A DNA stretch of 64,000 nucleotides from Schumannella sp. 10F1B-5-1. GTDB taxonomy: Bacteria > Actinomycetota > Actinomycetes > Actinomycetales > Microbacteriaceae. The notes under the pieces were generated by a model. That model made no database searches, was not told where the DNA came from, and saw only the letters and a program-made list of their open reading frames with translations. A program made the position numbers and the translations under genes. This document shows, one piece after another, positions 1 through 64,000 of the stretch (positions within the stretch are counted from its first letter, which is position 1; every line of letters begins with the position of its first letter). The stretch is from positions 124,001 to 188,000 of the forward strand of contig NZ_VHQH01000040.1 in the NCBI RefSeq assembly GCF_006517535.1. Direction: 5' to 3'.

Positions 1-192
1 CCCCGAGCGCTCGAGCGGCTCCATCGTGTTCTCGAAGGTCGGCATCGACCGCACGCGCGTGATGTTCACCACCTCTGCCCGCTGCTCGGCCATGCCCTCG
101 TCGAAGGCGGGGGCGAAGTGCTCGTCGCGGATGTCGGCGAACGGCGGGAGACCGTAGGGGAGGGTGCTCGGCTGCGAGAAGGGGGTGGTCAT
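1..192 (-). CDS. M3 family metallopeptidase (Dcp/oligopeptidase A-like), N-terminal fragment
   Basis: Only the first 64 codons are in the window; the gene continues off the left edge. The N-terminus reads TTPFSQPSTLPYGLPPFADI, followed by IRDEHFAPAF and PTFENT segments. This is the usual opening of peptidyl-dipeptidase Dcp and oligopeptidase A, cytoplasmic zinc peptidases that degrade short peptides. The HEXXH zinc site would lie beyond the edge, so catalytic competence cannot be judged. The ATG at 190-192 is preceded by GGAGAG, and TAGGGT ends 6 nt upstream of it, so the mRNA may be leaderless or may use that Shine-Dalgarno. It is divergent from an ArsR-type regulator, with operator-like inverted repeats between the two. 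Confidence 0.8.
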   Translation of the reverse strand, partial: MTTPFSQPSTLPYGLPPFADIRDEHFAPAFDEGMAEQRAEVVNITRVRSMPTFENTMEPLERSG

Positions 193-198
193 CTCTCC

Positions 199-204
199 AC
201 CCTA
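199..204 (-). promoter_or_regulatory. -10 box of the M3 peptidase gene
   Basis: TAGGGT on the minus strand ends 6 nt before the ATG. Transcription would start at or next to the start codon. Confidence 0.4.
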
Positions 205-223
205 GAACCGCATCCGATCGGCG

Positions 224-269
224 TGCAAAGAAACCGTTGCAAATGAAATGTTGCAAAGAAAACTTTGCA
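224..269. promoter_or_regulatory. Paired inverted-repeat operator between the peptidase and ArsR genes
   Basis: Two related sites occur. A perfect inverted repeat, TGCAAAG-AAAA-CTTTGCA, covers 252-269. A second, TGCAA-8 nt-TTGCA, covers 224-241. Both left arms begin TGCAAAGAAA and start 28 bp apart. The 252-269 site lies just before the regulator start at 286, the position expected for autorepression by a dimeric winged-helix repressor, and could also control the divergent peptidase gene. The binding protein is inferred from position only. Confidence 0.55.
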
Positions 270-285
270 GAGGTATCTTTGGATC

Positions 286-987
286 ATGACCGAAGCAACG
301 ACCCCGGCCGACGGCGCGCCCGTCGAGAACGCCGCGAACGCCGGGCCCGACCGGCCGAGCGATCGCACACTCGACTCGACCGCTCTCAAGGCCTACGCGC
401 ATCCGCTGCGGGTCGCGATCGTGGATGCGCTCTCGACCTTCGGCCCGGCCACGGCCAGCGGGCTGGGCGAGCGGCTCGGCGAGTCGAGCGGCTCGACCAG
501 CTACCACCTGCGCCAGCTCGAGAAGCACGGCTTCGTGCGCGAGGTCGAGGGTCGGGGGACCGGCCGCGAGCGCTGGTGGCAGCGGGTTCCCGGCGGCATC
601 TCGCTCGACCCCGACGCCTTCCGGGCCGGGGGCGGGATGCGCGCCGCGAGCGAGCTCATCCAGGCCGAGTGGGAGCGCAGCCGGCGTCGCCTGCTCGACG
701 ACTTCCTGACTCACGGCGACGAGCTGGGCGAGAAGTGGATCGACCGCGCCACGATCTCGACCGCGAACCTGCGGCTCACCGGCCCGCAGCTGGCGCAGCT
801 GAGCAAGCGGCTCATGGAGGTCGTCGACGAGTTCGTCGTGACCTACCGCGACAGCACCGAGCCGGGCTCGCGCCCGGTGCAGGCGCAGCTGAACGTGTTC
901 CCGATCATGGGCGGCGACGTGCTGCCCGACGACTCGGGCGCGACCGACGACACGACAACGACCGACGACTCCGGAGAGGAGGGATGA
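286..987 (+). CDS. ArsR-type winged-helix transcriptional regulator
   Basis: This 233-residue protein has a winged helix-turn-helix at about residues 32-100. The segment LKAYAHPLRVAIVDAL is helix 1, GERLGESSGSTSYHLRQLEK is the recognition region, and HGFVREVEGRGTGRERWW is the wing. The rest is an uncharacterised helical C-terminus with an acidic Asp/Thr tail. The family acts as dimeric DNA-binding repressors; the ligand is unknown, and I see no clustered Cys metal site. I chose ATG 286 over TTG 265 because 265 lies inside the upstream inverted repeat. The stop overlaps the next gene as ATGA, so the two are probably translationally coupled. Confidence 0.85.
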   Translation: MTEATTPADGAPVENAANAGPDRPSDRTLDSTALKAYAHPLRVAIVDALSTFGPATASGLGERLGESSGSTSYHLRQLEKHGFVREVEGRGTGRERWWQRVPGGISLDPDAFRAGGGMRAASELIQAEWERSRRRLLDDFLTHGDELGEKWIDRATISTANLRLTGPQLAQLSKRLMEVVDEFVVTYRDSTEPGSRPVQAQLNVFPIMGGDVLPDDSGATDDTTTTDDSGEEG

Positions 988-1223
988 CGATGAGCGCCGC
1001 GATCCACACCACCGCCTACGGCGTGCGTCCGCGCGGCGGAGCGACCCTGGCGGTGTACCGCCTCGGCGTCGCGCTGACCGCCTGGGCGCGTCACCGCGCC
1101 GCCGAGCACGAGCAGCGAGCCGCCCGCACGATCGCCGACGCCGCGCTGCTGCGCGGGAACGCGCTGGCCCGCGTCGAGCGCGAGCGCCGCGCCGAGCTGC
1201 AGCGGGCGTTCCTGCGCCGCTGA
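984..1223 (+). CDS. Small basic hypothetical protein coupled to the ArsR gene
   Basis: This 79-residue Arg/Ala-rich protein overlaps the upstream stop codon (ATGA at 984-987). A purine-rich GGAGAGGAGGG just upstream also suits a second ATG at 990, which would give 77 residues. From about residue 22 to the end it looks like one long amphipathic helix (AVYRLGVALTAWARHRAAEH, then RVERERRAELQRAFLRR). There are no Cys residues or clear membrane segments. The family is not recognised. Tight coupling suggests it works with, or is controlled by, the regulator. Confidence 0.65.
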   Translation: MTMSAAIHTTAYGVRPRGGATLAVYRLGVALTAWARHRAAEHEQRAARTIADAALLRGNALARVERERRAELQRAFLRR

Positions 1224-1277
1224 CGCCGAGCCGGCGAGCGGCCGAACGGCCGAACGTCTCTGTCTGCCGAGCCGGCG

Positions 1278-1526
1278 TCAGCCGTCCTCGGGCTGCGGCT
1301 CCTCGATCGTCGCCGCGTCGGCGGCGGGGGAGTAGCGGATGGTCGTGCCGTCGTCGAGCTCGACGACGGGTCGGCCCTCGAGCCAGGTCAGTGTCCAGCG
1401 CCACACGGCGGTGTCGACGCCCTGCTCCGTGCGCTCGGCCTCGACCGAGCGCACGGCGGCGACGACCGCCTCGGGCAGGCGCGGCGGCACGTCGCCGCCC
1501 ACGCTCCAGCGGGTTCCGAGCTGCAT
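1278..1526 (-). CDS. Conserved small hypothetical protein (82 aa)
   Basis: The protein begins MQLGTRWSVGGDVPPRLPEA and ends in an acidic tail (EEPQPEDG). The middle contains WRWTLTWLEGRPVVELDDGT, which looks like paired beta strands. Its ATG follows a clear purine-rich GAGGAGAGGAG on the minus strand. I recall similar short proteins in Microbacteriaceae genomes but know no function. It is the downstream minus-strand neighbour of the GNAT gene, 60 bp away, so it may share the valS transcript. Confidence 0.65.
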   Translation of the reverse strand: MQLGTRWSVGGDVPPRLPEAVVAAVRSVEAERTEQGVDTAVWRWTLTWLEGRPVVELDDGTTIRYSPAADAATIEEPQPEDG

Positions 1527-1586
1527 GGATGCTCCTCTCCTCGTGACGCGGACGGCTTGCGTCGCACGCCGCCGTCGCGGTGCCGG

Positions 1587-2099
1587 CTAGAGCCGCACCT
1601 CGTAGGTGACCCAGGTCGTGCGCTGGGCGATCCGGTCGTAGACGCGCTGGGCGCGCTCGTTCGACGCGGCCGTGATCCAGCGCAGCGTGCCGCCCTGGCC
1701 GGGCTCGGCGCCGTCGCGGGCCAGCTCGCCGAGTCGCTCGATGAGCGCCGTGGCCGCGCCGTTGCCCCGGGCGGCGGGGTCGACGAAGAGGTCGTCGAGG
1801 AACCAGTCGCGGCGGGTGCTGAAGGTGTCGGGGAACGAGCGGTAGTGCGCGAAGCCGATCACGGCATCCGCCTCGCCCGAGCCGTCAGCCGAGACCTCTG
1901 CCGAGTCATCGCCCGAGCCCTCGACCGCGACGAGCGCGTCGATCCCCGACCCCTCGGCGACGAGCAGCGCGCCCACGTGGTCGAGCTGCGCGTCGTCGAA
2001 CGCGGTCTCGTAGAACTCGCCGTACGCGCGGAACAGCTCGCGCCAGGCGGCGAGGTCGTCGGGTGTGATCGGCCGGATCGTCAGCCCGGACGCGCTCAC
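1587..2099 (-). CDS. GNAT family N-acetyltransferase
   Basis: This 170-residue protein starts with LTIRPITPDDLAAWRELF (strand 1 and helix 1 of the GNAT fold). Its acetyl-CoA loop is ARGNGAATAL near residue 122, and it ends with AASNERAQRVYDRIAQRTTW, the typical helix-4 and strand-6 region. It transfers an acetyl group from acetyl-CoA to an unknown amine. An acidic Gly/Ser/Asp stretch (GSGDDSAEVSADGSGEAD) near residues 63-80 is inserted between strands. The GTG start overlaps the valS stop (GTGA), so it is probably translated by coupling to valS. GTG 2097-2099 was chosen for that overlap. Confidence 0.88.
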   Translation of the reverse strand: MSASGLTIRPITPDDLAAWRELFRAYGEFYETAFDDAQLDHVGALLVAEGSGIDALVAVEGSGDDSAEVSADGSGEADAVIGFAHYRSFPDTFSTRRDWFLDDLFVDPAARGNGAATALIERLGELARDGAEPGQGGTLRWITAASNERAQRVYDRIAQRTTWVTYEVRL

Positions 2100-4705
2100 G
2101 CCTGCTCCTCCAGCACGATGTCGCTCACGGCCACCTCGTCGGCCTCGACGAGCGCGAGCTCGGCGATGCGTCCGACCGCGCGCAGGTCGTCGGCCGCGCC
2201 GGCCAGCAGAGCCGGGCCAGCCAGCGTCGCCGAGGTGACCGGCGTCTTCTGCGAGGCCTTGGCATCCGTCTTGGCTCGGCGGATGCCGATCAGCGCGGCG
2301 CTCACGGCCGGCAGCAGTCCGCTCGGCTCGGTCGCACCGAGCGCGCGCAGCTCCGCCGCGGCGGGCCAGGCGGCGGTGTGGATCGAGCCCTCGTGCGTCC
2401 ACGACCACACCTCCTCGGTCGCGAAGGGGATGACCGGCGCGAGCAGGCGCAGCAGCACGTCGACGGCGGCGCGCAGCGCGGTCACCGCGCTCGCCTGCGC
2501 GGCCCCGGTGCCCGTATAGGCGCGCTCCTTGACGAGCTCGAGGTAGTCGTCGCAGAAGGTCCAGAAGAACTGCTCGCTGAGCTCGAGCGCGCGGGCGTGG
2601 TCGAACTGCTCGTAGGCGGCGGTCGAGAGCTCGACCACGCGCGCCAGCTCGGCCAGCACGTCGAGGTCGAGCGGCTCGCTCACGCCGGCCGTGGCCTCGT
2701 CGAACGGGAAGGAGTAGACGAACTTGGCGGCGTTGAGCACCTTGATCGCGAGGCGGCGGCCGATCTTCATCTGCTTCGGGTTCTGCGGGTCGAAGGCCGC
2801 ATCCGTGCCGAGGCGCGACGACGCGGCCCAGTAGCGCACCGCATCCGAGCCGTGGTCGTCGAGCATGGCCGCCGGGGTGACGACGTTGCCCTTCGACTTC
2901 GACATCTTCTTGCGGTCGGGGTCGACGATGAAGCCCGAGATGCCCGCGTTCGTCCACGGGATCTGTCCCTCTTCGAGCTGCGCGCGCAGCACGGTCGAGA
3001 ACAGCCAGGTGCGGATGATGTCCTGCCCCTGCGAGCGCAGCGAGTAGGGGAACACGAGGCCGAACAGCTCGGGGTCGGTGCCCCAGCCGGCGGCGATCTG
3101 CGGGGTCAGCGACGAGGTCGCCCAGGTGTCCATGATGTCGAGCTCGCCGGCGAAGCCGCCGGGCACGCCGCGCTGCGACTCGTCGTAGCCGGGGGCGGTG
3201 TCGCTCGAGGGGTCGACCGGAAGCGCGTCCTCGCTCGGCACGATCGGCGAGCCCTGCACGGGGTTGCCGTCGGCGTCGAGCGGGTACCAGACCGGGATCG
3301 GCACGCCGAAGAAGCGCTGGCGCGAGATGAGCCAGTCGCCCGAGAGGCCGTTGACCCAGTTCTCGTAGCGCACGCGCATGAAGTCGGGGTGGAAGGAGAT
3401 CTGCTTGCCGGCATCCAGCAGGCGCTGCTTGAGCGCCTCGTCGCGGGCGCCGTTCACGATGTACCACTGGCGCGTCGACACGATCTCGAGCGGACGGTCG
3501 CCCTTCTCGAAGAACTTGACCGGGTGCTGGATCTTCTTGATCTCGCCCACGAGCTCGCCCGACTCCTGCAGCAGCTCGACGATGCGCGCCTTGGCGCTGA
3601 ACACGGTCTTGCCGGCCAGCTCGGCGTAGGCGGCGCGACCGGCGTCGGTGAACAGGTCGGCGGCGGGGGCCTCCGACACGAGGCGGCCGTCGAAGCCGAT
3701 CACGGTGCGGTTGGGCAGGTCGAGCTCGCGCCACCAGGTGACGTCGGTCGTGTCGCCGAAGGTGCAGATCATGGCGATGCCCGATCCCTTGTCCTTCTGC
3801 GCCAGGTGGTGCGCGAGCACGGGCACCTCGACGCCGAACAGCGGCGTCGTGACGGTGGTGCCGAACAGGTGCTGGTAGCGCTCGTCGTCGGGATGCGCGA
3901 CCAGCGCCACGCAGGCGGGCAGCAGCTCGGGGCGGGTGGTCTGGATCTCGATCGTGCCGCCGTCGGGGCGGTGGAAGGCGAGCCCGTGGTAGGCGCTGGG
4001 CTGGTCGCGCTCCTCGAGCTCGGCCTGGGCGACCGCGGTGCGGAAGGTCACGTCCCACAGGGTGGGCGCATCCGCCTGGTACGCCTCGCCGCGGGCGAGG
4101 TTGCGCAGGAAGGCGCGCTGCGCGGCCCGCTGGGCTTCGTCGCCGATCGTGCGGTAGGTGAGGTCCCAGTCGACGCTGAGGCCGAGCTTGCGCCAGAGGT
4201 CTTCGAACTGCTTCTCGTCCTCGGCGGTGAGGCGCTCGCACAGCTCGATGAAGTTGCGGCGCGAGATCGGCTGCTGGTCGGCGGCCTTGCTGCTCTTGCC
4301 GTCGCCGCCTTCCTGCGGGGGCGTGAAGGCGGCGTCGTAGGGCAGCGTCGGGTCGCAGCGCACGCCGTAGTAGTTCTGCACGCGGCGCTCGGTGGGCAGG
4401 CCGTTGTCGTCCCAGCCCATCGGGTAGAAGAGGTGCTTGCCGCGCATGCGGTTGAAGCGGGCCGCCAGGTCCATGTGCGTGTAGCTGAAGACGTGCCCGA
4501 TGTGCAGGCTGCCCGAGGCGGTCGGCGGCGGGGTGTCGATCGCGAAGACGCTCTCCGTGCCGGCGGCCAGAGCGGCGGCGCGGTCGAAGGCGTAGGTGCC
4601 GTTCTCGGCCCAGGCGGCGTCCCACTTCGGCTCGAGGCCCTCGAGGGCGGGACGGTCGGGGATGCGGCTGTCGCCGGTCGCGGGGATGCCGTGCGCGTCG
4701 GACAT
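2096..4705 (-). CDS. valS: Valine--tRNA ligase
   Basis: This 869-residue class Ia aminoacyl-tRNA synthetase charges tRNA-Val and edits mischarged Thr in the cytoplasm. The HIGH signature is at residues 68-71 (SLHIGHVFSY) and KMSKS at 600-604 (KKMSKSKGN). Between them lie the CP1 editing domain and the active-site [10 protein letters not shown]-like segment; an anticodon-binding helical domain follows. The N-terminus SDAHGIP with EGLEPKWDAAW is typical of actinobacterial ValS. I chose ATG 4703-4705 because GGAG sits 6 nt upstream; an in-frame ATG 33 bp earlier has no ribosome site. No T-box motif is visible upstream. The overlapping GNAT gene follows. Confidence 0.97.
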   Translation of the reverse strand: MSDAHGIPATGDSRIPDRPALEGLEPKWDAAWAENGTYAFDRAAALAAGTESVFAIDTPPPTASGSLHIGHVFSYTHMDLAARFNRMRGKHLFYPMGWDDNGLPTERRVQNYYGVRCDPTLPYDAAFTPPQEGGDGKSSKAADQQPISRRNFIELCERLTAEDEKQFEDLWRKLGLSVDWDLTYRTIGDEAQRAAQRAFLRNLARGEAYQADAPTLWDVTFRTAVAQAELEERDQPSAYHGLAFHRPDGGTIEIQTTRPELLPACVALVAHPDDERYQHLFGTTVTTPLFGVEVPVLAHHLAQKDKGSGIAMICTFGDTTDVTWWRELDLPNRTVIGFDGRLVSEAPAADLFTDAGRAAYAELAGKTVFSAKARIVELLQESGELVGEIKKIQHPVKFFEKGDRPLEIVSTRQWYIVNGARDEALKQRLLDAGKQISFHPDFMRVRYENWVNGLSGDWLISRQRFFGVPIPVWYPLDADGNPVQGSPIVPSEDALPVDPSSDTAPGYDESQRGVPGGFAGELDIMDTWATSSLTPQIAAGWGTDPELFGLVFPYSLRSQGQDIIRTWLFSTVLRAQLEEGQIPWTNAGISGFIVDPDRKKMSKSKGNVVTPAAMLDDHGSDAVRYWAASSRLGTDAAFDPQNPKQMKIGRRLAIKVLNAAKFVYSFPFDEATAGVSEPLDLDVLAELARVVELSTAAYEQFDHARALELSEQFFWTFCDDYLELVKERAYTGTGAAQASAVTALRAAVDVLLRLLAPVIPFATEEVWSWTHEGSIHTAAWPAAAELRALGATEPSGLLPAVSAALIGIRRAKTDAKASQKTPVTSATLAGPALLAGAADDLRAVGRIAELALVEADEVAVSDIVLEEQA

Positions 4706-5039
4706 GAGGGCTCCGATTCGGATCGATATGTGCGGCACCGAGTCGCGTGGTGAGGTGCCTGAGTGTGAGGTCCCGAGGAGTCTACTCGCGCGGCGGAGTC
4801 GAGATCGGCTCGGCGTCGAGCGGCGAAATCTTATCGCGTGTCACCCATTCGGGGGCCACGTTTCTCGATCTTCACAAGAGTCCCTTCGGAGTCCGAGGAA
4901 GCGTCTGGGAATCCCCTCACCGCCGCCAGGCTCTGAGGAACCTCATAGCGAGGTGGCCTCGGGAAGCGCGGCCGCTCTGACCAGGCGGGCACGTCATCCC
5001 CGGGGGTTCGACAGGACCGTTGTCCGAGATTGGGGAGAC
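4706..5039. other. Divergent intergenic region between valS and a serine protease gene
   Basis: These 334 bp hold the promoters of two divergent genes and no convincing ORF. CATATC near 4724-4729 (minus strand) is a possible -10 for valS. The stretch 4825-4890 is more AT-rich than its surroundings. I see no T-box, riboswitch or strong hairpin. Confidence 0.5.
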
Positions 5040-6011
5040 ATGACGACGACGAAGTTCCGTATCGGGGCGAGCACGGCGGCGCTGCTGCTGGGCGGCGCCG
5101 CCATCGCGGCCATGGGAGCGGCGAGCGCGCAGGCCGCGCCGGCCGGACCGAAGGCCACCGACGTGAGCGCGCAGGTCGCGCACTACGCGGTGCCGAGCAC
5201 CAAGGCGGCCTCGACCGCCGCCTACTGGACGGCCGACCGGATGCTCTCCGCGACGCCCATCGAGGAGACCCTGAGCTCCAGCGGCCGCACCGCCTCGACC
5301 GCGGCCCCGGCCAAGGGGACCGCGACGACCTACGCCGGCCAGGCGGCGGTCGTGCCGATGGCCGCCTCCGAGTCGCCGGTGTCGCACATCGGCAAGGTGT
5401 TCTTCACCCTCGGCGGCAGCGACTACGTCTGCTCGGGCAACTCGATCAGCTCGAGCAACGGCAGCGTCGTGGCGACGGCCGGCCACTGCGTGAACGAGGG
5501 CCCCGGATCCTTCGCCACCAACTGGACGTTCGTGCCCGCCTACGAGAACGGCTCGGCGCCTTACGGCCAGTGGACCGCCACCGACCTCTACGCGCCGACG
5601 CAGTGGACGAGCGGCGGCGACATCACCTACGACACCGGCTTCGCGGTCGTGTCGGGCTCGGGCACGCTGGCCGATGAGGTCGGCTCGTCGAGCGTCGCCT
5701 TCAACCAGGCCCGCGGTGAGGGCTACAGCGCCTACGGCTACCCGGCTGCGTCGCCGTTCAATGGCGAGACGCTGAAGTCGTGCACCGACTCCTCGTCGGT
5801 CGACGACCCCTACGGCCAGTCGGACTCGCAGGGCATCGACTGCGACATGACGGGCGGCTCGTCGGGCGGACCCTGGTTCCTCGGCACCGGCTCGGGCGGA
5901 ACGCAGAACTCGGTCAACAGCTTCGGCTACGACAACGTCGCCGACACGATGTTCGGGCCGTACTGGGGCTCGGTCATCCAGGGCGCGTACGAGGCGGCCT
6001 CGAACGCCTGA
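5040..6011 (+). CDS. Secreted trypsin-like serine protease (S1/V8-like)
   Basis: This 323-residue preproprotein has a Sec signal peptide (basic N-terminus, hydrophobic core, cleavage near AQA-AP at about residue 32). A Ser/Thr/Ala-rich propeptide runs to about residue 115. The chymotrypsin-fold domain has the triad His149 (TAGHC), Asp198 (TYDTGFAVV) and Ser275 (GGSSGGPW). Cys150 lies next to the His, and Cys residues near 253 and 266 could form a second bridge. It is expected to cleave proteins outside the cell; specificity is unknown. ATG 5040 follows GGGGAG by a few bases. It is monocistronic, with a strong hairpin terminator downstream. The nearby DsbA/VKOR pair could supply its disulfides. 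Confidence 0.9.
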   Translation: MTTTKFRIGASTAALLLGGAAIAAMGAASAQAAPAGPKATDVSAQVAHYAVPSTKAASTAAYWTADRMLSATPIEETLSSSGRTASTAAPAKGTATTYAGQAAVVPMAASESPVSHIGKVFFTLGGSDYVCSGNSISSSNGSVVATAGHCVNEGPGSFATNWTFVPAYENGSAPYGQWTATDLYAPTQWTSGGDITYDTGFAVVSGSGTLADEVGSSSVAFNQARGEGYSAYGYPAASPFNGETLKSCTDSSSVDDPYGQSDSQGIDCDMTGGSSGGPWFLGTGSGGTQNSVNSFGYDNVADTMFGPYWGSVIQGAYEAASNA

Positions 6012-6053
6012 CCACGGCGTCTCGGCCGTGACCCTCTGATCGGGGGATGAGAG

Positions 6054-6087
6054 AGGGCGCCCCGGGTGATCACATCCGGGGCGCCCT
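6054..6087. terminator. Strong hairpin terminator between convergent genes
   Basis: A perfect 12-bp stem (AGGGCGCCCCGG at 6054-6065 with its complement at 6076-6087) encloses a 10-nt loop. There is no long U tract. Placed between convergent genes, it probably works in both directions. Confidence 0.75.
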
Positions 6088-6131
6088 GCTATGTGCGTGC
6101 GGCTCGCGCCGCCGATCAGTGGATGCGCGAC

Positions 6132-7241
6132 TCAGCCGGTGGTCGTGCCGCCGGTGCCCGCGCCCGGGTCGGCCGGGTCGCTCGGGGGAGCGCTGACCGT
6201 CCCCGTCACGGTGACGGTCTTCTGCACGGTGGCGGAGCCGCCGATCGCATAGGCGGTGAGCGTGTAGGTCTGGCTGGGCTTGGAGCAGTCGAAGCCGACC
6301 TGACGGCCGCCTTCCGACGCCGGGCGGGGCTCGGCGCCGTCGATCGAGACGTACTCCGAGTTGCGCACGCCCCAGCTGAGCTGCACGTCGGTGGTGCCGG
6401 ACGCGGCGGCGCAGACGACCTGAGTCGGGTTCGCGGTGAACGAGGTGATGACGGGCGCGGCCGGCGCCTGCGTCGGCGGCGCGGTCGTGGGCGGCGCGCT
6501 CGACGGCGCTTCGCTCGGGGTCGCGCTGGGTGAGGCCGAGGCGCTCTTCGACGGCGAGGCGCTGGTCGAGGCCGAGCGCGAGGTCGACGGCTTCGACGAG
6601 ACCTCGCCCGCCTCATCCTTGCCCTTGTCGCCGCCGCCGCTCGTGAACAGCACGAGCAGCAGGCCGACGATCGCGAGCACGAGCACGCCGCCGACGATGC
6701 CGAGGATCAGCAGGGGTTTCTTCGAGGGTCCGCTGTCGTCGTCTCCGCCGTCATCGTCGCCGCCGGTGCTGGCGAGCGGGGTGAACAGGTTCGGGTCGAA
6801 CCGCGTCGTGGCGGGCGCGGCGGCGCCGGCCGGCTCGTAGCCGGTCGGGTAGACCGTGGTGGCTCCCTGCGTCGGCGGCGCGGGCGGCGGGGCGGCCGGC
6901 GGCACGGCGCCGAAGACCTGCGTGACGTCGTCGGAGCCGGCGGGCGGAGCCTCCGGAGCGGCGGGCGGGGGAGCGGAGAGCGGGTCGTGCGCGCCCGCCC
7001 CGGCGCCCGCGGCATCGCTGAGCCACGGGAAGGGGTCGTCACCCGCGCCGGGCTGCGCCGCGGTGCCGGCAGCCGGGGTCCACGGGCGGTCGCCGGCGGC
7101 GAGCGGCTCGGTGGGCGGCGGCTCCTCGCCGCGCGGTGCGGCGGCGGCGCCGTCGGCACCGGTGTCGGCGCCGCTGTCGGCATCCTGGCCGAAGCCGAGG
7201 CCCAGCGGATCGTCGTCGTGCGGCGTGCGTCCGTCGCTCAT
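6132..7241 (-). CDS. Single-pass membrane protein with extracellular Ig-like domain
   Basis: This 369-residue protein has a long disordered Pro/Ala/Asp-rich cytoplasmic region (1-170). One membrane helix follows at about 176-200 ([20 protein letters not shown]), then a Ser/Thr/Pro linker (210-270) and a beta-rich extracellular domain (about 273-350; [20 protein letters not shown] ... [18 protein letters not shown]). Two Cys residues in that domain could pair. The layout resembles actinobacterial stalked surface proteins; it has no kinase or enzyme motifs, so the function is unknown. The ATG follows GGAGACACC. A TAGGCT -10 lies on the minus strand at 7280-7285, giving a short leader. Confidence 0.75.
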
Positions 7242-7359
7242 GGTGTCTCCGTGCTCCCGCCCCGCGGCAGGTCGCCGACAGCCTATGAGCGTCCGCGCCG
7301 CGCACCGGAATCGGCACGCGGCGCGGACGGGAGCGTCATCCGGGCGGATGACCTCGCGG

Positions 7360-8742
7360 CTACGCCTCGAGCAGGCTGTCGACGGGGCGACGCCAGCGGG
7401 CGGCGAAGACCGCCGACACGAGCGTGAGCGCCGAGAGCACGGCGAGCACGATGCCCGGATGCCACCAGGCGTTGTCGCTGGCCTGGCCGATCGCCGTCGT
7501 GATGAGCGGGATGAAGCCCGACACGGTCGCCGCGATCGCGTAGGCGATCGAGAGCGCGCTGTAGCGGATCGGCCCGCCGAAGATGTCGGCCATGAGCCCG
7601 CCGAGACCGGCCCAGGCGAGCGTCGGCAGGATGCCGCCGACGATCATCGTGCCGACCAGGATCGGGAAGGTCGCGAACTGCAGCGTCCAGTAGAGCGGGA
7701 ACGCGATCACGAGCGTGCCGATCGCGCCGATCAGCACGACGCGGGCCGAGCCGATGCGGTTCGCCCAGGCGCCGAACAGCGGGATCGTGATCAGCTGCAG
7801 CGCGCTGCCGATCAGCGTGGCGAGCGACAGCTGGCTGTAGTCGAAGCCGAGCACCGTCACGCCGTAGCTCAGCGTGTAGGTGTTCATGAGCGAGTACGAG
7901 CCGATGCCGAGCAGCGCGGCGCCGATCGCCACGATCATCGCGAGCGGGTGCTTCGCGAAGGCCGACAGCACGGGCACGCGCTCGAGCCGGTCCTCGGCCA
8001 CGAGGGCCTTGAACAGCGGCGTCTCGTCGATGCGCAGGCGCAGCCAGAGCGACACGAGCAGCAGCGGGAAGGCGAGCAGGAACGGGATGCGCCAGCCCCA
8101 CGCCGCCAGATCCTCGGCGGGCATGACGGCCGAGAGCACGATCACGAGAGTCGCGACGAGGCCGGTGCCGACGGGCGAGCCGAGCTGCGGCAGCGCGGCG
8201 TAGAGCCCGCGGCGCTTCGGCTCGGCGTGCTCGACGGCGACGAGGATGCCGCCGCCCCACTCGCCGCCGAGCGACAGCCCCTGCAGCAGGCGGATCACGA
8301 CGAGCAGCAGCGGCGCCCAGACCCCGATCGAGTCGTAGCCGGGCAGCAGGCCGATCGCGCCGGTCGCGACGCCCATCAGGGTGATCGTGATGAGCAGCGT
8401 CTGCCGGCGGCCGAGGCGGTCGCCGACCCAGCCGAACAGGATCGCGCCGAGCGGACGCACCACATAGCTCAGCGCGAACAGGGCGAAGGCCTGCAGCCGC
8501 CCGACGAAGGGGTCCTCCTCGGGGAAGAACACGCTCGCCGCGAAGAAGGCGCTGAAGTAGGCGAAGAGATAGAAGTCGAAGCTCTCGAGCGAGCTGCCGA
8601 GGAAGGCCGCCCACACTGCCCGCCGCGCGGGGCGGCGGTCGGGGGAGCCGGAGACTCCCTGCGGGGCGGAGGAATCCGGGGATCCGAGCGGGTTCTGGTC
8701 GAGGTCGGCGGTGGGCACTTTGCCGCCGTGGATATCGGTCAC
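7360..8742 (-). CDS. MHS-family major facilitator transporter
   Basis: This 460-residue protein has 12 predicted membrane segments. It carries family signatures: [20 protein letters not shown] at the first helix, [13 protein letters not shown] in loop 2-3, and [15 protein letters not shown] in helix 5. These match the metabolite:H+ symporter family (ShiA, ProP, KgtP type), which imports organic acids or compatible solutes with protons. The substrate cannot be read from sequence. The cytoplasmic N-terminus of about 40 residues is disordered. The GTG start has no ribosome site; TAGGCT ends 9 nt upstream, so the mRNA may be leaderless. It is divergent from the ileS T-box leader. Confidence 0.87.
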
Positions 8743-8798
8743 AGGAAGTGGAGCCTACTGGCGGCCCCGCGCATTCCCGCGTGTGTGACGACTGCGCG

Positions 8799-8804
8799 TA
8801 GAAT
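8799..8804 (+). promoter_or_regulatory. -10 box of the ileS T-box transcript
   Basis: TAGAAT matches the actinobacterial consensus and is placed so that transcription starts just before the Stem I hairpin. No good -35 box is visible. Confidence 0.6.
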
Positions 8805-8810
8805 CGCGGA

Positions 8811-9039
8811 ACAGGCGTCGATCCGGCTATCACCGGGGAGCCCTCGGAAGAACGGTGCACGGCATCCGGCGCGAGTCGGCGGGCGCGCATCCACTAGACC
8901 CGAGCGGGTGGCCCGTCACAGCCGAGACGAGCGGTCGCAGGGATGCGGCAAGCGAGGTGGTACCGCGGCGCAAGTCGTCCTCGTGCGAGACAGATCGGCC
9001 CACGAGGCCGAGCCGAATCAGCAGCATGAAGGACCGCGC
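8811..9039 (+). promoter_or_regulatory. Ultrashort Stem I, translational T-box riboswitch for ileS
   Basis: The leader has a tiny Stem I, CCGG-CTATCA-CCGG at 8823-8836. Its loop displays the isoleucine specifier codon ATC (8829-8831), followed by GGGGAGCCC. The conserved T-box AGCGAGGTGGTACCGCGG is at 8951-8968, with the TGG bulge that pairs the tRNA 3' end. Downstream, GTCCT (8977-8981) can pair AGGAC (9030-9034), which contains the ileS Shine-Dalgarno. Uncharged tRNA-Ile would therefore release the ribosome site: control is translational, not by termination. This is the known actinobacterial ileS class. Positions of the 5' end and the middle helices are estimates. Confidence 0.9.
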
Positions 9040-12000
9040 ATGTACCCCCGCACCTCCTCGGACGATGGCTCCGTCGACTCGACGCCCGCCGGCGTTCCCG
9101 CCAGCCCGCGCTTCCCCGAGATCGAGTCGGGCATCCTGGCCTTCTGGAAGGGTGACGACACCTTCCGCGCCTCCGTCGAGCAGCGCGAGGGATGCGAGGA
9201 GTGGGTCTTCTACGACGGCCCGCCCTTCGCGAACGGCCTGCCCCACTACGGGCACCTGCTGACCGGCTACGCCAAAGATCTCTTCCCGCGCTACCAGACC
9301 ATGCGCGGCAAGCAGGTGCACCGCCGCTTCGGCTGGGACACCCACGGCCTGCCCGCCGAGCTCGAGGCGATGCGCCAGCTCGGCATCACGACCAAGGACG
9401 AGATCGAGGCCATGGGCGTCGGCGCGTTCAACGCGAAGGCGCGCGAGAGCGTGCTGCGCTACACCCAGGAGTGGCAGGACTACGTCACGCGTCAGGCGCG
9501 CTGGGTCGACTTCGAGAACGACTACAAGACGCTCGACGTGACGTTCATGGAGAGCGTGCTCTGGGCGTTCAAGCGCCTCTGGGACAAGGGCCTCGCCTAC
9601 GAGGGCTTCCGCGTGCTGCCCTACTGCTGGAACGACGAGACGCCGCTGTCGAACCACGAGCTGCGCATGGACGATGACGTCTACAAGATGCGCCAGGACC
9701 CGTCGGTCACGGTGACCTTCCCGCTCGTCGGCGAGAAGGCCGAGGCGCTCGGCCTGACCGCGGTGAAGGCGGTCGCCTGGACGACGACGCCGTGGACGCT
9801 GCCGACCAACGCGGCGCTCGCCGTGGGGCCCGAGATCTCCTACGTCGTCGTGCCCGCGGGCCCCGATGGCGCCGCGGACGGCGCGGCGGAGGGCCAGTCG
9901 CTGTACCTGCTCGCCGGCGACACGGTCGCCGCCTACGCCAAGCCGCTCGGCTACGCCGACGCCGCGGCCGCGCAGGCCGCCGTGCAGCGCACGATCCTCG
10001 GCGCCGAGCTGGGCGACGTGCACTACGACCGCCTCTGGGACCACTACGCCGACGCCCCCGGCATGGAGGCCGCCTGGCGCATCCTCGTCGCCGACTACGT
10101 CGCCACCGGCGAGGGCACCGGCATCGTGCACCAGGCGCCCGCCTACGGCGAAGACGACCAGGTGACCTGCGCCGAGGCCGGCATCCCGGTCATCCTGTCG
10201 CTGGATGACGCGGGCCGCTTCCTGCCCGCCGTCGCCGAGGTCGCCGGCGAGCTGTGGAGCGACGCGAACACGCCGCTCATCCGCCTGCTGCGCGCCGAGG
10301 GGCGCCTGCTGCAGGAGCGCAGCTACGAGCACAGCTACCCGCACTGCTGGCGCTGCCGCAAGCCGCTCATCTACCGCGCGGTGTCGAGCTGGTTCGTGCG
10401 CGTGACCGAGTTCCGCGACCGCATGGGCGAGCTGAACCAGCAGATCACCTGGGTGCCCGAGAACGTCAAGGACGGCCAGTTCGGCAAGTGGGTCGCGAAC
10501 GCCCGCGACTGGTCGGTGAGCCGCAACCGCTTCTGGGGCTCGCCCATCCCGGTGTGGAAGAGCGACGACAGCCGCTACCCGCGCCTCGACGTCTACGGCT
10601 CGCTCGCCGAGATCGAGCGCGACTTCGGCCGCCTGCCGACGAACGACGCCGGCGAGGTCGACCTGCACCGGCCGTTCATCGACGACCTCACCCGGCCGAA
10701 CCCCGACGACCCGACGGGGCAGTCGACCATGCGCCGCATCAGCGACGTCTTCGACGTGTGGTTCGACTCGGGATCGATGCCCTATGCGCAGGTGCACTAC
10801 CCGTTCGAGAACCAGGAGTTCTTCGAGTCGCACAATCCGGCCGACTTCATCGTGGAGTACATCGGCCAGACCCGCGGCTGGTTCTACGTCATGCACGTGC
10901 TCGCCACGGCGCTGTTCGACCGTCCGGCGTTCTCGAACGTGATCAGCCACGGCATCGTGCTCGGCAGCGACGGGCAGAAGATGTCGAAGAGCCTGCGCAA
11001 CTACCCCGACGTCAGCGAGGTCTTCGACCGCGACGGCGCGGATGCGATGCGCTGGTTCCTGATGGCGTCGAGCGTCATCCGCGGCGGCAACCTCGTCGTC
11101 ACCGAGGAGGGCATCCGCCAGGGCGTGCGCGAGTTCCTGCTGCCGCTGTGGAGCACCTACTACTTCTTCACCCTCTACGCGAACAGCGCGGGGGCGGATG
11201 CGGGTGCCGCCGGCTCGGGCAACGAGGCCCGCTGGCGCACCGACTCGCCCAACGAGCTCGACCGCTACCTGCTGGCGAAGACCCGCGACCTGGTCGAGCA
11301 GGTGACGGCGCACCTGGATGCGCTCGACAGCCCGCTCGCCGCGCAGGCGCTGCGCGACTTCGGCGACGTGCTGACGAACTGGTACGTGCGCCGCAGCCGC
11401 GACCGCTTCTGGTCGGGCGACGACCACGACGCCTTCGACACGCTCTTCACGGTGCTCGAGACGGTCACCCGCGTGGCCGCCCCGCTGCTGCCGCTCGTGA
11501 CCGAGGAGATCTGGAAGGGCCTCACCGGCGGGCGCAGCGTGCACCTCGAGGACTGGCCCGACGCGGCCGCCTTCCCGGCCGACGCCGAGCTCGTGAGCGC
11601 GATGGACCGCATCCGTGCGATCGCCTCGTCGGGTCTGGCGCTGCGCAAGGCGAGCGGGCTGCGCGTGCGCCTGCCGCTCGCCGGGCTGACGGTCGTCGGC
11701 GCGGGGGCGGGGCTCGAGGCCTTCGCCGACGTGCTGCGCGATGAGCTCAACGTCAAGAGCGTGACCTTCGTCGACGAGCTCGCCGGCGCGAGCGTCGCCC
11801 GTCGCCTCACCGTGAACGCCCGCGCTCTGGGCCCGCGCCTCGGCAAGGAGGTGCAGCGCATCATCAAGGCCGCCAAGGCCGGCGACTGGAGCGAGGCCGA
11901 CGGCACGGTGGTCGTCGACGGCACCCCGCTCGAGGCGGGCGAGTACGAGCTCGTGCTCGAGCTGCCCGAGGGCGGCGACGACCGCGCCTACGCGGCACTC

Positions 12001-12324
12001 GAGGGCGACGCCTTCCTCGTGCTCGACACCGCGCTGACGCCCGAGCTCGAGGCCGAGGGCACCGCCCGCGACGTCGTGCGCGCGGTGCAGCAGGCCCGCA
12101 AGGACGCCGGTTTCGAGGTGAGCGACCGCATCCGCCTGGTCGTCTCCGGCGACGCCGACGCGGCCCGCGCCGTGCTCGCGCACGCCGACCTGATCCGCGG
12201 CGAGACGCTCGCGCTCGACCTCACCGCGCTGCCCGAGACGGCGGCCGTGGCCGAGGATGCGGCGGTCTCGGAGGCCAAGGTGGGCGACAATCGGACTGTG
12301 AGCATCCAGGTGGCCCGCGCGTGA
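9040..12324 (+). CDS. ileS: Isoleucine--tRNA ligase
   Basis: This 1094-residue class Ia synthetase charges tRNA-Ile and edits Val. It has the eukaryote-like long form seen in actinobacteria, with HYGH at 69-72 ([12 protein letters not shown]) and KMSKS at 647-651 ([12 protein letters not shown]). The CP1 editing domain contains [14 protein letters not shown] and [13 protein letters not shown]. The C-terminal part holds the anticodon helical domain and a beta-rich extension ([14 protein letters not shown] onward). ATG 9040 has GAAGGA 6 nt upstream, the site sequestered by the T-box leader. Its stop overlaps the folC GTG, so the T-box probably also affects folC-DUF4233-ndk by coupling. Confidence 0.98.
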
Positions 12325-13712
12325 GCGACGACGTGACCGGCGGCGGAGCGGGCGGAGCCTCGGGCGGCAGCCCCGAGGACCGCGCCGCGGCCGACGCCCT
12401 CTACCAAGAGCTGCTCGACCGCATCGGCGAGGCGAACCCGCAGCCGCGGCTCGAGCCGACCCGTCGTGCCCTCGAGCTGCTCGGCGACCCGCAGAACTCC
12501 GCGCCCGTCATCACGATCGCCGGCACCAACGGCAAGACGTCGACGAGCCGCATGATCGAGTCGCTGCTGCGCGCGAGCGGACTCAAGCCGGGCCTCTTGA
12601 CCAGCCCGCACCTCGTGCGCGTCAACGAGCGCATCATGATCGACGGCGAGCCGATCGGCGACGCGGCCCTCGCGGCCGGCGGCGACGACATCCGCCCCTA
12701 CCTGCTGATGGTGGATGCGGAGCTCACGGCGAACGGCGAGCCCCCGCTGACCTTCTTCGAGGCCCTGACCGTGCTGGCCTTCGCCTGCTTCGCCGACGCC
12801 CCCGTCGACGTGATCGTGCTCGAGGTCGGCATGGGCGGCGAGTGGGACTCGACGAACGTGGCGGATGCGCAGGTCGCCGTGTTCGGACCGATCGCCCTCG
12901 ACCACCAGGCGCGCCTCGGCGACACGATCGAGGAGATCGCGCGCACCAAGTCGGGCATCATCAAGCCCGGCGCCGAGGTCGTGACCGCGATGCAGCGCAT
13001 CGAGGCGCTCGACGAGATCCGCGCCCGCGCGGCCCAGTTCGAGGCGCCGGTCACGATCGAGATGCAGGACTTCGCTCTGGAGGCCACGACCGTCGCGGTC
13101 GGCGGGCAGCTGCTCGACATCCGCGGGCGGGCCGGGCGCTACGAGGGCGTCTTCCTGCCGCTCTACGGCGACCACCAGGCGCAGAACGCGACCGTCGCGG
13201 TCGCCGCGGTCGAGACCTTCCTCGGCGGCGCCAGCCGGGCGCTCGACGCCGACGTGCTGGCGCAGGGCCTCGGCGAGGCCACCTCGCCCGGCCGCCTGCA
13301 GCTGGTCGGCATCGAGCCGACCGTGCTCGTCGACGCCGCCCACAACCCGCACGGCGCCCGCGCGCTCGCCGCGGCGCTGCAGGAGTACTTCGACTTCGAC
13401 GAGCTGGCGATCGTGGTCGGCATCCTCGCCGACAAGGACGCCCACGGCATCCTCGCCGAGCTCGCGCCCGTCGCCACCCGCTTCGTCGTGACCCGCTCGA
13501 GCTCCGAGCGCGCGATCGCGGCCGACGAGCTGGATGCCCTGGTCGCCGAGACCGGCGTGCCGCGCGAGGTCGTCGACGACGTGGAGGCGGCGCTGCGCGA
13601 GGCGCGCGGCTGGGCCGCTGAGTCGCCGCGCCGCGCGGTCGTCGTGGCGGGCTCGATCACGCTCGTCGGCGACGTCATCGCGCTCGCCGAGGCCGAGGAG
13701 TGGAAGCCGTGA
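12321..13712 (+). CDS. folC: Bifunctional dihydrofolate synthase/folylpolyglutamate synthase
   Basis: This 463-residue Mur-ligase-family enzyme adds glutamate to dihydropteroate and to folates using ATP. The P-loop is GTNGKTS at 68-74. Other family marks are [25 protein letters not shown] and the C-terminal domain motif [16 protein letters not shown]. The N-terminal 30 residues are Gly-rich and disordered. The GTG start overlaps the ileS stop (GTGA at 12321-12324) and its own stop overlaps the next start in the same way. Together with pabB and pabC at the right end, the window holds three folate pathway genes, but in separate transcripts. Confidence 0.96.
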
Positions 13713-14146
13713 GCCGCGGCGGAGCCGGGGCCGCCGGGGGAGCCGGCGCCGTCGCACCGGGCCGTCGCCCGCGTCGCGAGCGCGGCGTGCGCGAGTCGCT
13801 GTTCGCCGTCGCCCTCGTGCTCGAGGCCGTCATGCTGATCTTCGCCACGCTCGCCCTGTTCGGCCTGCGCTCGCTGCCCGCCGGCGTCGCGCTCGGCGGG
13901 GGAGCGGCGTTCATCGTCGTGCTGCTGATCGTCGCCAGCCAGACCCGCCACAAGTGGGCGGAGTACCTGGGCTGGGCACTGCAGGTGGCTCTGCTCGCCT
14001 GCGGCTTCCTCGACCCGTCGATGTTCATCGTCGGCGCGATCTTCGTCGGCATCTGGATCTGGTGCTTCGTCAAGGCGCGGCGCATCGAGCGCGCGCAGGC
14101 GCAGCACAACTCCATCCACCCCTCTCGGAAGGACACGACCGCATGA
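13709..14146 (+). CDS. DUF4233 membrane protein
   Basis: This 145-residue protein has a basic, Gly-rich cytoplasmic N-terminus and four predicted helices: ESLFAVALVLEAVMLIFATL, VALGGGAAFIVVLLIVAS, YLGWALQVALLACGF and MFIVGAIFVGIWIWCFV. A small family (DUF4233) is known almost always between folC and ndk in actinobacteria; its function is unknown. The GTG 13709 start is 8 nt after GAGGAG and overlaps the folC stop; the stop overlaps the ndk ATG. The overlap chain suggests production in fixed ratio with its neighbours. Confidence 0.88.
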   Translation: MSRGGAGAAGGAGAVAPGRRPRRERGVRESLFAVALVLEAVMLIFATLALFGLRSLPAGVALGGGAAFIVVLLIVASQTRHKWAEYLGWALQVALLACGFLDPSMFIVGAIFVGIWIWCFVKARRIERAQAQHNSIHPSRKDTTA

Positions 14147-14565
14147 CCACCCCCGTCGAAGAGACCCTCGTGCTGATCAAGCCCGACGGCGTCGCCCGCA
14201 ACCTGACCGGCGAGATCCTCAGCCGCATCGAGGCGAAGGGCTACCAGCTGGTCGACATCAAGCTGGTCGAGCCGAGCCTCGACCTGCTCGCCGCCCACTA
14301 CGAGGAGCACCAGGGCAAGCCCTTCTACGAGCCGCTCGTCGAGTTCATGCAGTCGGGGCCGGTCGTCGCGATCCGCATCGCCGGCAACCGCGTGATCGAG
14401 GGCTTCCGCTCGCTGGCCGGCACGACCGACCCGACCGGCGCCGCCCCCGGCACGATCCGCGGCGACCTGGGCCGCGACTGGGGCCTCAAGGTGCAGCAGA
14501 ACCTGGTGCACGGCAGCGACTCGCCCGAGTCGGCGCAGCGCGAGCTCGGTCTCTGGTTCGGCTGA
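14143..14565 (+). CDS. ndk: Nucleoside diphosphate kinase
   Basis: This 140-residue enzyme transfers the gamma phosphate from ATP to nucleoside diphosphates through a phosphohistidine, His123 (NLVHGSDSPESAQREL). The N-terminus ETLVLIKPDGVARNLTGEIL and the segment VIEGFRSLAGTTDP are diagnostic. The length is normal for the family. The ATG overlaps the upstream stop and follows GGAAGGA. It is the last gene of the ileS operon and ends at a perfect hairpin terminator 21 bp downstream. Confidence 0.97.
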   Translation: MTTPVEETLVLIKPDGVARNLTGEILSRIEAKGYQLVDIKLVEPSLDLLAAHYEEHQGKPFYEPLVEFMQSGPVVAIRIAGNRVIEGFRSLAGTTDPTGAAPGTIRGDLGRDWGLKVQQNLVHGSDSPESAQRELGLWFG

Positions 14566-14586
14566 GCCCCGAGCCGACGACACGAG

Positions 14587-14620
14587 AAGGGCCCCGCCGC
14601 GATCACGCGGCGGGGCCCTT
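14587..14620 (+). terminator. Terminator of the ileS-folC-ndk operon
   Basis: A perfect 14-bp stem (AAGGGCCCCGCCGC at 14587-14600, complement at 14607-14620) has a 6-nt loop (GATCAC). No U tract follows, as is common in high-GC actinobacteria. Confidence 0.85.
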
Positions 14621-14712
14621 CCGGTTGTGGTTCTGATGGGCGAAGGGCTGCGCTCGGTCACGACCGTGCGGTTGCCGCCGCAACGTGGCAGGTCTCCCGC
14701 CCCGGTGATCGA

Positions 14713-15057
14713 CTACACAGTTTGCGTGTACGCCTGATAGGTCGCCGGAACGGGGCACGACGGGAACACCGAACTTGAGAAGACCACGCTCTTGCCGAGC
14801 GGGCCGGCGCTGTCCCAGGCGCTGTACTTCGTCCATCCTGTATAGGGGAATACTGCATTGCACTTGACGACAGCACGGAACTGGTAGCTGCCCCCAGCGC
14901 AGGTGAGCGTGGCCCCTCCGCTCTGCTGGTTGTAATGCAAAGACCCACATCCGACCGCCGCTGGCGACGCCGGTGCCGCCGTGGCGACCGCGGGGGCGGC
15001 CAGAAGACTCGCGACTGCGATGGAGGTCGCGCCGACTACACGAAAGAGAACTGACAA
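14713..15057 (-). CDS. Small secreted Cys-containing protein
   Basis: This 114-residue preprotein has a signal peptide (GATSIAVASLLAAPAVATAA, cleavage near residue 28). The mature part of about 85 residues contains four Cys (VGCGS, LTCAG, VKCNA, PSCPV), enough for two disulfides. Aromatic-rich stretches such as FPYTGWTKYSAWD suggest a small beta domain. The start codon is TTG, supported by a strong AGAGGAG 7 nt upstream. Base composition is clearly less GC-rich than the flanks. The next genes downstream on the right are DsbA and VKOR, which could fold it. The family is not recognised. Confidence 0.7.
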   Translation of the reverse strand: MSVLFRVVGATSIAVASLLAAPAVATAAPASPAAVGCGSLHYNQQSGGATLTCAGGSYQFRAVVKCNAVFPYTGWTKYSAWDSAGPLGKSVVFSSSVFPSCPVPATYQAYTQTV

Positions 15058-15201
15058 GAGAAAACTCCTCTGATGGTTCAGGTGGAAGCCCTAACGGGCC
15101 ACGACCTGTCTACCCCTCATGTGGGAGCCGACCATCCGGGCTAGCCAGATTTTTGTCGTTGATCTCGAGCAGGTCGATGCTGATGACCGACCTCTCGGAA
15201 G

Positions 15202-16056
15202 TCATCCGCCCGAGACGGCGCTGACCAGGAACTGGCCGAAGTCGCTCTGCTTCTGCGGGTCCCACCGCTGTCCATTCACGACCACCGTAGGCGTCGAGAA
15301 TCCGTTCGACCCCTGGAGATCGGCGTCGCTCGTGGCGCGCTGGGTCGCGGCTGTGACCCACTTCTTGAACTGCTCGCTGTCGATGCACGTATTGATCGCA
15401 TCGCTGTCGGCACCGGCGTTGTTCACGATCTTCTTGATCTCGGCGTTGCTGAGACCGGGTCCGGTCTCGCTCTCGGGCTGCGCGTCGAACATCGCCGTCT
15501 GTGCTGCGGCGAATTTCTCGGGCGCGAAGTTCGCGATGCACGCAGCCGCGTTCGCCGACCTGCTGGAGTAGCGCGAACCGGAATAAAGGTGGTCGAGGAT
15601 CGCGATCGGGTGCACCTCGAGGGTGGCCTGACCGGCGGCGACGATCTGGTCGATCTGCTCGGAGTACGCCGATTCGAAGGACTTGCAGGCGGGGCATGAC
15701 CAGTCGACGTAGGTGACGATGTGCGCGAGCCCGTCGTTTGCCGGGAACTCGGTCGCCTTCGGCTTGTCGCCCTTCTTCAGGGCGGCCGTGTTGACGACCT
15801 CAGAGCTGGTGCCGTCGCCCTGGAACAGGATGCCGTCGCTCGCCATGTTCTTGGGGCCGCCGGGGAAGGCGGGCTTCGGCATCGTCGCGATCACGACGAC
15901 GACGATCAGGGCGGCGATGCCGAGCACGACGAGCGTCGCGATGCTCGGCACGAGCACCTTCAGGAGCTTCTGCCGCTTCTCGCGCTTCTCGCGGGCGAGA
16001 CGCGCGGCCTCGCGGGCTTCCTCGATGCGCTGCTTCTTGGTCTGACGTTCCGGCAC
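15202..16056 (-). CDS. Membrane-anchored DsbA-family thiol oxidoreductase
   Basis: This 284-residue protein has a highly charged Lys/Arg/Glu cytoplasmic N-terminus (1-33, probably helical), one membrane helix (about 36-60) and an extracytoplasmic thioredoxin-fold domain. The active site is CPAC (DWSCPACKSFESAYSEQ), with a helical insertion and a C-terminal cis-Pro segment FSTPTVVVNGQRW. It would oxidise or shuffle disulfides of exported proteins. The VKOR gene just upstream on the same strand is the expected reoxidation partner. GTG 16056 is supported by TAGGTT 6 nt upstream (leaderless). Four tandem 16-bp repeats lie between it and VKOR. Confidence 0.9.
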   Translation of the reverse strand: MPERQTKKQRIEEAREAARLAREKREKRQKLLKVLVPSIATLVVLGIAALIVVVVIATMPKPAFPGGPKNMASDGILFQGDGTSSEVVNTAALKKGDKPKATEFPANDGLAHIVTYVDWSCPACKSFESAYSEQIDQIVAAGQATLEVHPIAILDHLYSGSRYSSRSANAAACIANFAPEKFAAAQTAMFDAQPESETGPGLSNAEIKKIVNNAGADSDAINTCIDSEQFKKWVTAATQRATSDADLQGSNGFSTPTVVVNGQRWDPQKQSDFGQFLVSAVSGG

Positions 16057-16062
16057 GCCGTC

Positions 16063-16068
16063 AACCTA
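16063..16068 (-). promoter_or_regulatory. -10 box of the DsbA gene
   Basis: TAGGTT (minus strand) ends 6 nt before the GTG start, so DsbA has its own promoter although VKOR lies upstream. Confidence 0.5.
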
Positions 16069-16112
16069 GGGGAGGGCGGTGTCGGCTTGCTGGGAACGCG
16101 CCGACACCGCGT

Positions 16113-16176
16113 CATCCCGAGCCGCAGGAATCCCGAGGGAGAGGGATCCCGAGCGAGAGGGATCCCGAGTCAGAGG
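16113..16176. repeat. Four tandem 16-bp repeats at the VKOR 3' end
   Basis: The core ATCCCGAG recurs at exactly 16-bp steps, with units starting at 16113, 16129, 16145 and 16161. The consensus is NATCCCGAGnnAGAGG, and the last two units are nearly identical. The array runs from the intergenic gap into the VKOR stop codon (16170-16172). Confidence 0.85.
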
Positions 16177-16781
16177 AACAGCGACTGCACGATCGGGATC
16201 CGCGTCTGACCGATCACGATGACGATCAGGTAGCAGGCGACGGTGATCGGCACGAGCCACGGCGTGAGAGCGCGTCCGACGCGTCGCAGCCCGTCGCCGA
16301 AGACGCCCTCGCGGGCGTTGCGCACTGTCGTCGCCCAGAACAGCGGGATCGTGACGCTCCAGACAAGGGCGCACCAGGGGCAGAGCGTGCCGAGCACGAA
16401 GAAGCTCTGCGAGATCAGCCAGATCACGAACGCCAGGGCGCCGACGATGCCGATGTTGAACAGCACCCAGAACCAGCGGGCGAATCGCGCGCCGGCCAGC
16501 AGGGCGACGCCGACGGCGATCGGCGCGGCGAATCCGCCTAGCCCGATCAGCGGGTTCGGGAACCCGAACACCGACCCCTGCCACGAGTCCAGGTTCTTGC
16601 CGCACTGCACGAAGGCGCTGACGTTGCACGAGAGCGCCGCATCCGGGTTCTCGAGCAGCAGGAACTTGTCGATGGTCAGGCTGAACGCGGCCCACCACCC
16701 CAGTGCGCCGGCGACGATCAGGAAGACGGCGAGGATCCAGGGGCGGCGCGAGGTCGAGGCCTCGGCGACGGTGTCGGTCAC
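16170..16781 (-). CDS. Vitamin K epoxide reductase (VKOR) family protein
   Basis: This 203-residue polytopic membrane protein has the two VKOR Cys pairs: the loop pair in ALSCNVSAFVQCGKN and the active-site pair CPWC in TLCPWCALVWSV. The usual Ser/Asn-rich segment SVFGFPNPLIGLGGF precedes helix 2. In actinobacteria VKOR takes electrons from DsbA-like proteins and passes them to menaquinone. I chose GTG 16779-16781 over an in-frame ATG 81 bp upstream because family alignment begins near RRPWILAVFLIV and the upstream extension is Arg-rich and unlikely. The DsbA gene follows 113 bp downstream. Confidence 0.92.
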   Translation of the reverse strand: MTDTVAEASTSRRPWILAVFLIVAGALGWWAAFSLTIDKFLLLENPDAALSCNVSAFVQCGKNLDSWQGSVFGFPNPLIGLGGFAAPIAVGVALLAGARFARWFWVLFNIGIVGALAFVIWLISQSFFVLGTLCPWCALVWSVTIPLFWATTVRNAREGVFGDGLRRVGRALTPWLVPITVACYLIVIVIGQTRIPIVQSLFL

Positions 16782-17200
16782 CCTCGCATCCTCGCACGCG
16801 GTCGCCGAGCGCCGTCCGAGCGTCGCCGAACCGGTCGGGTCACCCGTTTTCCGGGCGAGCACCGAGCCTGCGAGCGCGCCCCTGCCCGATCGGATGCGCG
16901 TTCTGGGCTACTCTGAACACGTCGCTGAGCCGCGCTCGGCGACGATGAATGCTTACCGGGCAGGGTCCCGGGGCCGCGCCCCCGAGCGCAGCGCCGAACC
17001 GAACCGGGCCGCGAGTGCGATGACCGCACCGCGTCGGATGCCAGTTCCGAGGCGTGGTGACAGCGCGCCGACGGCGAGACCGCGCCCCGCGCCACGTCGC
17101 CGTAGACCATGACAAAGGATTCCGGCGGACCCGAGGGCCCGCCGAACAGGAGCACCCGGACGGGTGGCGCGGTCGCCCCTCCGACGAGGAGACACCAGCG
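16782..17200. other. Long leader/promoter region between VKOR and rne
   Basis: No credible gene lies in these 419 bp. A TACTCT -10-like box at 16909-16914 would give rne a leader of about 280 nt. The leader is very GC-rich, with complementary blocks such as GGGGCCGCGCCCC around 16971-16983. RNase E mRNAs are autoregulated through their 5' leaders in some bacteria; here that is only a possibility. Confidence 0.45.
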
Positions 17201-19909
17201 ATGGTGGATGAAGAGAAGCCCAAGGGGCGCGGACTGTTCGGCGTGCGCCGATCGCGTCGCGTGACCGCCGAGACCGCAGCACCGCAGACCGGCGCCGAGA
17301 CCACGCCGGCCGCCGAGACCGGCACGGAGCAGCCGGCCGCCGAGCAGCCGACCGAGGCGCCCGCCGCCGCGCTGGCCGAGCTGGACGACGCGCTCGACAG
17401 CATCCGCACCGTCGAGGAGCCGACGCCTGCCGCCGACCCGGCCGCTGCCGAGGCGCCGAGCGAGCAGCCCGCCCTCGACATCCCGCTCGAGCAGCCGGTC
17501 GCCGACGCGGCGCCGGTCGAGACGCCCGCCGCCCCGGCCGAGCCCGAGCCCGCCGCGCCGGCCGAGTCGAAGCCCGAGCCCGAGCCCGAGCCCGAGGCCC
17601 CGGCCACCCCGCAGTCGCTCTTCGACGGCGCGGTCACGAGCACCTCGCTGCTGTTCCGCGCTCCCGACCTGCCGACCTGGGTTCCGCCGACGCGCGGCGC
17701 CCGTGACGAGCAGCCGGGCGGCGGGAACGGTCCCGCCGGCTCCGGCGCGTCCGACGAGCAGGAGCAGAGCACGGGCTCGAGCACGAGCCGTCGCCGCAGC
17801 CGTCGCCGTGGCGGCGAGGACGCGCGGGACGGCGACGAGCCGCAGCGCGGCCAGCAGCAGCGTCAGCAGAAGGCGCCGCCCCCGCCCATCACCGAGCCGC
17901 AGCGCATCAAGGGCTCGACCCGTCTCGAGGCCAAGAAGCAGCGCCGCCGCGACGGCCGCGACGCCGGTCGCCGCCGCTCGGTCATCACCGAGGCCGAGTT
18001 CCTCGCCCGCCGCGAGAGCGTCGACCGGGCGATGGTCGTGCGCGAGGCCAACAACCGCACGCAGATCGCCGTGCTCGAAGACGGCGTGCTCGTCGAGCAC
18101 TACGTCGCCCGCGCGCAGGACTCCGGCCTGATCGGCAACGTCTACCTGGGTCGCGTGCAGAACGTGCTGCCCAGCATGGAGGCCGCCTTCGTCGACATCG
18201 GCCGCGGTCGCAACGCCGTGCTGTACTCGGGCGAGGTCGACTGGGATGCGGTGCAGTCCGATCCCGAGATGAAGAACCAGCCCCGCCGCATCGAGCTCGC
18301 GCTCAAGCCCGGCGACCGCGTGCTCGTGCAGGTCACGAAGGACCCGGTCGGCCACAAGGGCGCCCGCCTGACCAGCCAGATCAGCCTGCCCGGCCGCTAC
18401 CTGGTCTACGTGCCCGGCGGCTCGATGAACGGCATCAGCCGCAAGCTGCCCGACACCGAGCGCGCGCGACTGAAGAAGATCCTCAAGGAGGTGCTGCCCG
18501 ACGACGCCGGCGTGATCGTGCGCACGGCCGCCGAGGGCGCCACCGAGGAGCAGCTCACCCTCGACGTGCAGCGACTCACCCAGCAGTGGGCCGAGATCGA
18601 GCGCGCGGTCGAGATCGGCCAGGCGCCGACCCTGCTGCACAGCGAGCCCGACCTGCTGATCAAGATCGTGCGCGACGTCTTCAACGAGGACTTCCAGCGC
18701 ATGGTCATCGCCGGCGACGACGCGCAGGCGGCCATCCACAAGTACCTCGGCTCCGTCGCGCCCGACCTGGTCGACCGCGTCGAGCGCTACGAGGGCGACC
18801 GCGACGCCTTCGACGAGTTCCGCGTCAGCGAGCAGATCGAGAAGGCCCTCGACCGCAAGGTCTGGCTGCCCTCGGGTGGATCGCTCATCATCGACCGCAC
18901 CGAGGCGATGACGGTCGTGGATGTCAACACCGGCAAGTTCGTCGGCTCGGGCGGCAACCTCGAGGAGACGGTCACCAAGAACAACCTCGAGGCGGCCGAG
19001 GAGGTCGTGCGCCAGCTGCGCCTGCGCGACATCGGCGGCATCATCGTGATCGACTTCATCGACATGGTGCTCGAGTCGAACCGCGACCTCGTGCTGCGCC
19101 GCCTGGTCGAGTGCCTCTCGCGCGACCGCACGAAGCACCAGGTCGCCGAGGTCACCTCGCTCGGCCTCGTGCAGATGACCCGCAAGAAGCTGGGCCTCGG
19201 TCTGCTCGAGACCTTCAGCGAGCCCTGCGAGCACTGCGCCGGCCGCGGCGTCGTCGTCTACCACGACCCGGTCACGAAGCACCGCGGCAACGGCGGCGGC
19301 TCGAACGGCGGCAACGGCGGTCAGAACGGCGGCGAGGGCTCCTCGCGCAGCCGCCGCGGCCGCGGCGGCTCGAACGGCGGCAACGGCAACGGCGGCGGCA
19401 ACGGCAACGGCCAGAACGGCGGCGGCAACGGCGGCCAGAACGGCGGCGCCGCGAAGGCCAACGGCGGAACCCACGCCATCACCGACGACGTGCGCAACGC
19501 GCTGGGTCTGATCGCCAAGAGCAGCGCGGCGGCCCACGCGGGCGGCGAGGCGGGCGAGAAGCCGGCGGATGCGACGACCTCCGCGAGCGCGGGCGCCGCG
19601 GGCGCCGCGAGCGGCGCATCCACCTCGACCCCGGCGCCGGAGGCCACCGCGGCTCCCGTCGCCGAGCCGAAGTCGGAGCTGGCCGAGCAGGCCGCCGGTG
19701 CGGCGGCCGAGGCGGCCGTGAAGATCCTCGACCTGCCGGTCGTCAAGGCGAAGCGCAACGCGCGCCGCATCAGCACGAAGGACGCCGAGGACATCCTCGA
19801 CTCCGTGCTCGATGCGCTGCCCGAGCCGAAGCAGCCCGGTCAGGGCCGCGGTCGCGGCTCGCGCCGTGCGGGCTCGGCCGGCGCGGTCGTCACGCCGCCG
19901 ACGGAGTAG
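17201..19909 (+). CDS. rne: Ribonuclease E/G
   Basis: This 902-residue endoribonuclease acts in mRNA decay and rRNA/tRNA processing. The catalytic core lies in the middle: an S1 RNA-binding region from about residue 306 (GLIGNVYLGRVQNVLPSMEA), Mg-binding Asp574 (VDVNTGKFVG) and Asp618 (IIVIDFIDM), and a zinc-link CEHC at 676-679. The 1-290 N-terminal extension is Pro/Glu/Ala-rich with basic patches (SRRRSRRRGG). The C-terminus has Asn-Gly repeats (about 690-750) and a conserved terminal RNARRISTKDAEDILDSVLD. This central-core arrangement is typical of actinobacteria. ATG 17201 follows GAGGAGA. Confidence 0.96.
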   Translation: MVDEEKPKGRGLFGVRRSRRVTAETAAPQTGAETTPAAETGTEQPAAEQPTEAPAAALAELDDALDSIRTVEEPTPAADPAAAEAPSEQPALDIPLEQPVADAAPVETPAAPAEPEPAAPAESKPEPEPEPEAPATPQSLFDGAVTSTSLLFRAPDLPTWVPPTRGARDEQPGGGNGPAGSGASDEQEQSTGSSTSRRRSRRRGGEDARDGDEPQRGQQQRQQKAPPPPITEPQRIKGSTRLEAKKQRRRDGRDAGRRRSVITEAEFLARRESVDRAMVVREANNRTQIAVLEDGVLVEHYVARAQDSGLIGNVYLGRVQNVLPSMEAAFVDIGRGRNAVLYSGEVDWDAVQSDPEMKNQPRRIELALKPGDRVLVQVTKDPVGHKGARLTSQISLPGRYLVYVPGGSMNGISRKLPDTERARLKKILKEVLPDDAGVIVRTAAEGATEEQLTLDVQRLTQQWAEIERAVEIGQAPTLLHSEPDLLIKIVRDVFNEDFQRMVIAGDDAQAAIHKYLGSVAPDLVDRVERYEGDRDAFDEFRVSEQIEKALDRKVWLPSGGSLIIDRTEAMTVVDVNTGKFVGSGGNLEETVTKNNLEAAEEVVRQLRLRDIGGIIVIDFIDMVLESNRDLVLRRLVECLSRDRTKHQVAEVTSLGLVQMTRKKLGLGLLETFSEPCEHCAGRGVVVYHDPVTKHRGNGGGSNGGNGGQNGGEGSSRSRRGRGGSNGGNGNGGGNGNGQNGGGNGGQNGGAAKANGGTHAITDDVRNALGLIAKSSAAAHAGGEAGEKPADATTSASAGAAGAASGASTSTPAPEATAAPVAEPKSELAEQAAGAAAEAAVKILDLPVVKAKRNARRISTKDAEDILDSVLDALPEPKQPGQGRGRGSRRAGSAGAVVTPPTE
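19276..19466 (+). repeat. In-gene Asn-Gly low-complexity repeat of rne
   Basis: The segment is built from variations of AACGGCGGC encoding NGG/NGN/QNGG units, interrupted once by an RSRRGRGG basic motif. It probably forms a flexible RNA- or protein-binding linker. Confidence 0.8.
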
Positions 19910-19955
19910 ACGCGGCAGCCGCCGCCCGCAGCGCGGGCGCGGAGCACGCCGATCG

Positions 19956-19986
19956 AGGGCGCGCGGGGCTCAGCCTCGCGCGCCCT
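19956..19986. terminator. Bidirectional hairpin between rne and the DUF4031 gene
   Basis: A 13-bp stem (19956-19968 with 19974-19986, one G-U pair) has a 5-nt loop (CTCAG, 19969-19973). It overlaps the stop codon of the minus-strand gene (19970-19972) and ends in CCCTT on the plus strand. Confidence 0.7.
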
Positions 19987-20245
19987 TGTCGCGCTGGCGC
20001 ACGCGCAGCCCCGCGGTCTGCAGGCGCCGCAGCAGCTCGCGCCCGGTCACGGCCTCGGCGCCGCGGTCGACGAACTCCTGCCAGCGCTCCTGCGGCACGT
20101 CGTAGTGGTCGTTGTCGAAGGCCCGCCGCGGCACCCCCGCGTCCGCGGCGAAGGCGTGCAGCTCATCCAGGTCGCTGTCGCTCACCAGGTGCGCCCAGAG
20201 GGTGCCGTGGGCCGGCCAGATAGGCTCGTCGATCAGCACCGTCAC
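19970..20245 (-). CDS. DUF4031 protein
   Basis: This 91-residue protein begins TVLIDEPIWPAHGTLWAHLV and contains HAFAADAGVPRRAFDNDHYD, the conserved core of the DUF4031 family. The family is found in actinobacteria and has no established function. His and Asp residues (PAHG, DNDHYD) are conserved-looking and could form a metal or catalytic site; that is inference. The GTG start at 20243-20245 is 6 nt after TAGACT (minus strand), so its mRNA is probably leaderless. It is convergent with rne. Confidence 0.85.
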   Translation of the reverse strand: MTVLIDEPIWPAHGTLWAHLVSDSDLDELHAFAADAGVPRRAFDNDHYDVPQERWQEFVDRGAEAVTGRELLRRLQTAGLRVRQRDKGARG

Positions 20246-20251
20246 GCGGCG

Positions 20252-20257
20252 AGTCTA
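20252..20257 (-). promoter_or_regulatory. -10 box of the DUF4031 gene
   Basis: TAGACT on the minus strand, 6 nt (CGCCGC) before the GTG. Confidence 0.5.
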
Positions 20258-20312
20258 GAGATGCCGGTCGAGGGATGCCGGCCGCGTGAGCACGATCAGG
20301 AGGTCCATCCGG

Positions 20313-20909
20313 ATGACCGACAAGAGCACCCGGGCCCGTGTCGCGGCGACCGTCGGACGGCGGGGGTTCGTCCCCGCCCTGGTGACCGCGGCGGCCATCT
20401 TCGGGGCCGTGCTCGTGCAGGGCTTCCTCACCGGCGTGATCGCGAGCGCCTACACGGTCGGCACGCTCGGCGGCGACTGGTCGCGCTACGCCGACTCCGC
20501 CTGGTCGGCGCAGCTCGCCGTCTCGCTCACCGGCTCGCTGCCCTTCGCGATCGGCGTGTTCCTCAGCCTCTGGCAGATCGCCCCAGTGGATGCGCAGCTG
20601 AGGCTCGGCCACGTGCTGAGCCGCGCGGCGCTCGCGACCCTGGTCGGCGCGCTCACGGTCATCGTGGTCGTGGTGCTCGTCTCGTTCGTCGCCGCGGTAG
20701 CGGGCATCCCGGATCTGTTCGGCGGGCGCGAGGACCTGACGGGGCTGTTCGACCGCTTCGGCCAGAACACCGCCAGGGGAGTGCTCGGCGCGGCGCAGAA
20801 CATGATCAACCAGCTCGCGGTCGTGATGCTCGGCGCGGTGCTGCTCTGGGGCTGGCTGCCGCGGCACCCGCGCGAGCACGACGTGCGCGGCGCGCTCGAC
20901 GAGGTCTGA
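20313..20909 (+). CDS. Four-helix membrane protein of unknown function
   Basis: This 198-residue protein has predicted helices at about 17-42 (VPALVTAAAIFGAVLVQGFL), 62-90, 105-135 (LVGALTVIVVVVLVSFVAAV) and 165-185. A short soluble loop holds GGREDLTGLFDRFGQNTARG. There are no known enzyme motifs. I chose ATG 20313 because AGGAGG lies 9 nt upstream; an in-frame GTG 27 bp earlier lacks a site. It stands just ahead of the rplU promoter, on the same strand but in a separate transcript. Confidence 0.75.
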   Translation: MTDKSTRARVAATVGRRGFVPALVTAAAIFGAVLVQGFLTGVIASAYTVGTLGGDWSRYADSAWSAQLAVSLTGSLPFAIGVFLSLWQIAPVDAQLRLGHVLSRAALATLVGALTVIVVVVLVSFVAAVAGIPDLFGGREDLTGLFDRFGQNTARGVLGAAQNMINQLAVVMLGAVLLWGWLPRHPREHDVRGALDEV

Positions 20910-20934
20910 CCGGCGTGTCGCGGGCGGATCGGGT

Positions 20935-20964
20935 TTGACCGACGCGCGATCTCTCGCGTACTCT
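20935..20964 (+). promoter_or_regulatory. rplU-rpmA promoter
   Basis: TTGACC (20935-20940) and TACTCT (20959-20964) are spaced 18 bp apart. This is the clearest -35/-10 pair in the window and fits a strong ribosomal protein promoter. Transcription would start near 20971. Confidence 0.8.
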
Positions 20965-20970
20965 TGACCC

Positions 20971-21078
20971 TCGGTGCTCGCTGGGCTGAGCCCGCGCACC
21001 GTGCCTCGGTTCTCCGGGGCCCCGATGCTCGCAGAGCCAGCAGGCTTTGCACGCAAGTTTTCGAGAAGAAGGAATCCC
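20971..21078 (+). other. Structured leader of rplU
   Basis: This untranslated stretch of about 108 nt contains GGTGC (20973-20977) paired with GCACC (20996-21000), around an inner GGGC-TGA-GCCC stem (20983-20993). A further GC-rich part and an A/G-rich ribosome site (AGAAGGAA) follow. It could be an autoregulatory L21 leader; there is no direct evidence. Confidence 0.4.
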
Positions 21079-21384
21079 GTGGTTTACGCAATTGTGCGCG
21101 CCGGCGGCCGTCAGGAGAAGGTCGAGGTCGGCTCGATCGTCGTCCTCGATCGCGTCCAGGCCGAGAACGGCAAGATCGAACTGGCCCCCGTCCTGCTCGT
21201 CGACGGTGACAAGATCACGCACGACGCGAAGGCGCTGGCGAAGGTCACCGTCACGGCGGAGGTGCTCGGCAACGAGCGCGGCCCCAAGATCGTGATCCAG
21301 AAGTTCAAGAACAAGACCGGGTACAAGAAGCGCCAGGGTTTCCGCGCCGACCTGACCCGCGTCAAGATCACCGGCATCAAGTAA
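21079..21384 (+). CDS. rplU: 50S ribosomal protein L21
   Basis: This 101-residue protein begins [20 protein letters not shown] and ends [18 protein letters not shown], the full L21 family length. L21 binds 23S rRNA in the large subunit. The GTG start at 21079 is supported by AGAAGGAA about 6 nt upstream and by the family N-terminus. rpmA follows 11 bp later and obgE after a terminator, the standard bacterial order. Confidence 0.97.
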
Positions 21385-21395
21385 GGGCTGACGAC

Positions 21396-21650
21396 ATGGC
21401 ACACAAAAAGGGAGCGTCCTCGACCCGCAACGGTCGCGACTCCAACGCCCAGTACCTCGGCGTGAAGCGCTTCGGCGGTCAGGTCGTCAAGGCCGGCGAG
21501 ATCATCGTCCGCCAGCGCGGCACGCACTTCCACCCCGGCGTCAACGTCGGCCGTGGCGGCGACGACACGCTGTTCGCCCTCTCGGCCGGTTCGGTCGAGT
21601 TCGGCGCCAAGGGCGGCCGCAAGGTCGTCAACATCGTCCCGGCGGTCTGA
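21396..21650 (+). CDS. rpmA: 50S ribosomal protein L27
   Basis: This 84-residue protein starts [20 protein letters not shown], directly at the mature L27 N-terminus. That tail reaches the peptidyl transferase centre. No cleavable N-terminal extension of the Firmicutes type (FFxxKK) is present. [20 protein letters not shown] is the conserved core. It is co-transcribed with rplU and ends before an intrinsic terminator. Confidence 0.97.
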
Positions 21651-23408
<1,758 letters not shown>

Positions 23409-23443
23409 CCGGACCCGCGAGAACCGAGAGGAACGGCGCCGCC

Positions 23444-24307
23444 ATGACCGACACCGCAGAGCAGACCGCAGCCGCCGCCGAGCGCGCCGCGGCGCCGCAG
23501 GGCGCCGCATCCGGTCTGCGCGAGCCGGTGCTCGCGGCGAAGCGCGTCGTGGTCAAGGTCGGCTCCTCGTCGGTCAGCGGCGAGAACTCGGGCCAGATCG
23601 AGCCGCTCGTCGACGCGCTGTCGGCGCTCCACGCCCGAGGCGTGCAGGTCATCCTGGTGTCGTCGGGCGCGATCGCGACCGCGATCCCGTTCCTCGATCT
23701 CGACGGTCGACCCACCGACCTCGCGACGCAGCAGGCCGCCGCCGCCGTCGGGCAGAACGTGCTCATGTGGCGCTACCAGACCAGCCTCGACCGCTACCGC
23801 ATCCTCGCCGGCCAGGTGCTGCTGACCGCGGGCGATCTCGAGAACGCGACGCCGCGCGGCAACGCCCAGCGCGCCATGGAGCGCCTGCTGGGACTGCGCA
23901 TCCTGCCGATCGTGAACGAGAACGACACGGTCGCGACCCACGAGATCCGCTTCGGCGACAACGACCGCCTGGCCGCGCTGGTGGCCGAGCTGGTGAACGC
24001 CGACCTGCTCGTGCTGCTGAGCGATGTGGATGCGCTCTACACGCGCCCCCCGCAGGAGCCGGGCGCCGAGCGCATCGACGTCGTGCCGGTGACCGACGAC
24101 CTGAGCTCGGTCGAGCTCGGCGACATCGGTGCCGCCGGTGTCGGGACCGGGGGCGCGGGCACCAAGATCCAGGCGGCCAAGCTCGCCGCGAAGTCGGGCA
24201 CGCCGGTCGTGCTGACCTCGACCGCCAACGTGGGCCGTGCGCTCACGGGCGAGAGCGTCGGCACGTGGTTCGAGGCCGGTCCGCGCCGCACCCGCACCGC
24301 CGGCTGA
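23444..24307 (+). CDS. proB: Glutamate 5-kinase, short form
   Basis: This 287-residue amino acid kinase phosphorylates glutamate in the first step of proline synthesis. Visible motifs are VVVKVGSSSV (ATP/phosphate loop), VSSGAIATA, PIVNENDTVA with FGDNDRLAALVA (glutamate and Mg binding), LLSDVDALYT and GGAGTKIQAAKLA. The C-terminal PUA domain of the E. coli enzyme is absent. Proline feedback sites are in the kinase domain. The N-terminus carries about 25 Ala-rich extra residues. It lies 35 bp after obgE, probably in the same transcript. Its pathway partner proA is separated from it by two inserted genes. Confidence 0.95.
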   Translation: MTDTAEQTAAAAERAAAPQGAASGLREPVLAAKRVVVKVGSSSVSGENSGQIEPLVDALSALHARGVQVILVSSGAIATAIPFLDLDGRPTDLATQQAAAAVGQNVLMWRYQTSLDRYRILAGQVLLTAGDLENATPRGNAQRAMERLLGLRILPIVNENDTVATHEIRFGDNDRLAALVAELVNADLLVLLSDVDALYTRPPQEPGAERIDVVPVTDDLSSVELGDIGAAGVGTGGAGTKIQAAKLAAKSGTPVVLTSTANVGRALTGESVGTWFEAGPRRTRTAG

Positions 24308-24373
24308 CCCGCCGCACCGCGGGCTGCCCCGTCCTGCGCGGGCTGACGCGCGCGACGCCGACTCCGGCGCGCT

Positions 24374-24388
24374 GCCCGCTCAGCGGGC
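24374..24388. terminator. Weak hairpin between convergent proB and MFS genes
   Basis: GCCCGC-TCA-GCGGGC forms a 6-bp stem with the MFS stop codon (24380-24382) as the loop. It is short, so a role as terminator is only suggested. Confidence 0.35.
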
Positions 24389-25603
24389 CGAGGCCTCCCG
24401 GGTGTCGCGCAGCCGGGCGACCGCCGCATCCTTCGGGATCAGCGGCGTCGCGACGGCCGGGGCGAGTGCGACGAGCGCGAACGCGATCGGATAGCCGACC
24501 AGCGTGATGAGCGCGCCGAGCCCGGGCCCGACGAGCGCCGCGCCGAGGAACTGGCCGGTGTTCTGCGCCCCGAGCGCGCGTCCCGACCAGAACGGTCCGG
24601 CAATCTCGGCCACCGAGGTGAACGCCAGCCCGTTGTCGGCGACGGCGATGCAGCTCGCCAGCACGTAGGTGACGGCGACCGCGATCGGCAGGTGCAGGCC
24701 GCCCGCAGCGGCGGTGAGCAGCAGCGCGGCGATGCCGGCCAGCGCGACCCAGCGCAGCGGGCGCAGGCGGCTGCCGACCCGGTCGCTGAGCCAGCCGACG
24801 CCGATGCGGCCGAGCGCGCCGAGGAACTGCGCGACAGCGACGAGAATGCCGGCGGCCAGCGGGTCCCATCCTTGATCGACCTGCAGCCAGACGAGCCCGA
24901 AGGTCGAGAGCGCGTACTGCGGCACGACGAGCAGCACCGAGACGGCGTGGATGCGCCACAGCAGCCCGTCGCGCCGGTACGGGTTGGCCGTGTGGTGGGC
25001 CGGCGCGTCGGCGCGCGCGGGCCGCGGCGGATCGATGATCACGAGCAGGCACAGCACCGCCGAGACGCCGACCAGGATCGCGCCGAACACGAGAGCCGGG
25101 GCGATGTCGCCGCCGGCGACGAGCGCGGGAACCACGATCGCGGCCGCGGCGACACCGAGCGGCTGGCAGCTCTGGCGGATGCCCATCGCGAGACCGCGTC
25201 GCTCGGGCGGGAACCAGCCGACGACGACGCGGCCGCTGGCGGCGTTGACCGAGGCGGTGCCGGCGCCGGCGAGCACGAGCATCGCCCCGAGCGGCACGAG
25301 GCCGTCGACGAGCGTGGCGCCGAGGGTGGCGAGGGCGGCGATCGCGAGGCCGAGCGCGAGCACGTTGCGCTCGCCCCAGCGGTCGGCGGCGCCGCCCCAG
25401 GCGATGAGCGTGAGCACGAGGCCGAGGTTCGGCGCGGTCGCGAGCAGGCCGGCCTGGTCGAGCGGCAGGCCGCGCTCGACGTGCAGCAGAGGGATGAGGA
25501 ACGCGGGCGTCGCGACCACGACGGTTCCGGCCGCCTGCGCGAGCACGCCGACCGCCAGCATGAGCCAGGGGAGCGGGCGTCGCGTGCGCGGGGCGAAGGT
25601 CAT
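24380..25603 (-). CDS. MFS transporter inserted between proB and proA
   Basis: This 407-residue permease has 12 predicted helices. The loop 2-3 motif is GGAADRWGERNVLALGL, and GWFPPERRGLAMGIRQSCQP lies in helix 4-5, as in nitrate/oxalate/cyanate-like and related MFS sub-families. The substrate is unknown. It is divergent from a GntR regulator across 51 bp holding a perfect palindrome, so it is the likely target of that regulator. TAGCCT ends 7 nt before the ATG (leaderless). The pair breaks an obgE-proB-proA order that is contiguous in many actinobacteria. Confidence 0.87.
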   Translation of the reverse strand: MTFAPRTRRPLPWLMLAVGVLAQAAGTVVVATPAFLIPLLHVERGLPLDQAGLLATAPNLGLVLTLIAWGGAADRWGERNVLALGLAIAALATLGATLVDGLVPLGAMLVLAGAGTASVNAASGRVVVGWFPPERRGLAMGIRQSCQPLGVAAAAIVVPALVAGGDIAPALVFGAILVGVSAVLCLLVIIDPPRPARADAPAHHTANPYRRDGLLWRIHAVSVLLVVPQYALSTFGLVWLQVDQGWDPLAAGILVAVAQFLGALGRIGVGWLSDRVGSRLRPLRWVALAGIAALLLTAAAGGLHLPIAVAVTYVLASCIAVADNGLAFTSVAEIAGPFWSGRALGAQNTGQFLGAALVGPGLGALITLVGYPIAFALVALAPAVATPLIPKDAAVARLRDTREASAR

Positions 25604-25610
25604 GACCGCG

Positions 25611-25616
25611 AGGCTA
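25611..25616 (-). promoter_or_regulatory. -10 box of the MFS gene
   Basis: TAGCCT on the minus strand, 7 nt before the ATG at 25603. It abuts the palindromic operator. Confidence 0.45.
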
Positions 25617-25620
25617 TGGG

Positions 25621-25639
25621 ATACCGTGGTGGTATACCA
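25621..25639. promoter_or_regulatory. Palindromic operator for the GntR/MFS pair
   Basis: TGGTATACCA (25630-25639) is a perfect 10-bp palindrome. It overlaps an ATACC-GTGGT-GGTAT inverted repeat (25621-25635). The form TGGT-nn-ACCA resembles sites of FadR/FCD-type GntR regulators. It lies between both starts and next to the MFS -10, so binding would block that promoter. Confidence 0.6.
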
Positions 25640-25654
25640 ACTCGGGGGTGCGCG

Positions 25655-26425
25655 ATGACGAGCGTCGACAGGGGGGTCCGCGAACGGGATGCGGCGGGCG
25701 ACGCGGGCTCGGGTGCCGTGCGCTCGACCGCCGCGGGCTCGAGCGCCGCATCGGGCGCGCTCGCGGGCGTGCCCGATGCGGCATCCGGCCAGTCGGACCT
25801 CGCCTACGCGCGCCTGCGCTCCGCCGTGCTCGGGCTCGAGCTGCGCCCCGGCGACCGGGTGAGCGAGCGCGGCCTCGAGGCGCTGGCCGGCGCATCCCGC
25901 ACGCCCGTGCGCGCCGCGATGGTGCGCCTCGAGGCCCAGGGACTGCTGCGGCGCGACGGGCGCGGCTGGATCGTCGCGCCGCTCGACCGCGACGAGCTCG
26001 ACCAGGCGGCCGAGTTCCGCGAGGCGGTCGAGGGCGCCGCGGTGCGGCTCGCCGTCGGGCGGATCGACCTCGACGAGCTCGCCGCCCTGCACGCGCTCGT
26101 CGACGGCGAGCCGGGGGAGCCCGATGAGCTGCTCGGCGCGAGCCGCTCGTTCCACAGCCGACTCGCCGCGGCGGGCGGCAACCGCTTCCTCGCCGACGCC
26201 GTGGCCGCGGCGCTCGCGCGGCTCGAGCGGGCGCGCTGGCTCGAGGTGCGCACGGCCGAGTCGCGGGAGCGCAGCGCCGCCGAGCATCGCGCGATCCTCG
26301 CCGCCGTGCAGGCGGGCGAGGCCGACGAGGCCGAGCGCCTCGTGCGCGCCCACGCCCGCGCCGCCCGCGAGCGCACGGCGGCGGCGCTCGCTCCCGATCG
26401 CACGCGCGGACTGCACGTCACGTGA
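25655..26425 (+). CDS. GntR family regulator (FCD subfamily)
   Basis: This 256-residue regulator has a disordered Ala/Ser/Gly N-terminus (1-45). A winged helix (about 47-110) contains YARLRSAVLGLELRPGDRVS and ALAGASRTPVRAAMVRLEAQ. An all-helical ligand domain follows (EFREAVEGAAVRLA ... ERSAAEHRAILAAVQAGEAD), whose AEHRAIL His is typical of the metal/ligand pocket of FCD proteins. It probably senses a small acid and controls the divergent MFS gene and itself. ATG 25655 follows GGGGG. It stands upstream of proA, which has its own promoter. Confidence 0.88.
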   Translation: MTSVDRGVRERDAAGDAGSGAVRSTAAGSSAASGALAGVPDAASGQSDLAYARLRSAVLGLELRPGDRVSERGLEALAGASRTPVRAAMVRLEAQGLLRRDGRGWIVAPLDRDELDQAAEFREAVEGAAVRLAVGRIDLDELAALHALVDGEPGEPDELLGASRSFHSRLAAAGGNRFLADAVAAALARLERARWLEVRTAESRERSAAEHRAILAAVQAGEADEAERLVRAHARAARERTAAALAPDRTRGLHVT

Positions 26426-26482
26426 GCGGCGCGCGAGGCGGCTGGAGCGATCGACGCGACAGCGCGCATCCACCGCCCGCCC

Positions 26483-26488
26483 TAGAAT
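26483..26488 (+). promoter_or_regulatory. -10 box of proA
   Basis: TAGAAT ends 7 nt before the proA ATG, so the message is probably leaderless and independent of proB. Confidence 0.6.
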
Positions 26489-26495
26489 TCCGGGC

Positions 26496-27782
26496 ATGAC
26501 CGACACGCTCCCCGGCGCCGAGAGCCGCACCTCCGCCCGCACGATCGCCGAGCGCCTGGATGCCGCGCGCGCCGCCGCGCGCGAGCTCGCCACCGCGACG
26601 GCCGCGCAGAAGAACGCCGCGCTCGAGGCCATCGCCCGCGCGGTCGAGGAGTCGGCCGCTGCGGTCGTCCCGGCCAACGACCTCGACCTGGCCAACGGCC
26701 GCGAGAACGGCATGTCGGCCGGGCTGCAGGATCGCCTGAAGCTCGACGACGCCCGCCTGCGCGCCCTCGGCGGCGCCGTGCGCGAGATCATCGGGCTCAC
26801 CGACCCGGTCGGCGAGATCGTGCGCGGATCGACGCTGCCCAACGGCCTCAAGCTCAGCCAGGTGCGCGTTCCCTTCGGCGTCGTCGGCGCGATCTACGAG
26901 GCCCGCCCGAACGTCACGGTCGACATCGCCGCCCTCGCGCTGAAGAGCGGCAATGCTGTCGTGCTGCGCGGCGGCTCGGCCGCCGAGAACACGAACCGCG
27001 TGCTCGTCGCGCTGCTGCAGGATGCGCTCGCTGAGGCGGGCCTGCCGGCCGACGCCGTGCAGACGGTCGACGACTTCGGCCGCGAGGGCGCGACCGCGCT
27101 CATGCGCGCCCGCGGCGGCATCGACGTGCTGATCCCGCGCGGCAGCGCCGGGCTCATCCGCACGGTCGTCGAGGAGTCGACCGTGCCGGTGATCGAGACC
27201 GGCGCGGGCGTCGTGCACGCCTTCCTCGACCGCGGCGCCGACGTCGACATGGCCGTCGACATCGTCGTGAACTCCAAGGTGCACCGCCCGAGCGTCTGCA
27301 ACGCGCTCGAGACCCTCCTCGTCGACGCGGCCGACGCCGAGCGTCTGCTGCCGCCGGTCGCCGCCGCACTGAGGGAGCAGGGCGTCACACTGCACGCCGA
27401 TGAGCGCGCCCGCGCGATCGTCGCCGACGCCGAGCCGGCGACCGACGACGACTGGGACACCGAGTACATGAGCCTCGACCTGTCGGTCGCGGTCGTCGAC
27501 GACCTGGATGCCGCCCTCGCGCACATCCGCGCCCACTCGACCCACCACACCGAGACGATCGTGACCAACGACCTCGCCCGTGCCGAGCGCTTCCTGGCCG
27601 AGGTCGACTCGGCCGCGGTCATGGTCAACGCCTCCACGCGCTTCACCGACGGCGGGCAGTTCGGCTTCGGCGCCGAGGTCGGCATCTCGACCCAGAAGCT
27701 GCACGCCCGCGGCCCGATGGGCCTGCCCGAGCTCACCAGCACCAAGTGGCTCGTGCGCGGCGCCGGCCAGGTGCGCGCCTGA
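26496..27782 (+). CDS. proA: Gamma-glutamyl phosphate reductase
   Basis: This 428-residue NADPH-dependent enzyme makes glutamate semialdehyde in proline synthesis, second after ProB. The catalytic Cys268 lies in NSKVHRPSVCNALETLLV. Other marks are GVVGAIYEARPNVTVDIAAL, IPRGSAGLIRTVVEES and the C-terminal NASTRFTDGGQFGFGAEVGI. Full length. ATG 26496 sits 7 nt after the TAGAAT -10 box with no ribosome site, a clear leaderless arrangement. Having its own promoter fits the interruption of the proB-proA pair by the MFS/GntR genes. Confidence 0.97.
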   Translation: MTDTLPGAESRTSARTIAERLDAARAAARELATATAAQKNAALEAIARAVEESAAAVVPANDLDLANGRENGMSAGLQDRLKLDDARLRALGGAVREIIGLTDPVGEIVRGSTLPNGLKLSQVRVPFGVVGAIYEARPNVTVDIAALALKSGNAVVLRGGSAAENTNRVLVALLQDALAEAGLPADAVQTVDDFGREGATALMRARGGIDVLIPRGSAGLIRTVVEESTVPVIETGAGVVHAFLDRGADVDMAVDIVVNSKVHRPSVCNALETLLVDAADAERLLPPVAAALREQGVTLHADERARAIVADAEPATDDDWDTEYMSLDLSVAVVDDLDAALAHIRAHSTHHTETIVTNDLARAERFLAEVDSAAVMVNASTRFTDGGQFGFGAEVGISTQKLHARGPMGLPELTSTKWLVRGAGQVRA

Positions 27783-27806
27783 ACGGATCCACGGGGCGCG
27801 CACAGG

Positions 27807-27812
27807 TAGACT
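27807..27812 (+). promoter_or_regulatory. -10 box of the His-tailed membrane peptide gene
   Basis: TAGACT, 7 nt (CGCCGCT) before ATG 27820. Confidence 0.5.
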
Positions 27813-27819
27813 CGCCGCT

Positions 27820-28059
27820 ATGACGACGCTTGCCCTGGTCCTCGCCGAAGCGGAAGAGCACCACCCGATCTTCGCGCCCACCTGGGTCTTCCCGCTCATC
27901 GCGGCCGTCGGCTTCCTCATCCTCGCCTTCGTCGTGTGGAGCTACCGCGACGTCGCGAACCGCCACAGCGACAAGGTCGGCCCCGAGGGCGCGCACGAGC
28001 ACACCTCGGGCATGGACGAGGGCGCGCCCGGCCACTCGCACGGACAGGGCGCCCACTAG
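27820..28059 (+). CDS. Single-pass membrane peptide with His-rich tail
   Basis: This 79-residue protein has a short acidic N-terminus ending EEHHPIF. One membrane helix follows (about 21-42; [20 protein letters not shown]), then a hydrophilic tail rich in His and Gly ([20 protein letters not shown], then [11 protein letters not shown]). His pairs on both sides of the membrane could bind metal; that is inference. I know similar short proteins between proA and nadD in actinobacteria, but no function. ATG 27820 follows a -10 by 7 nt. Confidence 0.75.
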
Positions 28060-28085
28060 GCCGTGTCGAGCACAGGGCCGCGCGC

Positions 28086-28688
28086 GTGACGGCGCCGGAG
28101 CCGCGACGCCGACGGCTCGGCGTGATGGGCGGCACCTTCGACCCCATCCACCACGGACACCTCGTGGCCGCGAGCGAGGTCAAGCAGCACTTCGACCTCG
28201 ACGAGGTCGTCTTCGTGCCGACCGGCCAGCCGTGGATGAAGTCGCAGGTCTCGCGCGCCGAGGACCGCTACCTGATGACGGTCGTGGCCACCGCATCCAA
28301 CCCCGACTTCACGGTCAGCCGCGTCGACATCGATCGCGACGGCCCGACCTACACGATCGACACGCTGCGCGACGTGCGCGACGAGCACCCGGATGCCGAT
28401 CTGTTCTTCATCACGGGCGCCGACGCGGTCGCGCAGATCGTCGAATGGAAGGACCACGACGAGCTCTGGGAGCTCGCCCACTTCGTCGCCGTGTCCCGTC
28501 CTGGACACCGGCTGAGCATTCGCGGATTACCGAGCCACGGCGTAAGCTCTCTGGAAATACCGGCACTGGCCATCTCGTCGACGGACTGCCGCGAACGAGT
28601 GGGACGGGGACACCCCGTCTGGTATCTGGTTCCCGACGGGGTCGTCCAGTACATCTCCAAGCACCATCTCTATCGGAGTGAGACATGA
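28086..28688 (+). CDS. nadD: Nicotinate-nucleotide adenylyltransferase
   Basis: This 200-residue enzyme adenylates nicotinate mononucleotide in NAD synthesis. The nucleotidyl-transferase motif is [11 protein letters not shown] (from about residue 15) and the second is [10 protein letters not shown] near the C-terminus. [11 protein letters not shown] and KHHLYR are also typical. I took GTG 28086 as start, giving about 13 residues before the first strand; ATG 28125 at MGGTFDP would be too short. The stop overlaps the next ATG (ATGA). Confidence 0.95.
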
Positions 28689-31153
28689 CCGAACCCGACG
28701 ACCAGCAGTGGTCGCGTCGGCGTCTCCGCGATGAGGCGAGTGATCGCGCCGCGCAGAACGACAGCGCATCCGACGGCACCGACAGCGACGCCGAAACCGA
28801 CGGGCCGCGCGCGACCCCGCTCTCACCGCGAGGAGCCGCCGAGCCGCTGAGCTACATCACGCAGGAGCGCGGCAGCGCCGCCGGCGGGGCGTTCCGACCG
28901 CGCCGCGACGACGACCAGCTCCCTCCCGCCGAGGCGATCGAGCAGGTGGATGCGCCGGCCTACCGCGTGCGCGACTTCAGCCCCGAGGGCCGCGCCGGCG
29001 TGCCGTCGTGGGCGCCGGCCTACACGCAGACCCGCAACCCCTTCGCGTCGACCGCCGACCAGGCCGCCCAGGGCGACGCCGACGAGCACGGCGAGCTCGA
29101 CTACCAGACCGCGCGCCGCGACGAGGTGCCCGCGCCGGCCGCGTCGACGGAGGGCTCCGAGCCGCCGCCGATCACCGAGTCGATCCCGATCTACAACGGC
29201 GAGCGCACGATGACGCGCCGCGAGCTGCGTGCCTTGCGCGAGGCCAAGGCCGCCGAGGCCGCCGCCGCCGGTCGTCCCGCCCCCGAGATCTTCGTCACCT
29301 CGATAACGGGGGTTCCGCAGGAGCGCCCGGGCGCCGCCGACGAGGCGGACTACATCGAGACGGCCGAGGCCGCGCCGGCCGAGGAGACCGTCGCCGAGTC
29401 CGCCGCCGACGTCGCCGAGGCGACCCCGATCGATCGACCGGTCACCGAGCGACCCGAGTGGGCGCCCGTCTTCTCCGACGCGCCGAGCGGCGCCGACGCG
29501 GTCGTCGACGAGGCGGCTGTCGAGAGCGACGCCGACGAGACGACGGCGGCCGACCAGGCTGCCGCGCCCGCCGAGACCGCGGCCGAGGCCGAGCCGGATG
29601 CGGCTGCCGAGACCGAGGCGGCCGAGCCCGCCGAGGTCGAGACGGCCGAGACCGCCGAGCCCGAAGCCGCTGCCGAGCCCGCCGACGTCATCGAGCCCGA
29701 GGCGGAGGCCGAGCCGGTCGAGCCGGAGTCGGCCGAGCCGACCGCCGCCGAGCCGGCGCCCGCGTCGCCGTTCAGCGCAGCGCCGCCGCGCCCCGTCGAC
29801 CTGATCGAGCCGCCGGAGCCGGCGCGCTGGAGCCCCGAGAGCAACGACGCCTCGGTCTTCGACCAGCTGCTCAGCACCGGCGGGGGAGAGGACGCCCCGC
29901 AGTCGCCCTATGCGACCTCCGCCCCGAGCATCGACGAGCTGCTGTTCGGCGCGCCGACGCCGCCCCCGGCTCGGGAGAGCGAGGCCGAGCAGCCCGCCGC
30001 CGAGCAGCCCGACGCTGAGGCGACCGACTCCGTCGACGCGCCCTCGGCTCCGGTCGACGACGCGGCAGCTGCCGCGGAGCCGACCGAGGTCGCCGAGGCG
30101 GATGCCGAGCCCGAGACCGTCGAGACCGAGACCGAGACGGTCAGCGAGTCGGAGCCCGAGCCGGCCGCCGACCCCGCGATCGAGCCGGTCGGGGCCGAGG
30201 CAGATGCCGTCGCGCCCGCTGAGCCCGTCGCGGACGAGCCCGCGGACGAGTCCGCCGCCGAGCCCGTCGCTGACGAGCCTGTCGCTGACGAGCCCGTCGC
30301 TGACGAGGCCGACATCGCGGCCCCCGCGGAGCCGGTGCTGCCCTCGCTCAGTGACCTGCCGCCGCCGAACGCCGATCCGGCGGAGCCGAACGGCAACCCC
30401 AACTCCTACCTCGGCGCCGCGCCGTCGCTCGCCGACCGCGTCGACATGCCCGCGCCGCCGTCGTGGCGGGCGCCGGAGCCGCCCGAGCAGGACGCTCCCG
30501 CCGCCGAGGCCGAGGCTGAAACCGACGAGCACGACGCCGAGCCGGTGCTGGCCGACGCCGACGCCGAGGAGATCGTCGTCGACGAGGCTCCGGCCGACGA
30601 GCCGGTCGAGGCGCATCCCGTCGTCGTCGACGTCACTCCGCTGCCGGCCGAGCCGCTCCCCGACGCACCGGCGACCTCCGCGGACCCCGCGGCCCTGCAC
30701 TGGTCGAACCAGCACGAGGACGAGCACGGCGACTTCGTCGCCAGCCGCGACGTCATCGGCGGCCACGGCGTCGTCACGACGAACGCGCTCGTGCTGCCGT
30801 CGATCCCGCAGCCCGAGTTCGGGACCCCGCTCGCAACGACCGGCGAGATCATCATCACCGGCTCGATCGATCTGCCCCGCAGCCTGTCGTCGACCGGTGC
30901 GCACCCGACCCAGCTCGACGAGTCGGCCCTCGACCACGAGCTCGACCCGGGCGACCACCAGGTCGCGTCGACCGATTCGCAGCCGGTCCGCGCTATCCGC
31001 GCGGTCAGCACGCACACGTCGACGCGCGGCATGATGTCGAACCCGAAGCCGCGCGGCAACCGCACGCTGACAGTGCTGATCATCGCGAGCGGCGGCCTGG
31101 CCGTGCTCGTCGTCGGCGTTCTCATCTTCGGCATCGTGACGAACCAGTTCTGA
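28685..31153 (+). CDS. Large acidic disordered protein with C-terminal membrane helix
   Basis: This 822-residue protein is translationally coupled to nadD (ATGA). Residues 1-200 are mixed, including [20 protein letters not shown] and [20 protein letters not shown]. About 200-640 is a low-complexity Glu/Ala/Pro/Val/Asp stretch with repeats such as [20 protein letters not shown]. Near 660-780 a more ordered part has [35 protein letters not shown] and [21 protein letters not shown] single C-terminal helix follows ([20 protein letters not shown]). This is a tail-anchored cytoplasmic layout. No catalytic motif is seen. Similar acidic proteins occur here in related genomes; function unknown. Confidence 0.8.
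30221..30312 (+). repeat. In-gene short repeats of the acidic membrane protein
   Basis: Tandem variants of GAGCCCGTCGCTGAC encode [10 protein letters not shown] units. The copies at 30269-30309 are nearly identical, so recent slippage is likely and copy number may vary between strains. Confidence 0.75.
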
Positions 31154-31202
31154 TCGTCGTCGTGCCGCATCCCACCACCAGCCCCGCCATCCTGAGGAAC
31201 CT

Positions 31203-31583
31203 GTGACCGCTTCCGACCGTGCTCTCGAGCTTCTCCGCATCGCCGCCCTCGCCGCGGACGACAAGCAGGCCGAGGACCTGGTCGCACTGGATGTCACCGG
31301 TCCGCTTCCGCTGACCGACGTCTTCCTGCTCGCGACCGGCCGCAACGAGCGCAACGTGGTGGCGATCGCCTCGGAGATCGAGGACAAGCTCATCGAGGCG
31401 GGCGCGAAGCCGCTGCGTCGCGAGGGCCGCTCCGAGGGCCGCTGGGTGCTGATCGACTTCGGCGACCTGGTCGTGCACGTCTTCCACGAGGAGGACCGCT
31501 CGTACTACTCGCTCGAGCGCCTCTGGAAGGACTGCCCGGCGATCGCGCTCGACCTGCCGGCGCACGACGAGCAGCGCGCCTGA
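31203..31583 (+). CDS. rsfS: Ribosome silencing factor
   Basis: This 126-residue protein binds L14 and blocks subunit joining during starvation. The family core is visible: VALDVTGPLPLTDVFLLATG, ERNVVAIASEIEDKLIEAG and GDLVVHVFHEEDRSYYSLER. The GTG start follows GAGGA by about 6 nt, and a gap of 49 bp separates it from the acidic membrane protein. The order nadD-(membrane protein)-rsfS is conserved in actinobacteria. Confidence 0.95.
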   Translation: MTASDRALELLRIAALAADDKQAEDLVALDVTGPLPLTDVFLLATGRNERNVVAIASEIEDKLIEAGAKPLRREGRSEGRWVLIDFGDLVVHVFHEEDRSYYSLERLWKDCPAIALDLPAHDEQRA

Positions 31584-31659
31584 CCTGGCGCGCGCGCTCA
31601 ACCTGCATCGACTGCAGGATCTGGGCTGATCCACAAGGCCGCCTGCGAGGGTGACGGGC

Positions 31660-32061
31660 ATGAGATGCCCGAACGACGAAGCCACCCTCGTGATGAGCGA
31701 GCGCAACGGGATCGAGATCGACTACTGCCCGGAGTGCCGCGGCGTGTGGCTCGACCGTGGCGAGCTCGACAAGATCATCGACCGTGCCTCGGCGCCGGCC
31801 ACCGGTGCCGCATCCGCCGCCCCGGCCGCGCCCGTCGCCCCGGTTCAGCCGGTCGCCCAGCCCGCCGTGCAGGTGCAGCAGGCCGCGCCGCCGCCGCCGG
31901 CTCAGCCCGCCTACGACCCGCGCTACGACGGTGGCCGCTATGACGATCGCCGCTACGACGACCGGCGCTACGACAACCGCGGCGGATACGACCCCCGCTA
32001 CGGCGGACAGCAGCCGCACCGCAAGAAGAAGAACTGGCTGTCGGAGCTGTTCGACGACTGA
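31660..32061 (+). CDS. Zinc-ribbon (TFIIB-like) protein with Pro/Gln linker
   Basis: This 133-residue protein starts with a short zinc-ribbon: Cys3, then CPEC at 23-26 in IDYCPECRGVWLDRGELDKI. The first knuckle reads CPND, so one usual Cys is replaced by Asp6, and metal binding may be weakened or use Asp. A Pro/Ala/Gln linker follows, then Tyr/Arg/Asp repeats (RYDDRRYDDRRYDNRGGYDP) and a basic end with WLSELFDD. The function is not known; it may be an RNA- or membrane-associated adaptor. ATG 31660 was chosen over GTG 31651 because the family begins MxCP. Confidence 0.82.
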   Translation: MRCPNDEATLVMSERNGIEIDYCPECRGVWLDRGELDKIIDRASAPATGAASAAPAAPVAPVQPVAQPAVQVQQAAPPPPAQPAYDPRYDGGRYDDRRYDDRRYDNRGGYDPRYGGQQPHRKKKNWLSELFDD

Positions 32062-32169
32062 CCCGTCCCTTCGCCGGGATGTGGGCGGGGCGGCGACGAT
32101 GGGGTCGTCGCCTCGCTCCGCTCGCGGCGTCCCGTTCACCGGGTGGTCATCGAGCCTCGAGATCTGTTG

Positions 32170-32175
32170 TAGGCT
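32170..32175 (+). promoter_or_regulatory. -10 box of tRNA-Ala
   Basis: TAGGCT lies 26 nt before the mature tRNA. The pre-tRNA leader contains a small CCCCG-CA-CGGGG hairpin (32187-32198). Confidence 0.5.
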
Positions 32176-32201
32176 GTGATGGTTGCCCCGCACGGGGTCA
32201 C

Positions 32202-32274
32202 GGGCCTGTGGCGCAGTTGGTAGCGCACCTGCATGGCATGCAGGGGGTCAGGGGTTCGAATCCCCTCAGGTCCA
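32202..32274 (+). tRNA. tRNA-Ala (anticodon GGC)
   Basis: The 73-nt cloverleaf has acceptor arms GGGCCTG (32202-32208) and CAGGTCC (32267-32273) with discriminator A. The D arm is GCGC-AGTTGGTA-GCGC. The anticodon arm is CCTGC-ATGGCAT-GCAGG with GGC at positions 34-36, and the T arm is GGGGTTCGAATCCCC. The 3' CCA is not encoded (CC then G). It reads GCC/GCU Ala codons, GCC being abundant in this genome. A terminator follows 25 bp later. The 3' end is a possible integration site, but I found no duplicated copy downstream. Confidence 0.97.
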
Positions 32275-32299
32275 CCGAATCGCTGCGAGAGCAGCACCG

Positions 32300-32326
32300 A
32301 AGCCCCGCATCGTGCGGGGCTTTCGC
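32300..32326 (+). terminator. tRNA-Ala terminator
   Basis: AAGCCCCGCA-TCG-TGCGGGGCTT forms a 10-bp stem (32300-32322), followed by a short TCGC. Confidence 0.8.
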
Positions 32327-32361
32327 TTTCCCGGCGCAGTCCTCTCGTGCGGCAGGCGACG

Positions 32362-32616
32362 CTATTCTTTGTCGCCGCACGATTGCGCCGCGGCCTCGTC
32401 GACATCTCGTTGCCGCTTCGCGATTTCCGCGGCGACGGCTCGGTACGACGCGACCACCAATGCCATTCCGCTGGCTCCTGCGATAACACCGATCGCCACC
32501 AGGCCAGGTGCTGCCTCAGCGGCGCCTGCTCGCTTGGCGAGCTCCACGAGCTGCGCAGGTCCTCCTACTGCCTTCGCGGACTCCACAATTGCCTGGTAGT
32601 CACCCAAGTTGCTCAT
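32362..32616 (-). CDS. Small membrane protein of the tRNA-Ala island
   Basis: This 84-residue protein has a first half like a soluble helix (SNLGDYQAIVESAKAVGGPA, then QLVELAKRAGAAEAA). One membrane helix follows (PGLVAIGVIAGASGMALVVAS) and a charged end (AKRQRDVDEAAAQSCGDKE). ATG 32614-32616 has AAAGGG upstream, better than the in-frame ATG 24 bp before it. Base and codon use are less GC-rich than the flanks. It is divergent from a 288-residue orphan with a 78-bp shared spacer. No family recognised. Confidence 0.65.
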   Translation of the reverse strand: MSNLGDYQAIVESAKAVGGPAQLVELAKRAGAAEAAPGLVAIGVIAGASGMALVVASYRAVAAEIAKRQRDVDEAAAQSCGDKE

Positions 32617-32682
32617 CGATTTCCCTTTCGTTGTTTTCAAACCAAATTAGAGCGCATCCGTCGGCGAATCACAAGGTTCGGG

Positions 32683-32688
32683 TAACAT
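32683..32688 (+). promoter_or_regulatory. -10 box of the 288-residue orphan gene
   Basis: TAACAT, 6 nt before ATG 32695. Confidence 0.45.
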
Positions 32689-32694
32689 CTTGGT

Positions 32695-33561
32695 ATGACG
32701 AAAGTGGTTGCTCGGCTGGTCAGCGTCTCTTGGTGGCCCGGTAGCGACCTCGTGCCGGCGGGGCTTACCTACTTCAGCCCGCCGCAAGGACTTCCGGCGT
32801 GCGACCTAGAGGGCAACGTGAACGCATTCGAAGCAGGGCGACGGCTCGCAAGGCAAGTGGTGCCGCCGTTGATCGAGACCGGCGGTCATGTCGATACTGA
32901 GCCGGTCGCATTCTTCATCGACGACTCAGGAAGTGTGGTGCTTGTGTTTACGGCTGTTGGACCGCCTGCCGCTGGCCTCATTGATGCTGACGGAGCTCTG
33001 GTGCAGGATCCCTCTACGTCGCATTGGCGCGTGCTTGATTCGGACCGCGTTGACGACGAACCGAAGGAAATTGAGCTTGTTCGGCACCACTGGCGCGAGC
33101 AGCTGGCGACCACCTCTGCGCTATGCGACTTTCTGCCGAAGTACTTCACTGCCTCCCAGGCGCGCTCTGCATTCGACGGATTATGGGGCGGCCCTCAGGA
33201 CGCTGCCAACTTCTACCGGTGGCTGCATCGCGACAACGCGGATGCCTTCTTAAGGGTAGGTCCGGTGACCGAGGTCGCTGGCGAGCAAGAAGATGTTGTG
33301 GCTAACGCGATTGCCGAGTCGGCCGGACTTGGAGTGCAGGTGGGGCGTGCGCTGAGCGCGGGCGTCACCGCTCTCACGGCGAGTTCGAAGCTCTCCGCTC
33401 TGGGCGCCGCCGCAAGTGTGGTGCCATTTGTAGCTCTCGCCGCGGCAAGAATCTACATTTCCACGAAGCAACAGCGAGGTCCCGCGCCACAGCTCTTCGT
33501 GCGATCGGCTCCAGAACGAATTCGACTCGAGTCCCCGTACGGGCCCCGGCCAGTTCACTAG
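32695..33561 (+). CDS. Orphan protein with winged-helix-like middle and C-terminal hydrophobic segment
   Basis: This 288-residue protein is not recognised as a whole. Residues about 1-115 are a mixed alpha/beta domain (ARLVSVSWWPGSDLVPAGLT; PVAFFIDDSGSVVLVFTAVG). Residues about 140-185 (LPKYFTASQARSAFDGLWGG, then NFYRWLH) resemble the winged helix at the C-terminus of NrtR-type Nudix regulators. No Nudix box is present, so this is a distant suggestion. A Gly/Ala/Ser segment near 220-260 (SKLSALGAAASVVPFVALAA) could be a membrane helix or hairpin. GC is lower than the flanks. ATG 32695 is 6 nt after TAACAT. Confidence 0.7.
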   Translation: MTKVVARLVSVSWWPGSDLVPAGLTYFSPPQGLPACDLEGNVNAFEAGRRLARQVVPPLIETGGHVDTEPVAFFIDDSGSVVLVFTAVGPPAAGLIDADGALVQDPSTSHWRVLDSDRVDDEPKEIELVRHHWREQLATTSALCDFLPKYFTASQARSAFDGLWGGPQDAANFYRWLHRDNADAFLRVGPVTEVAGEQEDVVANAIAESAGLGVQVGRALSAGVTALTASSKLSALGAAASVVPFVALAAARIYISTKQQRGPAPQLFVRSAPERIRLESPYGPRPVH

Positions 33562-33929
33562 GGCGCCGCGCATCTTCTTCATGAGCGGGGCGCCTACCGA
33601 TGCCCGCGTTCTCGGGTCTGGATACCGCCAACGAGCGGCGTTGGGTGGACGCGTGGCGGCCGATCGGCGCCGCACGATCCTGCGCCAGCCGGTCTCCGGG
33701 GCAGCCCCGAATCACCCCGACGTTTAACGCAACCGAAACCTGGACGATGCTCGCGTCTGCCTACACTGACGCCACGCTACCCACGACGGTCGAGCCCAGG
33801 GCCGTCACGCCGCTGACGTCGTGCCCGCGCACCCGAAGTACCACGCGCATCCCGAGTTCCCCGACTCGAAAAGCGGACCTCCCCCATGACCGCTCTGCCC
33901 TGCGCTGCCCTCTCCCCGGGCGGCGCCTC
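33562..33929. other. Intergenic region and leader upstream of the GT2 synthase
   Basis: No conserved gene is seen in these 368 bp. An imperfect GGCGCC-containing hairpin (about 33560-33595) may end the orphan gene. TACACT at 33762-33767, with TGGACG 15 bp before it, is a possible promoter. The stretch 33830-33920 is C-rich and G-poor on the plus strand and holds a 15-codon ORF that ends on the GT2 start. Confidence 0.5.
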
Positions 33930-33933
33930 ATGA
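33886..33933 (+). CDS. Possible 15-codon leader peptide coupled to GT2
   Basis: ATG 33886 opens a 15-residue frame (TALPCAALSPGGAS after Met). Its TGA at 33931-33933 overlaps the GT2 ATG at 33930 as ATGA. GT2 has no ribosome site of its own, so termination-reinitiation from this ORF could supply ribosomes. The ORF has no strong ribosome site either; chance is possible. Confidence 0.35.
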   Translation: MTALPCAALSPGGAS

Positions 33934-35873
33934 GCCCCCGCCACCTCGCCCTCGTGCGCCTGCTGGCCGTGTTCGTGGTCGCCTTCGGCCTCGTCTACCT
34001 CGGCTGGCGCTGGAGCTCGACCATCCCGTGGTCGGCCTGGTGGATCGGCGTGCCCCTCGTGATCGCCGAGACCTACAGCCTCGGCGAATCGGTGCTCTAC
34101 GCGCTCACGATGTGGAACGCGAAGCGCCGCCCCAGCGCTCCCGCCGCGCTGCCCGGCCGCACGGTCGACGTCTTCATCACGACCTACAACGAGCCGCTCG
34201 AGCTCGTGCTCAACACGGCCATCCACGCTCGCGACCTGACCTACCCGCACGAGACCTGGATCCTCGACGACGGCGACCGGCCCGAGTTCCGTCGCGCCGC
34301 CGAGGAGATCGGCGTCGGCTACATCACCCGCGGCCCCGAGTGGCACGGTCGCCAGCGCTTCGCCAAGGCCGGCAACATCAACAACGCGCTCTACAGCACG
34401 GCCGGCGAGTTCATCGCGATCCTGGATGCCGACCAGGTTCCCGAGACCCGGTTCCTCGACCGGGTGCTGGGCTACTTCGACGACGAGGCCGTCGCCTTCG
34501 TGCAGACGCCGCAGTCGTTCTGGAACGTCGACCGCGCCGACCCGCTCGGCAGCGGCGCCGAGCTGTTCTACGGCCCGATCCAGCAGGGCAAGGACGGCTG
34601 GGGTGCGGCGTTCTTCTGCGGCTCCAACGCCGTGCTGCGCCGCGAGGCGATCATGGCGCTCGGCCTCACCCGCTTCTCGCGCAGCGCCCGCGGCCGCATG
34701 CGCCAGGCCCTGCGCCAGGCCCGCTCGCGCCTCACCGACCTGCAGAGCCGGCTCGCCCTGCGCGACCCGGCCCAGCTGCCGATCCTCGACCGGGCGCTCG
34801 CCGCGCTCGCGATCGCCGAGCGACAGCACCGCACCGGCGAGGTGCTCAGCGAGATCTCCTGGGAGCTGCAGCGCGGCATCCGCTCGGCCGTGATCGACGG
34901 CGACGAAGAGGCCTCGGCCGCCGTGATCGGCGAGCTGGATGCGGCGGTCGAGTCGGTCGAGGTCGCGCGCACCGACCAGGCGCTCGCCGTGCACGCGCTC
35001 GACACCTCGAGCATCACCGAGGACATGGCGACCGCGATGCACCTGCACGCGATGGGCTGGACGAGCGTCTACCACCACGAGGTGCTCGTGCACGGGCTCG
35101 CGCCCGAGGACGTGCGCACGATGCTCACCCAGCGCAAGCGCTGGGCATCCGGCTCGATGCAGGTCTTCTTCGCCGAGAACCCGCTGTTCCTCAAGGGGCT
35201 CAGCCTCGCGCAGCGCTTCATGTACCTCGCCACGATGACGAGCTACCTCAACGGCTTCGCGGCCCTCGTCTACATCGCGGCGCCGATCGTGTTCCTCACC
35301 ACCGGGATCTTCCCGCTCGCGGCCGACGCGAGCGTGTTCCTGCTCTACTTCGTGCCGATGTTCCTGACCTGCCAGCTGCTGTTCCAGGCGGCGGGGCGCG
35401 GGTCGAGCGGACTGTGGCGCGGTCAGCAGATGTCGTTCGCCCTGTTCCCGACCTGGATCTCGGCGACGCTCTCGGGCGCCGCGGCATCCCTGCTCGGCAA
35501 GCACCTCTCGTTCTCGGTCACCGCCAAGTCGAAGCAGGGCGACGGCGGTGCCGACTACCGCGCCATCTGGCCCCAGCTTCTCGCGATCGGCCTGCTGGCG
35601 GTCGCCGCCGGCATCGGCATCGTGCGCGCCGCGACAGGGGATGCACCTCTCATCGCGACGCTGCTGACCCTGCTGTGGGTCGCTCTCGATTTCGTGCTCA
35701 TCGGATCGATGGTGCGCGCGGCCCGCTACCGCGGCCCCTCGTCCGACGTCGTCGATCCGCTGCCGCCGACCGACGAGCACCGCCGTGTGCTCGCCCTTCT
35801 GGCGAAGGAGTCCGCCGCCCGCGCCGAGGCGCGCCGCCCGGACTCGCCCGCCTCCCTGCCCGCCTCCGACTGA
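33930..35873 (+). CDS. Processive GT2 glycosyltransferase (cellulose/mannan synthase-like) with helical insertion
   Basis: This 647-residue membrane synthase has two N-terminal helices, a cytoplasmic GT-A domain and four or more C-terminal helices. GT motifs are TYNEPLELVLNTA, DDGDRPEF, DADQVPET, TED at 363-365 and QRKRW in LTQRKRWASGSMQ, as in BcsA-type beta-glycan synthases that extrude polysaccharide from UDP- or GDP-sugars. Between the GSNAVLRREAI acceptor segment and TED lies an extra helical stretch of about 115 residues (about 246-360), rich in Arg, Ala and Glu. The family normally has only a short link there. No PilZ domain is evident. The product is unknown; the nearby GH26 suggests a mannan-type chain. 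Confidence 0.88.
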   Translation: MSPRHLALVRLLAVFVVAFGLVYLGWRWSSTIPWSAWWIGVPLVIAETYSLGESVLYALTMWNAKRRPSAPAALPGRTVDVFITTYNEPLELVLNTAIHARDLTYPHETWILDDGDRPEFRRAAEEIGVGYITRGPEWHGRQRFAKAGNINNALYSTAGEFIAILDADQVPETRFLDRVLGYFDDEAVAFVQTPQSFWNVDRADPLGSGAELFYGPIQQGKDGWGAAFFCGSNAVLRREAIMALGLTRFSRSARGRMRQALRQARSRLTDLQSRLALRDPAQLPILDRALAALAIAERQHRTGEVLSEISWELQRGIRSAVIDGDEEASAAVIGELDAAVESVEVARTDQALAVHALDTSSITEDMATAMHLHAMGWTSVYHHEVLVHGLAPEDVRTMLTQRKRWASGSMQVFFAENPLFLKGLSLAQRFMYLATMTSYLNGFAALVYIAAPIVFLTTGIFPLAADASVFLLYFVPMFLTCQLLFQAAGRGSSGLWRGQQMSFALFPTWISATLSGAAASLLGKHLSFSVTAKSKQGDGGADYRAIWPQLLAIGLLAVAAGIGIVRAATGDAPLIATLLTLLWVALDFVLIGSMVRAARYRGPSSDVVDPLPPTDEHRRVLALLAKESAARAEARRPDSPASLPASD

Positions 35874-36014
35874 CCGGACCGCCCTCCGGCCCCGACCTCC
35901 CCGAATACCCGGCTCCTCCGAAACGCACCTCCCGCACCACCGCTCCACCCGCGTCCCCGCGCATCCCGAGCACCCCTCTCGCCCCCGCACCACCGAAACC
36001 CCCAGGAGATCCCC
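35874..36014 (+). promoter_or_regulatory. C-rich, G-poor spacer between GT2 and STAS genes
   Basis: From about 35895 to 36003 the plus strand is dominated by C with A and very few G (for example CACCTCCCGCACCACCGCTC). Such unstructured C-rich RNA is the pattern of Rho loading sites. It could attenuate transcription between synthase and the downstream genes. An AGGAGAT ribosome site for the STAS gene closes the spacer. Confidence 0.45.
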
Positions 36015-36362
36015 GTGTCGCTGCTCACCGCTCCCGTCACGAGCACCGCCCCGCTCGCCGTCGACCTCGAGGTCGACGGAGCCCTCGACGCCGCCGCCGT
36101 CCTGCGGCTGCGCCGCGACGTCGTCGCCTCGCAGGTCGACGGACCCGCCATCGTGCTGGTCGACGTCACCGGCGTCGACCGCGTCACCGCGTCCGGCATC
36201 GCCGGACTGCTCGAGCTGCTGCGCATCGCCCGGTCCGCCGGGGGAGAGCTGCGCGTCGTCGGCGAGTCCGCCGGCCTCGCCACGGCCCGCGCCGCGCTGC
36301 AGCTCACCACCGTCGTGGCCGTCTACCGCGGACGCGCGCATGCCCTCGCCGGAATCGCCTGA
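36015..36362 (+). CDS. Stand-alone STAS domain protein
   Basis: This 115-residue protein is a single STAS fold: VDLEVDGALDAAAVLRLRRD, then IVLVDVTGVDRVTASGIAGL and ELLRIARSAGGELRVVGESA. The Ser in TASGI aligns with the phosphorylated Ser of anti-sigma factor antagonists (DSSG type), although the preceding residues differ. Such proteins act in partner-switching with a kinase; none is visible here. Its place between a polysaccharide synthase and a glycosidase suggests it regulates the cassette. The GTG start follows AGGAGAT. The last 23 bp overlap the GH26 start. Confidence 0.83.
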   Translation: MSLLTAPVTSTAPLAVDLEVDGALDAAAVLRLRRDVVASQVDGPAIVLVDVTGVDRVTASGIAGLLELLRIARSAGGELRVVGESAGLATARAALQLTTVVAVYRGRAHALAGIA

Positions 36363-37590
36363 GCCCGGCTTCGTCGGCCACCCGCCGACGAAGCGCCGGC
36401 GGCCGAGCCTGCTCGTGCCGCTGGTCATCATGGCGCTCGTGGCGGGCGGCATCGCGGTCGGCTCGAACCAGCTCGCCTCGCAGGCCATCTCCCCGGTCGC
36501 GAGCACGCGCGACTGCCTCGCCGGCGATCGCGCCGCGCTCGTGCCCGAGACCGGCGTGCTGTTCGGCGTCAACCTCGACTGGGACACCGAGACGCTCGCC
36601 GAGCACGCCGAGAACATCGGTCACAAGGCCGCCGTCAGCGTGCAGTTCAGCGACATCCCCTATGACCGGGCGACCTGGCAGCACACGCTCGGCGCCGTCG
36701 AGCAGGTCAAGGCGAACGGCGGCATCCTGCTGCTGACGCTCGAGCCGCACGGCGGGCTGCTCACGATGAGCGACACCGTCATCCAGCGGCTCGCGAAGGA
36801 TCTGCGCGACATCAACGCCGACGGCGTTCCGGTGATCGTGCGGTTCGCGCACGAGATGAACGGCTCCTGGTACGCCTGGGGGCAGCAGCCCGAGCTCTAT
36901 GTCGAGACGTTTCGCCGGGTCGCCGAGGCCGTGCACGAGCGCGCGCCGCTGACGTCGATGATGTGGGCGCCGAACTACGGTGGCGGCTATCCGTTCACCG
37001 GCGGTCAGTTCGCGGCGCAGCCCGGCACGGCCGACTTCGCCGATCTCGACACCGACGGCGACGGCGTGCTCACGATGTCGGACGACAGCTACGCCCCCTA
37101 CTTCCCGGGGGATGACGCGGTCGACTGGGTGGGCATCTCGCTCTACCACTGGGGCAATCAGCGGCCGTGGGGCGACAACGACATCGCCGAGCCGGACAAG
37201 TTCGCCGACATGCTGACCGGCACCTACAACGGCACGGCGGGTGACGACGCGGCGATCCCCGACTTCTACCAGGTCTATGGCGTCGACCACGATCACCCGG
37301 TCGCGATCCCCGAGACGGCGGCGATCTACACGCCGTCGCGCGGCGACGAACCGGGCAGCTCGAGCGAGCTCGCCGTCAAGAGCGCCTGGTGGGACCAGGT
37401 GTTCTCCGACGACATCCCGAACGAGTTCCCGCAGCTCAAGATGATCAACTGGTTCGAGTGGAAGAAGGTCGAGGTCGAGATCGACGACACCGTCGACTGG
37501 CGGGCGGCGAGCAGCAAGGCCACCCGCTCGGCGTTCGCGAAGGCCCTGCCCTCCTGGCTCGACTACGCCGACGACGTGAAGGCCTGCTGA
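36340..37590 (+). CDS. Membrane-anchored GH26 (beta-mannanase-like) glycosidase
   Basis: This 416-residue protein has a cytoplasmic basic N-terminus, an uncleaved anchor (about 19-40; LLVPLVIMALVAGGIAVGSN) and an extracellular (beta/alpha)8 GH26 domain. The acid/base is Glu172 in VIVRFAHEMNGSWYAWG and the likely nucleophile Glu325 in VAIPETAAIYTPSR. The segment PLTSMMWAPNYGGGYPF is also GH26-like. A DTDGDG calcium-loop motif (near 231-242) precedes a conserved VDWVGISLYHWG strand. GH26 enzymes mostly cut beta-1,4-mannan, some mixed-linkage glucan. It probably trims or releases the polymer made by the upstream GT2. ATG 36340 overlaps the STAS gene by 23 bp. Confidence 0.88.
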   Translation: MPSPESPEPGFVGHPPTKRRRPSLLVPLVIMALVAGGIAVGSNQLASQAISPVASTRDCLAGDRAALVPETGVLFGVNLDWDTETLAEHAENIGHKAAVSVQFSDIPYDRATWQHTLGAVEQVKANGGILLLTLEPHGGLLTMSDTVIQRLAKDLRDINADGVPVIVRFAHEMNGSWYAWGQQPELYVETFRRVAEAVHERAPLTSMMWAPNYGGGYPFTGGQFAAQPGTADFADLDTDGDGVLTMSDDSYAPYFPGDDAVDWVGISLYHWGNQRPWGDNDIAEPDKFADMLTGTYNGTAGDDAAIPDFYQVYGVDHDHPVAIPETAAIYTPSRGDEPGSSSELAVKSAWWDQVFSDDIPNEFPQLKMINWFEWKKVEVEIDDTVDWRAASSKATRSAFAKALPSWLDYADDVKAC

Positions 37591-37608
37591 GCGCCGGGGT
37601 CCCGCGAC

Positions 37609-37640
37609 GGGCGGTGACGCGGTCGGGCGGTGACGCGGTC
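37609..37640. repeat. Tandem 16-bp duplication before the A1S_2505-like gene
   Basis: GGGCGGTGACGCGGTC occurs twice in direct tandem (37609-37624 and 37625-37640), between the GH26 stop and the next start. Confidence 0.8.
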
Positions 37641-37670
37641 GGCGCGGGTAACGTCGAGCGCGGAGGATCC

Positions 37671-38114
37671 ATGAGCGACAACGTGACCACCGGCGCCGGC
37701 GGGCGCGCGATCAGCGCGGCGCAGATCGACGTGCTCGCCGACGGCGAGGTGTTCGTCTTCGGCTCGAATCCGGCCGGGCACCACGCGGCCGGCGCCGCCC
37801 GCTTCGCCGTCGAGCGCTTCGGCGCCGTCGTCGGCGAGGGGCATGGGATGCACGGCCGCAGCTACGCGATCGACACCATGAGCGGGTTGCCGGTGCTGCG
37901 CGCCGAGGCGGCGACGTTCCTCTCCTTCGCGGCCGCGCATCCCGAGCTGACCTTCCTCGTGACCGAGGTCGGCTGCGGCATCGCCGGGTACGTGCCCGAG
38001 GAGGTCGCGCCGGCGTTCGCGGGCGCCGGGGCGAACGTGGCGCTGCCGGCGTCGTTCGCCGCGGTGCTCGACGAGGCCGCGCCGGGGGAGCCCGGCGTCG
38101 CGCCGGGGGAGTAG
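37671..38114 (+). CDS. A1S_2505-like Gly-rich small protein
   Basis: This 147-residue protein centres on EVFVFGSNPAGHHAAGAARF and AVVGEGHGMHGRSYAIDTM, followed by FLVTEVGCGIAGYVPEEVAP. The pattern FVFGSN-x-GxHxxGAA is shared with small proteins labelled A1S_2505 family phage non-structural proteins. It resembles a Rossmann- or macro-like nucleotide-binding core. The biochemical role is unknown; a nucleotide or ADP-ribose ligand would be guesswork. ATG 37671 follows GGAGGA. No phage genes are nearby. Confidence 0.75.
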   Translation: MSDNVTTGAGGRAISAAQIDVLADGEVFVFGSNPAGHHAAGAARFAVERFGAVVGEGHGMHGRSYAIDTMSGLPVLRAEAATFLSFAAAHPELTFLVTEVGCGIAGYVPEEVAPAFAGAGANVALPASFAAVLDEAAPGEPGVAPGE

Positions 38115-38134
38115 CCCGCGGGATGCCGCCCGCC

Positions 38135-38140
38135 TACACT
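38135..38140 (+). promoter_or_regulatory. -10 box of the DUF1801 gene
   Basis: TACACT, 6 nt before ATG 38147. Confidence 0.5.
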
Positions 38141-38146
38141 GCGGGC

Positions 38147-38497
38147 ATGGCGGCGCCGACGACGATCGACGAGTACCTGGCGGGATTCCCCGACGATAAG
38201 CGCGCCGTGCTGCAGCAGATGCGGGAGCGCATCCTGAGCGTCAGGCCCGACGCGGTCGAGATGATCAAGTACGGCATGCCGACCTTCGAGATGCCGAACG
38301 GCTACCGCATGTATTTCGCGGGCTGGGCGAAGCACATCGGCGTCTACCCGGTGCCGCGCGGCGACGACGACTTCGAGACGGCCGTCGCGCCCTATCGGCA
38401 CGCGAAGGACACCGTGCGGTTCGCGTTGCGGGAGCCGGTGCCGCGGGAGCTCGTCGACCGCATCACGGCGCACATCGCCGCGCGCCGCGCCTCCTGA
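38147..38497 (+). CDS. DUF1801 (YdhG-like) protein
   Basis: This 116-residue protein has the family pattern TIDEYLAGFPDDKRAVLQQM, MIKYGMPTFEMPNGYRMYF and GWAKHIGVYPVPRG. The fold is related to frataxin/YdhG; the function is not established. ATG 38147 was chosen over an upstream GTG frame because TACACT ends 6 nt before it and the family starts near residue 1. It is convergent with a Nudix gene. Confidence 0.87.
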   Translation: MAAPTTIDEYLAGFPDDKRAVLQQMRERILSVRPDAVEMIKYGMPTFEMPNGYRMYFAGWAKHIGVYPVPRGDDDFETAVAPYRHAKDTVRFALREPVPRELVDRITAHIAARRAS

Positions 38498-38520
38498 CTG
38501 ACCAATCCGGGACGGGGCCG

Positions 38521-38988
38521 TCAGCGAGAGAGCAGGTCGCGCAGGGCGTCGAGCGCCGGCACCTGACCGGTCACGAGCAGCGAGCGGGCGTCGTCGAGCG
38601 CGACCCAGCGGGCGTCGTCGATCTCGGGGAAGCTCTGCATCCGACCCGAGCGGGGCGGCCACTCGGTCTCGAAGCTGTTGCTGCGCACCGCATCCACCTC
38701 GAACCCCGGCGCGCGGGCGGTGAACACCGTCACGACCTTGCCCGAGCGCTGGCGGAACTCGCCGAGCGGCACGCAGTCGTCGGCCGCGACGGGCGCGGGC
38801 GCGCCGATCTCCTCGGTGAACTCGCGTAGCGCCGCCTCCAGCGGAGCCTCGTCGTCGTCGAACTCGCCCTTCGGGATCGACCAGGCGTGCTCCTGCTTGC
38901 GCGCCCAGAACGGCCCGCCCATGTGCGCGATGAAGACCTCGAGCGCGTCAGGGCTCCCGCGGTGGAGCAGAAGGCCGGCGCTGCGCAT
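38521..38988 (-). CDS. Nudix hydrolase
   Basis: This protein of about 155 residues has an intact Nudix box: GEFDDDEAPLEAALREFTEE followed by IGAP. RSAGLLLHRG opens it and SIPKGE leads into the box. Length and the C-terminal FPEIDDARWVALDDARSLL match small diadenosine- or ADP-ribose-type Nudix proteins, but the substrate is not predictable. ATG 38986-38988 is used; a GTG directly before it is equally possible. GGCGGA lies a few bases upstream. Confidence 0.9.
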   Translation of the reverse strand: MRSAGLLLHRGSPDALEVFIAHMGGPFWARKQEHAWSIPKGEFDDDEAPLEAALREFTEEIGAPAPVAADDCVPLGEFRQRSGKVVTVFTARAPGFEVDAVRSNSFETEWPPRSGRMQSFPEIDDARWVALDDARSLLVTGQVPALDALRDLLSR

Positions 38989-39042
38989 CACGGTTCCGCC
39001 GTCTGCTCCGCCGCCGAATCCGAGACCGCCGCCGACCGCCGC

Positions 39043-39735
39043 TCAGACGGCAGCGGTCACCGCCGTCGCCTTGACCAGGATCGGCATGTGGTCGCTCGCG
39101 CCCTTCGGCAGCGACGCGACGCTGCCGATGTGCATCTTGAGCGAGGTGACGAAGTCGAAGTGCCCGCGGATGTAGCGGTAGCGCTTGTAGGTGTGCGAGT
39201 CGCTGAAGGTGAGCGCGTGGCCCGAGCGGTCCATCTGCTTCTGCAGGCCGCCGTGGAACAGAGGGTAGTTGTAGTCGCCGACCATGAGCATCGGCACCTC
39301 GGGCGCCCACTCGGCGAGCAGCTGGTGCGACAGCTTGATCTGGCGGCGGCGGGCCGAGTTCATCGTGGTCAGCGGCGCGGCGTGGAACGACGCGACCACG
39401 ACCTCCTCGTCGGTGGCGCGGTCGACGAGCTTGATCGCCAGCAGGCGCTCCTCGCCGGGCGACATGAGGTAGTCGTGGAACGACTTGGGCAGCGTGAAGA
39501 CGGCGGTCTCGAGCGCCGAGAAGGCGTCTTCGCGGTGGTAGATCGCCAGGCCCAGACGGTTGCGCTCGGTCGACGCCGCGCGGTGCAGGGGGCCGATCGT
39601 GGCGGGCAGCTTGCTGCTGTCGCACTCCTGCAGGCACAGCACGTCGAGCTCGTGCTCGAGCGCGAGCTGCTCGAGCTCGTGGGCGGCGGCGTTCTTCCAG
39701 AGGTTATAGCTGCCGATGCGGAGTTCAGACGGCAC
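39043..39735 (-). CDS. Endonuclease/exonuclease/phosphatase (EEP) family protein
   Basis: This 230-residue protein carries the EEP motifs in order: IGSYNLWKN, LCLQECD (metal Glu), VVVASFHAAPL, LMVGDYNYPL and KGASDHMPILV (catalytic Asp-His). It would hydrolyse phosphodiester or phosphomonoester bonds with Mg; DNA, RNA, lipid and sugar-phosphate substrates all occur in the family. There is no signal peptide, so it is cytoplasmic. The GTG start at 39733-39735 has no clear ribosome site. 54 bp separate it from the Nudix gene on the same strand, so they may be co-transcribed. Confidence 0.88.
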   Translation of the reverse strand: MPSELRIGSYNLWKNAAAHELEQLALEHELDVLCLQECDSSKLPATIGPLHRAASTERNRLGLAIYHREDAFSALETAVFTLPKSFHDYLMSPGEERLLAIKLVDRATDEEVVVASFHAAPLTTMNSARRRQIKLSHQLLAEWAPEVPMLMVGDYNYPLFHGGLQKQMDRSGHALTFSDSHTYKRYRYIRGHFDFVTSLKMHIGSVASLPKGASDHMPILVKATAVTAAV

Positions 39736-39935
39736 GGATCTGCTTTCGTCGTGGGGAGGTCACGGGAGTCGAGGGAGCTCCCGCCGGGCATTCGGAGCGC
39801 CGGCGCCGGAGGCTCGGTTCATTCTGTCGTGTTTCGACGCTAGACCGCGCACCCGCGACCGAGGGGGAGTCTCACCGGGCACCCAGGAGGCTCATCAGCG
39901 TGCACGCCACGTTCGACGCCGTTCGGGCATCTCCC

Positions 39936-40682
39936 CTAGATCAGCAGAGCTCCCGCAGACGCGAGATCCCTCGACAGCTGCTCGTCGGCGGGCAGGTCGC
40001 TGATGACCGCGGTGATCGCGTCGAATGGCAGCACTGTGTGGCGGGACGCGACTCCGAGCTTCTCCTGGCTGCCGAGCACGTAGGTGTCGGCAGCGCGGGA
40101 CGCGAGAGCGCGCTTCATCGCGGCTTCTTCCGGATCGCCGGTCGTCAGTCCGGCGGAGGGGTGCACCCCCGTGACGCCCAGGAAGAAGATGTCCGCGCCG
40201 ATGCGGCTAGCCGCCTCCACAGCTGTGGCGCCGCAGGCGACGGCGGAGTGCTTCAACAGCTGACCGCCGATCAGGAACACGTCGGCGTCGTGATCGAGGA
40301 GCGCGCCGGCGATGGTGGGGCTGTGCGTGATGATGGCGCACGGGAAGTCTCGTGGCAGCGCTTCGACCATCGCGAGCGTGGTCGTGCCGCCGTCGAGAAT
40401 GATCGTGGATCCGGGGTCGATCAGCTCGATGGCCCGGGTGGCGATGCGCCGCTTGCTCTCCGTCGCCACCGTCGTCCGCGTGGCGTAGTCCGCGACGGCA
40501 GGGGAAGCCGGGAGCGCGCCTCCGTAGACACGGACCGCGAGGCCGGCTGCGTCCAGCTCGCGGAGATCCCGTCGGATGCTGTCTTCGGACACGCCCAACT
40601 CCACGGCGGTCTCCTTGGCGATGATCCGGCCCGCTGTGCGCAACCTCTGCAGAATCAGTTCCTTCCGCGCCGCTGCCAGCAT
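39936..40682 (-). CDS. DeoR family transcriptional regulator
   Basis: This 248-residue regulator has an N-terminal HTH (about 5-57; ELILQRLRTAGRIIAKETAV, LGVSEDSIRRDLRELDAAGL). The DeoRC sugar-phosphate-sensing domain follows (TIILDGGTTTLAMVEALP, FLIGGQLLKHSAVACGATAV, DIFFLGVTGVHPSAGLTTGD). I used ATG 40680-40682 because GAAGGA lies 7 nt upstream; longer starts have none. It is divergent from the DUF4406-LysE genes across a 43-bp AT-richer gap, so it probably represses them. DeoR ligands are usually phosphorylated sugars or nucleosides, which suits a deoxyribosyltransferase-like neighbour. Confidence 0.9.
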   Translation of the reverse strand: MLAAARKELILQRLRTAGRIIAKETAVELGVSEDSIRRDLRELDAAGLAVRVYGGALPASPAVADYATRTTVATESKRRIATRAIELIDPGSTIILDGGTTTLAMVEALPRDFPCAIITHSPTIAGALLDHDADVFLIGGQLLKHSAVACGATAVEAASRIGADIFFLGVTGVHPSAGLTTGDPEEAAMKRALASRAADTYVLGSQEKLGVASRHTVLPFDAITAVISDLPADEQLSRDLASAGALLI

Positions 40683-40725
40683 GCACGATCCTTCCCGTTG
40701 TTGCACGTTTGTGTGTATTGTGACG
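40683..40725. promoter_or_regulatory. Divergent control region of the DeoR and DUF4406 genes
   Basis: The 43 bp are AT-richer than the surroundings, with TTGTTGCACGTTTGTGTG and a TATTGT box (40716-40721). The likely DeoR binding site lies here, but I cannot define its exact repeat. Confidence 0.4.
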
Positions 40726-41121
40726 ATGGTGTCCCACCCTATGATGATCCTCATCGCCGGCCCCTACTCCTCCGGTACCGGAGGAGACGAGTCGCTGATT
40801 GCGCAGAATCTGGCTCGGCTCGAGAAGGCGGCATGGCCGATCTTCCTCGCCGGGCACGTTCCGATGATCGGCGAATGGGCCGCGCTCCCGATCCTCGCGA
40901 GCGCGAGCGCCAACGGAGTCGCGGCGGCCGATGCGGGTGCGCTGGCCGGTCAGGTGATGTACCCCACGGCGGCGCGACTGCTCCAGCACTGCGACGCGGT
41001 CCTGCGTCTCCCGGGCGAATCGCGCGGCGCCGACCAGGACGTCGCGATCGCCCGAGAGCGCGGGCTTCCTGTGTACTTCGCGCTCGACCACATCCCCGGC
41101 GTCGAATCGGTCGTCGCATGA
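40726..41121 (+). CDS. DUF4406 nucleoside 2-deoxyribosyltransferase-like protein
   Basis: This protein of about 131 residues has MILIAGPYSSGTGGDESLIA at the start, LAGHVPMIGEWAALPIL in the middle and CDAVLRLPGESRGADQDVAI near the end. This is the nucleoside 2-deoxyribosyltransferase fold of the DUF4406 type. The ESRGAD-Q-D segment matches the catalytic SxGxxxE/D region. Activity is unproven. Starts at ATG 40726, GTG 40729 (7 nt after TATTGT) or ATG 40741 are all possible. The stop overlaps the LysE start (ATGA). Confidence 0.8.
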   Translation: MVSHPMMILIAGPYSSGTGGDESLIAQNLARLEKAAWPIFLAGHVPMIGEWAALPILASASANGVAAADAGALAGQVMYPTAARLLQHCDAVLRLPGESRGADQDVAIARERGLPVYFALDHIPGVESVVA

Positions 41122-41732
41122 GCATCGCGTTCATGATCACCACGCTCGTCGTCGTGATGACCCCCGGAACGGGCGCGATCTACAGCATCGCCACCGGCCT
41201 CTCCCAGGGGCGCCGCGCCGGTGTCGTCGCCGCGCTCGGCTGCGCGATCGGGGTGGTTCCGCACATGATCGCGGCGATCACCGGCCTCGCCGCCGTGCTG
41301 AACGCCTCGGCGATCGCCTTCGAGTGCGTGAGGTGGTTCGGCGTCGCCTATCTGCTGTTCCTGGCTTGGCAAGCTGCCCGCGACGATTCGGCGATCGCAC
41401 TCGAGGGTGACGCCGCGGCGCCCGCGTCGCCCTGGCGGATCATCCGCACCGCGGTGCTCATCAACGTCCTCAATCCCAAGCTGACGATCTTCTTCTTCGC
41501 GTTCCTCCCGCAGTTCGTCCCCGCCGGCACCGAGAACGAGTCGTTGCACATGATCGGGCTGAGCCTCGTGTTCATGCTCGCGACCTTCATCGTCTTCGCC
41601 TTCTATGGAGCGTTCGCTGCGGGAGTGCGGAAGCACATCGTCCGCCGGCCGCGCGTGACAGTGTGGATTCGTCGTTCGTTCGCCGCGACGTACGTGCTCC
41701 TCGCGGGCCGCCTCGCGATCGAGAGCCGCTGA
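41118..41732 (+). CDS. LysE/RhtB family exporter
   Basis: This 204-residue membrane protein has six predicted helices. Family features are the N-terminal VVVMTPGTGAIYSIATGLSQ and GRRAGVVAALGCAIGV, plus INVLNPKLTIFFFAFLPQFV. LysE/RhtB proteins export amino acids or related metabolites. Coupling to the DUF4406 gene by ATGA and shared control by the DeoR regulator suggest it exports a product or toxic intermediate of that enzyme; this is inference. Confidence 0.9.
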   Translation: MSIAFMITTLVVVMTPGTGAIYSIATGLSQGRRAGVVAALGCAIGVVPHMIAAITGLAAVLNASAIAFECVRWFGVAYLLFLAWQAARDDSAIALEGDAAAPASPWRIIRTAVLINVLNPKLTIFFFAFLPQFVPAGTENESLHMIGLSLVFMLATFIVFAFYGAFAAGVRKHIVRRPRVTVWIRRSFAATYVLLAGRLAIESR

Positions 41733-41805
41733 GGCGCGACCGAGGGTCTGCTGGTCGGCGTCGACGTCGGCATCCCGCTCCGGCGGTGACGCGCTCCACG
41801 TGCCG

Positions 41806-41811
41806 TATCGT
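41806..41811 (+). promoter_or_regulatory. -10 box of the YciI gene
   Basis: TATCGT, 6 nt before GTG 41818. Confidence 0.45.
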
Positions 41812-41817
41812 GGCGAC

Positions 41818-42129
41818 GTGTTCGTGGTGGTTCTGGACTACGTCGTGCCGCTCGACGAGGTCGATGCCGCGCTGGAAGCTCACGCTGAATGGCTCGATGA
41901 GCACTACGCGACCGGCTTGTTCCTCGCATCGGGACGCCGAAGCCCTCGGGTCGGCGGCGTGATCTTCGCTGCTGGTTCTGCGGCGGCCGTCGCCGCAGCC
42001 GTCGCTGCGGACCCTTTCGCGACTCGCGGGATCGCGACGCATACCGTGATCGAGTTCCATCCGAGCCGCTTCGCTGGTGCGTTCGATTCGGCTTCCGTGC
42101 GTGAGTCGCTCGCAGCGCCTGCCGTGTGA
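41818..42129 (+). CDS. YciI-like protein
   Basis: This 103-residue ferredoxin-like-fold protein has FVVVLDYVVPLDEVDAALEA followed by HAEWLDEHYATGLFLASGRR, with the conserved His of the HxxWL motif. ADPFATRGIATHTVIEFHP is the usual C-terminal part. The family is related to muconolactone isomerases, and members act as small hydrolases or accessory proteins. GTG 41818 is preferred to GTG 41800 because TATCGT ends 6 nt before it and MFVV is the family start. Codon use is less biased to GC than in housekeeping genes. Confidence 0.85.
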   Translation: MFVVVLDYVVPLDEVDAALEAHAEWLDEHYATGLFLASGRRSPRVGGVIFAAGSAAAVAAAVAADPFATRGIATHTVIEFHPSRFAGAFDSASVRESLAAPAV

Positions 42130-42216
42130 CCGATCGGGCTGGTCGGCTGCCGCCGGTTCCGGCGTCGTCGCGGGGGCCCGTGTCGGCCAGCTGGCCGATC
42201 AGGCATGCTCGCCGGT

Positions 42217-42690
42217 TCAGAGATCGAGGCGTGCGAGCAATGCTGCGAGGGCGGCTCGCTCGGCATCCGTCAGATCCTGAAGAAGTCGATGCTCTGTCTC
42301 GAGATGATCTGGCAGCACGCGGTCGACGAGGGCCTGTCCCTGCTCCGTCAGGTCGACGAGCTTGCCGCGTCCGTCTTCCGGGTCCGGTCGCCGACGGATG
42401 AGTCCGGCTGACTCGAGCCGGTTGAGTCGCTGTGCGACGGCGCCGGTCGTGATCATCGCCTCGGCGGCGAGTTCGGCCGGCGTGAGCTGGAACGGCGGAC
42501 CTTGTCGACGGAGCGTGGCGAGGACGTCGAAAGTCGATCCGTCGATGCTGTGTTTCTTGAACGTGGTGGATAGCTCGGCGTCGACCTTCGCCGTCACGCG
42601 AGAGAGTCGACCGATCACCGCCATCGGCGAGGGATCCAGATCGGGTCTCTCCGATCGCCATTGTTCGAGGATGCGATCCACGTGATCCAT
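42217..42690 (-). CDS. MarR family transcriptional regulator
   Basis: This 157-residue regulator has a winged helix in the middle: IDGSTFDVLATLRRQGPPFQ, LTPAELAAEAMITTGAVAQR (recognition helix) and RRRPDPEDGRGKLVDLTEQG (wing with the DxRxxxxxLT pattern). Flanking helices form the dimer. MarR proteins sense phenolic or hydrophobic compounds and derepress efflux genes. It is divergent from an EamA transporter over 41 bp carrying two copies of a 12-bp motif. AAGG lies 7 nt before the ATG. Confidence 0.9.
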   Translation of the reverse strand: MDHVDRILEQWRSERPDLDPSPMAVIGRLSRVTAKVDAELSTTFKKHSIDGSTFDVLATLRRQGPPFQLTPAELAAEAMITTGAVAQRLNRLESAGLIRRRPDPEDGRGKLVDLTEQGQALVDRVLPDHLETEHRLLQDLTDAERAALAALLARLDL

Positions 42691-42706
42691 GCGTCGACCT
42701 TAGTAT

Positions 42707-42739
42707 CTTGGCGCTAAGCTAGAGTAGCTTCGTGCTAAG
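42707..42739. promoter_or_regulatory. Two MarR operator copies overlapping the EamA promoter
   Basis: CTTGGCGCTAAG (42707-42718) and CTTCGTGCTAAG (42728-42739) share CTT-n-G-n-GCTAAG and start 21 bp apart, two helical turns, so dimers would bind the same face. TAGAGT (42720-42725), the probable EamA -10, lies between them, so binding should block transcription. Confidence 0.65.
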
Positions 42740-43625
42740 CAAAATGTCGATCATCGCCATCACAGCGCTCGCGCCGACGCTGTGGGGGACCACCTACTTC
42801 GTCACGAGCACGTTCCTCCCGGCCGGGCATCCCTTGCTCATCGCGACCATGAGGGCTCTGCCGGCGGGCCTCATCCTGCTCGTGTTCGCGCGTCGGCTGC
42901 CATACGGAGCGTGGTGGTGGCGCTCCCTGGTGCTCGGCGCACTCAATATCGCGGCCTTCTTCGCGTGTCTCTTCATCGCCGCCGGACGCCTGCCGGGCGG
43001 CGTCGCCGCGGTCGTGGGCGGGATACAGCCGATTCTGGTCGCCGTCCTCGCGTCGAGACTTCTCGGCGAACGACTGAGTCGGCGTGTGATCGTGAGCGGC
43101 GCAGCTGGTGTGGTCGGAGTGGCGCTGATCGTGTTGCGTCCGGCTGCGGCTCTCGATGCGGTCGGCGTGGTCGCCGCGCTCCTCGGGGCATCATCGATGG
43201 CTCTCGGGGTGGTGCTCTCGAAGCGCTGGGCCGGCGAGGTGCCTCCGCTCGTGTCGACATCATGGCAGCTCGTCGCGGGCGGACTCATGCTCGCCGTGAT
43301 CGCGGCGCTGGCGGAGCCGCTCCCGAAGCTCCACCTCGAACCCGGCACTGTCCTCGGCTTCGCGTACCTCACCGTCGCGGGGACCGCCTTCGCCTACGTC
43401 ATCTGGTTTCGCGGGCTGGCGGCGCTGCCGGCGAGAGCGCCGTCGTTTCTGGGGCTGCTGAGTCCGATCGTCGCCCTGGCGATCGGCATCTCGATCGCGG
43501 GCGAGCGCCTCGTCGCGGCCCAGGGGTTCGGAGTCGCGCTGGTCGTCGGAGCCATTGGCGTCGCCGTGTCGGGGCGCGCGAGGCGTGCGCGGCGCGCGGA
43601 CGGGGGTGGCCTGGCCTCTCCATGA
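42732..43625 (+). CDS. EamA (DMT) family transporter
   Basis: This 297-residue protein has ten predicted helices in two EamA repeats: PTLWGTTYFVTSTFLPAGHP opens the first, and LLGASSMALGVVLSKRWAGE begins the second. RVIVSGAAGVVGVALIVLRP ends the first half. These proteins export metabolites or drugs. The GTG at 42732 is 6 nt after TAGAGT; ATG 42744 is an alternative start 12 bp later. Control by the divergent MarR protein is likely from the paired operators. Confidence 0.88.
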   Translation: MLSKMSIIAITALAPTLWGTTYFVTSTFLPAGHPLLIATMRALPAGLILLVFARRLPYGAWWWRSLVLGALNIAAFFACLFIAAGRLPGGVAAVVGGIQPILVAVLASRLLGERLSRRVIVSGAAGVVGVALIVLRPAAALDAVGVVAALLGASSMALGVVLSKRWAGEVPPLVSTSWQLVAGGLMLAVIAALAEPLPKLHLEPGTVLGFAYLTVAGTAFAYVIWFRGLAALPARAPSFLGLLSPIVALAIGISIAGERLVAAQGFGVALVVGAIGVAVSGRARRARRADGGGLASP

Positions 43626-43698
43626 GTCGCCGGCGGGAATGCCGCACAGTGACTCGGCGTTGCGCATGTCGATGCAAACGCATGAAGATGGAGCCATC

Positions 43699-44841
43699 AT
43701 GAGCGACAGCACGAACGACACCGCCGCCGGCACCGACTCGGCGGACGCCGCCGCGACCGCCGAGTCCGGCATCCCCGCCGGATTCGAGGCCGTCGAGTTC
43801 GGTCTCGGCACCTTCGGCGACGTGAGCGCCGACGACGACGGCAGCCCGGTGCCGCACGCCCAGGTCATCCGCGACGTCGTCGAGCAGGCCGTGCTCGCCG
43901 ACCGGGTCGGCGTCGACGCGATCGCGATCGGCGAGCACCACCGCGACGACTTCGCCATCACGGCGCCCGAGGTCGTGCTGGCCGCGATCGCCGCGCGCAC
44001 CGAGCGCATCCGTCTCGCCAGCGGCGTCACGGTGCTGAGCTCCGACGAGCCCGTGCGGGTCTTCGAGCGCTTCGCGACGGTGGATGCGCTGTCGCACGGC
44101 CGCGCCGAGGTGCAGCTGGGTCGCGGCTCGTTCACCGAGTCGTTCCCGCTGTTCGGCTTCCCGCTCACCGACTACGAGGTGCTGTTCGAGGAGAAGCTCG
44201 ACCTGTTCGCCCACCTGCTCAAGGAGGGGCCGGTGACCTGGAGCGGCACCGTGCGCCCGCCGCTGAGCGAGCAGGAGGTGTTCCCCAAGACCGAGTCGGG
44301 ACGCATCCGCACCTGGATCGGCGTCGGCGGCAGCCCCGAGTCGGTCATCCGCGCGGCCCGTTACGGCCTGCCGCTCATGCTCGCGATCATCGGCGGTGAG
44401 CCGATGCGCTTCGCGCCCTACGCGCAGCTCTACCGCCGCGCGCTCGGCCAGCTCGAGAGCGCGCCCCTGCCGATCGGCGTGCACTCGCCCGGCTTCATCG
44501 CCGAGACCGACGAGCAGGCCCGCGAGATCCTCTGGCCGCACTACCAGGTGATGAACGCGCGCATCGGCGCCGAGCGCGGCTGGCCGCCGATCACTCGCGA
44601 CCGCTTCGAGGCCGAGGTCGAGCACGGCTCGCTCTACGTCGGATCGCCCGAGACGGTCGCCGCGAAGATCGCCGCGACCGTGCAGGGGCTCGGCATCCAG
44701 CGCTTCGACCTGAAGTACACCTCGGGCCCGGTGCCGCACCGCCACCTGATGGAGGCCGTGCGTCTCTATGGCGAGGAGGTCGTGCCGCGCGTCAAGGAGA
44801 TCCTGGCGGCCGAGCCCACGGCCGCGCCGGCGCTCAGCTGA
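43699..44841 (+). CDS. LLM class (luciferase-like) flavin-dependent oxidoreductase
   Basis: This 380-residue TIM-barrel flavoenzyme is preceded by about 30 disordered N-terminal residues. FEAVEFGLGTFGDV is strand 1. AIAIGEHHRDDFAITAPEVV, RIRLASGVTVLSSDEPVRVF and GRAEVQLGRGSFTESFPLFG are typical of the F420/FMN bacterial luciferase family. It probably oxidises an organic substrate with a flavin supplied by a reductase. GGAG lies a few bases before ATG 43699. Its 3' end overlaps the convergent oxidase gene by 8 bp. Confidence 0.92.
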   Translation: MSDSTNDTAAGTDSADAAATAESGIPAGFEAVEFGLGTFGDVSADDDGSPVPHAQVIRDVVEQAVLADRVGVDAIAIGEHHRDDFAITAPEVVLAAIAARTERIRLASGVTVLSSDEPVRVFERFATVDALSHGRAEVQLGRGSFTESFPLFGFPLTDYEVLFEEKLDLFAHLLKEGPVTWSGTVRPPLSEQEVFPKTESGRIRTWIGVGGSPESVIRAARYGLPLMLAIIGGEPMRFAPYAQLYRRALGQLESAPLPIGVHSPGFIAETDEQAREILWPHYQVMNARIGAERGWPPITRDRFEAEVEHGSLYVGSPETVAAKIAATVQGLGIQRFDLKYTSGPVPHRHLMEAVRLYGEEVVPRVKEILAAEPTAAPALS

Positions 44842-46066
44842 ACAGGCGCTCGTCGAGCCAGCGGTTGCGCAGCTTGCCGCGCGGATCCATCCGGTCGGCG
44901 AGCGCACGCCAGTCGTCGAGGTGCGGATAGAGCGCCTCGAGGTCGCGCTGCGCCGTCAGCTTGCCCCAGTGCGGGCGCGAGCCGAGCGACACGAGCCGCT
45001 CCTCGACCTGCGGGATCAGGCGGCCGACCTCGGCCGGGTGGTGCTTCCAGGTGAAGCCGATCGTGAGCGTGTCCGTTGCGGATGCGCCGCTCAGCCACTG
45101 GGTCTCGGCCGCCGTCGTGCGGATCTCGGCCACGTGCAGGTGCGGCTCGATCGCCTCGCCGAGCTCGCGCACGAGCTCGAGCGCCTCGCGGGCGCGCGCC
45201 CGCGGCACGAACCACTCCGACTGCAGCTCGTCGCCGACGCTCGGCGTCGCGTCGATGCGGAAGTGCGGCAGCCGCAGGTGCCAGGGGCCGGGCACGCCGC
45301 CGACCTCGGTCGACGACGAGGGCTCGGCCCCCGGCTCGGCGGGCGCCACGGGCACGCGCCGGGCGCCCAGCAGCTCCTCGGGCAGCTCGCGCTCGGTCGA
45401 CTTCACGAGCGCCGAGCCGAAGTCGTCGCCGACCCAGCGGGTGAAGGCGCACACGCTGTAGGCGGCGCCGAAGAGCTCGTCGAGCCGGTCGAGCACATCG
45501 CCCCAGTGGAGGGTCTCGTAGCTGTCCTGCCGCACCTCGAAGGTCGGCAGCAGATCGAGCGTCAGGCGCGTCGCGAGTCCCAGCGCGCCGAGCGACACGA
45601 CCGCGCCGTCGAAGCCGTCGTCGCCGCGGGCGATCCGGGTCGTGCCGCCGTCGCTCGTGACCAGCTCGACCGCGCTCACCGACGCGCTGAGCGGCGGGTT
45701 CGCATCCCCCGAGCCGTGCGTGCCCGTCGCGGTGGCTCCGCCGACCGAGATGTGCGGCAGCGAACCCAGGTTCTTCAGCGCGAAGCCGGCGGCGTGGATG
45801 CGCGGCGCCACCTCGCCGTAGCGCACCCCCGCATCCACGGTCACGGTCTGCGCGTCGGGATCGAGTTCGAACACCCGCGGCAGCGCTGTCATGTCGATCA
45901 GGTCGCCCGTCGTGTCGGCGATCGAGCTGAAGCTGTGCCGGGTGCCGAGCGGTCGCAGGCCGCGGCTGGCGGCCACGATGCCGCGCAGCTGCGCGATCGA
46001 GGTCGGGCAGTGAAGTTCGCGGGCGGAGTAGACGAGGTTGCGTCCCCAGTTGAGCTCGTCGGCCAT
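44834..46066 (-). CDS. FAD-linked alditol/sugar-lactone oxidase
   Basis: This 410-residue flavoprotein has a PCMH FAD domain (about 15-180) and an ALO-type C-terminal domain. GTRHSFSSIADTTGDLIDMT contains the His that carries covalent FAD in alditol oxidases, and SLPHISVGGATATGTHGSGD is the FAD pyrophosphate loop. The C-terminal RPHWGKLTAQRDLEALYPHL holds the conserved HWGK motif. It would oxidise a polyol or aldonolactone with O2. No signal peptide, so cytoplasmic. ATG 46066 is 6 nt after TACGCT (leaderless). It is convergent and overlapping with the LLM gene. Confidence 0.93.
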   Translation of the reverse strand: MADELNWGRNLVYSARELHCPTSIAQLRGIVAASRGLRPLGTRHSFSSIADTTGDLIDMTALPRVFELDPDAQTVTVDAGVRYGEVAPRIHAAGFALKNLGSLPHISVGGATATGTHGSGDANPPLSASVSAVELVTSDGGTTRIARGDDGFDGAVVSLGALGLATRLTLDLLPTFEVRQDSYETLHWGDVLDRLDELFGAAYSVCAFTRWVGDDFGSALVKSTERELPEELLGARRVPVAPAEPGAEPSSSTEVGGVPGPWHLRLPHFRIDATPSVGDELQSEWFVPRARAREALELVRELGEAIEPHLHVAEIRTTAAETQWLSGASATDTLTIGFTWKHHPAEVGRLIPQVEERLVSLGSRPHWGKLTAQRDLEALYPHLDDWRALADRMDPRGKLRNRWLDERLFS

Positions 46067-46072
46067 GCATTC

Positions 46073-46078
46073 AGCGTA
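46073..46078 (-). promoter_or_regulatory. -10 box of the alditol oxidase-like gene
   Basis: TACGCT on the minus strand, 6 nt before the ATG. Confidence 0.5.
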
Positions 46079-46123
46079 GACAGCCGACCTCGGGCGACGC
46101 AGATCCCGCTCTCCCGCCCGCAC

Positions 46124-46129
46124 TACAGT
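46124..46129 (+). promoter_or_regulatory. -10 box of the first alpha/beta hydrolase gene
   Basis: TACAGT, 6 nt (CGGAGC) before ATG 46136. Confidence 0.5.
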
Positions 46130-46135
46130 CGGAGC

Positions 46136-47062
46136 ATGACCGCCACGGCGCCGCACTCCGACTCGCCCGCCGGGTCGGAGCAGGATCCCGCCGAGGCCCC
46201 GTCGCCCGCTCGGCGGGTGCGCCGCTGGCGTCGTCGCGGACGTCGCGGTCCCGCTGAGGAGGACCTCTACCGCACTCGCCGATACCGCGGCGCGACCTTC
46301 TTCACGAGCCGCGTCGGCCACCAGGATCTGACCGTCGTGCTGAAGCGTTTCCCCGTGCGCGAGGGTGTCGACGACGTCACCGCGCCCGTGTTCGTGCTCG
46401 TGCACGGGCTCGGCGTCTCGTCACGCTACTTCCAGCCGCTCGCTGCCGAGCTCGCGGCCGTCGGAAGGGTGTACCTCGTCGACCTTCCTGGCTACGGCGC
46501 GGCACCCGATCCGCGACGCGATGTCGGGCTCGGCGACCACGCCGACGCGCTCGGCGCCGTCATCGCGCACATCGCGGACCGGTGGCCGGCCGCGGGACCG
46601 CCGATCGTCGTCGGCCACTCGATGGGCTCCAACGTGGTCGCGCTGCTCGCGCAGCGGCAACCCGACGTCGCCGAACGCATCGTGCTCATGGCGCCCACGC
46701 TCGAACCCGTACGGCGCCGGTTCCGCTCCGCACTGGGCCGTCTGCTCGCCGATGCGCCGCGCGAGACGCCGACCGTGTTCTTCATCGCGCTGACCGATTA
46801 CCTCATCCGGTGCGGCCTGCGCTACATGCTCGCTCAGACGCCGCACCTGCTCGCCGACGAGCCCGAGCTGCGGATGCCGGATCTTCGGGCCCGCGTGCTC
46901 GTCATCTGCGGCGACCGCGACGTGATCGTCAGCGTCGCGTGGGGGCAGAAGTTCGCCGAGGGCCTGCGCGACGGCGAGTACCGGACGGTCAAGGGCCCCC
47001 ACGTGGTCATGCACACCGACCCGAGGCAGATCGCGAAGCACATCGCGGAGTGGGCGAGGTGA
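46136..47062 (+). CDS. Alpha/beta hydrolase
   Basis: This 308-residue protein has a disordered, strongly basic N-terminus (about 1-40; RRVRRWRRRGRRG). The alpha/beta-hydrolase fold follows. VFVLVHGLGVSSRYFQPLAA is the oxyanion loop, the nucleophile Ser is in VVGHSMGSNVVALLA, Asp is in VICGDRDVIVS and His in VKGPHVVMH. It hydrolyses an ester or similar bond; the substrate is unknown. GGAG lies in the 6-nt gap between TACAGT and ATG, so it may be translated either way. A related hydrolase follows 70 bp downstream. Confidence 0.9.
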   Translation: MTATAPHSDSPAGSEQDPAEAPSPARRVRRWRRRGRRGPAEEDLYRTRRYRGATFFTSRVGHQDLTVVLKRFPVREGVDDVTAPVFVLVHGLGVSSRYFQPLAAELAAVGRVYLVDLPGYGAAPDPRRDVGLGDHADALGAVIAHIADRWPAAGPPIVVGHSMGSNVVALLAQRQPDVAERIVLMAPTLEPVRRRFRSALGRLLADAPRETPTVFFIALTDYLIRCGLRYMLAQTPHLLADEPELRMPDLRARVLVICGDRDVIVSVAWGQKFAEGLRDGEYRTVKGPHVVMHTDPRQIAKHIAEWAR

Positions 47063-47132
47063 TGGCGACGTCGATGAGCGGCGAGGAGATGCGCGTCCCG
47101 TCGACAGCGCGCTCGTGGGCGGTGCGCCCGCG

Positions 47133-47825
47133 ATGACCGCCGCCTCGCCCGGCCGCCGCGTGCGCTTCCTGCTGCGCGACTACCCCTGGGCGCTGCGCGC
47201 GCGGGCGCGGGGACTCCACGTGCCGGTGCCGAGCCGCTGGGCCGAGGGCGACCGCGCGCCGATCGTGCTCATCCCCGGCGTCTACGAGACGTGGAACTAC
47301 CTCGAGGCCGTCGGCGACCGCCTGGCCCGGGCCGGGCATCCGGTCATCGCGCTGCCCTCGCTGCGCTGGAACTCGGGCCCGATCCCCGAGACGGCGACCG
47401 AGGTCTGGCGCGAGATCGTCGAGCGCGACCTGCGCGACGTCATCCTCGTGGCGCATTCCAAGGGCGGCATCATCGGCAAGCACCTGCTGGCGATCGACGA
47501 CACCGAGCAGCGCATCGACCGGATGGTGACGATGGCGAGCCCCTTCGGCGGTTCCCGCATGGCGCGGTTCATGCCGCAGCGGGCGCTGCAGGAGTTCCGC
47601 ATCGGCGACCCGCTGCTGACCGCGCTCGCCGCGGAGTCGCGCGTCAACGCCCGCATCACCTCGATCTACCCCGTCGTCGACCCGCACGTGCCCGAGGGCA
47701 GCCGACTCGAGGGCGCCGTGAACGTGCCGCTGCGCATGGCCGGGCACTTCCAGCTGCTGTTCGACGAGCGCGGCATCCAGGCCGTGGTCGACGCGGTCGA
47801 CGGCGCCGCGCGGCCCGACGTCTGA
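47133..47825 (+). CDS. Lipase-like alpha/beta hydrolase
   Basis: This 230-residue protein has IVLIPGVYETWNYLEAVGDR (oxyanion region), the nucleophile Ser in VILVAHSKGGIIGKHLLA, and MASPFGGSRMARFMP, typical of triacylglycerol lipase/PGAP1-like proteins. A late His in MAGHFQLLFDE fits the triad. The long N-terminus FLLRDYPWALRARARGLHVP may sit at the membrane face. ATG 47133 was used; GTG 47115 is an in-frame alternative. It probably shares the transcript of the first hydrolase. Confidence 0.87.
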   Translation: MTAASPGRRVRFLLRDYPWALRARARGLHVPVPSRWAEGDRAPIVLIPGVYETWNYLEAVGDRLARAGHPVIALPSLRWNSGPIPETATEVWREIVERDLRDVILVAHSKGGIIGKHLLAIDDTEQRIDRMVTMASPFGGSRMARFMPQRALQEFRIGDPLLTALAAESRVNARITSIYPVVDPHVPEGSRLEGAVNVPLRMAGHFQLLFDERGIQAVVDAVDGAARPDV

Positions 47826-47857
47826 GCGCGGGCGAGCGCGACGTCGGTGACCCGCAA

Positions 47858-47863
47858 TAGTGT
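47858..47863 (+). promoter_or_regulatory. -10 box of the DHA2 exporter gene
   Basis: TAGTGT, 6 nt before ATG 47870. Confidence 0.5.
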
Positions 47864-47869
47864 GCGGGC

Positions 47870-49240
47870 ATGACCCGAGAGCAGCGGCTGGTGCTGGCGA
47901 TCGCCGTGCTGGCGTCGTTCGTCTCCTTCCTCGACGGCACCGTCGTCACGGTCGCCCTGGCGCACATCCGCGAGGAGCTGGGCGGCGGGCTCGCGGCGCA
48001 GCAGTGGATCGTGGATGCGTACCTCATCACGCTCGGCGCCCTCATCCTGGTCGCCGGCTCGATCAGCGACGTCTACGGCCGCATCCGGGTGCTCTGGGTC
48101 GGCCTGATCGTCTTCGGCGTGACCTCGGTCGCGATCGCCGCGGCGCCGACGGTCGAGTTCCTCATCGTGGCCCGCGCGCTGCAGGGCGTGGGCGGCGCGC
48201 TGCTCGTGCCGAGCTCGCTCGCGCTCATCACCTCGACCTTCAGCGGCGCGGCCCAGTCGAGGGCGATCGGACTGTGGACCGGCCTCACGACGGTCGCGAT
48301 GATCGCCGGACCGGTGATCGGCGGCGTGTTCGTCGACCTGCTCAGCTGGCGGCTCGTCTTCCTCATCAACGTGATCCCGATCGCGGTGGTCTTCGTGCTG
48401 CTCGTGCGCCTGCACCGGCGCGACGAGCGCACGCCCGAGGCGAACGTGGATGTGCTGGGCGCCGTGCTCGGCACGCTCGGCCTGGCCGGCATCGTCTTCG
48501 CGCTCATCGAGCAGCCGAACCTGGGCTGGGGGAGCCCGCTCATCCTGGTGACCGCGATCGGCGGGGCCGCGGCGTTCATCGGATTCCTGGTGCACCAGTT
48601 CCGCGCGAAGCAGCCGATGATGCCGCCCTCGCTGTTCCGGGTGCGTGACTTCGCCTGGGGCAACCTGGCGACGACCTTCATCTACGCGGCGCTCTCGCTC
48701 AGCAGCTTCCTCATCGGCGTCTACCTGCAGCAGGGGCTCGGCGTCGCGGCGACGCTCGCCGGTCTGGCCTCGCTGCCGTCGACGATCATCATGATCGCGC
48801 TGAGCTCACGCGTCGGCGCGCTCGCCGGCCGCTGGGGCTCGCGCTGGTTCATGACGGCGGGCCCGATCCTCGCCGCGGGCGGCACGCTGCTCTATCTGCT
48901 CATCACGCCCGACTTCCACTTCGGCCGCGACTACTGGCTGCAGCTGCTGCCGGGCGTGCTCGTGTTCGGCATCGGCCTCACGCTGACCGTGTCGCCGCTC
49001 ACCTCGGCGGTGCTCGGCGCGATCGAGCCCGGCCGCTCGGGCATCGCCTCGGCGGTCAACAACGCGATCGCCCGCGTCGCCGGCCTCGTCGCGATCGCGC
49101 TGCTCTCGGTCATCGTCGGCGGCCAGCTCGACTTCGACGGCTTCCGCCGCGGGGTGATCGTCTCGGCCGTGCTGCTCGCGCTCGGCGGGGTCGTGTCGGC
49201 GATCGGCATCCGCGACCGCAAGCCGGCCGCGGTCGAGTAG
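47870..49240 (+). CDS. DHA2-family (EmrB/QacA-like) MFS exporter
   Basis: This 456-residue protein has about 14 predicted helices. Family motifs are ASFVSFLDGTVVTVALAHIR in helix 1 (motif D1), WIVDAYLITLGALILVAGSI, SDVYGRIRVLW (motif A) and LTTVAMIAGPVIGGVFVDLL (motif C of antiporters). It probably expels drugs or other hydrophobic compounds with a proton gradient. ATG 47870 is 6 nt after TAGTGT (leaderless). It lies 44 bp after the lipase-like gene but has its own promoter, and is convergent with a UbiA gene. Confidence 0.93.
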   Translation: MTREQRLVLAIAVLASFVSFLDGTVVTVALAHIREELGGGLAAQQWIVDAYLITLGALILVAGSISDVYGRIRVLWVGLIVFGVTSVAIAAAPTVEFLIVARALQGVGGALLVPSSLALITSTFSGAAQSRAIGLWTGLTTVAMIAGPVIGGVFVDLLSWRLVFLINVIPIAVVFVLLVRLHRRDERTPEANVDVLGAVLGTLGLAGIVFALIEQPNLGWGSPLILVTAIGGAAAFIGFLVHQFRAKQPMMPPSLFRVRDFAWGNLATTFIYAALSLSSFLIGVYLQQGLGVAATLAGLASLPSTIIMIALSSRVGALAGRWGSRWFMTAGPILAAGGTLLYLLITPDFHFGRDYWLQLLPGVLVFGIGLTLTVSPLTSAVLGAIEPGRSGIASAVNNAIARVAGLVAIALLSVIVGGQLDFDGFRRGVIVSAVLLALGGVVSAIGIRDRKPAAVE

Positions 49241-49250
49241 GTCTGTCGAG

Positions 49251-49280
49251 GAGGTCGGTCGAGGTCGGTCGAGGTCGAGC
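49251..49280. repeat. Short 10-bp tandem repeat between convergent genes
   Basis: GAGGTCGGTC occurs at 49251-49260 and 49261-49270, followed by the variant GAGGTCGAGC. Confidence 0.7.
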
Positions 49281-49326
49281 AGGTCGAGCGGGCGGCGCGG
49301 TCGACGTCCTGGTCGGGTTCTCGACC

Positions 49327-50136
49327 TCAGAGCCTCCCGGCGCCCGCCGCGACGAGCGCGATCACCAGCACGAGCGCCACGCCCATCACGAGCCGGAACG
49401 CCGCGCGCCCCGGCAGCGTCAGCGCGAAGGGCGCCGCGACCAGGGCGATCGCGATCGCCACGATGACGGCCGGATGCGCGCCGGCGCCCAGCAGCGCGGC
49501 CCCCGTCGCGACCAGCAGCACGGCGCAGCCGACCCGGCTGCCGCGCCGACCGAGCCGCTGGGGGAGCCCGCGCACCCCCGCCGCCCGATCGTGGTCGAGG
49601 TCGGGCAGCACGTTCGCCAAATGCGCCGCCGCGCCGAGCAGCGCCGCCGCGAGTCCGGCCCACCAGGCGGCGAGCCGCGGCTCGGCGAGCGCGCCGGTCG
49701 CGATCGTCGGCAGAGCGGCGAAGCCGGCGAGATAGCAGAGCAGGGACGCCGGGGTCGCCTTGAGCAGCAGGTCGTAGGCCCAGCCCGCGACGAGCAGCAC
49801 GCCGGCGGCGAGGAGCGTGAGCGGCGACACGAGCGCCGCCAGGGCGAGGGATGCCGCAGCCAGCACCAGCGCGACGATCAGCGCCGTGCGGCGGCCGACG
49901 GCGCCGGCCGCGATCGGCTTGTCGCGGCGGCCGGCGGCACGGTCGCGGGGCGCATCCACGACGTCGTTGGCGATGCCGATCGACAGCTGGTTCGCGAGCA
50001 CGGTCGCCGCCACGAGACCGACATCGAGCGGTGCCGCTCCGGCGGCCGCCGCGAGTCCTGCCGCCACCGCGGTGACCACGACGGTCGGGCCCGGATGGCT
50101 CGACCGCAGCAGCGCGAGCGGGGCGGCGGCGGGCAT
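49327..50136 (-). CDS. UbiA family prenyltransferase
   Basis: This 269-residue membrane protein has about nine helices and two Asp motifs that bind Mg-diphosphate: NQLSIGIANDVVDAPRDRAA (NDxxDxxxD) and LPDLDHDRAAGVRGLPQRLG. The family attaches isoprenoid chains to aromatic acceptors, for example in menaquinone synthesis or lipid modification; this short divergent form cannot be assigned. ATG 50134-50136 is 6 nt after TACGCT, which decides it over a longer in-frame start 90 bp upstream. Confidence 0.9.
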   Translation of the reverse strand: MPAAAPLALLRSSHPGPTVVVTAVAAGLAAAAGAAPLDVGLVAATVLANQLSIGIANDVVDAPRDRAAGRRDKPIAAGAVGRRTALIVALVLAAASLALAALVSPLTLLAAGVLLVAGWAYDLLLKATPASLLCYLAGFAALPTIATGALAEPRLAAWWAGLAAALLGAAAHLANVLPDLDHDRAAGVRGLPQRLGRRGSRVGCAVLLVATGAALLGAGAHPAVIVAIAIALVAAPFALTLPGRAAFRLVMGVALVLVIALVAAGAGRL

Positions 50137-50142
50137 GCGGTC

Positions 50143-50148
50143 AGCGTA
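50143..50148 (-). promoter_or_regulatory. -10 box of the UbiA gene
   Basis: TACGCT on the minus strand, 6 nt before the ATG. Confidence 0.5.
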
Positions 50149-50248
50149 GGCGGCGCGGTCGATCTCGCGGCGCGAGCGGCGCGCGCGACACAGCCGGCAC
50201 TCGGCCCGCGCCGGGCGCGGCTTCACCTGTCGCTCAGCCCCGCGCGAC

Positions 50249-50254
50249 TACTCT
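50249..50254 (+). promoter_or_regulatory. -10 box of the 160-residue hypothetical gene
   Basis: TACTCT, 8 nt before ATG 50263. Confidence 0.5.
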
Positions 50255-50262
50255 GAATCCCG

Positions 50263-50745
50263 ATGACGATCGACGCTCCCAGCACCGCCGAACTGGCGGA
50301 CGCCCTGCCCGGGCGCTGGACGCTCCGCGCGACCAACTTCCCGATGTGGCTCAAGCCCGAGAACCGCGATCCGGTGTTCGAGTACGAGCTCATCGCGAGC
50401 GACCCGCTGCGGCTGCGCGACACCGTGCACTACCGCGACGAGCGCAAGGGCGTGCCCCGCACGATCCTCGGCACCGATCGCCAGCGCGGCGAGGGCTTCG
50501 TGTGGCGTGGGCGCGGCGTTCTCGGCCTGCTCAGCAGCCGCTGGCAGGTCACCGGCATCGACGGCGACATCATCGCCCTGCGCTTCGAGCGCTCGGCCGT
50601 CACGCCGGCGGGCGTCGACCTGCTCGTGCGCGAGGGCGTCGAGATCGACGAGCTGCGCAGCCAGGTCGCGGCCGACCTCGACAAGCTCGGCATCACGGTC
50701 GAGGAGTTCGCGAGCCTCAGCTGGCTCGACCACATCCCCGCCTGA
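50263..50745 (+). CDS. Hypothetical beta-rich protein (160 aa)
   Basis: The protein has alternating strands typical of a small lipocalin-like barrel: PGRWTLRATNFPMWLKPENR, VFEYELIASDPLRLRDTVHY, TDRQRGEGFVWRGRGVLGLL and SSRWQVTGIDGDIIALRFER. A helical end follows (LRSQVAADLDKLGITVEEFA). There are no Cys and no signal peptide. I recall similar actinobacterial proteins without function. ATG 50263 is 8 nt after TACTCT. It is convergent with the AlkZ-like gene. Confidence 0.75.
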   Translation: MTIDAPSTAELADALPGRWTLRATNFPMWLKPENRDPVFEYELIASDPLRLRDTVHYRDERKGVPRTILGTDRQRGEGFVWRGRGVLGLLSSRWQVTGIDGDIIALRFERSAVTPAGVDLLVREGVEIDELRSQVAADLDKLGITVEEFASLSWLDHIPA

Positions 50746-50772
50746 TCACCGGGCGCGTCCGCGCCGGCGATC

Positions 50773-51876
50773 TCAGCCGCCGTCGACCGCCGTCAGCTCG
50801 AGCTGATCAGCCGGCCGGCCCAGATGCTCGACGTAGCCACGCGCGGCACGCTCGAGCGCGGCGCGCTTCGAGCTCGGGATGCTCGTCAGCACGCTGACCG
50901 CCACGCGCACGCGCCGCGCAGTCGCCGTGCGCTTCCACGTGGCGACGACCCGGCCGTCGATCACCACGGTCGGCAGGAACATCCCGTTGCGCCCGGGCAC
51001 GACCGCCTCGAGAGGCAGCTCGTGCAGGGTCGCGGTGCGATCGGTGTAGCCGAGCAGCAGCTCGTCGAATCCCGGCAGCAGTCGCAGCGTGGATGCGGCC
51101 GGCTCGAGCCCGACGCGGGCGAGCAGCCGACGCTCGCCGATCGCGATCTCCTCGAGCTCGACCGACTCGGGGTGCTCCCGCGCGGCGGCGATTCCGCGGC
51201 GCGCGTCGCCGAGGGGGATGCCCGCCCACCAGGCGAGGTCGCGCTCGTCGGCGGGGCCGTGGCCCGCGAGATAGAGCTCGGCCAATCGAGCGAGAGCGGT
51301 GTCGCGGTCGAGCGGGTCGGCGGCCGGCAGCACGTCGTCGGCGCACGCGAACTCGCTCGGGCCGGTCAGCACGATCGCGACCCGGTGAGCGAGCGCGCCG
51401 ATGAGGTGCGCGCCGCGCTGGCCGTCGATCGGAACGCCGCCCGCGACGAACGCGGCCAGGAGGTCGGCGCGGTCGAGGCGCCCGCCGCCCTCCAGCTCGG
51501 CCCGCGCGATCTCGGCGGCGCGGGCGAACTGCGCCTCGTCGAGCCCGAGGTCGCGATGCCGCGCCGCCGCCGACCGATGCTGGCGCTCACCCGTGAGGGC
51601 GAGCATCCATCTCAGGTCGGCCGGCCGCAGCAGGTGCAGCGTTCCGCGCATCGGCCAGCTGCGCACCAGGTCGCCGGCTTCGTGCGCCGCGCGCACCTCG
51701 TCGGCCGTGAGGCCCGTGCGCACGCCGATCGACCAGAGCGCGCCGGGCAGGTCCTGCGCTTGCATCGCGAGCAGGTCTCCTACGGCGGCGGATGCGGTGG
51801 CCGGCCGCGGTGAGCCGAGGCCGAGCGCGGTCTCCCGCAACTGCGCGATGCGGCGCCGATCGCTCGTGAGGCTCAT
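50773..51876 (-). CDS. HTH_42 winged-helix protein, AlkZ/YcaQ-like DNA glycosylase family
   Basis: This 367-residue protein has three tandem winged-helix-like domains. The segment AVGDLLAMQAQDLPGALWSI carries the QxQ motif, which supplies the catalytic Gln in AlkZ-type glycosylases that unhook interstrand crosslinks. VRSWPMRGTLHLLRPADLRW is the conserved beta-hairpin region. LLPGFDELLLGYTDRTATL and FLPTVVIDGRVVATWKRT are typical of the C-terminal half. It may protect against DNA-alkylating compounds; no biosynthetic cluster is beside it. ATG 51876 is 6 nt after CATACT (leaderless). Confidence 0.85.
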   Translation of the reverse strand: MSLTSDRRRIAQLRETALGLGSPRPATASAAVGDLLAMQAQDLPGALWSIGVRTGLTADEVRAAHEAGDLVRSWPMRGTLHLLRPADLRWMLALTGERQHRSAAARHRDLGLDEAQFARAAEIARAELEGGGRLDRADLLAAFVAGGVPIDGQRGAHLIGALAHRVAIVLTGPSEFACADDVLPAADPLDRDTALARLAELYLAGHGPADERDLAWWAGIPLGDARRGIAAAREHPESVELEEIAIGERRLLARVGLEPAASTLRLLPGFDELLLGYTDRTATLHELPLEAVVPGRNGMFLPTVVIDGRVVATWKRTATARRVRVAVSVLTSIPSSKRAALERAARGYVEHLGRPADQLELTAVDGG

Positions 51877-51882
51877 GCCGTC

Positions 51883-51888
51883 AGTATG
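51883..51888 (-). promoter_or_regulatory. -10 box of the AlkZ-like gene
   Basis: CATACT on the minus strand, 6 nt before the ATG. Confidence 0.45.
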
Positions 51889-51954
51889 GCCGCGGCCTCC
51901 GACGGCGGGGGAGCAGGGGGCATGGCCACCATCCGAGCGTGATGCGAAGCACGG

Positions 51955-51997
51955 CGCGGCCTCCATCCCCCGGGCCGCCGGTTGGGGGGATGGGCGG
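51955..51997. repeat. 43-bp hairpin repeat, copy 1
   Basis: The copy contains CCATCCCCC (51963-51971) and GGGGGATGG (51985-51993), a perfect 9-bp stem around a GC-rich loop. It is identical to the copy at 52037-52079. Confidence 0.85.
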
Positions 51998-52036
51998 ATT
52001 CGCCGGCGTGCGGGTGGAATCGTGAGCGCGACGGGT

Positions 52037-52079
52037 CGCGGCCTCCATCCCCCGGGCCGCCGGTTGGGGGGATGGGCGG
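52037..52079. repeat. 43-bp hairpin repeat, copy 2
   Basis: Identical to copy 1 and starting 82 bp after it. Both are followed by a related GGGTGGA-n-TC, so the repeated unit may be longer (about 82 bp) with a diverged half. Confidence 0.85.
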
Positions 52080-52226
52080 CCCGAGGGTGGAGTCCTACCC
52101 CTCGCGGAGCGGAGCTCCGACGAGGACGTCCTGGTCTTCGTGCGCTCCCTGCGCGCTCGCGGCGCACGGGGAGCCGGGATGCACGAAGCACTGCACGGCT
52201 GATCCTCTCGGGGGAAGGAGCAGCAA

Positions 52227-52242
52227 CCGGATCGAGATCCGG
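52227..52242. repeat. Perfect 16-bp palindrome
   Basis: CCGGATC-GA-GATCCGG. It may be a protein-binding site or a remnant hairpin; no gene start is next to it. Confidence 0.6.
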
Positions 52243-52391
52243 CGCCTGCGTCCGCCGATGGGGGGATCGACGGAACCGCACCATGACACCGTGCGCATCG
52301 CATCCCCGTCAAGGAGGACAGACGGGTCTACCGGCCCGCGGTCAGGCCTCTCGCATGAGCGCCTCAGGCGGGCGCGCCGCGGCGCCCGGCG

Positions 52392-53162
52392 TCAGCGGGC
52401 GACGATGAGGCGCAGGCCGACGTCGAACACGGCCTTCGACCGGAACTCGCCCCAGGTGCGCTCCCACTCGCCCGAGGCGAGATCGGCCGTGAGGGTGTCG
52501 GTGTAGCGCTGGGCGACCTCGGGTTCGACGAAGGTCCACGCCGACATCGCGCGGCGGATCTCGGGGTCGAGGGTACGCTCGGGGCGCGCGTAGAAGGCCT
52601 GGCCGAAGCCGTCGATGCAGTCGCTGGGCACCGGCACGATGTCGGCCGTGGTGCTGGGGCCGAGGGCCGCGACGATGCGGTCGATGCCCGGCATGCGCGC
52701 GGCCTCGACCGCGAACAGCTCGGGCACGTAGTGCGGCATCCACCAGTCCTCGGGCACCTCGGGCGTGAAGGTGAGCAGCACGACCGGGCCGCGGGCCACG
52801 CGACGCAGCTCGGCGAGGCCGGCCTCGAGGTCGGGCCACTGGTGGATGGTGACGGTCGCCATGGCCGCGTCGAAGCTGTCGTCGTCGAACGGGAGGTGGT
52901 CGGCGGTGCCGTCGATCGCGGGGGAGCGGTCGGCCGGGCGCTCGGCGCGCATGGACGCCGAGGGCTCGACGGCGGTGACGTAGCGGTCGCGGGGTTCGTA
53001 CGAGCCGGCGCCGGCGCCGACGTCGATGACGGTGCGCGCGTCGCCGAGCGCCTCCCAGATCACCGCCTCGATGCGCGGGTCGGGCTGGCGGATCGTGGCG
53101 TAGCCCGCGCCGATGACGCCGTAGTCGGCGTCGCCGGCGGAGCCGTCGGAGAAACGGGGCAC
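52392..53162 (-). CDS. Class I SAM-dependent methyltransferase
   Basis: This 256-residue Rossmann methyltransferase has motif I in ARTVIDVGAGAGSYEP, the acidic ribose-binding strand VTAVEPSASM, and DGTADHLPFDDDSFDAAMAT before motif IV. LRRVARGPVVLLTFTPE is the post-motif strand. It is of the UbiE/methyltransf_11 type with unknown substrate. GTG 53160-53162 is supported by TACGGT 6 nt upstream; a longer ATG start at 53213 would place the -10 inside the gene. Confidence 0.9.
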   Translation of the reverse strand: MPRFSDGSAGDADYGVIGAGYATIRQPDPRIEAVIWEALGDARTVIDVGAGAGSYEPRDRYVTAVEPSASMRAERPADRSPAIDGTADHLPFDDDSFDAAMATVTIHQWPDLEAGLAELRRVARGPVVLLTFTPEVPEDWWMPHYVPELFAVEAARMPGIDRIVAALGPSTTADIVPVPSDCIDGFGQAFYARPERTLDPEIRRAMSAWTFVEPEVAQRYTDTLTADLASGEWERTWGEFRSKAVFDVGLRLIVAR

Positions 53163-53168
53163 GGCCTC

Positions 53169-53174
53169 ACCGTA
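53169..53174 (-). promoter_or_regulatory. -10 box of the methyltransferase gene
   Basis: TACGGT on the minus strand, 6 nt (GAGGCC) before GTG 53162. It decides that start. Confidence 0.5.
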
Positions 53175-53249
53175 GCGGGCGCGCCCGTGAACGACGCCTG
53201 TATGACGCGGCATCGGATCCGGGACCGCGCCCCGCCGGCATCCGGGGTC

Positions 53250-54284
53250 TCAGCGCAGGATGCCGAGTTCGCTCAGCTGATCGCTGAGACCGGCGCCGTC
53301 GGGGGAGTAGATCCACTGCGCGGCGGTGCCGCGCTCCTCGGCGGCGCTGCGGCCGCCCGCGAGCACCGCCTCGCCGGGGGTGAGCTGGCGGATCGCGATC
53401 GCGGCGACCGACTCGGGGTGCTCGCGCGCGAACTCGGCATAGAGCTCCTCGTCGTGCTGGCCGTCGTCGCCGACGAGCAGCCAGCGCACGTTCGGGAACT
53501 CCTCGGCGAGCCGGCGCAGGCTGCCGCGCTTGTGCGCCTGCCCGCTGCGGAACCAGCGGTCGTGCGTCGGCCCCCAGTCGGTGAGCAGCAGCGCGCCCTT
53601 CGGGTAGAGGTTGCGGCCGAGGAAGCGCGTCAGCGTCGGCGCGACGTTCCAGGCGCCCGTGGACAGGTAGATGACGGGCGCGCCGGGATGCTGCTTCGTG
53701 AGCCGCTCGTAGAGCACCGACATCCCGGGAACCGGCCGCCGGGCGTGCTCGTTGAGCACGAAGGTGTTCCAGGCGGCGAGGAAGGGGCGCGGCAGCGCCG
53801 TGACCATGACGGTGTCGTCGACGTCGCTGACGATGCCGAAGCGCGCCGAGGAGTCGATGATCGCGACGGTCGCCTCGATCGGCTGGTCGCCCTCGGCGGC
53901 GATGCCGATCGTCGTGCGCCCGGGCGGCAGATCGACGGGGATGCGGTCGTCGACGACGCCGCCGCGATCGGCCGTGAGCGTGTGGGTGCGTCCGCCCGCC
54001 GTGACCGTGACGACGGCGTGCGAGAGCGGGATCGAGGTGAAGCTGCGCCAGCCGCGCGCGCCCTGCACGAGGTCGCCGCGCGGGCTGTCGGGCTTCGCGA
54101 GCACGACGCGGGCGAGCACGCGCACCCAGCCGTCGCCGCCGTAGCCGGCGAAGGGGATCACGCGCGGCACGAGGCCGCGGCGGCGGCCCCAGCGCTCGCG
54201 GAACGCGTGGAACGCGTCTTCTGCCCTCGCCGCGAGGTGTGGAACGCGGCGAGCACCCCCGGACTGGAGTGGCGATTCGGGCAT
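53250..54284 (-). CDS. App1-type (DUF2183) phosphatase-domain protein
   Basis: This 344-residue protein has the DUF2183 catalytic core: FGIVSDVDDTVMVTALPRPF with the HAD-like DxDxT motif, YLSTGAWNVAPTLTRFLGRN and LVGDDGQHDEELYAEFAREH. The family includes yeast phosphatidate phosphatase App1. The N-terminal part (about 40-150) is a beta-rich domain (VTVTAGGRTHTLTADRGGVV). It probably dephosphorylates a lipid or other phosphate ester; no signal peptide is visible. CACACT ends 6 nt before the ATG. Confidence 0.9.
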   Translation of the reverse strand: MPESPLQSGGARRVPHLAARAEDAFHAFRERWGRRRGLVPRVIPFAGYGGDGWVRVLARVVLAKPDSPRGDLVQGARGWRSFTSIPLSHAVVTVTAGGRTHTLTADRGGVVDDRIPVDLPPGRTTIGIAAEGDQPIEATVAIIDSSARFGIVSDVDDTVMVTALPRPFLAAWNTFVLNEHARRPVPGMSVLYERLTKQHPGAPVIYLSTGAWNVAPTLTRFLGRNLYPKGALLLTDWGPTHDRWFRSGQAHKRGSLRRLAEEFPNVRWLLVGDDGQHDEELYAEFAREHPESVAAIAIRQLTPGEAVLAGGRSAAEERGTAAQWIYSPDGAGLSDQLSELGILR

Positions 54285-54290
54285 ATTCCC

Positions 54291-54296
54291 AGTGTG
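54291..54296 (-). promoter_or_regulatory. -10 box of the App1-type gene
   Basis: CACACT on the minus strand, 6 nt before the ATG. It is a weak match to the consensus. Confidence 0.35.
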
Positions 54297-54336
54297 TCAC
54301 GGGGTGGAAGTCGAGCTTTCGCCGCACATCAGTGGC

Positions 54337-54397
54337 TACACTGACGGCGATTCAGCTTAGGAGTTCCGAGTAATCATCTCGGCTTGAGGAGTTCCGA
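54337..54397 (+). promoter_or_regulatory. TetR promoter with repeated AGGAGTTCCGA element
   Basis: TACACT at 54337-54342 is a probable -10. AGGAGTTCCGA occurs at 54359-54369 and again at 54387-54397, 28 bp apart, the second including the ribosome site and the A of the ATG. The repeat could be an operator (GGA-GT-TCC is symmetric), an alternative ribosome site, or both. Confidence 0.5.
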
Positions 54398-55029
54398 TGT
54401 CCCAGACCACTGCCGCGGCGCGCAGCACCGCCACCCTGATCCGCAACGAGCCGGTGCAGGCTCGCAGCACCGCGCGCCTGGCCGCGCTGCTCGACGCCGC
54501 CGCCGAGGTCATCGACGAGATCGGCTACGAGCGCCTCACCACCGCCATGGTGGCCGAGCGCGCGGGCGCCTCGATCGGCACCGTCTACCGCTACTTCCCT
54601 GACCGCATCGCCGTGCTGCAGAGCCTCGCCGCCCGCAATTTCGAGCGCGTCGTCGAGCGCATCAGGACCGCGATCGACGGCTCGGCCGACTCGATCTCGG
54701 CGATCGACGCGATCTTCGACACGATGGTGGATGCGGTGCGCACCGAGCCCGGCTTCGCCTCGCTGCGCGTGGGCGACGTGATCGACCTGCGCCCCGCCGA
54801 GGGCGAGCCCGTCAACTCGGTGGTGGCCGACCAGATCGTCGACGCCCTCGCCGCCCGCTTCGAGAACGTCGTCGTCGACGAGCGCATGCGCCTCGCCGTG
54901 CAGACCGGATACGAGGTCACCGACGCGCTCGTCGCGCGGGCCTTCATCGCCGACCCGGCCGGCGACGCGACCCTGATCGAGCGCGCGCGCGAGCTGCTGC
55001 ACGCGATCGTCGAGCCGCCGCGCCACTGA
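54397..55029 (+). CDS. TetR/AcrR family transcriptional regulator
   Basis: This 210-residue protein has the HTH at about 27-75: LAALLDAAAEVIDEIGYERL, TTAMVAERAGASIGTVYRYF (helices 2-3, with the TVYRYF signature) and PDRIAVLQSLAARNFERVV. The C-terminal ligand domain is all-helical and unique. It precedes the osmoprotectant transporter on the same strand, but a strong terminator lies between, so control of that operon is possible rather than shown. AGGAG lies close before the ATG. Confidence 0.92.
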   Translation: MSQTTAAARSTATLIRNEPVQARSTARLAALLDAAAEVIDEIGYERLTTAMVAERAGASIGTVYRYFPDRIAVLQSLAARNFERVVERIRTAIDGSADSISAIDAIFDTMVDAVRTEPGFASLRVGDVIDLRPAEGEPVNSVVADQIVDALAARFENVVVDERMRLAVQTGYEVTDALVARAFIADPAGDATLIERARELLHAIVEPPRH

Positions 55030-55059
55030 TCCTCGCGCCCGTCTCGGGCGAACCTCCTC

Positions 55060-55095
55060 GCGAACGCGCGGGTGCTCAGGCACCTGCGCGTTCGC
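55060..55095 (+). terminator. Terminator after the TetR gene
   Basis: GCGAACGCGCGGGTGC (55060-55075) pairs with 55080-55095, a 16-bp stem with one G-U and a TCAG loop. No U tract follows. Confidence 0.8.
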
Positions 55096-55148
55096 TGTGT
55101 GCGGGGTCTCTCGCGCATCCTGCCCGTGTCGGTGGTCGTCACTAGTGT

Positions 55149-55161
55149 TTGACTTCAAGTC
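55149..55161 (+). promoter_or_regulatory. Palindrome in the osmoprotectant operon promoter
   Basis: GACTT-C-AAGTC (55151-55161) is a perfect odd palindrome that overlaps a TTGACT -35-like box (55149-55154). It is a candidate operator for the upstream TetR or another regulator. Confidence 0.45.
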
Positions 55162-55238
55162 GGGTCCGCCGCGTCGGCGGGGCCGATGACCATCACCGAG
55201 AGCACCACCGCGAGCCCCGCGACGCGAGGAGACACCCG

Positions 55239-56099
55239 ATGATCGAGTTCCGCGACGTCGTGAAGCAGTTCCCGGATGGCACGGTCGCCGTCGACGGCTT
55301 CTCGTTGCAGATCCCCGCGCGCGAGATCACCGTCCTGGTGGGCTCGAGCGGCTCGGGCAAGACGACGCTCATGCGCATGATCAACCGCATGGTCGACCCG
55401 ACCTCGGGCGTGATCGAGATCGATGGGCAGGATGTCGCGACGATCGAGCCGGTGAAGCTGCGTCGCAGCATCGGCTACGTCATGCAGAACTCGGGCCTGC
55501 TGCCGCACCGCAAGGTCGTCGACAACATCGCCACCGTGCCGCTGCTGAACGGCGTGCCCAAGCGCGAGGCGCGCGAGCGGGCGCTCGCCCTCATGGACAC
55601 GGTGGGCCTCGACCGGCACATGGCCGAGCGCTACCCCTCGCAGCTCTCGGGCGGGCAGCAGCAGCGCGTCGGCGTCGCGCGCGGCCTCGCCGTCGACCCG
55701 AACATCCTGCTCATGGACGAGCCCTTCGGCGCGGTCGACCCGATCGTGCGCGACGAGCTGCAGCAGGAGGTGCTGCGCCTGCAGCGCGAGCTGGGCAAGA
55801 CGATCGTGTTCGTCACCCACGACATCGACGAGGCGTTCCTGCTGGGCGACCGGGTCGTCATCCTCGAGCCGGGCGGCCGCATCGTGCAGGTGGGCGCGCC
55901 CGAGCAGATCCTGGCGAACCCGGCGAACGACTTCGTGCGCACCTTCGTCGGCGCCGACCGCGGCAAGCGCCGCCTCAGCGTGCGCGAGGTCGAGGGGCGC
56001 CGCATCGTGGTCGACGCCGACGGGCACCCGGCCGGCGTGCTCGACGAGAGCGCCGGCGCGAACGCGGGCGTCGGCGGCGCCGGGGCGGGCGGCTCATGA
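55239..56099 (+). CDS. Osmoprotectant ABC transporter ATP-binding protein (OpuCA/ProV-like)
   Basis: This 286-residue ATPase has Walker A in VLVGSSGSGKTTLMRMINRM, Q-loop in YVMQNSGLLPHRKVVDNIAT, signature LSGGQQQRVGVARGLAVDP, Walker B LLMDEPFGAVDP and the H-loop VTHDIDEAFLLGDR. The short C-terminus (about 245-286) lacks tandem CBS domains. It drives import of glycine betaine, carnitine or choline. ATG 55239 follows GAGGAGA. The stop overlaps the next gene as ATGA. Confidence 0.95.
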   Translation: MIEFRDVVKQFPDGTVAVDGFSLQIPAREITVLVGSSGSGKTTLMRMINRMVDPTSGVIEIDGQDVATIEPVKLRRSIGYVMQNSGLLPHRKVVDNIATVPLLNGVPKREARERALALMDTVGLDRHMAERYPSQLSGGQQQRVGVARGLAVDPNILLMDEPFGAVDPIVRDELQQEVLRLQRELGKTIVFVTHDIDEAFLLGDRVVILEPGGRIVQVGAPEQILANPANDFVRTFVGADRGKRRLSVREVEGRRIVVDADGHPAGVLDESAGANAGVGGAGAGGS

Positions 56100-56806
56100 C
56101 CTGGGTCCTCGAGAACCTCGGGCTCATCGGATCGCTGAGCCTCGAGCACCTGCGCCTCAGCGTGCTGCCGATCGTGGTCGGCTTCGTGCTGGCGATCCCG
56201 CTGGGCTGGCTGGCCTGGCGCTACAAGCTGACCCGCGGCCTCATCCTGACCGTCACCGGGCTGCTCTACACGATCCCGTCGCTCGCGCTCTTCGCGCTGC
56301 TGCCGCCGCTGATCGGCACGAGCTTCCTCAGCGAGTCGAACGTCACGATCGCGCTCACGATCTACGCCGTGGCGATCATGGCCCGCGCCGCCGCCGACGC
56401 CTTCGGCTCGGTGGATGCGGGGGTGCGCCAGTCGGCCACGGCGATGGGCTACTCGCCCTGGCGTCGCTTCTGGGGCGTCGAGTTCCCGCTCGCCGGACCC
56501 GTGCTGCTCGCGGGCCTGCGGGTCGTCGCGGTCAGCACGATCGCGCTGGTCACGGTCGGTGCGCTGCTCGGCATCGACAGCCTCGGCTACCTGTTCACGA
56601 ACGGGTTCCAGCGCCGCATCGTCGAGGAGATCCTCGCCGGCGTGGTCATGACGATGGTCGTCGCGCTCGTGATCGACGGCCTGCTCGTGCTGCTCGGGCG
56701 GGCGCTCATGCCGTGGACCCGGGGGCATCCGACGAAGGTCTCGCGACGCTCGCCGGTGCCGAACGCGGTGTCGACCGGCATCAGCCCTGACGGAGGCGGC
56801 TCATGA
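56096..56806 (+). CDS. Osmoprotectant ABC transporter permease (OpuCB-like)
   Basis: This 236-residue permease has about five helices, with the EAA-type loop ADAFGSVDAGVRQSATAMGY and SPWRRFWGVEFPLAGPVLLA that contacts the ATPase. Its start overlaps the ATPase stop and its stop overlaps the second permease (ATGA both times), which suggests equal translation of the complex. The hydrophilic tail after the last helix is disordered. Confidence 0.94.
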   Translation: MTWVLENLGLIGSLSLEHLRLSVLPIVVGFVLAIPLGWLAWRYKLTRGLILTVTGLLYTIPSLALFALLPPLIGTSFLSESNVTIALTIYAVAIMARAAADAFGSVDAGVRQSATAMGYSPWRRFWGVEFPLAGPVLLAGLRVVAVSTIALVTVGALLGIDSLGYLFTNGFQRRIVEEILAGVVMTMVVALVIDGLLVLLGRALMPWTRGHPTKVSRRSPVPNAVSTGISPDGGGS

Positions 56807-57528
56807 ACCTCTTCGGCGAGGCCTTCGGCTGGATCCTCGACCCCGCCAACTGGCAGGGCTCGAGCTCGATCGGCGGCGCGATCCTGCTGCACCTCTACTA
56901 CACCTTCGTGTCGGTGCTCGTGGCGTCGGCCATCGCGATCCCGGTCGGCTACCTGATCGGGCACACCGGCAGAGGACGCGAGGTGGCGGTGGCCATCTCG
57001 GGCGCGGCGCGCGCGCTGCCGTCGTTCGGTCTCATCCTGCTGCTCGTGCTGGTGCTCGGCGTGACCCGCACGGCGGTCGGCGCCTTCATCGCCTTCGTGA
57101 TCCTCGGCATCCCGTCGATCCTCGCCGGCGCGTACTCGGGACTGCAGGCGATCGATCGACGCACCGTGGATGCGGCCCGCGCGGTGGGCATGAGCGAGTG
57201 GCAGATCCTGACCAAGGTCGAGATCCCGCTCGGGCTGCCGCTGCTCGTCGGAGGCCTGCGCAGCGCGGTGCTGCAGATCGTCGCGACCGTCGCTCTCGCC
57301 GGCTACGTCAACCTCGGCGGGCTCGGCTTCTTCATCGTGCAGGGCATCCCGCTGCGCGACTACTCCCAGATCCTCGGCGGCGCGATCCTCATCATCGTGC
57401 TCGCCTTCCTGCTCGACGCCGTCTTCGGCCTGCTCGCGAACGCGGTGCGGCCGAAGGGGCTCGACACGCGCAAGACCCGCTCCCGGGCATCCCGCCCGGC
57501 CGCGGCGGTGGACACCCCCACCACCTGA
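56803..57528 (+). CDS. Osmoprotectant ABC transporter permease (OpuCD-like)
   Basis: This 241-residue second permease of the heterodimer has helices that include YYTFVSVLVASAIAIPVGYL and SFGLILLLVLVLGVTRTAVG. The EAA loop is YSGLQAIDRRTVDAARAVGM and SEWQILTKVEIPLGLPLLVG. It pairs with the upstream permease to form the channel. Coupled by ATGA to it; the binding protein follows after 19 bp. Confidence 0.94.
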   Translation: MNLFGEAFGWILDPANWQGSSSIGGAILLHLYYTFVSVLVASAIAIPVGYLIGHTGRGREVAVAISGAARALPSFGLILLLVLVLGVTRTAVGAFIAFVILGIPSILAGAYSGLQAIDRRTVDAARAVGMSEWQILTKVEIPLGLPLLVGGLRSAVLQIVATVALAGYVNLGGLGFFIVQGIPLRDYSQILGGAILIIVLAFLLDAVFGLLANAVRPKGLDTRKTRSRASRPAAAVDTPTT

Positions 57529-57547
57529 ATCACCGATAGGAATCGAC

Positions 57548-58456
57548 ATGTTCACAGCACGGAAGAAGGGCCGGCTGACCGCTCTGGCGGCGGTCGCGGT
57601 CGGGGCGGCATTGGCCCTGGCAGGGTGCGGTTCGAGCGATCCGCTCTCTTCGGGATCGGGCGGCGACTCCGACGAGATCGTCATCGGATCGCAGGCCTAC
57701 TACTCGAACGAGATCATCGCCGAGATCTACGCCCAGGCCCTCGAGGCCGACGGCCAGAAGGTGAAGCGCCAGTTCAACATCGGCCAGCGCGACGCCTACA
57801 TGCCCTCGCTCGAGAGCGGCGAGCTCGACCTGTTCCCCGAGTACACCGGCAACCTGCTGCAGTACTACGACAAGGACGCGACCGAGACGAAGCCCGACGA
57901 GGTCTTCGCCGCGCTGCAGAAGGCGCTGCCGAAGAATCTCGAGGCGCTGCAGTACTCGCCCGCGACCGACCAGGACTCCTACAACGTGACCGCCGACTAC
58001 GCGAAGGCGAACAACCTGACGAGCATCGCCGACCTCGCGAACGTGAGCGACGTGAAGCTGGGCGGCGCGCCCGAGCTCGAGAAGCGCCCCTACGGTCCCG
58101 AGGGCCTCAAGTCGGTCTACAACGTGACCGTCTCCTTCCAGCCGACCGGTGACACGACGGTCGACGCGCTCGTCGCCGGCACGGTCGACGTGGCCGACAT
58201 CTACAGCGCCGACCCGTCGATCAAGTCGAAGAACCTCGTGACGCTGGAGGACCCGGACGGGCTCTTCCTGTCGTCGAACGTGGTGCCGATCGTCAACGCC
58301 GACAAGGCCGACGCGATCAAGAAGGTCATCGACCCGATCAGCGCGAAGCTGACCGCCGAGGGCCTGGTGGCGCTCAACGTCGAGAGCGTCGACGACAAGA
58401 AGTCGTCGGCCGACATCGCCAAGAAGTGGCTGACCGACAACGGCTTCCTGAAGTAG
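57548..58456 (+). CDS. Osmoprotectant-binding lipoprotein (OpuCC/OsmX-like)
   Basis: This 302-residue protein has a lipoprotein signal with lipobox LALAGC (Cys at residue 27), anchoring it outside the membrane. The OpuAC-type substrate-binding fold follows: IVIGSQAYYSNEIIAEIYAQ, QALEADGQKVKRQFNIGQRD and ALESGELDLFPEYTGNLLQY-like segments (PEYTGNLL), then DVADIYSADPSIK. An aromatic ligand cage is likely but cannot be mapped with certainty. It completes the ABC importer and ends at a terminator. Confidence 0.95.
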   Translation: MFTARKKGRLTALAAVAVGAALALAGCGSSDPLSSGSGGDSDEIVIGSQAYYSNEIIAEIYAQALEADGQKVKRQFNIGQRDAYMPSLESGELDLFPEYTGNLLQYYDKDATETKPDEVFAALQKALPKNLEALQYSPATDQDSYNVTADYAKANNLTSIADLANVSDVKLGGAPELEKRPYGPEGLKSVYNVTVSFQPTGDTTVDALVAGTVDVADIYSADPSIKSKNLVTLEDPDGLFLSSNVVPIVNADKADAIKKVIDPISAKLTAEGLVALNVESVDDKKSSADIAKKWLTDNGFLK

Positions 58457-58475
58457 CCGCTGCCGCATCCCGTCG

Positions 58476-58507
58476 AACGGCCGTGCCCCACCCGGGGTGC
58501 GGCCGTT
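58476..58507 (+). terminator. Terminator of the osmoprotectant operon
   Basis: AACGGCCGTGCCCC (58476-58489) pairs with 58494-58507, a 14-bp stem with two G-U pairs and a 4-nt loop. Confidence 0.8.
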
Positions 58508-58551
58508 CCGCGTTCGCGGCGGCGCGAGCCCCCGTGGCGGCGGGCGTCCGC

Positions 58552-59226
58552 TCAGTCGCCGAGGTGGCGGCGCTCGGCCCGCTCGATCAGCTTCTTGATG
58601 ACCGCGACGGCGATCACGAACACGACGATCACGCCGACGAAGAGGTAGCCGGCCCAGTGCAGCTGCGCCGAGAGCTGACGGTAGCTGCCGGCGGCGAGCC
58701 AGCCGACCGTGACGTAGGCGCCGGCCCACAGCACGCAGGCGGGGGCCGTCCACGACAGGAAGCGGCGGTAGGTCATCTCGCTCATGCCGACCGTGACGGG
58801 CACGAGCGAGTGCAGCACGGGCAGGAACCGCGACAGGAACACAGCCGGGCCGCCACGGCGCTCGAGGTAGCGTTCGGCCCGCATCCAGTTGCGCTCGCCG
58901 ACGCGACGCCCGAGCCGCGAGTGACGCAGCCGCGGACCGAACAGCCGCCCGAGCAGGAAGCCCACGCTCTCGCCGCCGAGCGAGCCGACGATGACCGCGA
59001 CGAGCAGTGCGAGGTACTCGACGGTGTTCCCGGTCGCCGTGCCCGAGACGAGCACGATCGAGTCGCCGGGCACGATGAGCCCGATCAGGATCGACGTCTC
59101 GCAGAAGATCGCGACCGCCGACAGCAGGATGCGCAGCACCGGGTCGACCGACTGCACCAGGTCGAGGATCCAGCTGAGGGGATCGCCCGATCCGGCGGCC
59201 GCGGCGACGGCGAGCTGCGCGAGCAT
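58552..59226 (-). CDS. DedA family membrane protein
   Basis: This 224-residue protein has about five helices. Family motifs are FCETSILIGLIVPGDSIVLV (the ExxxPxPGD-like segment), GSLGGESVGFLLGRLFGPRL and RRGGPAVFLSRFLPVLHSLV (the FxRxxP motif with the conserved Arg), then VPVTVGMSEMTYRRFLSW. DedA proteins move undecaprenyl phosphate or other lipids across the membrane. The ATG overlaps the pabC stop (ATGA), so it is coupled to pabC. Confidence 0.93.
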   Translation of the reverse strand: MLAQLAVAAAAGSGDPLSWILDLVQSVDPVLRILLSAVAIFCETSILIGLIVPGDSIVLVSGTATGNTVEYLALLVAVIVGSLGGESVGFLLGRLFGPRLRHSRLGRRVGERNWMRAERYLERRGGPAVFLSRFLPVLHSLVPVTVGMSEMTYRRFLSWTAPACVLWAGAYVTVGWLAAGSYRQLSAQLHWAGYLFVGVIVVFVIAVAVIKKLIERAERRHLGD

Positions 59227-60155
59227 CAGCGCTCGGCTCCGGCCTCGGTGGGCTCGGCGTCGGCGTCGGCGTCGGTGGGCTCGGCGTCGCGATCGAGCAC
59301 GGGCGCGGGCGGCAGCGGGCGGCGCAGCGCGTCGAGGCGCGCCTGCCACTCGGCGCGGCGCCCCGGCAGCTCGGCGGGCGCGGGGCCGTCGATCCACTCG
59401 GTCACGATGCGCACCCCGTGCACCGCGTTGACGGCCCAGATCTCGAGGCCGTCGAGCTCGCTCGGCGTCGCGCGCTCGTGCAGCACGTCGAGGCCCAGCG
59501 CGGTCGCCAGGGCGAGGATGCTGCGCAGCGTCACGCTGTCGACGCGCGCGATGTCGTCCTCGGGCACGCAGAGCATGTCGCCGCGCCACCACAGCAGGCA
59601 GGTCGTCGAGCCCTCGGCGACCGCACCGTCGGCTTCGAGCACGACGGCCTCGTCGGCGCCGAGACCCTGCGCGGCCGCGCGCAGAGCGGTCATCGCGGCG
59701 AGGTCGGGGCCCTTCACGCGCGGCTGCGTGCGCGGGTCGCGCGCCGCGGTGACGAGGCGGACGCTCGAGCGCAGCTCGGGGGCCGGCCGCAGGCGGAAGC
59801 GCAGCTCCGGGGCGCGCTCGCTGCCCTCGGCGGGCCCCACGAGCTCGACGCGCGGGAACCACGAGCCCTCGCGGGGGATCAGCGCGAGCGCCGCATCCCA
59901 GAAGTCGTCGAGGTCGGCCGCGTCGACCAGCGGATCCGGCACGACCGTGAGCACCGCGTCGACATCGGCGGTGCCGGCGTCGATCGCGCTCGCCGCGGCG
60001 ACCGCATCAGCGAAGCGCGAACGGTGCAGACCGAGGCCGCGCACGCGCCCGTCGACGACAAGCCAGGAGTCGGCGGCGAGCACCCGGCTCGGCACCACGT
60101 CGCAGTCGTCGGCCGGGGCGAGCGGGCCGCGCTGCCAGCGGTACGTCGTGGTCAT
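59226..60155 (-). CDS. pabC: Class IV aminotransferase, probable aminodeoxychorismate lyase
   Basis: This 309-residue PLP fold-type IV enzyme has the cofactor Lys in TQPRVKGPDLAAMTALRAAA. DEAVVLEADGAVAEGSTTCL lines the PLP phosphate. It would release pyruvate from aminodeoxychorismate to give p-aminobenzoate for folate. The assignment over a branched-chain or D-amino acid aminotransferase rests on divergence from pabB next door. The last 30 residues are an acidic Asp/Glu/Ala tail. ATG 60155 is 6 nt after TACGGT (leaderless). Confidence 0.85.
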   Translation of the reverse strand: MTTTYRWQRGPLAPADDCDVVPSRVLAADSWLVVDGRVRGLGLHRSRFADAVAAASAIDAGTADVDAVLTVVPDPLVDAADLDDFWDAALALIPREGSWFPRVELVGPAEGSERAPELRFRLRPAPELRSSVRLVTAARDPRTQPRVKGPDLAAMTALRAAAQGLGADEAVVLEADGAVAEGSTTCLLWWRGDMLCVPEDDIARVDSVTLRSILALATALGLDVLHERATPSELDGLEIWAVNAVHGVRIVTEWIDGPAPAELPGRRAEWQARLDALRRPLPPAPVLDRDAEPTDADADAEPTEAGAER

Positions 60156-60161
60156 GGGTTC

Positions 60162-60167
60162 ACCGTA
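60162..60167 (-). promoter_or_regulatory. -10 box of pabC
   Basis: TACGGT on the minus strand, 6 nt before the ATG. Confidence 0.5.
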
Positions 60168-60273
60168 GGGGAGCAGATCGGGAGCGCGTCGGGAGCGGGG
60201 CGGGAGTCGGGGTGGGCGGCGGCGGGGGGCCGCGGCGAGCCGCACGCGCCCGGTCGTCCGGCCCTCGCCTCCC

Positions 60274-60279
60274 TAGGAT
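60274..60279 (+). promoter_or_regulatory. -10 box of pabB
   Basis: TAGGAT, 6 nt before ATG 60286. Confidence 0.5.
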
Positions 60280-60285
60280 CACGGT

Positions 60286-61791
60286 ATGCGCGACCGACTC
60301 CTGCGGCATCCGCTCGGAGACGGATTCGATCCCGAGCGGGTCGCCGCCCTCGTGCTCGGCGAGCGGCTGCCGATCGCGGAGCGGCCGGACGGGGTCTGGC
60401 TCGACAGCGGCGCCGACGGACCGGCCTGGATCGCCGCGGGGGAGCGGGTCGAGCTCGACGCCGGCGCGCCGGTGCTGCCTCAGCTGGCGGCCGAGCTGGC
60501 GGCGATGCGGGAGCGGCACGGCGTCGGCCTCGACCGCGGCGAGATCAGCCGCGCGGAGGACCCGGACGACGAGCCCGCGTCGAGCGCGTCGAGCTCGCGC
60601 CCCGATGCCGCATCGCGCACCCCGCTCGGCCTGATCGGGTGGCTCGGCTACGAGCTGCGCGGCGAGACCACGGGCGCCGCCGTGCCGCACGCCGACCCCG
60701 CCGCGGGGGTGCCGGCCGGTTTCCTCCGTGTCGACCGCGCCGTGGCCGTGCATCCCGACGGCACGGCCGAGCTGCTGGCGCTCGGCGCCGCCTGGACGCC
60801 CGAGCTCGCGCGCTGGCGCGATGCGCTCGCGGGCGAGCTGATCGCGGATCGGGCGGCCGCGCATCCACTGCCCGGCCCTGTCTGGCCGACGCCGGCGACC
60901 GCCGTGCGTGCGACCTCCGACGCCGACTACCTCGCCCAGGTGCGCGCCTGCCAGGCGGCGATCCGCGACGGCGAGGCCTATCAGCTGTGCCTGACGACCG
61001 AGGTGCGGGTGGATGCGCGCCCCGACCCGATCGAGCTGCACCGCCGCGTGCGCGCGGCGAGTCCGACGCACCACGGGGCCCTGCTGCGCGTCGGCGGCAC
61101 GACGCTCGTGAGCGCCTCGCCCGAGCGCTTCCTCGACGTGACGCCCGACGGCGTCGTGTCGACGAGCCCGATCAAGGGAACGCGCCCGCGCTCCGCCGAC
61201 CCGGCCGACGACGCGCGGCTCGCGGCCGAGCTGCTGGCGAGCGACAAGGAGCGCGCCGAGAACCTGATGATCGTCGACCTCATGCGCAACGACCTCACGC
61301 GCATCGGCGAGCCCGGCTCGGTCGAGGTGACCGCGCTGCTCGAGGTCGAGAGCTATGCGCAGGTGCACCAGCTCGTCAGCACGGTGCGGGCGCGGCTGCG
61401 GCCCGGGCTGGATGCGGTCGACGCGCTCGCGAGCTGCTTCCCGGCCGGGTCGATGACCGGGGCGCCGAAGCGGCGCGCGACCGAGATCCTCGACGCGCTC
61501 GAGCAGCGCGCCCGCGGCGCCTACGCCGGCGCGTTCGGCTACCTCGGGGTCGACGGCGGCGCCGACCTGGCGATGACGATCCGCACGATCGTGATCGAGG
61601 ACGCGGGCGGCGACGCGACCGATACGGACGCGGCCGACGCTGATGCGGCCGGCCGGACCGCGGTGCGCATCGGCACGGGCGGCGGCATCACGGCGCTCTC
61701 CGACCCCGACGAGGAGCTTGCCGAGACCCGGGTCAAGGCGGCGCCGCTGCTCGCCGCGCTCGGAGCGGTCGAGCAGGCCGAGCCGGCCTGA
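60286..61791 (+). CDS. pabB: Aminodeoxychorismate synthase component I
   Basis: This 501-residue chorismate-binding enzyme has an N-terminal region with LIGWLGYELRGE and a C-terminal chorismate domain: RACQAAIRDGEAYQLCLTTE, SASPERFLDV, SPIKGTRPRSADPADDARLA, DLMRNDLTRIGEPGSVEV and CFPAGSMTGAPKRRATEILD. With a glutamine amidotransferase (PabA, not in the window) it makes aminodeoxychorismate. The PIKGTRPR Lys is typical of PabB rather than TrpE. ATG 60286 is 6 nt after TAGGAT (leaderless). It is divergent from pabC. Confidence 0.93.
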   Translation: MRDRLLRHPLGDGFDPERVAALVLGERLPIAERPDGVWLDSGADGPAWIAAGERVELDAGAPVLPQLAAELAAMRERHGVGLDRGEISRAEDPDDEPASSASSSRPDAASRTPLGLIGWLGYELRGETTGAAVPHADPAAGVPAGFLRVDRAVAVHPDGTAELLALGAAWTPELARWRDALAGELIADRAAAHPLPGPVWPTPATAVRATSDADYLAQVRACQAAIRDGEAYQLCLTTEVRVDARPDPIELHRRVRAASPTHHGALLRVGGTTLVSASPERFLDVTPDGVVSTSPIKGTRPRSADPADDARLAAELLASDKERAENLMIVDLMRNDLTRIGEPGSVEVTALLEVESYAQVHQLVSTVRARLRPGLDAVDALASCFPAGSMTGAPKRRATEILDALEQRARGAYAGAFGYLGVDGGADLAMTIRTIVIEDAGGDATDTDAADADAAGRTAVRIGTGGGITALSDPDEELAETRVKAAPLLAALGAVEQAEPA

Positions 61792-61835
61792 GCCGACCTG
61801 ACCCGAGCATCCTGAGCCGACCTGGGCCGAGCATC
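61788..61835. repeat. 24-bp tandem repeat at the pabB stop
   Basis: Two units of CTGAGCCGACCTG-nn-CCGAGCATC (61788-61811 and 61812-61835) differ at two bases. The first includes the pabB stop codon. A third partial unit follows (CCGGGCCCGACC). Confidence 0.8.
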
Positions 61836-61917
61836 CCGGGCCCGACCGATCGAGGGGCCCGACCGCCTCCCGCACCCGCCCCTGCCGGGGAAGCGCAGGA
61901 GCGTGCGGGGCGTTGAC

Positions 61918-61923
61918 TACTCT
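61918..61923 (+). promoter_or_regulatory. -10 box of leuS
   Basis: TACTCT would start the transcript near 61930 and give a leader of about 60 nt. No good -35 box is seen at the usual spacing. Confidence 0.5.
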
Positions 61924-61929
61924 GTAAGG

Positions 61930-61989
61930 CGGATGCCCAGGCCCTCGTGTGCCGCTCTCGCATCCGACACCCCACCGAATGAGAGCTCC
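61930..61989 (+). promoter_or_regulatory. Leader of leuS with possible ribosome-site hairpin
   Basis: CGGATGC (61930-61936) can pair GCATCCG (61970-61976), and the adjacent GCTCTC (61964-61969) can pair GAGAGC (61981-61986) right before the start codon. The second pairing would hide the only ribosome site. No T-box sequence is present. Confidence 0.35.
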
Positions 61990-64000
61990 GTGACCCAGCA
62001 CGACCGCGCGACCCAGCCCGACGAGAACGAGTACGACTTCGCCCGCATCGAGGCCACCTGGCTTCCGGTGTGGGAGGAGCAGCGCCCGTTCCGCACGGAC
62101 GACCCCGACGACAAGCGTCCGCGCAAGTACGTGCTCGACATGTTCCCCTACCCCTCGGGCGACCTGCACATGGGTCACGCCGAGGCGTACACCTTCGGCG
62201 ACGTCATCGCGCGCTACTGGCGTCAGCAGGGATTCCGCGTTCTGCACCCGATCGGCTGGGACAGCTTCGGCCTGCCCGCCGAGGGCGCCGCGATCAAGCG
62301 CGGCATCGACCCGCGCGAGTGGACCTACGCCAACATCGAGCAGCAGAAGCAGTCGATGAAGCGGCTGGGCGCCAGCTTCGACTGGGACCGCGTGCTGCAC
62401 ACGAGCGACCCCGAGTACTACAAGTGGAACCAGTGGCTGTTCCTGAAGATGTTCGAGAAGGGCCTCGCCTACCGCAAGGCCAGCTGGGTCAACTGGTGCC
62501 CCTTCGACCAGACCGTGCTGGCGAACGAGCAGGTCGTCGACGGCCGCTGCGAGCGCTGCGACAACCTGGTCACCAAGAAGCAGCTGACGCAGTGGTACCT
62601 CAAGATCACCGACTACGCCGACCGCCTGCTCGACGACCTGAACCAGCTCGAGGGCTCGTGGCCGTCGAAGGTGCTGGCCATGCAGCGCAACTGGATCGGC
62701 CGCTCGCGCGGCGCCGAGGTCGACTTCGTCGTCGAGGGCCGTGACGCCAAGGTCACCGTCTTCACCACGCGCCCCGACACCCTGTTCGGCGCGACCTTCA
62801 TGGTCATCGCGCCCGACGGCGACCTGGCGGCCGAGCTGGCCGCCGGCGCCGACGCCGAGACCCGGATGCGCTTCCAGGACTACCTGGAGCGGACGCAGCG
62901 CACGAGCGAGATCGACCGCCAGGATGCGACGCGCGAGAAGACCGGCGTGCCGCTGGGCCGCTACGCCATCAACCCGGTGAACGGCGAGCGCATCCCGATC
63001 TGGGCCGCCGACTACGTGCTGGCCGACTACGGCCACGGCGCCGTCATGGCCGTGCCCGCCCACGACCAGCGCGACCTCGACTTCGCGATCACGTTCGGCC
63101 TGCCGGTGCGCGTGGTCGTCGACACGAACGCGCCCGTCACGGGCGCCATCCCGGTCATCACCGAGGAGATGCTCGAGTCGGGCGACATCCCGCAGCTCGA
63201 TCCCGCGTCGACCGGGACGGCGCTGTCGGGCGACGGCCGGATGATCAACTCGGGCCCGCTCGACGGTCTGAGCAAGACCAACGCGATCGGGCGCATGATC
63301 CAGCTGCTCGAGGATGCGGGGACCGGCCGCGCGGCCAAGACCTACCGCCTGCGCGACTGGCTGATCTCGCGCCAGCGCTTCTGGGGAACGCCGATCCCGA
63401 TCATCCACGGCGCCGACGGCGAGCTGATCCCGGTTCCGCAGGAGCAGCTGCCGGTGAAGCTGCCGTCGACCGAGGGACTCGACCTGCAGCCGAAGGGCAC
63501 CTCGCCGCTCGGCGCGGCCGAGGACTGGGTCAACGTGCCCGACCCGCGCGACGGCTCGCCCGCGCGCCGCGACCCCGACACGATGGACACCTTCGTCGAT
63601 TCGTCGTGGTACCCGCTGCGCTTCCTGTCGCCCAACGACGACACGCAGGCCTTCGACCCGGCCGAGGCCGAGAAGTGGGCGCCCGTCGACCAGTACGTCG
63701 GCGGCGTGACCCACGCGATCCTGCACCTGCTCTATGCGCGCTTCATCACGAAGGTGCTGTTCGACCTGGGCTACATCTCGTTCACCGAGCCGTTCAGCGC
63801 GCTGCTGAACCAGGGCATGGTGATCATGGAGGGCTCGGCGATGTCGAAGAGCCGCGGCAACATCGTGCGCCTCTCGGAGCAGCTCGACCAGTACGGCAGC
63901 GACGCGATCCGCCTCACGATGGCGTTCGCCGGCCCGCCGGAGGACGACATCGACTGGGCCGACGTGTCGCCGACCGGCTCGGCGAAGTTCCTGGCCCGCG
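61990..64000 (+). CDS. leuS: Leucine--tRNA ligase, 5' part
   Basis: The first 670 codons are in the window; the 3' end is cut off. HIGH is in [20 protein letters not shown] (near residue 55) and the KMSKS equivalent reads [10 protein letters not shown] (Met618). The editing domain has [40 protein letters not shown] with paired Cys is a zinc-type insert. [20 protein letters not shown] marks the end of the catalytic domain. It charges tRNA-Leu in the cytoplasm. GTG 61990 is set by the family N-terminus ([11 protein letters not shown]) and a weak GAGAG. Confidence 0.96.

Follow-up and report, generated by a model that had tools for sequence, protein, structure and literature searches.

A BcsA-like GT2 synthase, a STAS protein and a GH26 glycosidase form a conserved actinobacterial cassette for a predicted exopolysaccharide, with STAS as the candidate controller

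The control of processive β-glycan synthases is best known via c-di-GMP and the PilZ domain, and an actinobacterial family of these enzymes is instead accompanied by a STAS protein, mostly together with a kinase and a phosphatase. The locus described here lies in a 64,000-nucleotide stretch of DNA from Schumannella sp. 10F1B-5-1 (the window; contig NZ_VHQH01000040.1, positions 124,001 to 188,000) and contains such a synthase followed by a STAS gene and a gene for a GH26 glycosidase. It raises the question of what this STAS protein acts on, and of which polymer the three gene products would make and process. From the comparisons below we consider it fairly likely that the cassette specifies an exopolysaccharide by a synthase-dependent route, with STAS controlling the synthase instead of c-di-GMP and PilZ. 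Its features, in window coordinates, are the following.

33717..33903, plus strand: conserved upstream block, 80-83% identical to two congeners; the DNA before the block differs.
33886..33933, plus strand: 15-codon ORF in another frame than GT2, overlapping the GT2 start (ATGA), with its ATG co-placed in both congeners.
33930..35873, plus strand: processive GT2 synthase, BcsA-like, 647 aa, without PilZ (by Pfam, motifs, and BcsA as nearest relative in sequence and fold).
34641..34958, plus strand: helical insert of GT2, residues 238-343, between FFCGS and TED (predicted structure).
35511..35528, plus strand: GT2 gating-loop motif FSVTAK, aligned with F.VT.K of BcsA.
36015..36362, plus strand: stand-alone STAS protein, 115 aa (Pfam; neighbour of GT2 in 75 of 80 relatives).
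36192..36194, plus strand: STAS Ser60, in the motif TASG instead of DSSG (alignment of STAS proteins).
36340..37590, plus strand: GH26 glycosidase, 416 aa, with an N-terminal membrane anchor (Pfam, catalytic residues, fold).

The GT2, STAS and GH26 genes are consecutive on the plus strand and the last two share a 23-bp overlap, as an earlier sequence-only reading of the window had described; the ORFs and Pfam bear this out. The same reading began the GT2 gene at 33886, and this coordinate had to be corrected to 33930. Position 33886 is out of frame, and translation from there to the GT2 end meets eight stops. The ATG at 33886 opens the 15-codon ORF, the TGA of which overlaps the GT2 ATG. The STAS gene has a GTG start with AGGAG ahead of it. 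The block at 33717..33903 is probably the promoter or leader of the operon, to judge from its conservation. In the three pairs formed by the window and its congeners G003 and G004, dN/dS is 0.16-0.24 for GT2, 0.29-0.42 for STAS and 0.18-0.22 for GH26, values that indicate purifying selection on each gene. The weakest constraint is that on STAS (up to 0.42), which counts against the explanation favoured here.

The GT2 protein exceeds the Pfam cut-offs for Cellulose_synt, Glyco_trans_2_3 and Glycos_transf_2, and its nearest relative, both by sequence and by predicted fold, is BcsA. The motifs DDG, D.D, TED, QR.RW and F.VT.K are invariant across 47 GT2 rows including the window; we take F.VT.K to be the gating-loop motif of BcsA, and part of the BcsA motif list is likewise our assumption. 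The cassette thus resembles the BcsA/BcsZ pair in its processive synthase, which carries the motifs D, D, D, Q..RW, TED and F.VT.K, and in the dedicated glycosidase encoded next to it; in cellulose systems this is BcsZ, of family GH8, which trims or releases the polymer. The cassette differs in the lack of a PilZ domain (absent from the window GT2 by Pfam), in the helical insert, in the adjoining or fused STAS, in a GH26 in place of the GH8, and in a TIGR03030 (CelA) score of 340.6 bits, below the cut-off of 699.1.

The conservation of the arrangement was examined in 80 loci of named genomes, the best of at least 550 relatives found by a five-row GT2 alignment search, a sample of close relatives only that includes several near-copies. 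Genes around the loci were called as stop-to-stop frames scored by home-built models; in this and the further samples, some stretches end near GT2 at a contig end (for example, L239 and L243), where genes beyond would be missed. Among these best 80, the STAS gene lies directly 3' of GT2 in 75, and two classes can be distinguished. Class I loci (14 of 80) have the order GT2-STAS-GH26 without kinase or phosphatase alongside. They come from five actinobacterial families, with the genera Schumannella, Arthrobacter/Paenarthrobacter, Oerskovia, Sediminihabitans, Mycobacterium, Mycolicibacterium, Gordonia and Pseudoclavibacter; the three-gene neighbourhood, whose absence from relatives would have refuted the sequence-only reading by its own account, is therefore present. 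In class II (61 of 80), STAS is followed by an RsbW-like kinase of HATPase_c_2 type, and 58 of the 61 have a SpoIIE-type PP2C phosphatase 5' of GT2 according to the home-built models. Pfam confirms two of the class II kinases and two of the phosphatases, and the two phosphatases scanned carry a REC or GAF domain. This kinase/phosphatase switch of most close relatives was missed in the earlier reading and is absent at the window locus, where models of both proteins found neither in window positions 24001-48000.

No locus among the 80 combines STAS and a class II kinase with a class I GH26 downstream. The five loci without STAS directly behind GT2 (L051, L053, L055, L061 and L087) count against the favoured explanation; in three of them (L055, L061 and L087), STAS and a kinase are encoded at another place in the stretch. 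A quick tree with a midpoint root and no outgroup unites class I and the window in one clade (SH-aLRT 100) and does not distinguish kinase loss in class I from kinase gain in class II. Both classes occur together in four records, Arthrobacter sp. EpRS71, Arthrobacter sp. cf158, Paenarthrobacter sp. AR 02 and the metagenome-assembled RL58_bin.064. Because the same gene order is found in both congeners (of four) that hold a close GH26 homologue, and in 14 of the 80 relatives, the arrangement is not a chance one.

A second sample covers the Microbacteriaceae: a GT2 match at 1e-100 was obtained in 70 of 398 genomes, and all of the resulting 72 loci were examined. It partly overlaps the first sample, at least five loci being common to both (L028/L035, L222/L047, L186/L052, L182/L104 and L207/L109). 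Counted on unmerged model hits, with an OpgC model that includes out-of-frame N-terminal sequence, STAS adjoins GT2 in 64 of the 72 loci and the kinase in 61, and a phosphatase lies within the stretch in 54. Five loci, including the window, belong to class I, and none of the 72 has STAS, a downstream stand-alone GH26 and the kinase together. Seven loci of one genus (L032, L159-L164) show GT2, kinase and GH26/OpgC with no STAS alongside, and the GT2 of this group bears the insert, as seen in L032 and L227; an insert can therefore occur without a STAS gene next to it, which counts against the favoured explanation. One genome of this genus, G131, carries a STAS-kinase pair on another contig.

More distant synthases look different. 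Related GT2s at 1e-20 occur in 25 of 296 genomes across the phylum, and the 16 loci examined comprise all but the window's own and the weaker matches in G524, G538, G545, G578, G588, G599, G621 and G662. In 15 of them GT2 has neither the insert nor an adjoining STAS (L240 has a STAS gene on the opposite strand at a distance of about 2.8 kb), and nine of the 15 have PilZ. The other six show no PilZ and no adjoining STAS either, so that a GT2 without PilZ need not be accompanied by STAS. The sixteenth locus, L242, contains an insert-bearing GT2 together with phosphatase, STAS, kinase and GH26-OpgC. The gap between FFCGS and TED measures 20 residues in all 15 distant GT2s, compared with 130 in the window and 170-172 in three class II proteins. 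In the window it includes the insert, predicted as four helices (pLDDT 73-93 per ten-residue block), which is a candidate docking site for STAS. Insert and STAS are contrasted here across a single deep split of the family and so do not represent independent events.

The STAS protein itself scores 35.1 bits with Pfam STAS (cut-off 22.6). Its Ser60 occupies what we take to be the position of the phosphoserine of SpoIIAA among the anti-sigma antagonists. The motif DSSG around this position is present in 61 of 61 STAS proteins encoded next to a kinase vs 0 of 15 in class I (window included), so that the putative phosphosite tracks the presence of the kinase and is eroded in class I. The serine itself is kept in 14 of the 15 class I proteins and is alanine in L047, as it also is in congener G003 (TAAG) and in L220.

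These features bear on the alternative that STAS is an ordinary anti-sigma-factor antagonist, which would affect transcription via the kinase and a sigma factor, its adjacency to GT2 reflecting co-regulation only. The STAS protein, HATPase_c_2 kinase and SpoIIE-type phosphatase of class II are the usual parts of such a switch, and DSSG is intact in all 61 class II loci. In the genome of the window, four of nine HATPase_c_2 matches and one SpoIIE-family match exceed the Pfam cut-offs, so that some other switch is possible there. However, all nine HATPase_c_2 matches lie in open frames of at least 334 aa, unlike the class II kinases looked at (137-159 aa), and the window STAS reaches only 24.8 bits with the anti-sigma antagonist model TIGR00377 (cut-off 53.45). 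Moreover, the class II kinase model gave no hits in five of five class I genomes, including that of the window, and two hits in the control genome G131; STAS nevertheless persists beside GT2 in these class I genomes. Together with the gene fusions described next, these observations make an ordinary antagonist unlikely.

Four genomes encode GT2 and STAS in a single open frame: Mycobacterium sp. ACS4331, Mycolicibacterium sp. CBMA 226, Pseudoclavibacter sp. CFCC 11306 and the Pseudoclavibacter genome G158. In the fused proteins (L042, L043, L047, which equals L222, and L220), STAS is C-terminal, at the position taken by PilZ in BcsA. For L042 and L047 the STAS part is also recognised by Pfam; in L043 Pfam gives no match, and L043 and L220 rest on the home-built model. 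Searches for PilZ (E 0.001) and for GGDEF each found nothing in six Microbacteriaceae genomes (that of the window and five others), and the same searches gave matches in five and eight, respectively, of 14 well-known genomes used as controls. That STAS acts on the synthase is probable in view of the fusions, the STAS that outlives its kinase, the phosphosite that tracks the kinase, the lack of PilZ and GGDEF in the searched genomes, and the contrast with the distant GT2s. The earlier proposal of STAS in place of c-di-GMP/PilZ control thereby gains support from the neighbourhood across families, the fusions and the six genomes. The fusions may overstate the specificity of the link, since all4160 of Anabaena is known as a glycosyltransferase that carries STAS at its N-terminus (available text of PMC8256260).

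In the mechanism that we propose, with STAS acting on the synthase, the BcsA-like GT2 would polymerise a β-glycan and export it across the membrane. STAS would probably bind the cytosolic side of GT2, either at the insert, which lies close to the TED/QR.RW active site, or at the PilZ-equivalent C-terminus, and once bound would set the admission of substrate by the gating loop, the role of which in BcsA is described in the available text of PMC10374906. In class II, the neighbouring PP2C phosphatase and RsbW-like kinase would switch STAS by dephosphorylation and phosphorylation of the DSSG serine. In class I, neither kinase nor phosphatase is encoded at the locus, the kinase was not found in the tested genomes and DSSG is eroded; there, STAS probably serves as an activating subunit that is either constitutive or gated in another way, and some species have it fused to the synthase. 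GH26, held by its membrane anchor on the outer side of the cell where the polymer emerges, would trim or release it, like BcsZ. Gene order, domains, motifs, fusions and clades were computed directly, as was the lack of detectable PilZ, GGDEF and class II kinase; from these we infer STAS-GT2 binding, the direction of regulation, the phosphorylation and the identity of the polymer. In broader terms, we lean slightly towards STAS as a second, c-di-GMP-independent class of allosteric subunit, with a class II switch that acts on the synthase and not on a sigma factor, and a class I reduced to a constitutive, in places fused, STAS.

The GH26 protein matches its Pfam family with 45.3 bits (cut-off 20.2). 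Residues His171-Glu172 and Glu325 are invariant in 16 rows including the window, and Glu172 and Glu325 are presumably the catalytic Glu pair of GH26. The N-terminus is Arg-rich and has a single hydrophobic helix (by eye roughly residues 23-40; 26-40 in the predicted model); because this helix precedes the catalytic domain, the domain should sit outside the cell. The predicted model is mediocre (pLDDT 69.5), and its fold is nearest to GH26 and other TIM-barrel glycosidases.

As to the polymer, the sequence-only reading had favoured a mannan-like product. A mannan or glucomannan, with GH26 as a mannanase, would fit the many solved GH26 relatives that are mannanases, and the family profile matches the mannanase YdhT and the lichenase equally (8e-8 and 9e-8), i.e. 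they tie. The lichenase CtLic26A, however, ranks first for the window GH26 both in a single-sequence search and with Foldseek. VIA-align Z values of 19.6-19.9 for xylanase-type GH26, 18.7 for the lichenase and at most 18.6 for mannanases, a marginal spread on a mediocre model, settle nothing and make a xylan possible too; with such a model and an indecisive ranking, the substrate is not decided from structure. The neighbourhoods of relatives favour a β-glucan. A further, weaker-scoring GH26 lies within 6 kb in 7 of 14 class I loci and in 7 of 66 other loci. Two of those 14, from L042 and L053, were compared, and both have CtLic26A as best solved-structure match (2e-31 and 2e-48), that of the class I locus L042 being CtLic26A-like along its length. 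In addition, a gene of one GH16 cluster is nearby in 6 of 14 class I loci, Pfam-confirmed in three (L036, L040 and L041), and the one compared, from L036, is nearest to β-1,3-glucanases. The home-built models saw no additional GH26 in window positions 24001-48000. Lichenase activity occurs in GH16 as well as in GH26, and both families are found near the loci of relatives, so the polymer is most likely a β-glucan made from UDP-glucose, perhaps a mixed-linkage one. With BcsA nearest to GT2, a mannan or glucomannan is only a minor possibility. The mannan part of the earlier interpretation thus finds no support here, and its other part, a synthase, a controller and a trimming enzyme of one exopolysaccharide, is retained on the strength of the conserved neighbourhood and the fusions.

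The GH26 could also be a scavenging enzyme that lies beside the synthase by chance, as other Microbacteriaceae have close GH26 homologues that lie apart from GT2 or in a genome without such a GT2. This is very unlikely against the GT2-STAS-GH26 order in 14 of 80 loci, from five families and one clade. Moreover, another GH26-like domain, fused to OpgC, adjoins GT2 in 12 of the 61 class II loci, and five class II loci of the 72-locus sample (L170, L173, L198, L218 and L223) have a close stand-alone GH26 farther off, upstream or on the other strand. The association of GH26 with the synthase is thus preferred.

The OpgC-fused protein, assigned as GH26-like::OpgC_C by Pfam on examples, is about 800-1000 aa long (L032, L033, L034 and class II loci). 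In the 15 of 80 loci that have it, its His-Glu stretch reads APE in ten, APQ in three and GAE in one, with one unread; APQ is found in L032 and APD in L033 and L034, so that Pro-Glu, Pro-Gln or Pro-Asp stands in for His-Glu in almost every protein read. A simply dead domain was considered and rejected on these readings. The link to the OpgC acyltransferase (Pfam OpgC_C) holds for these class II fusions adjoining GT2, whereas the window GH26 has no OpgC domain.

Several known systems share parts of the cassette. RiGT2 of Romboutsia ilealis is likewise a Gram-positive BcsA-like GT2 that makes (1,3;1,4)-β-glucan, with no increase by c-di-GMP in vitro, but it retains a PilZ domain that is required for activity, and STAS is not mentioned in the available text (PMC10374906). 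The nearest regulatory precedent, as far as the accessible portions of these papers go, is SypE/SypA of Vibrio fischeri. Here and in HmpU/V/W of Nostoc, a kinase/phosphatase-controlled STAS promotes polysaccharide or biofilm formation (PMC4517449, PMC10120452, PMC11112999, PMC8256260). The target of STAS is unknown in those systems according to the same portions, SypA being described as having an as yet unknown target (PMC10120452) or as acting at an unknown level (PMC11112999), whereas in our loci a single synthase gene precedes that for STAS, and some species have the two fused. The wps-1 cluster of Actinoplanes missouriensis is an actinobacterial exopolysaccharide cluster with GT2 and GH26 genes, but it is predicted to be of the Wzx/Wzy type, and STAS is absent from the wording of its main text as available (PMC13390465). 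Among open-licence papers searched with narrow terms, none was found to describe a synthase of this type that is controlled by, or fused to, a STAS protein. The natural GT2-STAS fusions offer a named candidate target for non-sigma STAS proteins and a directly testable system.

Two further observations concern the same genome. A second GT2-GH26 locus is present (L244 6076-9072 and onward, in G000:C322), in a frame that ends in a GH26 by Pfam and includes 24 bases N; the start of this frame we take to resemble a GT2-type membrane protein, and the next frame presumably resembles a UDP-glucose 6-dehydrogenase. Weak GH26 matches of a similar kind are present in congeners. In window positions 31500-38500, the search for RNA elements returned only a tRNA-Ala, an mgtE match being far under the gathering score (22.4 vs 200). 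Shortly 3' of this tRNA-Ala(GGC) (32202-32276) lies a 1.4-kb segment of lower GC content (32337-33716; about 62% vs 71%) that contains an ORF without Pfam match (32695-33561). The matching region is about 15 bases long in congener G003 and about 1.2 kb in G004, where a 272-aa ORF was called. On this comparison, the segment just upstream of the cassette is an insertion hotspot.
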